Source of the DNA: Candidatus Roizmanbacteria bacterium RIFCSPLOWO2_02_FULL_40_13
GTDB lineage: Bacteria; Patescibacteriota; Microgenomatia; UBA1406; GWC2-37-13
Reading direction: 5' to 3'
Length of the DNA: 33,222 bases
Assembly: GCA_001789965.1 (NCBI GenBank)
Contig: MGBA01000006.1
Span: 1 to 33,222 of the forward strand
Below, in pieces: positions 1 through 33,222 of this stretch. The number at the start of each line of letters is the position of its first letter. Positions within the stretch are counted from its first letter, which is position 1. The position numbers and the translations under genes are program-made. A model generated the notes under the pieces. It made no database searches. It was not told the origin of the DNA and saw nothing but the letters and a program-made list of their open reading frames with translations.

Positions 1-1353
1 CATTACGTATCCTTGCGTCTGAAACGGGACAGTAGTTGGCATATCTCCTTCGTTCGTGTAGATAGTTGTAGGACCGGTGTTGGTTACATACATTAAGGAT
101 CGGTCATTTTCTACAGCTATCCGTCGCGCATGTTGCTGAAGTCGGGTTATTCCGTATGTTCCATCAAAAACTTGATTATTACCTATTGCGATTATGAAAT
201 CAATCGGTTCCCCTTTATTAAAGTAGTCTGCAACGAACCTATGACGAGCAATTTCAAAACAGGAAAGTACGGGAAAATTTCCATATTTCGTTTTAAAAAT
301 TATTGGTTTTTTTCCGTGGTATATGTTGCTTGAATAAGGATAAACAGCACGGTAAGGCTCAAGTCTTCCCTTATCCGGATCATATACAAGCGACAGATCG
401 TACCCGATTCCGTTATCGGTTTCATCCTCGGACTGTGCTCTTTCCAGTGATCCCATAACGATCACGACATCAAGATCTTTAGATGCTTTTTCTACTCTTT
501 CGCTCAAATCTGGTCTCTCGGTTAAGATATCTACCGCCGCCGCATACTCCGGCCAGACCACTACCTTTGCCCCTTTTTTTGCAACCTCTTTTGTAGTGCT
601 TATAAAATAATCGAGAATATCATCGGCAAGCTCTACTCTTTTCGACCACTCAAAACCAAAATTTCCCTGAACTGCGGCAACTCTTACTGTCTGGCTCACA
701 TTTTTTTGTGGAGTAGTAAATGCTTGAAATAATCCGATTGCGATAAAAAGTGTAAACGCTACGACATACCAGAAAAGCGGCCGGAGAGATTTTCCCCGAA
801 GATATATATCAAGCAATCTCCCAAGTAAAAAGCCGAAGGAAAGAATTACAAACTCTACCATTCCGGCCCCGAAATATGGCATAACCCAGTCAAAAAGCGA
901 AGGAGTATTGGTGGTCTTAACAAACGCTTTGGCAGGTCCAAAGAAAGGAATGTAATGTAAAGCTACCTGGATTACAAGCCATGCAAATGCGAATGCAAAA
1001 ATCTGCACGAACTCTTTTTTCGGATACTTCCGCATCAAATAGTGAGCTCCGGAAAAAGTCAGCAGAAAAGAAAGGCTGTACGCAAGCAGTGCCAACAGGA
1101 ACGGGTCAAAACGCTCAAACTTGCTAAGATAGAGGTGGGCGGAAAACCCGAAATACAAACCGTAGTTTGCTCCATAGGTAATTGCCTGCCAGATATTGAT
1201 TCTTTGCATTAAGAAATACAGAGGAATCGGAAAAAGATAAATGAGAAAGCTTGCTCCTGCATACTGACTCATGATCCCCATCACGATAGTCGAAAGGAAA
1301 AGTAGAATCGGAATTATATTGTCTTTTTCGCGGTGCCAGAATTTTGAAAACAT
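1..1353 (-). CDS. lnt: apolipoprotein N-acyltransferase-like protein, C-terminus cut by window edge
   Basis: Lnt moves an acyl chain to the N-terminal cysteine of lipoproteins in the cytoplasmic membrane. The visible 451 residues hold an N-terminal block of about six hydrophobic segments, then a nitrilase-type domain opening with RVAAVQGNFG. Of the Glu-Lys-Cys triad, Glu269 is in VVWPEYAA and Cys365 in VLSCFEIARHRF. The catalytic Lys is not in its usual place before a P-x-G-E stretch: the matching segment reads EPYRAVYPYS, with Arg335. The frame is open to base 1, so the end is missing. The ATG at 1353 follows a weak TACATT 7 nt upstream and a TAGAAT 15 nt upstream. The PHM-like gene ends 30 bp upstream on the same strand. 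The family call is firm; acyltransferase activity is less certain because of the Lys/Arg change, and the protein could be another membrane nitrilase. Confidence 0.85.
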   Translation of the reverse strand, partial: MFSKFWHREKDNIIPILLFLSTIVMGIMSQYAGASFLIYLFPIPLYFLMQRINIWQAITYGANYGLYFGFSAHLYLSKFERFDPFLLALLAYSLSFLLTFSGAHYLMRKYPKKEFVQIFAFAFAWLVIQVALHYIPFFGPAKAFVKTTNTPSLFDWVMPYFGAGMVEFVILSFGFLLGRLLDIYLRGKSLRPLFWYVVAFTLFIAIGLFQAFTTPQKNVSQTVRVAAVQGNFGFEWSKRVELADDILDYFISTTKEVAKKGAKVVVWPEYAAAVDILTERPDLSERVEKASKDLDVVIVMGSLERAQSEDETDNGIGYDLSLVYDPDKGRLEPYRAVYPYSSNIYHGKKPIIFKTKYGNFPVLSCFEIARHRFVADYFNKGEPIDFIIAIGNNQVFDGTYGITRLQQHARRIAVENDRSLMYVTNTGPTTIYTNEGDMPTTVPFQTQGYVM

Positions 1354-1382
1354 AGAGGTTAATGTAACATTCTACTCTTTTT

Positions 1383-2384
1383 TTAATCCTTCGCAAAATA
1401 AAATACCATCATTCCCATTGCACCCTGAACTGGAACAGAATTAGGATTTTCATATGTTGCACTAATAGAAATTTCGTCGTTTTTTTTGACACGTAATAAA
1501 ACACTGTAGAAAGGGTTTTTCCAGCTCCACAAGTCTTTGGTCTCGAGATAGGGAGTAAATGTGTGAATTAATTTTCCACTTTTATGGACATCAAGTCTTT
1601 TGCCACCATCCCATGAATGAATATGTCCGGCCATTTGAAGAATTACACCTGACTCTGAAAACTTATAGATATTAGTCTGCGCCTTACCAAGAAGACTTCT
1701 GTTCTTAGTAATTGTCGTGTTTGGCGGGACCTCGAACGTTTCGCCGTCACCCAAGGGGTTTCCGCATGGATTATCACTGATGTGCACTCTATAAAAGTCG
1801 ACTTTTTTAAAGCGTTGAAATAAACTGTCTTCTACTCCTTTCAGAATAATTTCAGCAGTTACGTTTTCAAATTCTTTCCCGACTCCGAGAGGAGGTTCTG
1901 GATTATGAAACATTGCTTCAAAAACAAGCGGTGTTCCCTTTGGCAAATACATTGCATAATCATCCGGGAAAACAGTTGGAGAGTGATTGTTTTCCGGGCT
2001 GGTAATAAATATCGCTTGATAATAGTTTTTACACGCATGGTCCTTCTGATCAACCCTGAATAATAAAGCGTGGTGAAGTGTGCTTCTATGTGAGTTTTTC
2101 ACTTTTAGTTCGAAACTTTTTACCCACATTCCTTTTGGCAATCTATAAACCTGGGAGAAAGCAATTTCATGATGTCCCTTGTTAAAAATTGAGTCCCCTG
2201 TGCCGTGTTTATGAGGATGTAATTCAGGAATCGCTTCGGTTGAGATGGAAACGACGCTCGGTTTGGATACTTTGACTGTTCCATTAAAAATAGCGAGACC
2301 AATAAAGATTGCTAAAAATATACATAAGACTACTATGTAGCTGTTTTTTATCAATAGTCGTTTTGTTGATTTTTTCTTAGCCAT
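1383..2384 (-). CDS. membrane-anchored PHM/DBH-like copper type II monooxygenase-fold protein
   Basis: 333 aa with one N-terminal hydrophobic anchor (about residues 13-34); the rest is likely outside the membrane. I see the ligand set of peptidylglycine alpha-hydroxylating and dopamine beta monooxygenases in order: H104-H105 in STLHHALLFRV, H160 in MFHNP, H254-x-H256 in MAGHIHSW, and a Met (M323/M325) in GAMGMMVFYF. The gap from the second His pair to the Met (about 69) resembles the family. Known enzymes use copper, ascorbate and oxygen to hydroxylate a C-H bond; the substrate here is unknown. An extra HPHKH cluster lies near residue 56-60. Its ATG overlaps the end of the upstream membrane gene by 8 bp, so the two are probably translationally coupled and may work together. 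The fold call rests on motifs read by eye. Confidence 0.7.
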   Translation of the reverse strand: MAKKKSTKRLLIKNSYIVVLCIFLAIFIGLAIFNGTVKVSKPSVVSISTEAIPELHPHKHGTGDSIFNKGHHEIAFSQVYRLPKGMWVKSFELKVKNSHRSTLHHALLFRVDQKDHACKNYYQAIFITSPENNHSPTVFPDDYAMYLPKGTPLVFEAMFHNPEPPLGVGKEFENVTAEIILKGVEDSLFQRFKKVDFYRVHISDNPCGNPLGDGETFEVPPNTTITKNRSLLGKAQTNIYKFSESGVILQMAGHIHSWDGGKRLDVHKSGKLIHTFTPYLETKDLWSWKNPFYSVLLRVKKNDEISISATYENPNSVPVQGAMGMMVFYFAKD

Positions 2385-3276
2385 TCTTGAGTTTAAACAG
2401 AGAAAGAATTTCGTTGACGCGCGTCGAGCTGATAAAGTGCATGAGCGTTAGAACAAGAAATAAATTATAGCTAAAAAAGTAGCTCAGCGCTGTATTCTTT
2501 GTAGAGATCATGTAGAGAAACAACCCAATCATCAGACCGTTTGAAAGAAAAACCACGGCGAGATAAACCGGTTTCGTATTAAGCGCGCTTACACCCTTGG
2601 GCAATGAAATAATTTTCGAGTAATAATGAAAGTAATAAATCAGGTAATGGTAGACTCCGATAAATGAGATCATTAGCATCTTTCCGAAGTTAAATCTGAT
2701 GTCCATAAAAAATAACACGACGGCAAGAGCTCCTTGTGCAAGAAAAAAGCAATCAGAAGCCTTCAAAACATATTTTTCTTTTGAAACAATAAGAAAGTAT
2801 TTACATACAGCAAGGATTCCCGCCAGAACGAAGAAAACTGCATAGGGAGAATTAAACTGCCAACTGACATGCAACCCTATCAAGGCGAAAATAAGAAAAA
2901 GCATCTGCAGCTTTTGCAATGCTGAATAAACCGGTTTGAAAAAGTTAAAGGTGAACTGATCGTCGAGAATCGTATGATATATCGCGTAAACAGTTGCCAG
3001 TAAAAGGAGCGACTCAATGCGATAATCCGGAAAATCAATTCGGTAAAAAAACGCGAAAAGAAACGCAGCAAGTCCTACAAAAACGAGAAAGTTTTTTATC
3101 TTTACTTTTCCTGACATGAGTTTGTAAAAGTACGCAATCAGAAAATGACTGTGTCCAAGGACGATTGCGGCTAACATGAAGTTGTATGTGTTGTTGACAA
3201 ATAAAAACAATGCGGTTGTCAGGATAAAAGAAGTTATTTTTTGTACAAGAAGCGATCTCGTTACCGGATCTTCCAT
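2377..3276 (-). CDS. polytopic membrane protein, unrecognised
   Basis: About 299 aa with eight or nine hydrophobic segments and no enzymatic motif that I recognise. Scattered membrane-embedded His and Tyr occur (VLGHSHFLIAYF, YHYLIYYFHYYSK). The start MEDPVTRS at 3276 is chosen over an upstream ATG at 3348 because the longer form would run into tatD, and because a TACAAT box (3287-3292) sits 10 nt before this ATG. A GAGG lies in the same spacer and could instead act as an SD. It overlaps the PHM-like gene by 8 bp, so both are likely made from one mRNA. The His-rich membrane segments next to a copper-fold protein suggest a joint role in metal or redox chemistry, but that is inference. Confidence 0.75.
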   Translation of the reverse strand: MEDPVTRSLLVQKITSFILTTALFLFVNNTYNFMLAAIVLGHSHFLIAYFYKLMSGKVKIKNFLVFVGLAAFLFAFFYRIDFPDYRIESLLLLATVYAIYHTILDDQFTFNFFKPVYSALQKLQMLFLIFALIGLHVSWQFNSPYAVFFVLAGILAVCKYFLIVSKEKYVLKASDCFFLAQGALAVVLFFMDIRFNFGKMLMISFIGVYHYLIYYFHYYSKIISLPKGVSALNTKPVYLAVVFLSNGLMIGLFLYMISTKNTALSYFFSYNLFLVLTLMHFISSTRVNEILSLFKLKNG

Positions 3277-3301
3277 AAGAACCTCTATTGTACCACCGAG
3301 A

Positions 3302-4156
3302 CTATATGTCAAATAATTTAATTGCGTTTGCGGTCGTTTTCCTTGCAAGTTCTTCTTTACTTATACCCCGCAATTTTGCAATAAATTCAGTAATGTCGGA
3401 TAGGAAAGAGGGCATATTAATAGGCTTTTTATCGCGCGGGTACGAACGGTAAGGTTCTGGCAATAGAAATGGAGAATCTGTTTCGAAGACCAGAGATTCT
3501 AAGGGAATTTTTTTTACAAACTCCCGTTTTTCTTTTGAATATGTTACATCTCCGTCAACTCCGATAAAGATTTTGTGAGCAAGGGCGTACGAAAGAAGTT
3601 CTTCATCCGGCTCACAGCAGTGAAAGACAGCGCGCCCTTCCAGTTGAGCACTCCATAGCGAATCAACGACCTCTAAAAAGTCTTTTTTTGCTTCTCGATT
3701 ATGAAAAATCAGACTTTTTTTGTATTGAAGAGCGAGCTGGATTTGTTTTTTTAAAACTTCTTTTTGAAGTGAGATAAATTTTTCATCTATTTCATACTCT
3801 TCATACTTTGTCCGCTGGTAATAATGCCTGTCAACTCCTACTTCACCTACTGCAACCACTTTTGGATGTCCCAGCAACGATTCAATTTCTTTTAATTCAT
3901 CTTTGATTAGAAATTTGAAATTTGTTTGTTTCTTGGAATTTGTTTCTTGGAATTTGAAAATATGGTGTGGGTGAATACCTACCGATGCATATACGTGTTC
4001 AAATTTTTCAGCTACTTCTATTGCTTTTTTTGACGTCGCAACATCTGTTGCCGGAATGTTAATATGTGTTATACCTGCCTTTTGCGCCTCTGCAACAACC
4101 TTTTCGACCTGTCCGTCAAATGCCTGAAAATTTAAATGACAATGAGTATCAAACAT
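3302..4156 (-). CDS. tatD: TatD-family metal-dependent hydrolase (DNase)
   Basis: 284 aa covering the full TatD amidohydrolase barrel. Metal ligands: H5 and H7 in FDTHCHLN, E105 in AVGEVGVD, H152 in IFHNREA, H179 in VFHCCEP and D227 in ETDSPFLLPEPYR. TatD proteins are cytoplasmic 3'-5' exonucleases acting on damaged or single-stranded DNA. Residues about 66-85 (FKFQETNSKK...) are a K/N/Q-rich insertion between the GIHPH motif and the next helix; the DNA under it is a direct-repeat tract at 3908-3960 and looks like a repeat that invaded the gene in frame. A TATAAT box lies 16 nt before the ATG, giving a very short leader. The small membrane gene at 4226 is divergent. Confidence 0.93.
   Translation of the reverse strand: MFDTHCHLNFQAFDGQVEKVVAEAQKAGITHINIPATDVATSKKAIEVAEKFEHVYASVGIHPHHIFKFQETNSKKQTNFKFLIKDELKEIESLLGHPKVVAVGEVGVDRHYYQRTKYEEYEIDEKFISLQKEVLKKQIQLALQYKKSLIFHNREAKKDFLEVVDSLWSAQLEGRAVFHCCEPDEELLSYALAHKIFIGVDGDVTYSKEKREFVKKIPLESLVFETDSPFLLPEPYRSYPRDKKPINMPSFLSDITEFIAKLRGISKEELARKTTANAIKLFDI
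3908..3960. repeat. direct-repeat tract inside tatD
   Basis: On the plus strand the unit TTTCTTGGAATTTG occurs twice in tandem, flanked by further TTTGAAATTTG-like pieces. It encodes the non-conserved K/N/Q-rich loop at TatD residues 66-85. Length and phase keep the reading frame open. Confidence 0.6.
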
Positions 4157-4189
4157 AGATTACGAAATGTAGATTATACATTTTACCTC

Positions 4190-4218
4190 TTGACAAATAA
4201 AAAAAGCTATCATATGAT
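4190..4218 (+). promoter_or_regulatory. consensus sigma70-type promoter for the 4226 gene
   Basis: TTGACA at 4190-4195, a 17-nt spacer, then TATGAT at 4213-4218. The ATG at 4226 is 7 nt beyond the -10 box, so transcription should begin at or next to the start codon. This is the clearest two-box promoter in the window. Confidence 0.8.
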
Positions 4219-4225
4219 GAGCTTG

Positions 4226-4684
4226 ATGGCCAGCAATCCGAATCTCCAACAATCTCTTGGCGGTCTTGAAAAAACTCTCAACGAATATTTTGGCAAAAAA
4301 GCTCCTCAACTTCCTGATGGAGTAAAAGATGTTATCGTAAACCTCGCTCCTTGGGTAACCTTAATCCTCATGATACTTGCATTACCGGCGCTTCTTTTTC
4401 TTTTTGGTCTTGCGACAGTACTTGCGCCTTTTGGCATGATGGCAGAAGGGGCGCGCTATGGCACTTCTCTGGTCGGGACAGTTGTCAGTATCGTATCGCT
4501 CGTCTTGGAAGCTCTTGCAATTCCTGGCTTGTTTGCCCGCTCTATTAAAGGATGGAGATTGGTTTACTGGTCAACGTTGGTAGGTTTCGTCGCAAGTCTT
4601 GTAAGCTTTAACGTGGTCGGTGGTCTTTTATCAGCTGTTATCGGACTTTACTTCCTTTTCCAGATCCGCGACCGCTACAAGTAA
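4226..4684 (+). CDS. small four-TM membrane protein, unrecognised
   Basis: 152 aa starting MASNPNLQQSLGGLEKT. An amphipathic N-terminal 40 residues (NEYFGKKAPQLPDGVKD) precedes about four hydrophobic segments rich in Gly, Ala, Leu and Val, and the protein ends in a charged FQIRDRYK tail. I recognise no catalytic motif. The start was placed at the ATG exactly 7 nt after a TATGAT -10 box; in-frame ATGs at 4214 and 4217 lie inside that box and would not be on the transcript. The neighbouring VIT1-like gene has its own -10 box, so the two are probably independent units. Function unknown. Confidence 0.75.
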   Translation: MASNPNLQQSLGGLEKTLNEYFGKKAPQLPDGVKDVIVNLAPWVTLILMILALPALLFLFGLATVLAPFGMMAEGARYGTSLVGTVVSIVSLVLEALAIPGLFARSIKGWRLVYWSTLVGFVASLVSFNVVGGLLSAVIGLYFLFQIRDRYK

Positions 4685-4689
4685 CTTCG

Positions 4690-4763
4690 CAGGCCGGCAT
4701 TTAGAATTTAGAATTCAGCATTTGGAGTCTCTTCCTAAATACTAAATACTTACTACTAAATGC
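4690..4763. repeat. AT-rich stutter repeat with inverted ends
   Basis: Between two genes lie repeats of TTTAGAA and of TAAATACT, bounded by the inverted pair GCATTTAG and CTAAATGC. It looks like the low-complexity intergenic repeat class seen in some CPR genomes, but I cannot compare copies here. It ends at the -10 box of the next gene. Confidence 0.5.
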
Positions 4764-4777
4764 TATACTATCTTTCA

Positions 4778-5518
4778 ATGACACAAAAGAGTCTATCTAA
4801 AAATCTAAGCGAACATCTTAAAAAAGAGCATAAAATGACTCCGGTAACAGCGTATTTGAAGGAGATAGTCTACGGTGGGACTGATGGAATCGTAACAACC
4901 TTTGCCGTGGTTGGGGGTTTTGCAGGGGCCCAAACCGATGTCAACGCCATACCGATCGTTGTCGTGCTTCTTTTCGGGCTAGCCAATCTTTTCGCAGACG
5001 GTACTTCCATGGGTTTAAGTAATTTTCTTTCAATACGTTCTGGGCAAGATGTGTATAACGCGGAACGGGCGCGTGAAATGAACGAAGTGAAGACCAATCC
5101 AAAAGCGGAGTTTGAAGAAACAATAGAAATTCTAATGGATAAAGGATTCTCAAAAAAAGATGCGGAAGAAATTGCAAAACTTTACTCTAAAAACCCGGAG
5201 TATTGGACGGATTTTATGATGAATCACGAACTCGAACTTCCAAATCCTACTAACGAAAATCCTTATCTGACAGGCCTTGCGACGTTTCTTGCATTTTTGG
5301 TGTTTGGATTTATCCCGCTTATTCCATATGTCTTTTTTAGAGGAGTTCCTTTGTTCACGTTGTCCGTCGTATTCACATTTTTCGCTCTTCTTTTATTAGG
5401 AGTCCTCCGTTTGAAGGTGACGAAAGAATCGCCGATGCGCTCTGTTGGAGAGATTCTTCTTTTAGGTGGCGTGTCGGCTACGCTTGCCTTTTTCGTAGGA
5501 ACTTTTTTTAGAGCGTAA
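4778..5518 (+). CDS. VIT1/CCC1-family iron/manganese transporter
   Basis: 246 aa. The first membrane segments carry the family signature EIVYGGTDGIVTTFAVVGG and GLANLFADGTSMGLSNFLS. A charged cytosolic stretch (about residues 80-155, with RAREMNEVK and EETIEILMDKGF) corresponds to the metal-binding helical domain. Three more hydrophobic segments follow. Family members export or sequester Fe2+ or Mn2+ by proton exchange. The start MTQKSLSKNL at 4778 is 8 nt after a TATACT box (4764-4769); the upstream in-frame ATG at 4760 is not expected to be transcribed. The gene converges on fmt and overlaps its 3' end by 11 bp. With mntR-mntH elsewhere in the window it points to active Mn/Fe handling. Confidence 0.88.
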   Translation: MTQKSLSKNLSEHLKKEHKMTPVTAYLKEIVYGGTDGIVTTFAVVGGFAGAQTDVNAIPIVVVLLFGLANLFADGTSMGLSNFLSIRSGQDVYNAERAREMNEVKTNPKAEFEETIEILMDKGFSKKDAEEIAKLYSKNPEYWTDFMMNHELELPNPTNENPYLTGLATFLAFLVFGFIPLIPYVFFRGVPLFTLSVVFTFFALLLLGVLRLKVTKESPMRSVGEILLLGGVSATLAFFVGTFFRA

Positions 5519-6464
5519 TTCCATACGCTTTTGAAAAAGTAGAATAATCAACTTCGTTTTTTCCCTCAAGTTGAACTTTTTTTATTACAACCTTCTCATT
5601 CTCGAGATCCATATCGGTAATCTTGAGTCTCTGCTCTTTTCCCTTTATCGCAAGCTTTGTCCATAACCCGGGCGACGGGTGTAGTCCTCGGAATATATTA
5701 AAGACTGTTTTGCTGTCGTATTTCGCGTTTGAAAGATTGTTTTTTTCGATATAGTTACGTAAGGCGCTTGGTAATTCATGGAGTGTAAGCGATTTTCCTT
5801 GCAGTGCTTTTCGCACGGACTCAACCGAAATAAATCCATCATCCTTTTTTAACAATTTTGTGTAAGTTGCTTGGCTATGATCCTGCTCATGGTATTTTAT
5901 TTTATCCTGTTGCAATAGGATAATCGCTTTTTTAAATAATTCGATTGAAACCTTCGCACATTTTTTTTCTAATTCCATTCTTCGAATGGTTGAGCTAAGA
6001 GGAAATTCTTTTTTTACGACTATTGGGCCTTGGTCCAGGCGTTCGCCCATTTGAAAAATAGAAACAGTAAGCGAAGAGTCTCCCATCATGAGTGAATAAA
6101 CAAATGGATATCCGCCTCTATACTTGGGGAGCGCCGAGAAATGAATGTTCCAAAAACCGTGTTGGGGAAGATCTAGCATGCTTTCCGGAATAATATTTCC
6201 GAAGAACAAAAGCAATGCTAAATCAGCTTTTTCTAGCTTTTCAATTAAGCCTTCTTGCTGATATGAATAGACCGGGATTGTGTGTTTTTGAGCAATCTGC
6301 TTCACTGGAGACATAGTCAAAATTCTTTTTCTTCCAACTGGTTTATCAGGTTGACTTACAACTCCAATTATCTCAACAGGAAAGTCTATTTCAGTTAATA
6401 GTTGTTCCAAAAACCATGCTGATGATGCTGTCGAGCCAAAATATATAAGCTTTAGTTTTTTCAT
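5508..6464 (-). CDS. fmt: methionyl-tRNA formyltransferase
   Basis: 318 aa, near the usual family length. It formylates Met-tRNAfMet using 10-formyl-tetrahydrofolate before translation starts. The N-terminal domain shows GSTASSAWFLEQLL, the catalytic N-x-H in WNIHFSALPKYRGG (an H-x-S-x-L-P-x-x-R-G type motif) and the catalytic Asp in GERLDQGPI. A C-terminal OB-like region starts at about residue 215 (FNIFRGLHPSPGLWT). The ATG is 8 nt from a TATAAT box (complement of 6473-6478), so the mRNA should be leaderless. It is divergent from rpiB, with both promoters packed into 40 bp. Formylation matters because leaderless initiation uses a 70S-like route with fMet-tRNA. Confidence 0.92.
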   Translation of the reverse strand: MKKLKLIYFGSTASSAWFLEQLLTEIDFPVEIIGVVSQPDKPVGRKRILTMSPVKQIAQKHTIPVYSYQQEGLIEKLEKADLALLLFFGNIIPESMLDLPQHGFWNIHFSALPKYRGGYPFVYSLMMGDSSLTVSIFQMGERLDQGPIVVKKEFPLSSTIRRMELEKKCAKVSIELFKKAIILLQQDKIKYHEQDHSQATYTKLLKKDDGFISVESVRKALQGKSLTLHELPSALRNYIEKNNLSNAKYDSKTVFNIFRGLHPSPGLWTKLAIKGKEQRLKITDMDLENEKVVIKKVQLEGKNEVDYSTFSKAYGITL

Positions 6465-6472
6465 ATTGTTTG

Positions 6473-6495
6473 ATTATAACACCCTCTGTTATACT
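6473..6495. promoter_or_regulatory. divergent -10 boxes of fmt and rpiB
   Basis: The complement of ATTATA at 6473-6478 gives TATAAT for fmt (8 nt before its ATG). TATACT at 6490-6495 serves rpiB (9 nt before its ATG). Both genes are therefore driven from one 40-bp gap with no room for 5' leaders. Confidence 0.7.
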
Positions 6496-6504
6496 CAGAA
6501 CTGT

Positions 6505-6993
6505 ATGACCGTCTTCATCGGAGCTGACCACCGGGGTTTTGAACTCAAAAATAAACTCGTTGAATATCTTCAGGAAAAAAACATCCGTGTCGAGGATCTG
6601 GGAAATTACGAACTCGACCCGGTAGACGATTATCCTGATTTTTCTGCAAAAGTTGCACAGGCAGTCCTCCAGAATCCTAAAGAATTTATAGGAATTATCG
6701 TCTGCGGGGGTGCCGGGGTCGAAATTACTGCCAATCGTTTTAAAGGCATCCGTTGTGTGGTCGGCTTTGATAAAGAGCAGGTCAAACACATAAAAGAAAA
6801 TGATCACGTGAATGTTCTTGCCCTCCCATCAGACTACATCGATTTTGATAAAGCTAAGGAGTTTGTGGATGTGTTCATGGAAACCCCAATGAAGCAGGAT
6901 GAAAAATACTTGCGGAGAGTTCGAAAACATGACGAACTGGATGTGCATGTAACCGCACCCGTTCGGGAAGAACCAGAGGAAGAAACTTCTTAA
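6505..6993 (+). CDS. rpiB: ribose-5-phosphate isomerase B family protein
   Basis: 162 aa. RpiB interconverts ribose-5-phosphate and ribulose-5-phosphate in the cytoplasmic pentose phosphate pathway. Motifs: IGADHRGFELKNKL at the N-terminus, DDYPDFSAKVAQAV, the catalytic cysteine in IIVCGGAGVEITANRFKGIRC, and HVNVLALPSDYI. The usual CGTGIG is CGGAGVE here, so the sugar loop is slightly divergent. The start MTVFIGAD at 6505 is 9 nt after TATACT; an ATG at 6466 upstream lies before that box. The C-terminus ends in an acidic tail (REEPEEETS) beyond the fold. It converges on rnhA with a 4-bp overlap. An Rpe-like protein at 11977 could supply the next pentose step. Confidence 0.85.
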   Translation: MTVFIGADHRGFELKNKLVEYLQEKNIRVEDLGNYELDPVDDYPDFSAKVAQAVLQNPKEFIGIIVCGGAGVEITANRFKGIRCVVGFDKEQVKHIKENDHVNVLALPSDYIDFDKAKEFVDVFMETPMKQDEKYLRRVRKHDELDVHVTAPVREEPEEETS

Positions 6994-7445
6994 CCTATAT
7001 TATTTACGAGATCGTCTGCTGCGGTATTTTCTTCACGGGGAATGTTGATATATGAAATTGGAAGTCCGATCTCCAGTTCAAGTCCGCGGATCGCAAGAAT
7101 ATATTCCTTTATCTTTCCGTTTTTTACCTTAAAAAGTCCGTTTACCTGATTTACCAGAAGTCTTGAGTCACTTGAGAGTTCAATTTTTGTTACTTTTGTC
7201 ATTCTGGCTTGTCCAGAATCAGATTCTGGATGCGCCTCCGGCTTACCAGAATGACGTTTAAGGGTTTCCCTAATCTTTTCTAAAGCCCGTACAACTGCCG
7301 TATATTCTGCAGCGTTGTTGGTCGCAACTCCAAGGTCTTCCCGTCCTTTAAACAAAACCTGTCCGTCAACGTAGCCGATATATCCAATCGCAGCGGGCCC
7401 GGGATTGCCTTTTGAGCCGCCGTCAGTAAAAACTCTTAATATCAT
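6990..7445 (-). CDS. rnhA: ribonuclease HI with an in-frame repeat insertion
   Basis: 151 aa. It cuts the RNA strand of RNA:DNA hybrids. Catalytic acidic residues: D8 (FTDGGSKGNPGP), E47 (NNAAEYTAVVRALE), D93 (ELSSDSRLLVNQ) and D144 (NTAADDLV). Residues about 64-83 (RHSGKPEAHPESDSGQARMT) sit between helix A and the following strand, where the family normally has a direct link. The DNA beneath is a double palindrome (7198-7255), so a repeat appears to have inserted without breaking the frame. The start MILRVFTDGG is 6 nt after a TATAAT box (complement of 7452-7457). An upstream in-frame ATG at 7463 lies on the far side of that box. Confidence 0.92.
   Translation of the reverse strand: MILRVFTDGGSKGNPGPAAIGYIGYVDGQVLFKGREDLGVATNNAAEYTAVVRALEKIRETLKRHSGKPEAHPESDSGQARMTKVTKIELSSDSRLLVNQVNGLFKVKNGKIKEYILAIRGLELEIGLPISYINIPREENTAADDLVNNIG
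7198..7255. repeat. palindromic element inserted in rnhA
   Basis: The outer perfect inverted repeat is GTCATTCTGG (7198-7207) with CCAGAATGAC (7246-7255). Nested inside is TCCAGAATC (7212-7220) with GATTCTGGA (7222-7230). The 58-bp unit encodes the extra 20 residues of RNase HI. In form it resembles the Rickettsia palindromic elements that insert in frame into genes. Confidence 0.75.
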
Positions 7446-7515
7446 TACGTAATTATACTGCAATATCCCTTGCCACTTCGAAGCCTTAAGGCGTAGGGTG
7501 GTTTATAATTATAGT

Positions 7516-7914
7516 ATGAAAACTTTCTCAGTCAAAACAAAAGGATTTACCGATATTATTGACATAACGGGCCAAATCGAAGAATTACTAAAAAAAGAGT
7601 CTGTAAAATCTGGAGTCGTTACGGTTTTCGTACAAGGATCCACTGCTGCGGTGTCCGCTATTGAAGCAGATCCAAATTTATATGAGGATATGCGGAAAGT
7701 ACTTGAAAATATTGCTCCGTATAAGAAAGACTGGAAACATCATAAGACATGGGGTGATGATAATGGAGCTGCACATATCCGCGCCACCATGTTTGGCCCG
7801 AGCGAAACGATTCCGTTTGAAAACAGCAAGCTTCTTCTTGGACAATGGCAACGAATCGTCCTCATGGACTTTGACACTGGTCCCCGCACCAGAGAAGTCG
7901 TTGTATCTTGGTAA
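7516..7914 (+). CDS. yjbQ: YjbQ/UPF0047 family protein
   Basis: 132 aa, the normal family size. Conserved segments: TVFVQGSTAAVSAIEADPN, WGDDNGAAHIRATMFGPSET, LLGQWQRIVLMDFDTGPRTRE. Members are small trimeric proteins with a conserved His/Glu pocket; some show weak thiamin phosphate synthase activity, and the real role is unsettled. The ATG at 7516 is 6 nt after TATAAT (7504-7509), replacing an earlier in-frame ATG at 7498 that precedes the box. The stop codon directly touches the stop of the next, opposite-strand gene. The last 42 coding bases recur at 8491-8532. Confidence 0.88.
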   Translation: MKTFSVKTKGFTDIIDITGQIEELLKKESVKSGVVTVFVQGSTAAVSAIEADPNLYEDMRKVLENIAPYKKDWKHHKTWGDDNGAAHIRATMFGPSETIPFENSKLLLGQWQRIVLMDFDTGPRTREVVVSW

Positions 7915-8427
7915 TCAAGGCTTTCCTGCAGGAACAAGAGTAGGCGGCTTTGGTCTTAAATAGAAACCAACTACGTCTCTTGGATTTAAGACTCTCTGTT
8001 TAGTTACAGGTCTTGCTCCTACAGATCCAAATGTTTGAATTCCCCATGAAAATTTATCATCAATTTCACCAATAGATGGAGAAATTATATTCCTTCCTGC
8101 TGTTACCGGATCGTTCTGACCTTTTCCTAAAGGCCTATCAAAAGCTACTAAGGATTTCCCATTTGTTCCTTTTTCTGCAAGTCTATCTACTTTCTGCTTT
8201 GCGTCTTCAGCAAGCTCTAAAACGAGCTGTAATTCGTCAGGCATTGATTGATAAAGTTTGCCTATTCTATTTTTCCAAAGAAGTTTTATTACTTCATCAG
8301 AATCTGGTATTTCTCGAATTACGCGATAGGTAGTATTCAATCTTGCGGCTTCAGCAAATAATTCTCGATTGCTTGTGAGGGTTTCTAAGGCTCTTCGTGG
8401 CTCACCACTCTCTACATCGTCAGTCAT
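7915..8427 (-). CDS. orphan hypothetical protein
   Basis: About 170 aa starting MTDDVESGEPRRALETL. No family recognised. The first two thirds look alpha-helical and charged; the tail is Pro/Gly-rich (YLRPKPPTLVPAGKP). There is no signal peptide or membrane segment. The start at 8427 is chosen because a TACTAT box lies 7 nt upstream; the frame stays open to 8610, but that part crosses the duplicated yjbQ tail on the other strand. The gene lies exactly between the two copies of the yjbQ 3' end, as if it had been inserted there. Composition is richer in Arg and Asp than lysine-rich neighbours. Confidence 0.6.
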   Translation of the reverse strand: MTDDVESGEPRRALETLTSNRELFAEAARLNTTYRVIREIPDSDEVIKLLWKNRIGKLYQSMPDELQLVLELAEDAKQKVDRLAEKGTNGKSLVAFDRPLGKGQNDPVTAGRNIISPSIGEIDDKFSWGIQTFGSVGARPVTKQRVLNPRDVVGFYLRPKPPTLVPAGKP

Positions 8428-8490
8428 CAACTTAATAGTAATTAAGAGCTTTTTAATTGTCAAACGGGAGAAGAGCGATGGGTTTTTTCT

Positions 8491-8542
8491 GGACTTTGAC
8501 ACTGGTCCCCGTACCAGAGAAGTCGTAGTTTCAATTTCGTAA
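8491..8542 (+). pseudogene. remnant of a yjbQ-family 3' end
   Basis: Bases 8491-8532 match 7866-7907 at 39 of 42 positions. All three differences are third-codon changes, and the frame (LDFDTGPRTREVVVSIS) ends at a TAA at 8540-8542. Silent divergence means this was once a translated YjbQ C-terminus. No start or body of the gene remains upstream; the run of six T just before it may mark a frameshift. Confidence 0.7.
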
Positions 8543-8545
8543 GCA

Positions 8546-9229
8546 TTACTCAAGTACGAAAACGTCTTGTTGATCTCGTGCTGCATGAAGAAAATATTGA
8601 GCCACCACATGACTTAAACGATCTATAGCGAACGGCTCCAATCGTAAAACTCTTTTCATTAACGGTGCTTCAAGAGAATCTGCCTTCTGAGGAGTAACTC
8701 CTCTCTTTATTGCTACAGCGCGGAGTTGCATCGCCACTTTAGAGAAACTCTCAGGAAAAAGCATCTCGGGAAAAAGCTCAAGTCTTTCATCTGCCCTCTC
8801 CCCGTGCACAATCACTGCGGCCAAAGTAGTCAATCCTCTCTTTCGAACGCTCTCTTTTGCCATATCGACCGCTGCTTCTGTGGCAAGAAGATCTCCGAAT
8901 GGATGTTCGAGAACTTCAGCAGTAAGATCAGCGGTTTCACCTGCAATTTCACGATTAATTTGCTCTAAGAATGTCATCCTTTTGCTTATTAAAGTGGCTC
9001 CCCTTACTTCGTCTCCATCAAGAAAAACTATTCTAAACCCCATTAACAGAGATTTTAGATAGAGATCCTTTGGGATTCCAGGAGGAGTAGCAGATTTAAA
9101 GGTTGGGGAAGAGAATAGTTCTTCAACCGCTCTTACAGCAGGTCTAGCATCTGGATTCGCAGCCTTTAATCTTTCGAAGAGCGGTTTAAATGCGTGATTA
9201 TCTCGATAGGGAGCGTCTGGCTCTGCCAT
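8546..9229 (-). CDS. orphan hypothetical protein
   Basis: 227 aa starting MAEPDAPYRDNHAFKPLFERL. No recognised family, signal peptide or membrane segment. The protein looks mostly helical, with many Ala, Arg, Glu and Leu (LATEAAVDMAKESVRKRG, HGERADERLELFPEMLFPESF). The ATG is 5 nt after TATACT (complement of 9235-9240), so it should be leaderless. It follows dprA on the same strand across a hairpin and has its own promoter. It belongs with a set of minus-strand, arginine-biased orphan genes in this window (about 18 Arg to 12 Lys). Confidence 0.7.
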   Translation of the reverse strand: MAEPDAPYRDNHAFKPLFERLKAANPDARPAVRAVEELFSSPTFKSATPPGIPKDLYLKSLLMGFRIVFLDGDEVRGATLISKRMTFLEQINREIAGETADLTAEVLEHPFGDLLATEAAVDMAKESVRKRGLTTLAAVIVHGERADERLELFPEMLFPESFSKVAMQLRAVAIKRGVTPQKADSLEAPLMKRVLRLEPFAIDRLSHVVAQYFLHAARDQQDVFVLE

Positions 9230-9265
9230 GCTATAGTATAGTTTTAACTTAATTCGAAATCAACT

Positions 9266-9287
9266 TTAGACTTTCATATTAGTCTAA
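9266..9287 (-). terminator. hairpin directly after dprA
   Basis: TTAGACT (9266-9272) and AGTCTAA (9281-9287) form a 7-bp stem with an 8-nt loop, starting right after the dprA stop. There is no strong U-run, so it may be an mRNA 3'-end hairpin or only a weak terminator. Confidence 0.4.
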
Positions 9288-10379
9288 TTAAGCAATCTGG
9301 TATTTGCCTTCGGAGTTTTTTTCGACTATTCCCTTTAATTCTAACCGGGAGAGAACTTGCAAAGTTTGGGAAACAGGAAAATCAATAACTACTATCAGAT
9401 CGTCAATGAGAAGCGGTGTTTCCAAAAGCGCTTGGACAATGGATCGTTCCTCACTGTTTAACAAGGAAAAATCTACAGTTTTCTGTTTCGAATTTCGTAC
9501 TGAAATATTGTATTCCTCTAAAATATCCTGCGCCGAAGTAACAAGCTTCGCTCCTTGTTTGAGAAGGATATGAGGAGCTTCTGACATGTTGGAAGTAATC
9601 GGCGAAGGCACTGCAAAGACATCTCTTCCCTGATTTGCAGCATATGATGCTGTAATTAATGCCCCGGAATCTTTAAGCCCTTCGGTGATAAGAACCCCTT
9701 GCGACAGTCCGGAGATGATTCTGTTTCGTGAGATGAAAAGTCCGGGCAGCACAGTCCGGTCTGGAGGAAATTCAGAAACGATTACTCCTCCCTCTTTTAA
9801 AATCCTATCGTACAGCCATTTGTTTGCAGCGGGATACGGAATATTTACCCCACAACCGAGCACGGCAACGGTGGGCGCTTCATTGTCAAGAGCTGCTTTA
9901 TGGGCTTCTGCGTCGATCCCGAGAGCCATGCCGGAAACGATAGTCGCTCCATAATCTGCCAGATCTGAAGTAATTCTTTTTGTTACTTGAATACCATATG
10001 CGGTCGGTTTTCTGGTTCCGACAACCGCGATTCCGATTTTTTTTGGAAATAGTTTCGAAGGGTCTCCTTTTGCAAAAAGACATATCGGAGAATCTGAAAT
10101 ACTCAGAAGGTTTGGTGGATATTTTTGGGAAATCTGAGGGATAACATGAATCGATTGCTTTTCTAAACGATCGAGTTCTTTTTCCGGAGAAAAATCATTT
10201 CGAAAACTATAAAATGCTTCCGCAGATACTAAACCCAAAATTTCCTGTAGTTGCTTTAGATTGGCGCGATATGCTTTTTCAGCATTCCCAAAATGGGCAA
10301 CGAGAGAGGCGAACTTCATCGGACCGATTCCTAACACATAGGAAAAACCCAGATATGCTGTAACGAGAGACCGTTTCAT
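9288..10379 (-). CDS. dprA: DNA-processing protein DprA
   Basis: 363 aa. DprA binds incoming single-stranded DNA in the cytoplasm and loads RecA during natural transformation. Order: helical N-terminal region with GIGPMKFASLVAHFG; Rossmann core with AVVGTRKPTAYG, IVSGMALGIDAEAH, VLGCGVNIPYP, GVIVSEFPPD, SRNRIISGLSQGVLITEG and ANQGRDVFAVP; a C-terminal winged-helix part from about residue 305 (SLLNSEERSIVQALLETP). The start MKRSLVTAYL at 10379 is 6 nt from a TATATA box; an ATG two codons earlier is possible. Competence proteins are often kept in CPR bacteria that take up DNA, and this gene supports such uptake. Confidence 0.93.
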   Translation of the reverse strand: MKRSLVTAYLGFSYVLGIGPMKFASLVAHFGNAEKAYRANLKQLQEILGLVSAEAFYSFRNDFSPEKELDRLEKQSIHVIPQISQKYPPNLLSISDSPICLFAKGDPSKLFPKKIGIAVVGTRKPTAYGIQVTKRITSDLADYGATIVSGMALGIDAEAHKAALDNEAPTVAVLGCGVNIPYPAANKWLYDRILKEGGVIVSEFPPDRTVLPGLFISRNRIISGLSQGVLITEGLKDSGALITASYAANQGRDVFAVPSPITSNMSEAPHILLKQGAKLVTSAQDILEEYNISVRNSKQKTVDFSLLNSEERSIVQALLETPLLIDDLIVVIDFPVSQTLQVLSRLELKGIVEKNSEGKYQIA

Positions 10380-10436
10380 TACCAATATATATGCAATCTG
10401 GGAAGATTTTTCAGTCGAGTATGTGAAACAGAAAGA

Positions 10437-11312
10437 CTAGATCGTTTCGTCTGGAGAAGAAGGATACAGTAATTCTCTATACAGTTCGTTTTGTGGAGAG
10501 CTCTTTTTCATAAGCTCAGGAATCACGGTACTTATTACCTGGAATGACAAAACTACTGCAACTACCACGGCGACAAAACCTATTACCGAAAGCCATATCC
10601 ACACCACGGGTTTCTTTGCGTTCTGTGGCACTTTTAAGGTCTTGTACATTTCGTAGTAAAAGCTCGTTACAAAGGGAGTAACGATGAGCTGACTTATGAT
10701 TGGATTTACCAGTCCGTTTTTAACGGTCGCAAAAAGAGCTGAGATAAGAACTACAACTACGACCACGACAAAAACGAGTCCTGCTATTGGCCAGAATTTC
10801 TGATTCACCATGTCGCGGCTTATCCAGAGATTTTCAAGTCCTTTCTTCTTTTTTTCAAGAAAGACAAATATGCTAAAACTGCTCCACAAACTCCATAATA
10901 TTCCGACGATAAATAGGGAGAGAACAGTGAATGGAAGAAGTCCGATGAGGAAAAACATGAGCAAAAACACAAACCATATATAGCTCTTTACATACGGTCT
11001 TACTCTTTTAAAAGTCTCGAAAGGAGGCAGTTTCTTTGATTGAATAAGACTGTCAGTTGTCGCGAGCTGGGTCCATGAAGAAAGATATGCAAGAAGAGAG
11101 ATCGAAAGAATTCCCATCACCATTGCGACAGTTCCTACCACTGGTGGAGCTTTTGTGATAGCCCAAACTCCCAGTACAATTCCCACACTTACGAGAAATC
11201 CTACTACGATGGCAAGTCCCAATCCCCATCCGAGGACGGTGACGATAAGAAAATTAAAGAATCTATCTTTGACCCGTTCTAATGCTTTTTTGAAAAGTAC
11301 ATCTCCGTGCAT
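10437..11312 (-). CDS. six-TM membrane protein, unrecognised
   Basis: About 291 aa with six long hydrophobic segments, including runs of Val (GLVFVVVVVVVLISAL). A cytosolic loop QLATTDSLIQSKKLPPFETF lies between TM2 and TM3. The layout recalls the membrane domains of GPDPase_memb or DUF975-type proteins, but I cannot confirm this. The start MHGDVLFKKAL at 11312 is 9 nt after TATGAT (complement of 11322-11327); the earlier ATG at 11330 lies upstream of the box. The Ser/Pro-rich C-terminus (PQNELYRELLYPSSPDETI) is hydrophilic. It follows the methyltransferase gene on the same strand, whose stop is inside this promoter. Confidence 0.75.
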   Translation of the reverse strand: MHGDVLFKKALERVKDRFFNFLIVTVLGWGLGLAIVVGFLVSVGIVLGVWAITKAPPVVGTVAMVMGILSISLLAYLSSWTQLATTDSLIQSKKLPPFETFKRVRPYVKSYIWFVFLLMFFLIGLLPFTVLSLFIVGILWSLWSSFSIFVFLEKKKKGLENLWISRDMVNQKFWPIAGLVFVVVVVVVLISALFATVKNGLVNPIISQLIVTPFVTSFYYEMYKTLKVPQNAKKPVVWIWLSVIGFVAVVVAVVLSFQVISTVIPELMKKSSPQNELYRELLYPSSPDETI

Positions 11313-11322
11313 AATTTTTTCA

Positions 11323-11934
11323 TCATACAATCTTCTCGTAGAAATGTAAAGTCGCCTGTCCCCAACTGAAAGGATGCTCTGAGGTGTTTGTCAGGGCATA
11401 AGAATGGGAGTCTACCTCTTTGCTGACGATTATCAATCTGGCACCCTTTTTTAGCTTTTCGAATTTATGCAATAGTTCCCTCAGCTGTCCGTCATGAAAA
11501 CAGGTCGCGTGGGCAAATATGACATCTGCATCGCTAAAATCAAAGTCTAAAAAATCTGCCTGAAAAAATTTGATCTCAGGCGAGTTTGACGTATTAAGTC
11601 GGGGTATAATCTCTTTTTGATAACGCTGGAGTACTTGCTGTGAAGCGTCGTATAGATCATCCAGAAGCTCTACTCCAACTGTTTTTGAAAATGGGAAAAA
11701 GAGAGATGCCGCAAGTACTGCTTTACCTGTGCCCGAACCCAGATCGTAAAAAACCTCATCTTTCTGAGGATTCACTTGGGAAAGTATTTTATAAAAGGAT
11801 TCCGGAACAATCTCTCCATAGGTCAAACCCTTGTCGTGAAATTGAAGTTTCTTTCTTGCGCTAAAAGAGAGATCGTACCCTTGGATGTCCCGGTACAGTG
11901 TGTCCATGATGCTTTTCGTAATCGACATGTCCAT
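11323..11934 (-). CDS. DOT1-like class I SAM-dependent methyltransferase
   Basis: 203 aa. The SAM site is clear: VFYDLGSGTGKAVLAASLFF (motif I), GVELLDDLYDAS (motif II) and FFQADFLDFDFSDADVIFAHATCF (motifs III-IV). The order E-x-x-x-x-x-Y, DLGSG-x-G and an ADVIF-x-x-x-x-x-F segment is like the catalytic core of DOT1 histone lysine methyltransferases and their bacterial relatives. Bacterial targets are mostly unknown. The ATG at 11934 is 6 nt after TAGAAT (complement of 11941-11946). It is divergent from the rpe-like gene, and the two promoters share about 40 bp. The methyltransferase class is certain; the DOT1 relation is moderate. A second candidate protein methyltransferase (SET) lies at 25016. 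Confidence 0.78.
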   Translation of the reverse strand: MDMSITKSIMDTLYRDIQGYDLSFSARKKLQFHDKGLTYGEIVPESFYKILSQVNPQKDEVFYDLGSGTGKAVLAASLFFPFSKTVGVELLDDLYDASQQVLQRYQKEIIPRLNTSNSPEIKFFQADFLDFDFSDADVIFAHATCFHDGQLRELLHKFEKLKKGARLIIVSKEVDSHSYALTNTSEHPFSWGQATLHFYEKIV

Positions 11935-11976
11935 CTCAACATTCTAGCAAAGCTTTGGTATCGTATAATGGTGATT

Positions 11977-12636
11977 ATGAAGGTTGTTCCCGCAATACTT
12001 GCAAAAAGTGCTCAGGAATTAAAAAACACCATCGACAATCTTATTCCTCACTTTGATACATTTCAGATTGATATTCAGGATGGTGAATTTGTTCCTGAAA
12101 AGACAGTGGGCATTGAAGAAGCGACGTCGGTACTGATTAATTATGGAAACGCCTCTTTTGATTTTCATCTGATGGTGTTTGATTTTGGAAAATGTATTAA
12201 CTATCTCCGTAACCTTACTTCCAAAATTCAGATTAAACACGTTTTCATCCATCATAAAGCAACTCCGCCCAACACATTATTCGAGTCCGGTTCAGGGCCC
12301 TTTTCAATTGGGTTGGTCATCAATCCTGATGAAGAAGTAAAACAACTATCTACACTTTATTCTTTCGAAAAGATGGCGGCAATTCAGGTTATGTCTGTTC
12401 ATCCTGGAGCACAGGGACAACAGTTTATAAAGGAATCGTTGCGTAAGATTGAACAGCTGAGATTACTTAACTATAGGAATAGTGTTTTTCTCGATGGCGG
12501 AGTCAATAGTGAGACCATTCCGTTCATTCTTGCCCAGCATAGTCCGCCGGATGTTCTCTGCATTGGAAGCTATTTGACAAAAGCAGAGAACCTTCAAGAG
12601 CGGATTACCCATCTTAAGGAAATCCTTGCCGTATAG
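11977..12636 (+). CDS. rpe: ribulose-phosphate 3-epimerase-like protein
   Basis: 219 aa TIM barrel. Family marks: VVPAILAKSAQEL, IDIQDGEFVPEKTVG, FDFHLMVFD, VMSVHPGAQGQQFI and VFLDGGVNSET. Rpe interconverts ribulose-5-P and xylulose-5-P with a bound metal held by two His and two Asp. Here D32, H64 and D173 are present, but the first His of the H-x-D pair is Gln30 (FQIDIQ). Activity may be altered, or this is a related pentose or hexulose-phosphate epimerase. The start MKVVPAIL at 11977 is 7 nt after TATAAT (11964-11969); the upstream ATG at 11968 overlaps the box. It ends 2 bp before the opposite-strand glycosidase stop. Confidence 0.8.
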   Translation: MKVVPAILAKSAQELKNTIDNLIPHFDTFQIDIQDGEFVPEKTVGIEEATSVLINYGNASFDFHLMVFDFGKCINYLRNLTSKIQIKHVFIHHKATPPNTLFESGSGPFSIGLVINPDEEVKQLSTLYSFEKMAAIQVMSVHPGAQGQQFIKESLRKIEQLRLLNYRNSVFLDGGVNSETIPFILAQHSPPDVLCIGSYLTKAENLQERITHLKEILAV

Positions 12637-12638
12637 CC

Positions 12639-14321
12639 TTAGGGAATAAAAAGTCTGAGGAGCGGGAAGTTCCGTATAAGTGCGGCAAAATCTACAATAT
12701 CAAACTTTCCATCTTTATTAAAGTCAAAAGGCAACAAAGGTTTGAACGTGACTTCATTTCCTTCCTTTTTAATCGTTATAAAAGTCTGCCTTGGAAGGTA
12801 GTAGTCGGACAATACAACTACTCTATACCGACCAGCTGGATAGACATTTCTCACCTGCTCAATAACTCCTACATTCTTTATTGTTTTTATTCCTTTTTTC
12901 TTAAATACAAGCTGCTCTTTTGAATCAAATACCTGTATCTCGTACTTCTGGTTGTTATCCTTCCGCAATTTCGGAATACGTGAAACCCGAAAAGTAAGCT
13001 TTGGAAGCGGACCGGTCATATAATTCCAGACTCCTCCGTCCATTACTTTCCTGTCGCCCTTATAGAGGGAGATTTTGACCTTATTTTTGGCCTTTTTACT
13101 GCCTGTCTTTATATAGAGATATACTTCGTCATCTTCAAACGGAGCAACTTCTTTTATGTCTGAAAAAAATGAATCCACGACACTTCCCTCTTCAAGTTTT
13201 AACTGATATCCTTCGTCCTTATCCCAAAGCGCCTGACCCTTATTTTCAAGTCGTATAGGAAGAGTATAAGTTGAGTCCACAAGAAGCTCCTTGGGCAGAT
13301 CAAGCGTGATTTTACCCTTTTCTATCTGTTCCGGTGAGCCCTCGATCTTTGCCATGCCCTGCATTAGAAAATAATGGTCATACATCTCGGTACTTTCTTT
13401 TTTCTGCCATGAAAACTGAAGGAATGGTTCTCCTTGATAGTTAAGAACAAAAGGTGTAACTGCGCGGACTCGTCCGTCTGGATTCCAAACTCTTTCGTAA
13501 GCGGCATTCAGATACTGTCCTACAGTTTCCGGTGAAAAATTAGAATGCGGCCAACCGGTTTCTGTGATAAAAACAGGAAGTTCTTTTTCAATACCCAGAG
13601 AGTTTAACAGTGAAAGCTCCCACTGGTAATTTGCGATGCTGTTTCTCCCGCGGTCATATGGGCTTCCGGCAAATCCCGGATTTGGGTAGGAATGCGATGA
13701 CCATCCATCAATTTGATCGAAGATCTCTTTTTTTGAAGCAATTATTTTTGACAAAAAAACAGCCTCATCTTCATAAGCCGGCACTTGGGAGGGGGCAGCG
13801 GCATCAAGTCCCGCAAGCATTATGAAAAAATCAGAACTCTTATGCTTTAACTCTTTGGCAAAGGCAAGAGATACAGAGGCGTAGTCTTCGGGATTCACTG
13901 ACCCACCCCATTCTTGTCCATGATTTGGCTCGTTGAATAAAATAATGTAGCGATCCTTCGTAACCCAGTTTAAACCGGATAGGAATTCTGCCCAACCTTT
14001 TGCATCGGCCTCTGACGGCTTCTTCCACATTGCACCTTGCGGCTCGGTCCCAATTCTTATGATAGGAATCAGTCTTTTTTTTCTCAGTTTGTCAAAGACT
14101 CCTTGCCATTTGTCATGATTGCGGTCGTTTTCCTGAATTACCAACGTCACATATCCCCATTTTCCTCCGGTGGAGTTGACCAAGTCAGAAGCTTTTTGAA
14201 CGTCTTCATCGCTTGGCACCGCAAGATGAATCCCCACCTTATTATTGGGAGAAAAAACAGCAGAAACACTTCCTGCCGCAAGAAAGAAAGACATCAACAG
14301 AACAATTATTTGTCTTTTCAT
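12639..14321 (-). CDS. secreted clan-A glycoside hydrolase with dockerin-like tail
   Basis: 560 aa. A signal peptide (MKRQIIVLLMSFFLAAGSVSA) predicts export. Residues about 25-320 form a barrel with the paired catalytic Glu of clan GH-A: acid/base E131 in LFNEPNHG and nucleophile E254 in FITETGWP, plus SSHSYPNPGF between them. Residues 340-520 look like two beta-sandwich domains. The end (from about 532, FDFNKDGKFDIVDFAALIRNF) is one dockerin/EF-hand calcium repeat. Closest families could be GH5 or GH39-like; the substrate is unknown but likely a surface or host polysaccharide. The next gene on the same strand upstream is dcd. Unlike most genes here it has a leader of about 95 nt with a strong fold, so special regulation is likely. 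Confidence 0.82.
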   Translation of the reverse strand: MKRQIIVLLMSFFLAAGSVSAVFSPNNKVGIHLAVPSDEDVQKASDLVNSTGGKWGYVTLVIQENDRNHDKWQGVFDKLRKKRLIPIIRIGTEPQGAMWKKPSEADAKGWAEFLSGLNWVTKDRYIILFNEPNHGQEWGGSVNPEDYASVSLAFAKELKHKSSDFFIMLAGLDAAAPSQVPAYEDEAVFLSKIIASKKEIFDQIDGWSSHSYPNPGFAGSPYDRGRNSIANYQWELSLLNSLGIEKELPVFITETGWPHSNFSPETVGQYLNAAYERVWNPDGRVRAVTPFVLNYQGEPFLQFSWQKKESTEMYDHYFLMQGMAKIEGSPEQIEKGKITLDLPKELLVDSTYTLPIRLENKGQALWDKDEGYQLKLEEGSVVDSFFSDIKEVAPFEDDEVYLYIKTGSKKAKNKVKISLYKGDRKVMDGGVWNYMTGPLPKLTFRVSRIPKLRKDNNQKYEIQVFDSKEQLVFKKKGIKTIKNVGVIEQVRNVYPAGRYRVVVLSDYYLPRQTFITIKKEGNEVTFKPLLPFDFNKDGKFDIVDFAALIRNFPLLRLFIP

Positions 14322-14334
14322 AATTAAAAGCGGA

Positions 14335-14412
14335 GATGTCCATTCCGTGCGACTTGGGATTCCTCAATTGAAAATTGAGGAGGGCTCCCACGGAGCTAAG
14401 AAATGTGACATC
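14335..14412 (-). ncRNA. candidate structured 5' leader (riboswitch-like) of the glycosidase gene
   Basis: Nested pairings on one axis: GATGTC 14335-14340 with GACATC 14407-14412; TCCGTG 14344-14349 with CACGGA 14389-14394; GGA 14357-14359 with TCC 14386-14388; TCCTCAATT 14361-14369 with AATTGAGGA 14373-14381. A TATAAT box (complement of 14423-14428) on the minus strand places transcription start about 5 nt before the outer stem, and the fold ends 13 nt before the glycosidase ATG. There is no U-run, so it is not a simple terminator. I could not match it to a known riboswitch class. Opposite-strand transcription cannot be excluded. Confidence 0.6.
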
Positions 14413-14423
14413 GAGTAAGTCTA

Positions 14424-14978
14424 TTATACCTTAGGGAGCGCTATCCCTTTTTGTTTTGAATAGACTCCCGAAAGGTCTTTATAGGTCTTCTCCGGTGCTT
14501 CATCTGCCAGGAAAAAAATCACCGCTGCAATTCCCTCATTGGCATATACCTTTGCGGGAAGAGGCGTTGTGTTTGAAATCTCAATGACCAGGTGTCCTTC
14601 CCATTCCGGCTGTAAAGGAGTTACGTTTACGATGATTCCACAGCGTGCGTAGGTCGATTTTCCAATACATAACCCGAAAACGTTTTTCGGAATCCGGAAG
14701 TACTCTACACTCCTTGTTAAAGCGAAAGAATTTGGCGGGATGATACATTCTTTCCCTTTGTGATCAACGAATGATTTTGCATCAAATGCTTTCGGGTCAA
14801 CGATCACAGACCGCGCATTGGTAAAGATCTTAAACTCATTGGTTGCCCTCAGATCATATCCATAGGATGAAAGTCCAAAAGAAACCTTTCCTTTTTTTAC
14901 CAGACGCTTTTCAAACGGTGTGATCATACGGTGCTTCGCGACCATCCGTTTGATCCATGAATCAGGCTGAATTGACAT
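14424..14978 (-). CDS. dcd: dCTP deaminase
   Basis: 184 aa, family length about 190. It deaminates dCTP to dUTP (some forms go on to dUMP), feeding dTTP synthesis. Conserved parts: [58 protein letters not shown] with the Ser and Arg of the active site, and [20 protein letters not shown] carrying the catalytic Glu. The ATG at 14978 is 6 nt after TACAAT. The stop codon overlaps the TATAAT box that drives the glycosidase leader, so the dcd 3' end and the next promoter share bases. It follows mntH on the same strand by 18 bp. Confidence 0.93.
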
Positions 14979-14996
14979 GGGGATATTGTAGCAGGA

Positions 14997-16337
14997 TCAA
15001 CTAAAAAATGTGTTGACGATCAACCAGATATTTAACAATGCGATTATTATCGCGACCGTATATGCAGAATATTTGATATATGGTGGGTTCACAAACGGTC
15101 CCATTTTTTTCTTGTCGCTGGTAAACATAACCAGAGGAAACACTGCAAATGAAAGCTGCATACTTAAGACTACTTGGCTTAAGATAAGAAGACGTCCCAG
15201 ACCGGTTCCTCCGTACAAAATCACCACGATTATTGCAGGGACTATGGCGACCAATCGCGTGATGATTCTTCGAAGCCATGGACGGATTCTTAAGTTTAAA
15301 AAACCTTCCATGATGATCTGTCCGGCAAGTGTCCCCGTAATGGTTGAGTTCTGACCGGACGCAAGAAGGGCAAGCGCAAATAGGAAACTTGCGGCACCTA
15401 CTCCGAGGAGTGGAGTGAGAAGTTTATACGCTTCCTCGATTTCAGCAACCTCGCCGTATCCCCGCGTAGAAAACACTGCAGCAGCAACGATCAGTATTGC
15501 TGCATTTACAAAAAATGCTATAAAAAGCGCAAAAGTGGAATCAATTGTTGAAAATTTTACCGCTTCTCTTTTACCCGCGACGGTTTCTTCATAATCTCGC
15601 GTTTGTACGACGGCTGAATGTAGATAGAGATTGTGAGGCATCACGGTCGCACCCAAGATCCCGACTGCGATATATAGCATTTCCGGATTCGTAATGATTT
15701 CGGGATTGGGTATAAAACCGGCAAGAAGAGGAAAAAGCTCTGGTTTTGCAAAAATGATTTCTAATCCAAAACAGACAACGATCGTAAGTACTAAGGTTAT
15801 AACAAGCGCTTCAAGATAACGAAATCCTTTTTGTTGTAGCATGAGAAGAATTAAGACGTCAGCGGCAGTGATTATAACCCCCATTGCAAGCGGAATATGA
15901 AACAAGAGGTTGAGCGCAATAGCTGATCCTATGACCTCTGCCAGATCGCAGGCAGTTATCATGACCTCTGCCATAATCCACAGTATGTAGTTCGCCCATT
16001 TTGGAAACGTATCACGGCAGGCCTGCGCCAGATCCCGTCCCGAGACGATTCCCAGTTTTGCTGAAAGATGTTGAAGAAGCATGGCAAAGAGATTTGATAA
16101 GAGAATGACAAAAAGAAGCGTGTAACCAAATCTCGAACCGCCTGCAAGATCGGTCGCCCAGTTTCCCGGGTCCATGTAGCCTACTGCAACAAGGTATCCG
16201 GGCCCTGAAAACGCCAGCATTTTTCTGAAAAAACCCATGTTTTTTGGTATGGGAATGGATTTATGAACCTCTTCGAGACTTTTCCTGGTTCCTTTTCTTT
16301 GCCAACCAAGAGACTCAAGTAAATTTTTATGTGTCAT
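14997..16337 (-). CDS. mntH: NRAMP-family Mn2+/Fe2+ transporter MntH
   Basis: 446 aa with about eleven membrane segments. NRAMP signatures: the metal-binding GYMDPGNWATDLAGGSRFG in TM1 (D, N and M ligands nearby), the transport loop LASGQNSTITGTLAGQIIMEGF, and ATVMPHNLYLHSAVVQTR in TM6. It is a proton-coupled importer of divalent metal at the cytoplasmic membrane. The gene begins 10 bp after the mntR stop, so the two form an operon, and Mn is the likely substrate. A strange feature for such a small genome is the paired presence of a VIT1-type efflux or storage transporter at 4778. The start MTHKNLLESL is the only fitting ATG. Confidence 0.95.
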   Translation of the reverse strand: MTHKNLLESLGWQRKGTRKSLEEVHKSIPIPKNMGFFRKMLAFSGPGYLVAVGYMDPGNWATDLAGGSRFGYTLLFVILLSNLFAMLLQHLSAKLGIVSGRDLAQACRDTFPKWANYILWIMAEVMITACDLAEVIGSAIALNLLFHIPLAMGVIITAADVLILLMLQQKGFRYLEALVITLVLTIVVCFGLEIIFAKPELFPLLAGFIPNPEIITNPEMLYIAVGILGATVMPHNLYLHSAVVQTRDYEETVAGKREAVKFSTIDSTFALFIAFFVNAAILIVAAAVFSTRGYGEVAEIEEAYKLLTPLLGVGAASFLFALALLASGQNSTITGTLAGQIIMEGFLNLRIRPWLRRIITRLVAIVPAIIVVILYGGTGLGRLLILSQVVLSMQLSFAVFPLVMFTSDKKKMGPFVNPPYIKYSAYTVAIIIALLNIWLIVNTFFS

Positions 16338-16347
16338 GTTTTGAAAA

Positions 16348-16761
16348 TTACGCTTTTAAAATAGGAGTTCCATGGGGATCTCGTTTCGGATTGCCGACAA
16401 GCCGGCTCAAACGATTGATCGCATCATCGCTGAATGCGTGTTCAAGCTTATGGGCTTCTTCATGAATCTTCTTTTTGGAAATGTGGAGAACGTTATGTAA
16501 AAAGACCTCAATAATCCGGTGTTTATATGTTAATTTCTTGGCGAAAAGTTCACCTTTTTTGGTAAGACGGAGTTTTTCATACTTTTTATGAATGACCAGT
16601 CCCTGCTTGGCCATCGCGGCAAGCCTTTCCGAGACTGTAGATTTGGATAGATCGAGACGACGGGCCAAATTAACAACTCCAGCGTCCTTCCCTGATAGAT
16701 AAATAGCCCGCAAATAGTCTTCCTTTGTCGCAGTTAATGTGGTTCTGTCTATTTGTTTCAT
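16348..16761 (-). CDS. mntR: MntR/DtxR-family metal-dependent repressor
   Basis: 137 aa, close to Bacillus MntR (142). The N-terminal winged helix contains TATKEDYLRAIYLSG and the recognition helix VNLARRLDLSKSTVSERLAAM. The dimer and metal domain contains YKHRIIEVFL and EEAHKLEHAFSDDAINRL; D15, the His of YKH and the E-H of LEH match metal-binding positions. The Glu that follows the first Asp ligand in Bacillus MntR is Arg18 here and another Glu is His, so the metal site is variant. It lacks the C-terminal SH3-like domain of DtxR. It lies 10 bp before mntH, which it probably represses together with itself. The leader starts inside a palindrome at 16792-16807. Confidence 0.9.
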   Translation of the reverse strand: MKQIDRTTLTATKEDYLRAIYLSGKDAGVVNLARRLDLSKSTVSERLAAMAKQGLVIHKKYEKLRLTKKGELFAKKLTYKHRIIEVFLHNVLHISKKKIHEEAHKLEHAFSDDAINRLSRLVGNPKRDPHGTPILKA

Positions 16762-16791
16762 ACTTATCCTAAATGCTGAGTACTGATCAAT

Positions 16792-16817
16792 GTTCGCATA
16801 TACGAACTTTTATTATA
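16792..16817 (-). promoter_or_regulatory. mntR promoter with palindromic operator candidate
   Basis: TATAAT (complement of 16812-16817) is followed at once by GTTCG-6-CGAAC (16792-16807), a dyad placed over the predicted transcription start. A bound dimer there would block initiation, fitting MntR self-control. It does not look like the published MntR boxes, so the regulator identity is inferred from position. Confidence 0.5.
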
Positions 16818-16848
16818 CCACACGGCCTCAAGTTGCTCTTGCAAACAC

Positions 16849-16906
16849 AAAAAAGCCGTACTATAACAATAGTAGTGAGAGTCCAGAAGTCTGACGCGGC
16901 TTTTTT
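16849..16906. repeat. large inverted repeat across the GH63 start
   Basis: AAAAAAGCCG (16849-16858) pairs with CGGCTTTTTT (16897-16906) around 38 nt; inside is ACTAT-4-ATAGT (16860-16873). The -10 box and GTG start of the GH63 gene lie in the loop, and the right arm is translated as part of the protein. The left arm is upstream of the predicted start, so it cannot fold in that mRNA. Confidence 0.55.
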
Positions 16907-18266
16907 TAAGGAGGGATTTCACAAAGCAAAAGGAATTCTCCAACATAATCATTATCGAACCATCTTTAACGGCATAACCTACAAGCGTACAGTCCCCTCC
17001 CGTGACTTTTACATCCACCAATGGAACTGGGACAGTGCAACCCATGCCATGGGACTCGTACACTTGGACCCTGCCCGTGCCGTAGACGAGCTCCGTGCTC
17101 TGATCTCCGGCCAATGGAAAAACGGACTCATTCCGCAAATTATTTTTAATCCCGGAGAGACAAAGTACTTTCCCGGCCCGCAATTCTGGGGAACAGAAAA
17201 ATTTAGAAAAGGAGAGATCCTCAGCTCCGGTATAACTCAACCTCCTCTTTTGGGAATCAGCGCGGAGCATGTTTTTAAGACGGCAACGAGTCAACATATT
17301 GCGGTTAAACATGGGGAGGAAATACTTTCCGGCGTCTTAAAATATCACGATTACTTAAAGACCACCCGCGATCCCGAAGACTCCGGACTCTTAACCGTCG
17401 TCCATCCATGGGAAAGTGGAACCGATAATTCCGCCCGTTGGGATAAGCTTTTGGGAAAGATTAAAATCGACAAAATTCCTCAGGGAATTAAGGAAGTGGT
17501 TGATCTATACCGTGTAGACAACAAATTAAAAGGGCCGGCACAAAGACCACGGCAGGAATTTTATTATCGGGCAATGTATCTCATTTATCTTTTCAAGAAT
17601 CTGGAGTGGGATTATAAAAAAATAGTAAAAGAGTCGCCTTTTGCAGTAAAAGATATCTTGTTTAACTGTCTGTGGATCCGCTCCAACGAAGCTTTAGCGA
17701 ACATGTTGAATGCTTTGGGAAGAAAAAAGGACGCGGAAAGATATCAGGTGTGGGCAGTGCAGGGAAAAATGGCTCTTGAACAAACGTGGAGTAATGAATT
17801 CAAACAGTTTTGCGATGTTGATGTCTCAGATAATAAACAAGAGGTTATTGTTCAACCGACGAACAGCATGTTTGCTCCACTTTTGGCAGGAATTCCTGAC
17901 CAAAAACAACTTAACAAAATTCTCGTCAGACTGCATGACCGCAATCAATTTTGGTCGGAATATCCGGTCCCTACAATGGCTCTCAACAGCCCGTTTTTTG
18001 ACCGGAGCAAGTACTGGAGAGGTCCTTCTTGGCCTATCACTAATCTCTTTATCATCGACGGCTTAGCCAGGTACCCGTTGAATAAAAAAGCCAGTCAATT
18101 GAGAAAGCTTTTGGTGGAAAAAACGCTTCGGATGATCGTCAAAAACGATTTTTCCGAATACTATGACCCTGTGAAGGGGTCTGGATTAGGATTTGGAAAC
18201 TTCAGCTGGAGCGCTGCTATCTTCATTTATCTTTTTCGTAAATATAAAGTGGGAGGACTTAACTAA
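16875..18266 (+). CDS. GH63 glucosylglycerate/mannosylglycerate hydrolase-like enzyme
   Basis: 463 aa from a GTG. An (alpha/alpha)6 enzyme of the GH63 type that in studied bacteria splits glucosylglycerate or mannosylglycerate, compatible solutes. Segments in order: FYIHQWNWDSATHAMGL, GQWKNGLIPQIIFNP, YFPGPQFWG, SSGITQPPLLG, HPWESGTDNSARWD (Asp general acid), KYWRGPSWPITNLFI and DFSEYYDPVKGSGLG (Glu base). No signal peptide, so probably cytosolic. The GTG at 16875 is 7 nt after TATAAC (16862-16867); the frame is open upstream, but those ATGs precede the promoter. An AAGGAGG at 16908 has no usable start behind it. The stop overlaps the MOSC gene stop by 4 bp. It may recycle a solute of the cell or its host. 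Confidence 0.85.
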   Translation: MRVQKSDAAFFKEGFHKAKGILQHNHYRTIFNGITYKRTVPSRDFYIHQWNWDSATHAMGLVHLDPARAVDELRALISGQWKNGLIPQIIFNPGETKYFPGPQFWGTEKFRKGEILSSGITQPPLLGISAEHVFKTATSQHIAVKHGEEILSGVLKYHDYLKTTRDPEDSGLLTVVHPWESGTDNSARWDKLLGKIKIDKIPQGIKEVVDLYRVDNKLKGPAQRPRQEFYYRAMYLIYLFKNLEWDYKKIVKESPFAVKDILFNCLWIRSNEALANMLNALGRKKDAERYQVWAVQGKMALEQTWSNEFKQFCDVDVSDNKQEVIVQPTNSMFAPLLAGIPDQKQLNKILVRLHDRNQFWSEYPVPTMALNSPFFDRSKYWRGPSWPITNLFIIDGLARYPLNKKASQLRKLLVEKTLRMIVKNDFSEYYDPVKGSGLGFGNFSWSAAIFIYLFRKYKVGGLN

Positions 18267-19195
18267 GCCGCCCGTTCAAGAAATTCTGGGGGATCTTGTA
18301 TCTCTTTAACTATAACTGAGTCTCCAATTCTGACTATCCCGGTGTTTTGATTCTCAACATTTTCGGCAAAAATCGCTTTTCTTGGCGCACCTTCTTCAAC
18401 GGCAACTTCCCGATATTTTAGAAGAGTTTGCAATGGTTCTCCGCCATCTTGTCTTCCTTCTTCTTGTTTAACCCTTGTGATTTCACATCGTTGGCATCGC
18501 TTCACGAAATCAAAAACGACGTCTCCGATCTGGGCTTCTAGTATAAGACTTTCTCCGTATGGAATTCCGCTTCCTGAAAGTACTACGTTTGGACGGAAGC
18601 GGTTCATTGGTAAGGATTCAAAACCAGGTTTACGCTCTTGGATGCGACGATTTAAATCAGCCAAAGATTCTTCAGAAAGAAACAGAAATGAAAATCCATC
18701 GGACAAGAGAGTCTGATCTGTGTCGCGCGGGGCATAGTTTTGGTCTACCTGTCGAGTAAATTCAGGTGCCATCGCAACCATTCGACAATCCTCTTCTAAA
18801 AACTCGCTGAACCATCTACTTGCTTTTGGGTCCGGCTCCACGACTGACATTCGCTCGCCATTATGCATAGTTGCCTCCACCCGCTCTCCTTCGTGAGTTA
18901 TTTTCGTGTATAAAATATTTGGCATTCCAGGAGTTTTAACTTTTATATAGTCGTCGCGGATAAACTTTGGAGTAACAAGGGATAGTGGTCGTGCAAACTC
19001 GTCTCTTTGTGAGATGAAGCGTCCTTCTGCGTCAATAAGCATAAGCTCCCGGTCATGTTTGATCCCTGTGGAAACCACCTCAGCTTCCTGAAGAAGAGTA
19101 CCGGCGCAGGATTTAATAGGATACACGTACAAACCTGAAACGCGTGACTGTTCCAGTCTTTCTCGAAGGTCTACTACTGGTGGAAGTTCAACCAT
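18263..19195 (-). CDS. MOSC-domain protein with MOSC N-terminal beta-barrel
   Basis: 310 aa. N-terminal MOSC_N part: VSGLYVYPIKSCAGTLLQEAEV, GIKHDRELMLIDAEGRFISQR. C-terminal MOSC part: FLSEESLADLNRR, NRFRPNVVLSGS, and FVKRCQRCEITRVKQEEG, which includes the Cys expected to carry sulfur or bind the molybdenum cofactor. Relatives (YcbX, mARC) reduce N-hydroxylated compounds using Moco. No Moco synthesis gene is in this window. The start MVELPPVV at 19195 is 9 nt after TATAAT (complement of 19205-19210); the frame stays open upstream to 19279. Composition is Arg- and Glu-rich, unlike neighbours, and transfer into this genome is plausible. Confidence 0.88.
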   Translation of the reverse strand: MVELPPVVDLRERLEQSRVSGLYVYPIKSCAGTLLQEAEVVSTGIKHDRELMLIDAEGRFISQRDEFARPLSLVTPKFIRDDYIKVKTPGMPNILYTKITHEGERVEATMHNGERMSVVEPDPKASRWFSEFLEEDCRMVAMAPEFTRQVDQNYAPRDTDQTLLSDGFSFLFLSEESLADLNRRIQERKPGFESLPMNRFRPNVVLSGSGIPYGESLILEAQIGDVVFDFVKRCQRCEITRVKQEEGRQDGGEPLQTLLKYREVAVEEGAPRKAIFAENVENQNTGIVRIGDSVIVKEIQDPPEFLERAA

Positions 19196-19217
19196 AGGAT
19201 TGTGATTATAGCAGACT

Positions 19218-19751
19218 CTATCCTCTTTTTCCGTAGACCTTTGGATGGAGGAAACGGGCCAGAGCAAAAGCGACTCCATGCTTTACTCCTTCGGATCGGG
19301 TAACCACTTTTTTCGTCATCAAGCCAAACATTCCGATTGATGATCCGATTTTTTTGGTACCAAAAAGTCCGTCGATCACCTGCTCGAGATTTTTTCCCTT
19401 AAGAATACCGTCTATGACTTTTTTTGGGAGCACTAATCCTCCTGATGAACCAACTCCTGCGTTTCCTTTTCGGTCAACGATCACGATTATCGAACTCTCA
19501 AACCAACCATACGAATGTTTGTGTAAACCTCCCTCGATCCCCACTCCATAGACTGCTCCTTTGACTTTTTTTAGTGCGTTTTTTGCCCTCGTTAAGGCAC
19601 CTTTATGCATTTCGTCGAGATTCATGGGCTGATCTTTAACACCTGAAGAAACGGAGACTCCAACAATCTTCACCTTTGGGAAGTGGTGAGAAAAAACCTT
19701 TTTGACAGGACTTATCTTTGTAGGATTTGTCGACCCAACCGCAACTATCAT
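19218..19751 (-). CDS. yjjX: YjjX/DUF84 inosine/xanthosine triphosphatase
   Basis: 177 aa (E. coli YjjX is about 170). It hydrolyses ITP and XTP, keeping deaminated purines out of nucleic acids. Conserved: VAVGSTNPTKISPVKKVF, GVKDQPMNLDEMHKGALTRAKNA, YGVGIEGGL, WFESSIIVIVDRKGN, GSSIGMFGLMTKKVVTR. The start MIVAVGST at 19751 is the first ATG after tRNA-Pro, 9 nt beyond the mature tRNA 3' end; the longer frame to 19793 would lie inside the tRNA. The mRNA is therefore probably made with the tRNA and released by tRNA 3' processing. Confidence 0.9.
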   Translation of the reverse strand: MIVAVGSTNPTKISPVKKVFSHHFPKVKIVGVSVSSGVKDQPMNLDEMHKGALTRAKNALKKVKGAVYGVGIEGGLHKHSYGWFESSIIVIVDRKGNAGVGSSGGLVLPKKVIDGILKGKNLEQVIDGLFGTKKIGSSIGMFGLMTKKVVTRSEGVKHGVAFALARFLHPKVYGKRG

Positions 19752-19760
19752 AAATTTATG

Positions 19761-19834
19761 TCGGGGAGGCGGGACTTGAACCCGCGACCTCACGACCCCC
19801 AGCCGTGCATTCTAGCCAACTGAACTACTCCCCG
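19761..19834 (-). tRNA. tRNA-Pro (anticodon GGG)
   Basis: Complete cloverleaf on the minus strand: acceptor CGGGGAG/CTCCCCG with discriminator A, D arm GTTC...GAAT, anticodon arm CACGG-CTGGGGG-TCGTG (GGG after U33), T arm GCGGG-TTCAAGT-CCCGC. CCA is not encoded. A TAAAAT box (complement of 19843-19848) lies 8 nt before the 5' end, so transcription should begin at about the mature end. Confidence 0.95.
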
Positions 19835-19897
19835 AGTTTGATATTTTAACACAAAACAGATAACGTCCGTTTAATTTTGAGTATAATTATTAGGCTT

Positions 19898-21520
19898 ATG
19901 CACAAGCTCCCTTATATCGAAAAAGCTTCTTCTGATCATGGATTTAAACAAAACCGAAAATGGGATCGGCGCGTAATTTTATTTCTTTTTTTATGTACTG
20001 TCTTCGTCGGATTTGGAATGATCGTCTTCCGGCTTTTTCAACTTACCATTGTTAAGGGAGAATATTACCGGCGCCTCTCCGATGAAAACCGTATTAAGGA
20101 AATCATTATTGAACCGAAGCGCGGCACTATTCTTGACCGGAAAGGAGCGGTGATTGCAGAAAGTACGATCGCCGATTATCGTGCACAAGCCAAGTCCTAT
20201 CCGGCTAAACGATCCTACCGAGACCCCGAAGCGCTTGCTCACCTCATAGGATACCGACAACTTGCAGATCCCACAGACATCGCCAACAACCGTTGTCTTA
20301 TAAAGTTAAAAAGTGGAGAAAAAACCGGAAAAAAAGGTGTCGAAAAAGTATATGATTGCGATCTTCATGGTGGTATCGGAAAAAAACTTGTAGAACTTGA
20401 TGCGCGGGGACTTGAGAAAAAAACATTAACCGTACTTCCACCCGAAGATGGAAAAATCACCCAACTCGCCCTGGATTTTGATCTTCAAAAGAAAGCGCAT
20501 GAACTCCTCAATCCGCCAGCTGGCGGAAAAAAAGGTGCGGTTGTTGCGATGAATCCCAAGACGGGAGAAATACTCGCTCTTGCATCCTCGCCTTCTTTTA
20601 ATCCGCAGGTCTTTGAAGACAATAATCAGGAGCTGATGAAGGAATACCTGCTCAGCTCAGACCACCCGCTTTTCAACCGCGCAACAGAAGGCCTCTATCC
20701 TCCGGGGTCTATCTTCAAAATTTTTATTGCCACAGGCGCTTTGGAGGAAAAGAGAATCGATGAGAATTACAAAGTCCTCGATACCGGAGAAATTGAGGCA
20801 GGTCCTTTAAAATTCGGTAACTGGTATTTTTTACAGTACGGAAGAACTGATGGCGAGGTCGATATCGTAAAAGGAATTAAGCGATCCAATGATATTTTTT
20901 TCTACAAGGTCGGGAGTTTGCTCGGACCGGAAAAAATTAAGTACTGGGGAGAAAAGTTTGGGTTTGCGAGGAAGACAGGACTGCCGTTTGAACAGGCAGA
21001 AGGCATGATTCCCTCGCCTTTCTGGAAAGAAGAAGTAATAAAAGACCAATGGTACTTGGGTGATACGTACAACCTTTCGATTGGGCAGGGATTTTTGTTA
21101 GTGACGCCTATACAAGTTGCACAAGCGACTAGTGTATTTGCCAATGGCGGGCAATTGTGTGAACCTCAGCTCCTCAAAGATACAACTCCGAAGTGTAAAA
21201 ACTTAAAAATAAGCGAAAAGACCATGGGACTTTTAAAAGAAGGCATGAAGGAAGCATGTGCTACGGGAGGGACAGGATGGCCTCTTTTTGATTTTTCTGT
21301 TGCAACCGGATCTGCAAAGATCGATGTGTCCTGTAAGACAGGAACGGCAGAGTCGATCGGAAAACATGATGATCCCCATGCATGGATTACGACCTTTGCC
21401 CCATCGGAAAATCCTGAAATTGTAGTAACGGTGCTTATTGAAAACGGAGGGGAAGGTTCAAGTGTCGCAGGTCCGATCGCCAAAGAACTCCTCAAGACTT
21501 ACTTCGGTGGCAAACGCTGA
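19898..21520 (+). CDS. mrdA: penicillin-binding protein 2 (peptidoglycan transpeptidase)
   Basis: 540 aa. One membrane anchor (residues about 26-50), a dimerisation domain with RIKEIIIEPKRGTILDRKG, then the transpeptidase domain. Active-site motifs: S271-I-F-K in YPPGSIFK, S330-N-D in KRSNDIFFYK, and K480-T-G in SCKTGTAES. It cross-links peptidoglycan outside the membrane during elongation. The start MHKLPYIEKA at 19898 is 10 nt after TATAAT (19882-19887). Residues NPPAGGK (about 205-211) are encoded by a 16-bp palindrome that seems inserted just before the conserved KGAVVAMNPKTGEILAL. The stop codon touches the 3' end of the split tRNA on the other strand. It could also be classed as an FtsI-type class B PBP. 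Confidence 0.92.
   Translation: MHKLPYIEKASSDHGFKQNRKWDRRVILFLFLCTVFVGFGMIVFRLFQLTIVKGEYYRRLSDENRIKEIIIEPKRGTILDRKGAVIAESTIADYRAQAKSYPAKRSYRDPEALAHLIGYRQLADPTDIANNRCLIKLKSGEKTGKKGVEKVYDCDLHGGIGKKLVELDARGLEKKTLTVLPPEDGKITQLALDFDLQKKAHELLNPPAGGKKGAVVAMNPKTGEILALASSPSFNPQVFEDNNQELMKEYLLSSDHPLFNRATEGLYPPGSIFKIFIATGALEEKRIDENYKVLDTGEIEAGPLKFGNWYFLQYGRTDGEVDIVKGIKRSNDIFFYKVGSLLGPEKIKYWGEKFGFARKTGLPFEQAEGMIPSPFWKEEVIKDQWYLGDTYNLSIGQGFLLVTPIQVAQATSVFANGGQLCEPQLLKDTTPKCKNLKISEKTMGLLKEGMKEACATGGTGWPLFDFSVATGSAKIDVSCKTGTAESIGKHDDPHAWITTFAPSENPEIVVTVLIENGGEGSSVAGPIAKELLKTYFGGKR
20512..20527. repeat. 16-bp palindrome within the PBP2 gene
   Basis: TCCGCCAGCTGGCGGA is a perfect palindrome coding for the PPAGG stretch. 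Its CCGCC...GGCGG core also occurs in the palindrome found in the split tRNA (21549-21564, 21905-21920). Confidence 0.6.
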
Positions 21521-21574
21521 GCCCGGAGCGAGAATCGAACTCGCGCCTCCCCGCCACGGCGGGGTGTTTTGCCA
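21521..21574 (-). pseudogene. 3' part of a split tRNA-like gene
   Basis: On the minus strand: anticodon-arm palindrome, a complete T arm GCGAG-TTCGATT-CTCGC and the acceptor 3' strand TCCGGGC. It has no 5' acceptor or D stem, because the GIY-YIG stop codon abuts it at 21575. TCCGGGC pairs perfectly with GCCCGGA of the 5' part at 21939-21945. The PBP2 stop touches its other end. Confidence 0.75.
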
Positions 21575-21817
21575 TTATTTGTCCATTAGTTTTTTAAAAG
21601 CCTTTCCTCCTTTGTAAGACTTTATTTGTTTTTCTCGCTTGATTGCTTTAATCAAGGAGTCTGCTTTTTCAACATAAATTAAATGAAATGGTCCTTTATT
21701 TCTTAGCGATTTTGTGTTGTTTGAATTATGTTCAATGACTCTTTGCTTCAGATTTTTTGTGTGCCCGGTGTAGTAATGATTGTTTTTGTAGGATTGAATT
21801 ATATAGACATAATACAT
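21575..21817 (-). CDS. small GIY-YIG nuclease (UPF0213 type)
   Basis: 80 aa, one GIY-YIG domain. YYVYIIQS is the GIY strand and YYTGHTKNLKQRVIEHNSN holds the YIG-equivalent (YTG), the catalytic Arg and a His. The conserved Glu is in LIYVEKADSLIKAIKREKQIK, and the domain ends with GGKAFKKLM. Free-standing relatives are often repair or recombination nucleases; others are homing enzymes. The ATG shares its A with the final A of the encoded CCA of tRNA-Thr, so the gene can only be expressed from a tRNA co-transcript or by a cut at the tRNA end. It ends exactly at the 38-bp repeat. This placement suggests that it drives or profits from the tRNA insertion. Confidence 0.88.
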   Translation of the reverse strand: MYYVYIIQSYKNNHYYTGHTKNLKQRVIEHNSNNTKSLRNKGPFHLIYVEKADSLIKAIKREKQIKSYKGGKAFKKLMDK

Positions 21818-21890
21818 GGAGCCTGGAGGGGGAATCGAACCCCCGCCTGACCCTTACCAAGGGCCTGTTTTGCCACTTAACTATCCAGGC
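21817..21890 (-). tRNA. tRNA-Thr (anticodon GGT), CCA encoded
   Basis: Cloverleaf: acceptor GCCTGGA/TCCAGGC, discriminator T, encoded CCA (21819-21817), anticodon arm GGCCC-TTGGTAA-GGGTC, T arm GGGGG-TTCGATT-CCCCC. The variable loop is short. It lies 2 nt after the 5' part of the split tRNA-like gene and is nearly identical to it in the first 25 nt (one difference), so the two are paralogs. Its CCA overlaps the nuclease ATG. Confidence 0.92.
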
Positions 21891-21892
21891 TT

Positions 21893-21945
21893 GAACTCGC
21901 GCCTCCCCGCCACGGCGGGGTGTTTTGCCACTTAACTATCCGGGC
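21893..21945 (-). pseudogene. 5' part of a split tRNA-like gene
   Basis: It begins GCCCGGATAGTTAAGTGGC and runs through the D arm and the anticodon arm to the T-loop, then stops 2 nt before tRNA-Thr. The anticodon arm is a 16-nt perfect palindrome (21905-21920) with no U33, and a 5-bp stem leaves only a 6-nt loop, so no anticodon can be assigned. A TATAAT box (complement of 21960-21965) precedes it by 14 nt and probably drives the whole tRNA-nuclease unit. Confidence 0.7.
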
Positions 21946-21990
21946 AGTTGAGTTTTACCATTATAACAAACGCATGAATTCCTCTACTTA

Positions 21991-22054
21991 TTGCAATATC
22001 CGACAAAGAAAGCTATCATCTAGATTACTCAAGAATTAATAACAATTCGTGAGT
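21991..22054 (+). promoter_or_regulatory. promoter and 5' hairpin of the DUF1059-msrB unit
   Basis: TTGCAA (21991-21996), a 17-nt spacer, TATCAT (22014-22019). The predicted start is near 22026, right before a two-part hairpin: ACTC 22027-22030 with GAGT 22051-22054 and GAATT 22033-22037 with AATTC 22044-22048. It would cap the mRNA 5' end and stabilise or regulate it. Confidence 0.6.
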
Positions 22055-22092
22055 ATTCAATTCGTTAAAAAATAATAAGGAGGTGAGAATAT

Positions 22093-22308
22093 ATGACACA
22101 ACTTAATCTAGCAGTGGGAAAATGGGTAGTCGGAGATTGTGGAAAGATGCCAAGTGAAAAAAACTGCAAGCTCGTTATGGCTGCTCCTGAGGATCAAAGA
22201 GAAGATCTTTTGGATGCTTCTGTCGCGCATGCTGTCAAACATCATGGACATCAAGATACGCCAGAACTCCGGGGCGAAATCAACAAAATGCTTGAGACTA
22301 TCGAGTAA
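22093..22308 (+). CDS. DUF1059-like small protein
   Basis: 71 aa. KWVVGDCGKMPSEKNCKLVMAAPEDQ, then a helix with AVKHHGHQDTPELRGEINKML. The pattern of two Cys and a paired His followed by a PEL helix matches the DUF1059 group of small stress-associated proteins of unknown function. It has the only strong Shine-Dalgarno in the window, AAGGAGGTGA at 22077-22086, 6 nt before the ATG. It sits 21 bp before msrB and is probably co-transcribed, which suggests a link with oxidative stress. The long leader with a hairpin and SD is unlike the leaderless neighbours and may mean high expression. Confidence 0.75.
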   Translation: MTQLNLAVGKWVVGDCGKMPSEKNCKLVMAAPEDQREDLLDASVAHAVKHHGHQDTPELRGEINKMLETIE

Positions 22309-22329
22309 ATTTTTAGCATTTGAGTAAAA

Positions 22330-22707
22330 ATGAAAAAGGACGAAGAGCTCACTCCGGAACAATACCAAGTCTGCCGCATGAGAGGAACAGAAGCTCCCTT
22401 TTCCGGAAAATATCTGGAAAACAAAGAGAGCGGAATGTATAACTGTGTGGTATGTGGAAGCCCGTTGTTTTCATCCAATACAAAATTTGAGTCTGGTACT
22501 GGATGGCCAAGTTTCTATGATGTTGCAAAAACAGGAACGGTGAAGTTGAAAGATGACAGTTCTCACGGCATGAACCGTACTGAAGTTGTCTGCACAGTCT
22601 GCGATGCACATCTCGGACATGTGTTTGATGACGGACCAACTGATAAAACAGGAAAACGCTACTGCATCAACTCTGTTGCGCTCGATTTTAAACCAAAGAA
22701 AGATTAG
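22330..22707 (+). CDS. msrB: peptide methionine-R-sulfoxide reductase MsrB
   Basis: 125 aa. It reduces methionine-R-sulfoxide in proteins. Start region [20 protein letters not shown], zinc Cys pairs in [11 protein letters not shown] and [25 protein letters not shown] substrate loop, and the catalytic Cys in [12 protein letters not shown]. The gene is complete, with no MsrA fusion. It follows the DUF1059 gene and overlaps the convergent SurA-like gene by 4 bp. No SD is visible, so it may be translated by coupling, or from a weak TAGCAT box 10 nt upstream. Confidence 0.95.
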
Positions 22708-23315
22708 TAGTCTACGAAGCGGAAGACTTTGGCGTCTTTTGTGAGTTTCTTGATCCATTCGTTGCCTTTTTGATCAACCTTTTGAGATCGTAATTGTTCC
22801 CGAATAGCCGGTTTAACTTTCTCAATATCCGTTTCTGCCGGAATAGACTCTCTATTTTTTTCTATAAAATCTTCTACTTCTTTCTCGGTTACTACGATGT
22901 CTTTTGAGAATATTTTTTCAATAATTTTTGAGAGTTTTATCCGGTCTTTGAGACTTTCCCGCGAAAGACCCTGCAGTGCAAGAGCCTGATCAAAACTCTG
23001 TCCTTGCGGAGCAAGCGCTTTTTCCATTTTCGCTATCTCTTCATCTACTTCTTTTTGCGTGACCACTATATTTCTCTTTCGTGCTTCTTGAAGTATAAGT
23101 TTTTTAGTGATGAGCCAATCAAGCGCTCCTTTTCCCTGTTCACGTTCCAGTTCTTTGATAACCGCTTTTCTACTTATTGGGTCACCGTTTACGACAGCAG
23201 CCACAAACCAACCTTTGATAAGATACAGTACTGTAAAAATGGCAATAATGAGAAGGGCTTTTTGTGCAACTTTAAGAGCTGAGGGATCGGAAGAACTTTT
23301 TTTCTTTGCGGCCAT
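22704..23315 (-). CDS. membrane-anchored SurA-N-domain chaperone
   Basis: 203 aa. An N-terminal anchor (residues about 19-42, [21 protein letters not shown]) follows a Lys-rich start. The body has [48 protein letters not shown] and [20 protein letters not shown], the pattern of SurA/PrsA N-terminal chaperone domains. No parvulin PPIase domain follows, so it is a shortened form that may help fold exported proteins. The ATG is 8 nt after TACAAT (complement of 23324-23329). Composition is lysine-rich (about 30 Lys to 10 Arg), typical of the native genes here. Confidence 0.85.
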
Positions 23316-23356
23316 AAGAAGCTATTGTACCAGAAAATGCGCCCGTCAACTTTACT

Positions 23357-24130
23357 TTACACAGCTCTCGGAAGAAGAAGCGGATTGTCTACCATCATCT
23401 CATATTCGGGATCGCCATATTCAATTTCATTAGCTTGAGAAAAATCTACTGATAAAACAAACTGAGTAAGGGTTTCCTCATCGCCACCAAAAAACTCAAA
23501 TAACTGTTTTACCATATTTACACCATCTCTAATATAGATAGCATCCCATGTATTTTCTCTAGCATATTCCCTCAGTTGTTTTTTTGAAGCTTCGAGTTCT
23601 TTTTTAAGAGATCGTGCTCTAATCTCTCTTCCAAGAATACGGGCAATCTCAAGTTCTCTTCCCAGGATATCCATTTCGACAAAAATAGCAAAACCCTCGG
23701 AAAGTGTCTCCGATAAAGACACCCCTACGCCATTTACTTCCCGTGAAATTTTCAAAATAACATCAGCGGGGAAAAGATTTCTATATTTTCTTTTTTTTGC
23801 CTCCCTTTCAATGCTAAAATGGGAGAAGACTTCTCCTCCCACTACTTCTGCGTGGCGTTGGTGTACTAGTTCGTGAATCATATTCGCTGTTTCTCCATCA
23901 ACAGTTAATTCACCGTCTTTTCTTTGTAAAAAAACGTAGTGGGCGTCTCCCAATTTTCCTCCGTAGAAAGCACCTCCCCCTTTCTTTCCGAGGTGGGCTA
24001 AGGTTATCGCTGTGGGCTCCTTTGGTATAAGTAGTGGATAATGTAGTTGCAATAAATCTAAGGCGCCCTTGTGAATTCTTTCAATATGGGCCCGCTCTGC
24101 AATAGTTCTTCTTTCCCGTTCTGTTGTCAT
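23357..24130 (-). CDS. HExxH putative zinc metallopeptidase
   Basis: 257 aa. Zinc motif H86-E-L-V-H90 in NMIHELVHQRHAEV, and a likely third ligand Glu in LSETLSEGFAIFVEM (about 141-152), the gluzincin arrangement. Before it lies a GGGAFYGGKLGDAHYVFLQ strand pair. No signal peptide, so probably cytosolic. The N-terminus is Arg/Glu-rich (MTTERERRTIAERAH) and a coiled helix with KKELEASKKQLREY follows the active site. I do not recognise the family. A TATAAT lies 16 nt before the ATG. It is one of a run of minus-strand, arginine-biased genes. Confidence 0.72.
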   Translation of the reverse strand: MTTERERRTIAERAHIERIHKGALDLLQLHYPLLIPKEPTAITLAHLGKKGGGAFYGGKLGDAHYVFLQRKDGELTVDGETANMIHELVHQRHAEVVGGEVFSHFSIEREAKKRKYRNLFPADVILKISREVNGVGVSLSETLSEGFAIFVEMDILGRELEIARILGREIRARSLKKELEASKKQLREYARENTWDAIYIRDGVNMVKQLFEFFGGDEETLTQFVLSVDFSQANEIEYGDPEYEMMVDNPLLLPRAV

Positions 24131-24183
24131 ATGAGAATCGTGTGAGATTATAGCAAAAATATTAGGTGGCTCATTCCGTGTTC

Positions 24184-24951
24184 TTAAAACGGTTTTCTAA
24201 ATAAAGGGGGCGTTAAAGATGGCCTTTTTGATATCCTCAGTGAAACACGGGCAGGAACATGATTGGTATTTATTCCGTTTAGAATTCCTCTTTTACGATA
24301 TCCTACAAATGTAAAGTCCAATTTCACTATTGGCGATTCTGGTAAGACATAGGTTCTCAGCTTTACGTCAGCTGAGAAATTAGGTGGAAGTGTAGGAATA
24401 TGATCTATATACTCCTGAGAAAGATCTAATAGTCTATATGCGTTTCGTACTGGACGCAAATCGAGAGTCGTGGGACTTTCCGCTCTCGCAACGGTTAAGT
24501 CAATTTGTTCGTCTCCTATGATTGGTTCCGCAATAACAAGCGCGGTTTGCTCTATCATCCTTGCAAGTGCGGGGTACCGCTCTTCCCATTCTGGAGTTCC
24601 GTGTTGATCGTACATTTCAAGCGCGGATCTTGCTCTCATCTCGGCAAGTGCATCAGCAACAGAAAATGCTCCTACTCTCCTCGCGCTATGCACAGCGCGA
24701 GCATAAAAATTAGCTATCCTAGGAGAGGTTTTGATGTGTAAAAAAAGCTCTCTCCTCATCTGTCTTGCCAATTCATTTTCGCGAAGTATTCTTTGGGCAT
24801 AACGGATCTCATGCCGTTGCCATACTTTTGCAAGGGGACTTATGCTCCAACTGAGGGCTACATCTCTTTCTTTGTGCGTATCGACTCTATCTTTCCAGTA
24901 TTGGATTTGTTCTGTCAGGCTGGAAGCAGCTATAGTTTCTCTTTCAGGCAT
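24184..24951 (-). CDS. orphan hypothetical protein
   Basis: 255 aa starting MPERETIAASSLTEQIQYWKDR. No family recognised. The first about 150 residues are predicted helices rich in Arg, Ala and Glu (IRYAQRILRENELARQMRREL); the last 100 look beta-rich and end in a basic, Pro-rich tail (SKRPSLTPPLFRKPF). No membrane segment. By hand count about 29 Arg to 9 Lys, the reverse of the housekeeping proteins here. A TATACT box (complement of 24963-24968) lies 11 nt before the ATG. Confidence 0.65.
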   Translation of the reverse strand: MPERETIAASSLTEQIQYWKDRVDTHKERDVALSWSISPLAKVWQRHEIRYAQRILRENELARQMRRELFLHIKTSPRIANFYARAVHSARRVGAFSVADALAEMRARSALEMYDQHGTPEWEERYPALARMIEQTALVIAEPIIGDEQIDLTVARAESPTTLDLRPVRNAYRLLDLSQEYIDHIPTLPPNFSADVKLRTYVLPESPIVKLDFTFVGYRKRGILNGINTNHVPARVSLRISKRPSLTPPLFRKPF

Positions 24952-25015
24952 ATCGGAGTAATAGTATAACAGAAGTTTGACGATCTACAACTATGGGATA
25001 ATTTTTTATGTGTAC

Positions 25016-25741
25016 TCAAGAGGTAATTAAAAGCCCGTTATAAAGTACGCCTATTACTGTGGTGCCAATTTTCGGAAAACGCAATCTTCTTCCGGTTTCT
25101 CTTATTTTTTTTCTGAGAATTACTTTTGAGGGGAGTTTTTTATCTGCCACTGTTATGGGTGACTTTTTTAGAGATCCGAAAAGATCGTAGATTGTTTCGT
25201 CTTTGACTTTTTTAGGATAGGCTTTAAGCGGCGGGAGCTCTTTACCGAAAGAAGCAAGTTTTTTAGCGTAGTCTTTGCCCTGTTTTTTGACAATGAAGGT
25301 GTCCCAGAATTTTTTTGAATATTCCCATGAGGTAACCATTGAACCCCTACACCACGGAGCGCCACATTTACATGCGTAATAGAAAGTCAGACCTTCCTCC
25401 GGGTCCACAAGATATAAATATGAAAGCTCTTCACCTGTAAAAATCTTCCGGAGGGCAACGATAAGCATATGTCCTTTGTACGGGTACATCGCACAGTTTG
25501 GAGCACAGGAATGGTTAATGTAATTAACGCCAGCCGTATCAGGATCGGGAAGAATCATCTCGTCGTCATTACGGGTCATGCCATAAAAAACATTAGAGTC
25601 CTCCTCCTCTTCATGACTTACGATTTTTCCCAGATAGTCTCCGATTACCGTTCCGCCTTCAAGATCTTTGGTAAGAAACACGCCCCGTCCTTTATTCTTT
25701 GTCTTTTTTATCTTGTACGATGAAGAGTTTATTAAAAACAT
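25016..25741 (-). CDS. SET-domain protein methyltransferase
   Basis: 241 aa. SET core: KNKGRGVFLTKDLEGGTVIGDY (SAM loop), GVNYINHSCAPNC (the NHSC motif, N76-H77-S78), GEELSYLYLVDP with the catalytic Tyr region, and a post-SET Cys cluster ACKCGAPWCRG that would bind zinc together with a SET cysteine. SET enzymes methylate protein lysines with SAM and are mostly eukaryotic; bacterial ones include chlamydial and other symbiont proteins. The C-terminal 100 residues are basic (KKVKDETIYDLFGSLKKSP, RKKIRETGRRLRFP). The target is unknown: own DNA-binding or ribosomal proteins, or host proteins. It starts 12 bp after the end of the 25754 gene, across a hairpin, so they may share an mRNA. Confidence 0.88.
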   Translation of the reverse strand: MFLINSSSYKIKKTKNKGRGVFLTKDLEGGTVIGDYLGKIVSHEEEEDSNVFYGMTRNDDEMILPDPDTAGVNYINHSCAPNCAMYPYKGHMLIVALRKIFTGEELSYLYLVDPEEGLTFYYACKCGAPWCRGSMVTSWEYSKKFWDTFIVKKQGKDYAKKLASFGKELPPLKAYPKKVKDETIYDLFGSLKKSPITVADKKLPSKVILRKKIRETGRRLRFPKIGTTVIGVLYNGLLITS

Positions 25742-25743
25742 AA

Positions 25744-25758
25744 CGTAAAAAATTTACG
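25744..25758. repeat. short inverted repeat between the 25754 and SET genes
   Basis: CGTAAAAAATTTACG: arms CGTAAA and TTTACG around three bases. It spans the stop of the upstream gene and ends 2 nt before the SET ATG. It could hide the SET start in the mRNA or act as a weak stop signal. Confidence 0.4.
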
Positions 25759-26188
25759 AAACCCTACCGTTTGCGTCAAAAATATTAATTGGGCGGACCT
25801 GTCTCCGTGCATCTCTATTGAAGTCTCTCATATTCCTCATTGCTTCCCTCCCACTCTTTTTTGCGGTTAATTCTATTACTCTTCTCGTTGCTCTACTTGC
25901 ACCTACCGTCATTATAAATCGTCCAAATCCAGTAAGCTCAGGTGAACAATTTCTCAAGACAAAATAAGATAGTCGTGTCGCATTTTCTGGTTTTTCTAGT
26001 TCTTCTGACGGAAGACTGAGGTGTTTTGCTATTACATCCCTACTAAGATACTCTGCTCCTGGAATTAAAAAGAATCTTCCAGTAAAAAGTAGTCTTTCTA
26101 CTAAGCTTCCTTGACCTTTTTGCTGCCGCGTAGCGCTTAATTGAGCGAGATCACCTAATGTTTCCCACGATCTTTCCGGATTTGCCAT
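25754..26188 (-). CDS. orphan hypothetical protein
   Basis: About 144 aa starting MANPERSWETLGDLAQLS. No family recognised and no membrane segment. Helix-rich with GQGSLVERLLFTGRFFLIPG and a basic C-terminus (SRATRRVIELTAKKSGREAMRNMRDFNRDARRQ) that could bind nucleic acid. The start at 26188 is 10 nt after TATACT (complement of 26199-26204); a longer frame from 26227 would have its first ATG before that box. It probably forms a short operon with the SET gene downstream. Confidence 0.65.
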   Translation of the reverse strand: MANPERSWETLGDLAQLSATRQQKGQGSLVERLLFTGRFFLIPGAEYLSRDVIAKHLSLPSEELEKPENATRLSYFVLRNCSPELTGFGRFIMTVGASRATRRVIELTAKKSGREAMRNMRDFNRDARRQVRPINIFDANGRVS

Positions 26189-26232
26189 GTAAAGTGAAAG
26201 TATATCTGGAGCCTCCTGATAATACAAGAGGT

Positions 26233-26823
26233 TTAAACTAATTTAATCGTAGCGTCTGCTTTTTTGAATACGTCTGCGAATCTCCAAAGATTAATTGAGG
26301 AAGGAAAAGCTGGAAACAATGGATCGATGACGACAATTGCGTCTTTTCTAGGTTCCAATCCAACAGCGGTTACCGCATGTCGTCCACTACCTGCGACGAT
26401 CGCATGTCCCACTTCTAATTTTTCTCGGATGAAGGCCTCTGGGTCTCCAAGTCCTGTAAGATCAACCGGTTCAAAAACAACACGTGCCCCAGTAACCTCT
26501 TGTACGGCATCTGAAATGGCCTCTGGATAATCTTGCCAGACCTTAATTCGTGCTTTTCCTGCCCCTACCCATGTGTATTTCCAACGCTCTTTATATCTTT
26601 CACTACCAGTAAGCGCATCTTGAACCCTTTGTGCATCTGGTCTCCCTAAAAATTCACGATAAATGAGCGCATTTAAATGAGCGGTCGGATAAGCAGAGTG
26701 GATTCCGCTTGGTTCTGCTATTTGGGTAAGGAATTCATATGATTGTATGATTCTCCTATCAGCTACTGGAAGTGGAGCAGTGGCTCTTTCTCTTGTTAAA
26801 GTGGGTGGTTCGTGGCGCGTCAT
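26233..26823 (-). CDS. C39-like protein lacking any cysteine
   Basis: 196 aa. The segment VGHAIVAGSGRHAVTAVGLEPRKDAIVVIDPLFP matches the His and Asp/Asn-Pro part of C39-type papain-fold peptidases and related BtrH-like proteins. The N-terminal part, where the catalytic Cys should be, contains none; there is no Cys in the whole protein. It is therefore probably a non-peptidase fold relative or a binding protein. No signal peptide. The N-terminus is Arg/Pro-rich (MTRHEPPTLTRERATAPLP). The ATG is 8 nt after TATAAT (complement of 26832-26837). Family assignment is tentative. Confidence 0.6.
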   Translation of the reverse strand: MTRHEPPTLTRERATAPLPVADRRIIQSYEFLTQIAEPSGIHSAYPTAHLNALIYREFLGRPDAQRVQDALTGSERYKERWKYTWVGAGKARIKVWQDYPEAISDAVQEVTGARVVFEPVDLTGLGDPEAFIREKLEVGHAIVAGSGRHAVTAVGLEPRKDAIVVIDPLFPAFPSSINLWRFADVFKKADATIKLV

Positions 26824-26837
26824 GAAGTCCTATTATA

Positions 26838-27392
26838 TCACTTTTGAATTTTATTAAAAGCTTTTCGGTAAGTGAAATATATCACGTTGCAAAAAATACC
26901 AAACGCGATGCTCAAGACTAAAAGATGTGTTGTTTTAACCGTTGCGATGATATCTCGCGTCGTATTTATCGGGGAAATGATGAGATCCCACGAATTTGCT
27001 CTCTGAAATCTCCCGACCATGACGCCGATCCCGATAAGAAAATTTACGGCAACTAAAAGCAGCGTATGATTTATCTTCATCTTGGCAAAAGATCTCTCAA
27101 AATAGCGAAGACTGTAAATAAATGTGACAATACCAAGGGGAATAAAGAAAATGTACTGACCAAATAAGACTGTTTTTTCAAATCCTGACAAAAAATATCT
27201 CTGATAAGTAAGATGGTACAGATCGGTAAGAATATAGATCGTATTAGGAGCAAAGATGAGCCATAAAAATCCGAGGATGAGTTTGTAATGCTTTTTTTTA
27301 GCTTTAAAAGTAAGCCAACCGAGAAAAACGCTGAAAAATGCGAGCGCCAGATTCCATAGCATCCATGCAGTATTAAAAAGGAGTATTTCCAT
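26838..27392 (-). CDS. DUF1361 membrane protein
   Basis: 184 aa with about six hydrophobic segments. DUF1361 marks: FLWLIFAPNTIYILTDLYHLTYQRY and IGVMVGRFQRANSWDLI. Function unknown across the family. The ATG is only 5 nt from TATAAT (complement of 27398-27403), so it should be leaderless. Composition is lysine-rich, like other native genes. A doubtful small reading frame overlaps its 5' end. Confidence 0.85.
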   Translation of the reverse strand: MEILLFNTAWMLWNLALAFFSVFLGWLTFKAKKKHYKLILGFLWLIFAPNTIYILTDLYHLTYQRYFLSGFEKTVLFGQYIFFIPLGIVTFIYSLRYFERSFAKMKINHTLLLVAVNFLIGIGVMVGRFQRANSWDLIISPINTTRDIIATVKTTHLLVLSIAFGIFCNVIYFTYRKAFNKIQK

Positions 27393-27543
27393 GCTCTATT
27401 ATACCAGTTTTGAGGCTATCTAAGAGGCTCGGAGGTAGTTGTCGTAGTTGATGGTTCGGCCGCTGCTTCTGCGCCTCCATCTTTTTCTTTATCTTTTTCT
27501 CTTTGGTTTTGTAGATGGCGTAAATATTTGTCTCAGGCGCCAT
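27373..27543 (-). CDS. doubtful small basic protein
   Basis: 56 aa (MAPETNIYAIYKTKEKKIKKK...), ATG 7 nt past a weak -10 and 17 nt after a TTGACA. It overlaps the DUF1361 start by 20 bp. A second frame over the same bases reads DKYLRHLQNQREKDKEKDGG followed by an Ala/Glu then Thr-rich tail, which looks more like a real C-terminus; it has no start and may be a decayed or frameshifted gene end. Either or neither may be real. Bases 27580-27639 show nothing else. Confidence 0.25.
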   Translation of the reverse strand: MAPETNIYAIYKTKEKKIKKKMEAQKQRPNHQLRQLPPSLLDSLKTGIIEHGNTPF

Positions 27544-27560
27544 GCACATTTCATTGTGCA
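27543..27560. repeat. 18-bp dyad
   Basis: TGCACA-6-TGTGCA, overlapping the weak -10 and start of the doubtful small gene. It could be an operator for that promoter. Confidence 0.4.
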
Positions 27561-27639
27561 GTGTCAGAAATCCTGTCAACTCCCCTCTAGCTTAGGCTCT
27601 TTAATCAACGTCTTGCAACCTCTGATGAAGGCAAATAAA

Positions 27640-27975
27640 TTATATGATTGCCGGATTAAAAGTCCTCACATACACGGGGCCGCGCAATGATCTTTTTCTT
27701 CTATATCCGGGAGTTCGTCTAAATAAGCGTACTGCTCCTTTATTGCTTGGCTGCCCTTCGTGCACAATTGGCTTTTGTAGTTCGTCTGCCTTTCTTTGAA
27801 TCTCGCCCATAACCAGAGAAAGAGCTTCGTCTCCACGTCCAGGAGCTTCAATGTAAGTATGGGCTACAACTTTTGATGTTTCTGTTTCTAAAAAGAAAAC
27901 TTCCGCATGAAGTCCACTATCTTTCTGACCTAGAAAAGCTTGGTCTACAAAGCTTACTTCTCTTTCTCTTTTCAC
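27640..27975 (-). CDS. orphan small hypothetical protein
   Basis: 111 aa from a GTG (MKREREVSFVDQAFLGQKDSG). No family recognised. A beta-rich first half (LHAEVFFLETETSKVVAHTYIEAPGRG), one helix (DEALSLVMGEIQRKADELQ), then a basic tail (RLFRRTPGYRRKRSLRGPVYV). The GTG is 7 nt after TATAAT (complement of 27983-27988). The basic end may bind nucleic acid. Same strand and same Arg-rich style as other orphan genes in this part. Confidence 0.6.
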   Translation of the reverse strand: MKREREVSFVDQAFLGQKDSGLHAEVFFLETETSKVVAHTYIEAPGRGDEALSLVMGEIQRKADELQKPIVHEGQPSNKGAVRLFRRTPGYRRKRSLRGPVYVRTFNPAII

Positions 27976-28035
27976 ACGTTATATTATAAATAAAAAGTAC
28001 TGTAAATCAATTTCAGGCCGTATTGAAGGAAAAAA

Positions 28036-28692
28036 CTACCATGCTCTCTTTTTGTTTTTGTGCCAGAAGAATCCAGAGTTCACCTCCGAGGTGGCCATTT
28101 TAAATATTTCTTCGGCTGGTTCTTTCGGATCTCGGGGAGCGGAAGAACTTCCCATATCAGTTCTGACCCATCCTGGGTCAACTGATGAGACTGTAATGTT
28201 TCGTTTTTTTAATGCTTCGGCAAGAGTTCTCGTAAACATGTTCACCGCGGCTTTTGAGATTTGGTAGGCGGGTTTATATGCATCGGGTTCATCGGTTATA
28301 GACCCCGCTCCTGAAGACATACTAATGATATGTGCGCCGTTATTGATATGCGGAAGAAGTCTCTCGGTAAGGTCAGCTAAACCAATCAGATTTACCTCTA
28401 GCGTTTTTCGCAACGCTTTTGTGTTAAGTGGAGAGGTGTCTTCGTCCAGATAAACACCGGCGTTGTTTATTAGAACGTCAATTTTTTTCTTGGAACGCGC
28501 GAGCGCTTTTGCAAATCGTTCAATACTTTCTGGGTCAGAAACGTCAAGTTTATAAATCTCGAAATTGTCACGTTTTAAGGAAGCTTTTCCCGAAGTCGAA
28601 GTCCCAATTACATACCAACTCTCGGATAAAAATTTTTCAGCAATCGCCTTCCCGATACCCCGACTCGCACCAGTAACCACCAAGGTTTTCAT
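28036..28692 (-). CDS. short-chain dehydrogenase/reductase
   Basis: 218 aa, classical SDR fold. Cofactor motif TGASRGIGKAIAEKF (residues 7-21), DVLINNAGVYLDE, catalytic Ser in IISMSSGAGS and Y-x-x-x-K in AYQISKAAVNMF, then SSVDPGWVRTDMG. NAD(P)H-linked reduction or oxidation of a carbonyl or alcohol; substrate unknown. The C-terminal FFWHKNKKRAW resembles carbonyl-reductase-like SDRs. The ATG is 8 nt after TATAAT (complement of 28701-28706). Lysine-rich composition. Confidence 0.92.
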   Translation of the reverse strand: MKTLVVTGASRGIGKAIAEKFLSESWYVIGTSTSGKASLKRDNFEIYKLDVSDPESIERFAKALARSKKKIDVLINNAGVYLDEDTSPLNTKALRKTLEVNLIGLADLTERLLPHINNGAHIISMSSGAGSITDEPDAYKPAYQISKAAVNMFTRTLAEALKKRNITVSSVDPGWVRTDMGSSSAPRDPKEPAEEIFKMATSEVNSGFFWHKNKKRAW

Positions 28693-28758
28693 AGAGTTTT
28701 ATTATATATCAGAATTTATAAGTTTGATTTTTAAGCTGAAAAAGTTATAATCGCTTTT

Positions 28759-29298
28759 ATGAAATGGGCGCTCATCGGAAAAATTCTCACTATTCTTCTA
28801 GTTATCGGGGTTATTGGTGGAGGAAGTTATTATCTCGGCACAAGATCTTCGTCGACTGCAAAACCCACACCTACTCCTTCTGTTTCGGTAGAGGTTCAAG
28901 ATGAAGATGTTGAAGCAACACCGGAGCCAACCGGAGAAGATGAAAAAACCGGTGAAATTTCCGGGGTACTGGGATTCCCCTCCGAAGGAATTCCGCCCCT
29001 TTCTGTTTACGCAATTGACACAAAAGATGGTTCCGACTTTTTCTTTATACAAACCGCACAAAATCAATCAAATTTTACGATCGAGGATGTTGAGCCGGGG
29101 ACGTATTATGTAGTTGCGTACACAGAAGACTCAAAACTTTCAGGGGGATGGTCAAAGATGGTACCCTGTGGACTTTCCGCAGATTGTAAAGATCATTCAC
29201 TAATTCCGGTCGAGGTAAAAGAAGGCAAATCCATAACCGGTATTGAAGTCCGCGACTGGTACGCTCCTGAAGGAACCTTTCCAACCAAACCACAGTAA
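28759..29298 (+). CDS. membrane-anchored extracytoplasmic protein with transthyretin-like fold
   Basis: 179 aa. One N-terminal anchor (residues about 5-27), a Thr/Pro-rich stalk (STAKPTPTPSVSVEVQDED), then a beta-sandwich: GVLGFPSEGIPPLSVYAIDT, FTIEDVEPGTYYVVAYTED, SITGIEVRDWYAP. The phrase I-x-x-V-x-P-G-T-Y-Y-V is typical of carboxypeptidase-regulatory/prealbumin-like domains that bind or space surface proteins. Two Cys (PCGLSADC) may form a disulfide. The ATG is 7 nt after TATAAT (28746-28751). Function unknown. Confidence 0.75.
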   Translation: MKWALIGKILTILLVIGVIGGGSYYLGTRSSSTAKPTPTPSVSVEVQDEDVEATPEPTGEDEKTGEISGVLGFPSEGIPPLSVYAIDTKDGSDFFFIQTAQNQSNFTIEDVEPGTYYVVAYTEDSKLSGGWSKMVPCGLSADCKDHSLIPVEVKEGKSITGIEVRDWYAPEGTFPTKPQ

Positions 29299-29305
29299 CT
29301 TTTCT

Positions 29306-29983
29306 TTATCGAGTTCTTCCTCTGTGTAGAACTGCAGCATCATTAAAGCCAGCTGCAAACGAAGGCTTATATCCACGTATTTCGCGAGTCCAATTGTCAC
29401 GCGGGTGAAGACTTGCACCAATGTTACGATGTTCATAGTCGAATTCCGTCTGAGAAATCGGAAGATCCCCCAGTAAAAAAAGTGGGTTCGCCATAAACTC
29501 TACCTGATCAGTACGCTTATATGAACTTCTCCCGAGATTTACACACGCTGTGGTTTGCCCTAGTTGATCTAAAAGAATACCTACGTCCTCTTCCTCATCC
29601 TGTCCAATCGATAGAAATCTAGTAAGATCTGCAGGCGTAAGTCTTTCTAATCGTGGAGCTTTATATTTTTTTCTGTATCTTCTTTGTACTCCCAGGTAAA
29701 TGGAAAAGCCGTGAATATAAGCAAACGCAGAAAATGGGCTGGAATAATCGAAGGTTCCGGTATGTTCTCTTTCTTCTCCTGCAAGTTTCTGGTATTCCTG
29801 ATCTCTTCGAAATGCAATAAGAAGTGCGATCGGCGCCACGTTATCATCCCCTCTCAAGTCCCTGAATAAAAACTCTCTATTTATTTGTCGTCTTAAGAAA
29901 ACCGCTGAGGCTTGTTTGGCGATTTTCTGGTTCAAGCCATAGTCGTCATATTCTCTAAGTCTTTCTGACGCATTAATGCTCAT
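29306..29983 (-). CDS. orphan hypothetical protein
   Basis: 225 aa starting MSINASERLREYDDYGLNQKI. No family recognised, no membrane segment. Very Arg-rich (about 25 Arg to 8 Lys). A middle helix-loop YIHGFSIYLGVQRRYRKKYK is followed by LTPADLTRFLSIGQDEEEDVGILLDQLG and a tail with HPRDNWTREIRGYKP. The ATG is 5 nt after TATAAT (complement of 29989-29994). It converges on the 28759 gene with 7 bp between stops. Confidence 0.65.
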   Translation of the reverse strand: MSINASERLREYDDYGLNQKIAKQASAVFLRRQINREFLFRDLRGDDNVAPIALLIAFRRDQEYQKLAGEEREHTGTFDYSSPFSAFAYIHGFSIYLGVQRRYRKKYKAPRLERLTPADLTRFLSIGQDEEEDVGILLDQLGQTTACVNLGRSSYKRTDQVEFMANPLFLLGDLPISQTEFDYEHRNIGASLHPRDNWTREIRGYKPSFAAGFNDAAVLHRGRTR

Positions 29984-30078
29984 GTCGCATTATACCATTG
30001 AAACCCTAAAAGTATAGAGTTTTAGCGCCTTCCATCTGTCCTTATAGGTTTTAACAGGGATTGTTACAAAGGTCACAT

Positions 30079-30095
30079 TACGTCTATAATACGTA
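30079..30095 (+). promoter_or_regulatory. -10 box framed by a dyad
   Basis: TACGT and ACGTA flank CTATAAT (30084-30090). A TTGTTA at 30061-30066 with an 18-nt spacer could be the -35. A second -10-like TAAAAT (30097-30102) sits 6 nt before the GTG at 30109. The dyad would let a dimer cover the first box. Confidence 0.45.
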
Positions 30096-30108
30096 GTAAA
30101 ATTATCTT

Positions 30109-30672
30109 GTGGTAAAACTAAGAGTCGAACCTCAAAAAGAAAGGGTCCCTGCCTTTATTTTAAGAGAGAGTCGTGCGCTTTTGGCCATCCGTTTAATGAC
30201 GCTTTTTATTATCGCGATATCAGCGTTACTACTTGTCATTCTTATTTCGACGATGTTTGGATCTTTGGGATTACCACTCACCGCTACTGACGTCGTATCA
30301 CTTAACTTAATTATGTTTCTCACCCTAACTATCGTAACCACGATAAGTGCAGCTTCTATAGTCCTCAAATGGAAATCAGAGTATTACAAAATTACCGAGG
30401 ATGGCATTATTAAACTTTCTGGAATATTGAAAAAGAGAGAGGATCGATTTGCCTGTAGTTTTGTCGAAGGGATGACTGTGCAACAAAGCGTGATAGGAAG
30501 ATTTTTTGACTATGGGGATATTGCGATCTACGATCCATCCCAGCAGCAAAAAATATACCTTATGAATATCCCGAATCCCAACCGCACTGGAGTACGTATC
30601 GGCCAGGTAGTGAAAAAGAGCGATGAGAAGTCGATCCCACTGATGCCCGCTACCGACCATGAAGCAGTATAA
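30109..30672 (+). CDS. membrane protein with bacterial PH-like (bPH2) domain
   Basis: 187 aa from a GTG. Two membrane segments (about residues 27-50 and 62-88), then a cytosolic beta domain YYKITEDGIIKLSGILKKREDRF, GMTVQQSVIGRFFDYGDIAIYD, KIYLMNIPNP, the usual bPH2/YdbT-like pattern. Role unknown; such domains bind membranes or partner proteins. It follows the divergent 29983 gene across a 125-bp promoter region. Confidence 0.78.
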   Translation: MVKLRVEPQKERVPAFILRESRALLAIRLMTLFIIAISALLLVILISTMFGSLGLPLTATDVVSLNLIMFLTLTIVTTISAASIVLKWKSEYYKITEDGIIKLSGILKKREDRFACSFVEGMTVQQSVIGRFFDYGDIAIYDPSQQQKIYLMNIPNPNRTGVRIGQVVKKSDEKSIPLMPATDHEAV

Positions 30673-30726
30673 GCTGCTTGCACATCAACGTCTATTGGAA
30701 TTCCTAATGATCTAGTATCATATCTT

Positions 30727-31221
30727 ATGAAGATGAACTGGTTAACTTCCTCTTTTATTTCGCTTGTATGTATATCGGTGATGGCTTTTCTTATAACCTT
30801 TCTTACACGCCGCGGTGTTGCTCTTTCTTTTACTTTTTTTGCTTTTGGAGTAGTTTTTACAACAGTCTACGGCATACAGACTTTTATTCTTGAAAAGCCG
30901 CAGTTAAATGTAAATGCCGGCATCATCGCGGTGTTGATTTTCATAGCGCTGTTGAGCGCCGTTGGAAATTATCTGATGTTTCTGGCTTCCGCAGCTGCAC
31001 CAAACGCAGGTCTACCAATCGCAATCGTCGGCATGCAATCAGGGATAGTTGCGCTCCTCGCCTTCATATTTTTAAGAGATAAGATGTCTCCTATTCAACT
31101 CGCTGGCTTGATTTTAAGTATCGTTGCCATCTTCTTAATAAGTTTGGGTGGCTCGCAAAATAGAGCCAGCAACCCCTCAAGCAAGTTAGAAAAAAATACC
31201 TCTATCGAATCAGTTTTTTGA
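30727..31221 (+). CDS. half-size EamA/DMT-family membrane protein
   Basis: 164 aa with about five hydrophobic segments, one EamA repeat rather than the usual two. Marks: FLITFLTRRGVALSFTFFAF and AAPNAGLPIAIVGMQSGIVALLAFIFLRDKMSPIQLAGLILSIVAIFLI with its sequence broken here only by length. It probably acts as a dimer to move a small metabolite. The ATG is 5 nt after TATCAT (30716-30721). The C-terminal 25 residues are polar. Confidence 0.82.
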   Translation: MKMNWLTSSFISLVCISVMAFLITFLTRRGVALSFTFFAFGVVFTTVYGIQTFILEKPQLNVNAGIIAVLIFIALLSAVGNYLMFLASAAAPNAGLPIAIVGMQSGIVALLAFIFLRDKMSPIQLAGLILSIVAIFLISLGGSQNRASNPSSKLEKNTSIESVF

Positions 31222-31249
31222 GAACATTCAGGAATGCTATAATTTTTTT

Positions 31250-32130
31250 GTGCTAAAAAACATCGTTTATTCCTTTCCCAAAGGAACTTCTGAATCTACG
31301 GAATTTTTTAAATGCTTAGAATTAATGCTGGAAAAGTTGCCGAATTTTAAGAAAACGGGTGGTATTACTTTATCCAGCATTCATCCCCAAGGCGCCTTTC
31401 CTGTTACTTCCTTTCAGCAGGATGACGTACCGTTTCCTCAAATTTTGTTTGAAACTCAGGAGGATTTTGTCGTAAAGATAAATAATTTTTATCTGAGAAG
31501 TGCTCAAAAAACTTTTCGACCGGAAGATTCTGCACGCCCTCACGCAGACAAGGAAATAAAAAAGGATTTTCACGGCGATTATGTGGAGTTAACCATTAAC
31601 AAGCTAAATATTATCAACTGTCTATCCAGGAGCTTTATAAAAGAATCTCCAACCACATAGTCAGGATTGATCACACAGGAATTAATCTACCTTCTGTATT
31701 AATTACTAAAAAACAATGGGAGAATCTCATAAGGATTTTGTCAAAAGAATCAAATATATACAAATACCCCACGGGAGAAGATTGGCCTTTTATACTGCCC
31801 GCAACCCAGGAAGAGTTTGAAAGCGATATTGAAAGTTTTCCAGCGGGAAGAGAACCAAAGTTCGAAGTAGTATATGATAAACACTCTCCTGTTCCTACAA
31901 TCCAAGTTGATATTGAAACAAACTTATCTAGAAAGAACGTGGAGGAACTTTTTCCTGCGCCTTATGGCGTCAGTTTTCCAGACCTAGCTGATTACTTTAG
32001 GACGGTTTACGTCTATCATCCGTGGAGAGGGCTATCTATAAGATTTGACATGAGGTTTAAGAGTGACGATCATAAAAACGATTGGGACACCGGAAAATGG
32101 CTAGTCAAAGATGGCGGCAGAATCAAATAA
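31250..32130 (+). pseudogene. orphan gene broken by a -1 frameshift
   Basis: The first part runs from a GTG at 31250 (6 nt after TATAAT 31238-31243) to a stop at 31660. The second frame is open from 31600 to 32130 and reads QLSIQELYKRISNHIVRIDH, then HTGINLPSVLITKKQW before its first start-like TTG at 31738. Both parts join naturally between 31600 and 31660 into one protein of about 290 aa. The C-terminal half ends with WHPW-like and W-D-x-G-K-W motifs (YHPWRGLSIRFDMRF, DWDTGKWLVKDGGRIK). No known family recognised. No clear slippery site is seen, so a real mutation or a sequencing error is likely. Confidence 0.7.
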
Positions 32131-32136
32131 TTCAGA

Positions 32137-33222
32137 TTATAGATGTTTTTGCATTAGTACAAACTGGCAAGCTTTAGTTAAAAAAGGAGCATCCCAATCC
32201 ACACGAGCAAACTCTTCATATCCTAATTTCCCATACCAATCGAGGAGGTGAGTTGATTTATCAACAACTTGAATTTCCATAAGATCGCGCCCTCGTGCTT
32301 CGGCTATCCATTCTGCAAGACCTACCATATCTCTTCCTATTCCACCACGTTGAAGACGTTGATCAACAGCAAATAACCCAAAGTATGCGCTTGTCTCTTG
32401 CCCCGAAGCTGATCCTTCTGTTGAAGAAATTTCTTTATATTGCATACATCCTATTATCTGCTCGCCCTCGTCTCCTTGTTTGGTTGCGACTAAAACTAAG
32501 CCTTCTCGCATGGCCTCTACTACACTTTCTGCATCAGCACGCACTCTTTCTCTTTGTTTAAAAGCCATCTCACCTTCATTCTCATATAAATAAGCTGCGC
32601 AAATCAGAGGAACCAAAGCGGGAATATCATCCACCGTTGCGAGTCTCATTTGAAAGGGTAAATTCCTCTCTTTTGTAACATGTTGAAGGTCGGCTTGAAA
32701 TATTCGGAGAAGTTCTGGCACTTTTCTATAAAGTTTTTTTGATGCTCTGGTTACTGCGTCGATAACGAGTTGGACTGATTCTTCTATGTCGTGCTCATCT
32801 GTTGATATTGTGTGATCGGCCATTTCATTATATATAGGACCACGGATCCCCATAACATCGGCGATTTCTTCGACAGCAGATTTGCTGCCAGTAAGAGATG
32901 GACGATCATCGTTCATACTGATTCTTTCAGCTATTGTTTCATTGCTTGCTGTAAGCAAAATAACCACTGCGTTTCTTTTGAGATCTCTTCTATTTTCTTC
33001 CCGCAAGACAGCACCGCCTCCCAGGTCGATTACCACGCCTTCCATGAGCGATGCCTCATGACAAATTTCAGATTCCCTATCCCGAAAATGATTCCAGCCA
33101 AATTCTGCAACCATGTCTGAAATCTTGCGGCCTTCGCGTCTTTCTACTTCTACGTCTGTTGATATTAACTGCCGCCCAAGTCTTTCAGCCACCAACGTTG
33201 CAATGGTGCTTTTTCCCGTTCC
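32137..33222 (-). CDS. aroK: shikimate kinase fused to GNAT acetyltransferase, N-terminus cut by window edge
   Basis: 361 residues visible; the frame is open to the right edge. The kinase part has Walker A GTGKST at the very edge, LISTDVEVERREGRKISDMV, FRDRESEIC with the substrate Arg, IDLGGGAVLREENR (GGG loop) and NDDRPSL (lid Arg). It phosphorylates shikimate with ATP. From about residue 190 a GNAT domain follows: MRLATVDDIPALVPLICAAY, YFGLFAVDQRLQ with RGGIGRDMV (acetyl-CoA loop) and LLDWYGKLGYEEF. The fusion may have an unrelated acetylation role. No other aromatic pathway gene is in the window. It converges on the frameshifted gene with 6 bp between. Confidence 0.85.
   Translation of the reverse strand, partial: GTGKSTIATLVAERLGRQLISTDVEVERREGRKISDMVAEFGWNHFRDRESEICHEASLMEGVVIDLGGGAVLREENRRDLKRNAVVILLTASNETIAERISMNDDRPSLTGSKSAVEEIADVMGIRGPIYNEMADHTISTDEHDIEESVQLVIDAVTRASKKLYRKVPELLRIFQADLQHVTKERNLPFQMRLATVDDIPALVPLICAAYLYENEGEMAFKQRERVRADAESVVEAMREGLVLVATKQGDEGEQIIGCMQYKEISSTEGSASGQETSAYFGLFAVDQRLQRGGIGRDMVGLAEWIAEARGRDLMEIQVVDKSTHLLDWYGKLGYEEFARVDWDAPFLTKACQFVLMQKHL

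What the first reader, a model, noticed from the sequence alone, without database searches (positions are those of the whole stretch)
21521..21945. A split tRNA-like gene interrupted by a tRNA-Thr plus GIY-YIG nuclease cassette with 38-bp direct repeats
The 5' part (21893-21945) and the 3' part (21521-21574) have perfectly complementary acceptor strands (GCCCGGA and TCCGGGC) and share an identical 38-bp block. Between them lie 318 bp carrying only tRNA-Thr and an 80-aa GIY-YIG gene, both on the same strand. Excision between the repeats would restore one continuous tRNA-like gene. This fits a minimal nuclease-driven element that targets tRNA genes and carries its own tRNA, a layout I do not know from described elements.
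Basis: partly seen in the sequence, partly recalled or inferred. Interest (0 to 1): 0.85.

Follow-up and report, generated by a model that had tools for sequence, protein, structure and literature searches.

The report
tRNA-replacing nuclease element
A tiny DNA-cutting gene and an intact threonine tRNA sit inside a broken copy of the same kind of tRNA gene, and the same layout recurs in many bacteria across several phyla, pointing to an undescribed family of selfish elements that invade tRNA genes and supply a replacement tRNA.

Summary
On the minus strand, 21945-21520 reads: 5' half of a tRNA-like gene X, intact tRNA-Thr(GGT), 80-aa GIY-YIG nuclease, 3' half of X, with an exact 38-bp direct repeat. 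X, when joined, has paired acceptor and T stems, but a palindrome (CCCCGCCGTGGCGGGG) replaces its anticodon arm, so it is dead. The inner tRNA-Thr is the only Thr(GGT) found in this genome. The locus belongs to a wide pattern: of 41 solo GIY-YIG genes in four genomes, 30 lie within 200 bp of a tRNA/tmRNA on the same strand and none only on the opposite strand. Copies of 5' or 3' pieces of the adjacent tRNA, often with palindromes, flank the nuclease far above control. Nuclease lineages track tRNA isotype across phyla. In two other genomes with the split layout (tRNA-Ser, tRNA-Gly), relatives hold unoccupied genes matching the outer, broken tRNA; the inner, working tRNA is a different allele. 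Best reading: a minimal free-standing homing element that splits the resident tRNA gene and supplies its own. Closest known: T4/T6 SegB and fungal mitochondrial mobile ORFs. Cleavage, present mobility, the palindromes' role and which Thr copy was resident in the window remain unshown.

The parts
21931..21945 (-). 5' end of the outer, broken tRNA X (acceptor 5' strand GCCCGGA, start of D arm)
   Evidence: complementary to the acceptor strand at the 3' end of X
21893..21930 (-). 38-bp direct repeat, copy 1 (D-arm part, palindrome, variable region, 5' T-stem of X)
21905..21920 (-). palindrome CCCCGCCGTGGCGGGG replacing the anticodon arm of X (copy 1)
   Evidence: same position as the anticodon arm of the inner tRNA, 16 nt against 17
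21817..21890 (-). intact tRNA-Thr(GGT) with encoded CCA; only Thr(GGT) found in the genome
21575..21817 (-). 80-aa solo GIY-YIG nuclease; its ATG shares one base with the tRNA CCA
   Evidence: (Y5, Y16, R26, H30, E62 invariant in the alignment)
21537..21574 (-). 38-bp direct repeat, copy 2, starting right after the nuclease stop codon
21549..21564 (-). palindrome in repeat copy 2
21520..21536 (-). 3' end of X: rest of T arm, acceptor 3' strand TCCGGGC and discriminator base; touches the stop codon of the convergent PBP gene

Best explanation
The locus is an inserted minimal free-standing homing element. Its cargo is one small SLX1/UPF0213-like GIY-YIG nuclease gene and one intact tRNA gene. 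It has split a tRNA-Thr gene (now X, dead, with a palindrome in place of its anticodon arm), and the intact tRNA-Thr now serves the cell. Inferred working: the nuclease cuts an unoccupied tRNA gene of the kind its lineage recognises; recombination with an occupied copy, through the tRNA halves, installs the cassette; the cell lives because the cassette brings a working tRNA, and it then depends on the cassette. Shown here by sequence comparison: the anatomy, the non-random linkage of such nucleases to tRNA genes, isotype tracking, occupied and unoccupied orthologous sites, and a different, incoming-type tRNA inside the split native one in two relatives of the layout. Inferred: DNA cutting, the homing step, dependence, and that X is the resident copy in the window.
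For: Complete Pfam census of four genomes: 30 of 41 solo GIY-YIG genes have a same-strand tRNA/tmRNA within 200 bp, 0 opposite only, binomial P 1e-10 to 1e-15 per genome; 108-gene set: 78 linked, none opposite within 250 bp; GTDB hits from several phyla: 56 of 80 same strand. tRNA copies on the far side: 5' pieces in 39 of 67 loci against 11 of 1340 for other-isotype controls, 3' pieces in 18 of 51 against 20 of 1020. Isotype needs 55 changes on the nuclease tree against 84 +- 2.1 with shuffled labels, minimum 76 in 300. Split layout with outer acceptor strands pairing with each other but differing from the inner tRNA: window, L242 Gly, L240 Tyr, L280 Ser. Ser(GCT): the outer 3' piece of L280 scores 51/56 against the intact gene of relative L279 and 38/56 against its own inner tRNA; relatives carry the outer type, two of them unoccupied. 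Gly(TCC): the outer gene of L242, queried with the anticodon arm filled in from its inner tRNA, matches relatives at 97-100% while the inner tRNA matches at 88%. Nuclease fold and motif residues kept.
Against: No biochemical or read evidence of cutting or mobility. No syntenic relative for the window itself, and X and the inner tRNA-Thr share an almost identical D arm, so in the window the inner tRNA could be a diverged local duplicate. In most relatives inner and outer pieces are identical, which local duplication also explains. The intact inner tRNA is not visibly altered to resist cutting. 80 residues leave no separate DNA-binding domain. A large group of solo GIY-YIG genes is not near tRNAs: 7 of 30 linked in a phylum-wide sample.
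Confidence: 0.72

Rival explanations
1. tRNA genes are passive landing sites: a host or neutral GIY-YIG gene sits downstream of tRNA promoters, and the tRNA pieces are ordinary tandem duplication and decay.
For: Inner and outer pieces are identical in most loci; array amplification of a GIY-tRNA unit is seen; pseudo-tRNA scars without a nuclease exist.
Against: Isotype tracking of nuclease lineages across phyla; the working tRNA is of a different type from the split native one in L280 and L242; linkage to so many tRNA species on one strand only.
Confidence: 0.17
2. Simple local duplication in the window only: X and tRNA-Thr are a diverged tandem pair of one genome and the nuclease inserted later; the window is a chance look-alike of the real elements.
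For: X and the inner tRNA share 24 of 25 first bases; relatives of the same family have a different D arm.
Against: Same detailed layout as L242, the nearest protein by tree path, including a near-identical palindrome in the flanking repeat; arm-for-palindrome exchange as in other loci.
Confidence: 0.2
3. X is a split or intron-bearing tRNA whose halves are joined in RNA, the nuclease being an intron gene.
For: Perfectly paired acceptor halves; GIY-YIG enzymes occur in introns (general knowledge).
Against: No group I/II intron match in Rfam; joined X has no usable anticodon; 38 bp are duplicated, which an intron would not do; the insert holds another whole tRNA.
Confidence: 0.03
4. Misassembly of a repeated tRNA region.
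For: Exact repeats; draft genome in 25 contigs.
Against: The same layout is assembled independently in other genomes.
Confidence: 0.03

Closest known systems
T-even phage SegB (free-standing GIY-YIG homing endonuclease of the tRNA region; PMC13096335 and references there)
   Same: Solo GIY-YIG gene tied to tRNA genes; [quoted passage not shown] drives tandem amplification of the tRNA-nuclease segment, compare the 357-bp arrays in G004.
   Different: SegB is a phage gene; the window protein matches no PHROGs family at E 0.01. Here: bacterial chromosomes, palindrome-bearing pseudo-tRNA pieces and replacement of the resident tRNA.
Mobile endonuclease ORFs of fungal mitochondria that bring a foreign gene end (Allomyces atp6, Glomus atp6/atp9/cox2/nad3; PMC3630166)
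   Same: Endonuclease ORF inserted in an essential gene, foreign functional piece supplied, native piece left displaced; one Glomus case uses a GIY-YIG enzyme.
   Different: Protein genes in organelles, 3' ends only; here a whole tRNA gene in bacteria, with palindromes and with 5'- or 3'-side insertion.
Insertion sequences in CPR rRNA genes with LAGLIDADG or, rarely, GIY-YIG genes (PMC11270868)
   Same: Same bacterial group, RNA genes invaded by nuclease genes.
   Different: That paper calls GIY-YIG cases sparse and outside homing; no tRNA is mentioned.
UPF0213 / SLX1 nuclease domains (PDB 1zg2, 7cq2, 6sei)
   Same: Nearest solved relatives by sequence and fold.
   Different: SLX1 is a eukaryotic branched-DNA nuclease with a partner; no such partner was found in the 318-bp insert.
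Engineered cleave-and-rescue / home-and-rescue gene drives (e.g. PMC7968924, seen as a search result)
   Same: Nuclease disrupts an essential gene and carries a working copy.
   Different: Engineered; here killing of the native copy by the nuclease is inferred only.

Membership tests
GIY-YIG nuclease superfamily (PF01541) | domain match above the curated cut-off | tested here: met
   59.3 bits against 22.6
GIY-YIG nuclease superfamily (PF01541) | motif tyrosines, Arg and Glu kept | tested here: met
   Y5, Y16, R26, H30, E62 invariant in 11 sequences
UPF0213/SLX1-like subgroup | closest sequence and fold relatives in PDB | tested here: met
   1zg2 E 1.3e-13; Foldseek 1zg2 and Slx1 first, E 2.6e-3 and above
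Free-standing homing endonuclease element | occupied and unoccupied alleles at the same site | tested here: met
   met for relatives: Ser(GCT) and Gly(TCC) loci; no syntenic relative for the window's own site
Free-standing homing endonuclease element | cuts the cognate unoccupied allele | not testable with these tools
   needs an enzyme assay
Free-standing homing endonuclease element | insertion protects the carrier from cutting | tested here: inconclusive
   outer copies carry palindromes, but an intact tRNA remains in each locus
Group I intron with homing endonuclease | intron RNA structure around the ORF | tested here: not met
   Rfam finds only the two tRNAs in the window
Integrase-type element in a tRNA gene | integrase gene with att sites | tested here: not met
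   the 318-bp insert holds only tRNA-Thr and the nuclease
T4 SegB family | match to phage protein families | tested here: not met
   no PHROGs match at E 0.01
Gene-replacing mobile ORF (fungal mitochondrial type) | working piece foreign, displaced piece native | tested here: inconclusive
   met in L280 and L242; undecided in the window

The most novel reading that the evidence does not exclude
A cross-phylum family of natural cleave-and-rescue elements: the nuclease destroys the cell's own copy of an essential tRNA gene, leaving a palindrome-scarred pseudo-tRNA, while the cassette supplies a cut-resistant tRNA of the same kind, so that losing the element kills the cell.
Probability: 0.35. Interest if true: 0.95.

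Novelty: new variant of a known kind. Interest (0 to 1): 0.86.

Why it matters
Small solo GIY-YIG genes are abundant in Patescibacteria and occur in many phyla, yet are usually left unexplained. The tRNA-linked group would be among the smallest mobile elements known, it attacks a universally essential gene class, and it moves working tRNA genes between lineages. That gives a natural counterpart of engineered rescue drives, a source of tRNA gene replacement that can confuse tRNA annotation, and testable predictions (isotype-specific cutting; outer tRNA = native type, inner tRNA = incoming type).

Tried and rejected
Intron or trans-spliced tRNA: no intron family and no usable anticodon in joined X. 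X as the missing tRNA-His because GTG can be read in its loop: rejected, since the loop is one base short and the arm is a palindrome, and X shares its first 25 bases but one with tRNA-Thr. tRNA as chance neighbour: rejected. Phage origin: the viral-contig scan gave no relative and PHROGs none. Window-specific empty site: flanking proteins found in none of the relatives' tRNA-Thr loci. Alignment A1 was too diverse for the genome scan, so a four-sequence alignment was used, which biases towards the window's relatives. Paper searches for tRNA-linked GIY-YIG genes in bacteria gave nothing that matches; the library lacks most subscription papers, so novelty is provisional.

Full report
What is in the window. 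On the minus strand the order is: first 53 nt of a tRNA-like gene X (21945-21893), two bases, tRNA-Thr(GGT) (21890-21817), an 80-codon GIY-YIG gene (21817-21575), then the last 55 nt of X (21574-21520). The two pieces of X overlap by an exact 38-bp repeat. The acceptor strands of X pair perfectly with each other and differ from those of tRNA-Thr at one pair; the T stem of X differs at further pairs, with pairing kept. In X the anticodon arm is exchanged for the palindrome CCCCGCCGTGGCGGGG (16 nt against 17 in tRNA-Thr). Joined, X is read by ARAGORN as a tRNA with no proper anticodon; with the inner anticodon arm put back it reads as tRNA-Thr(GGT). X is therefore a dead tRNA-Thr-type gene. The working tRNA-Thr is the only Thr(GGT) found; 6% of the genome may be missing.

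The protein. It is a catalytic GIY-YIG domain with no further domain. Motif residues are invariant in an 11-sequence alignment. The closest solved relatives are UPF0213 proteins and SLX1, then I-TevI (AlphaFold mean pLDDT 84.8). No fold match reached E 0.001, so the structural relation rests mainly on sequence.

A wide pattern. The same genome has 14 solo GIY-YIG matches (one of them weak) besides UvrC. In a full Pfam census of four genomes, 30 of 41 lie within 200 bp of a tRNA or tmRNA on the same strand, none only on the opposite strand. In 108 genes from the genome and its relatives, 36 lie upstream of a tRNA, 31 downstream and 11 between two. In 80 GTDB loci, 56 have a same-strand tRNA within 200 bp; they include Patescibacteria, Omnitrophota, Bacteroidota, Ignavibacteriota, Thermotogota and others. 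Those 80 were chosen by similarity to the window protein. In a phylum-wide sample of top Pfam scorers only 7 of 30 are linked, so one large group of solo GIY-YIG genes lives elsewhere.

Anatomy of the family. With A, B, C for the 5' part, middle arms and 3' part of a tRNA and P for a palindrome: type 1 is A-P-c' / nuclease / ABC; type 2 is ABC / nuclease / a'-P-C. Each linked locus keeps an intact tRNA. 5' copies are found in 39 of 67 type-1 loci against 11 of 1340 control comparisons with other isotypes; 3' copies in 18 of 51 type-2 loci against 20 of 1020. GC-rich palindromes with stems of 7 or more occur on that side in 42 of 117, against 12 of 117 control stretches and 4 of 585 shuffles (Fisher 4e-6). 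In 35 of 70 type-1 loci the nuclease ends inside the tRNA, often using bases 8-10 of the tRNA as its stop codon. The window is the full form A-P-c' / ABC / nuclease / a'-P-C. So is L242 (tRNA-Gly), the nearest protein by tree path, with a near-identical palindrome. L240 (Tyr), L280 (Ser) and L153 (His) have the mirror order with the nuclease first.

Specificity and spread. On a tree of 180 nucleases, with few columns and many weak forks, tRNA isotype changes 55 times against 84 +- 2.1 for shuffled labels. Related nucleases in different phyla sit at the same kind of tRNA (e.g. Pro in Calditrichota and Bacteroidota). This is what homing with inherited target preference predicts.

Occupied, empty and replaced sites. 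tRNA-Ser(GCT) in Moranbacteria: relatives G060 and G063 have the native gene (GGAAAGG type) with no adjacent nuclease; G062 has a nuclease downstream; G059 a palindrome-bearing 5' piece without a nuclease; G064 (L279) a nuclease running into the native gene plus a 3' pseudo-copy; G057 (L280) the native gene split, with a nuclease and a different tRNA-Ser (GGAGAGG type) between its parts. In the blast comparison the right flank of G057 is colinear with G059, and its left flank with G059 and G063; tRNA order differs in some. The outer 3' piece of L280 scores 51/56 against L279's intact gene and 38/56 against its own inner tRNA. tRNA-Gly(TCC): four relatives of the L242 genome carry genes 97-100% identical to the outer gene of L242, while the inner tRNA is 88%. 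The query for that comparison had the anticodon arm filled in from the inner tRNA, so the native identity rests on the other parts: the outer 3' piece is exact over 32-33 nt in three relatives and 33/34 in the fourth. A third, weaker case is tRNA-Gly(GCC) in G035 against G006. For the window's own site no syntenic relative was found.

Mechanism. Shown by comparison: linkage, layout, isotype tracking, recurrent occupation, and replacement of the working tRNA by another type. Inferred: the nuclease cuts the unoccupied gene, repair from an occupied copy installs the cassette, and the host is kept alive by, and then depends on, the cassette's tRNA. Repeated cutting or recombination between the tRNA pieces would also explain arrays such as 13 exact copies at 357-bp spacing in G004, as reported for SegB in T6. 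The palindromes are unexplained: they could mark destroyed target sites, insulate the direct repeats, or be separate dispersed repeats that settle in dead copies.

Known relatives and novelty. SegB (PMC13096335) and fungal mitochondrial mobile ORFs with foreign gene ends (PMC3630166) work in the most similar ways. A paper on CPR rRNA insertions treats GIY-YIG genes there as sparse and outside homing. I found no description of tRNA-replacing GIY-YIG elements in the library held. I therefore rate it a new variant of a known kind, with high interest, pending a cleavage assay.

Noticed in passing
L076 (G004:C2) 90-4521: 13 exact copies, 357 bp apart, of a unit made of a GIY-YIG gene and a palindrome-bearing 5' piece of tRNA-Ser; the other end of the array, on another contig (L119), leads into an intact tRNA-Ser(TGA).
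   Followed up: partly
L233 (G006:C37, about 9970-10155, minus strand): An intact tRNA-Gly(TCC) lies inside the anticodon loop of a tRNA-Gly(GCC)-like gene, between palindrome halves, with no nuclease.
   Followed up: partly
L069, L135, L141, L221, L224: Solo GIY-YIG genes also sit about 170-200 bp downstream of tmRNA genes on the same strand.
   Followed up: partly
L070, L101, L297, L298, L309, L383 and others: Solo GIY-YIG genes away from tRNAs are often flanked by REP-like palindromes (GTCATTCCCGC..., ATTCTGG...CCAGAAT), as direct or inverted repeats; a link between these nucleases and dispersed palindromes is worth testing.
   Followed up: partly
L330 (G059), L359 (G090), L231 (G006): 5' pieces of a tRNA (with a palindrome in L330 and L359) directly before an intact tRNA, with no nuclease between: scars or precursors of the element.
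   Followed up: partly
window genome G000: No tRNA-His gene was found among 44 distinct tRNAs; it may lie in the missing part of the assembly.
   Followed up: no
window 20512-20527: Palindrome TCCGCCAGCTGGCGGA inside the PBP gene; nearly the same palindrome sits in the tRNA-Asn fragment on contig C19 of this genome.
   Followed up: no
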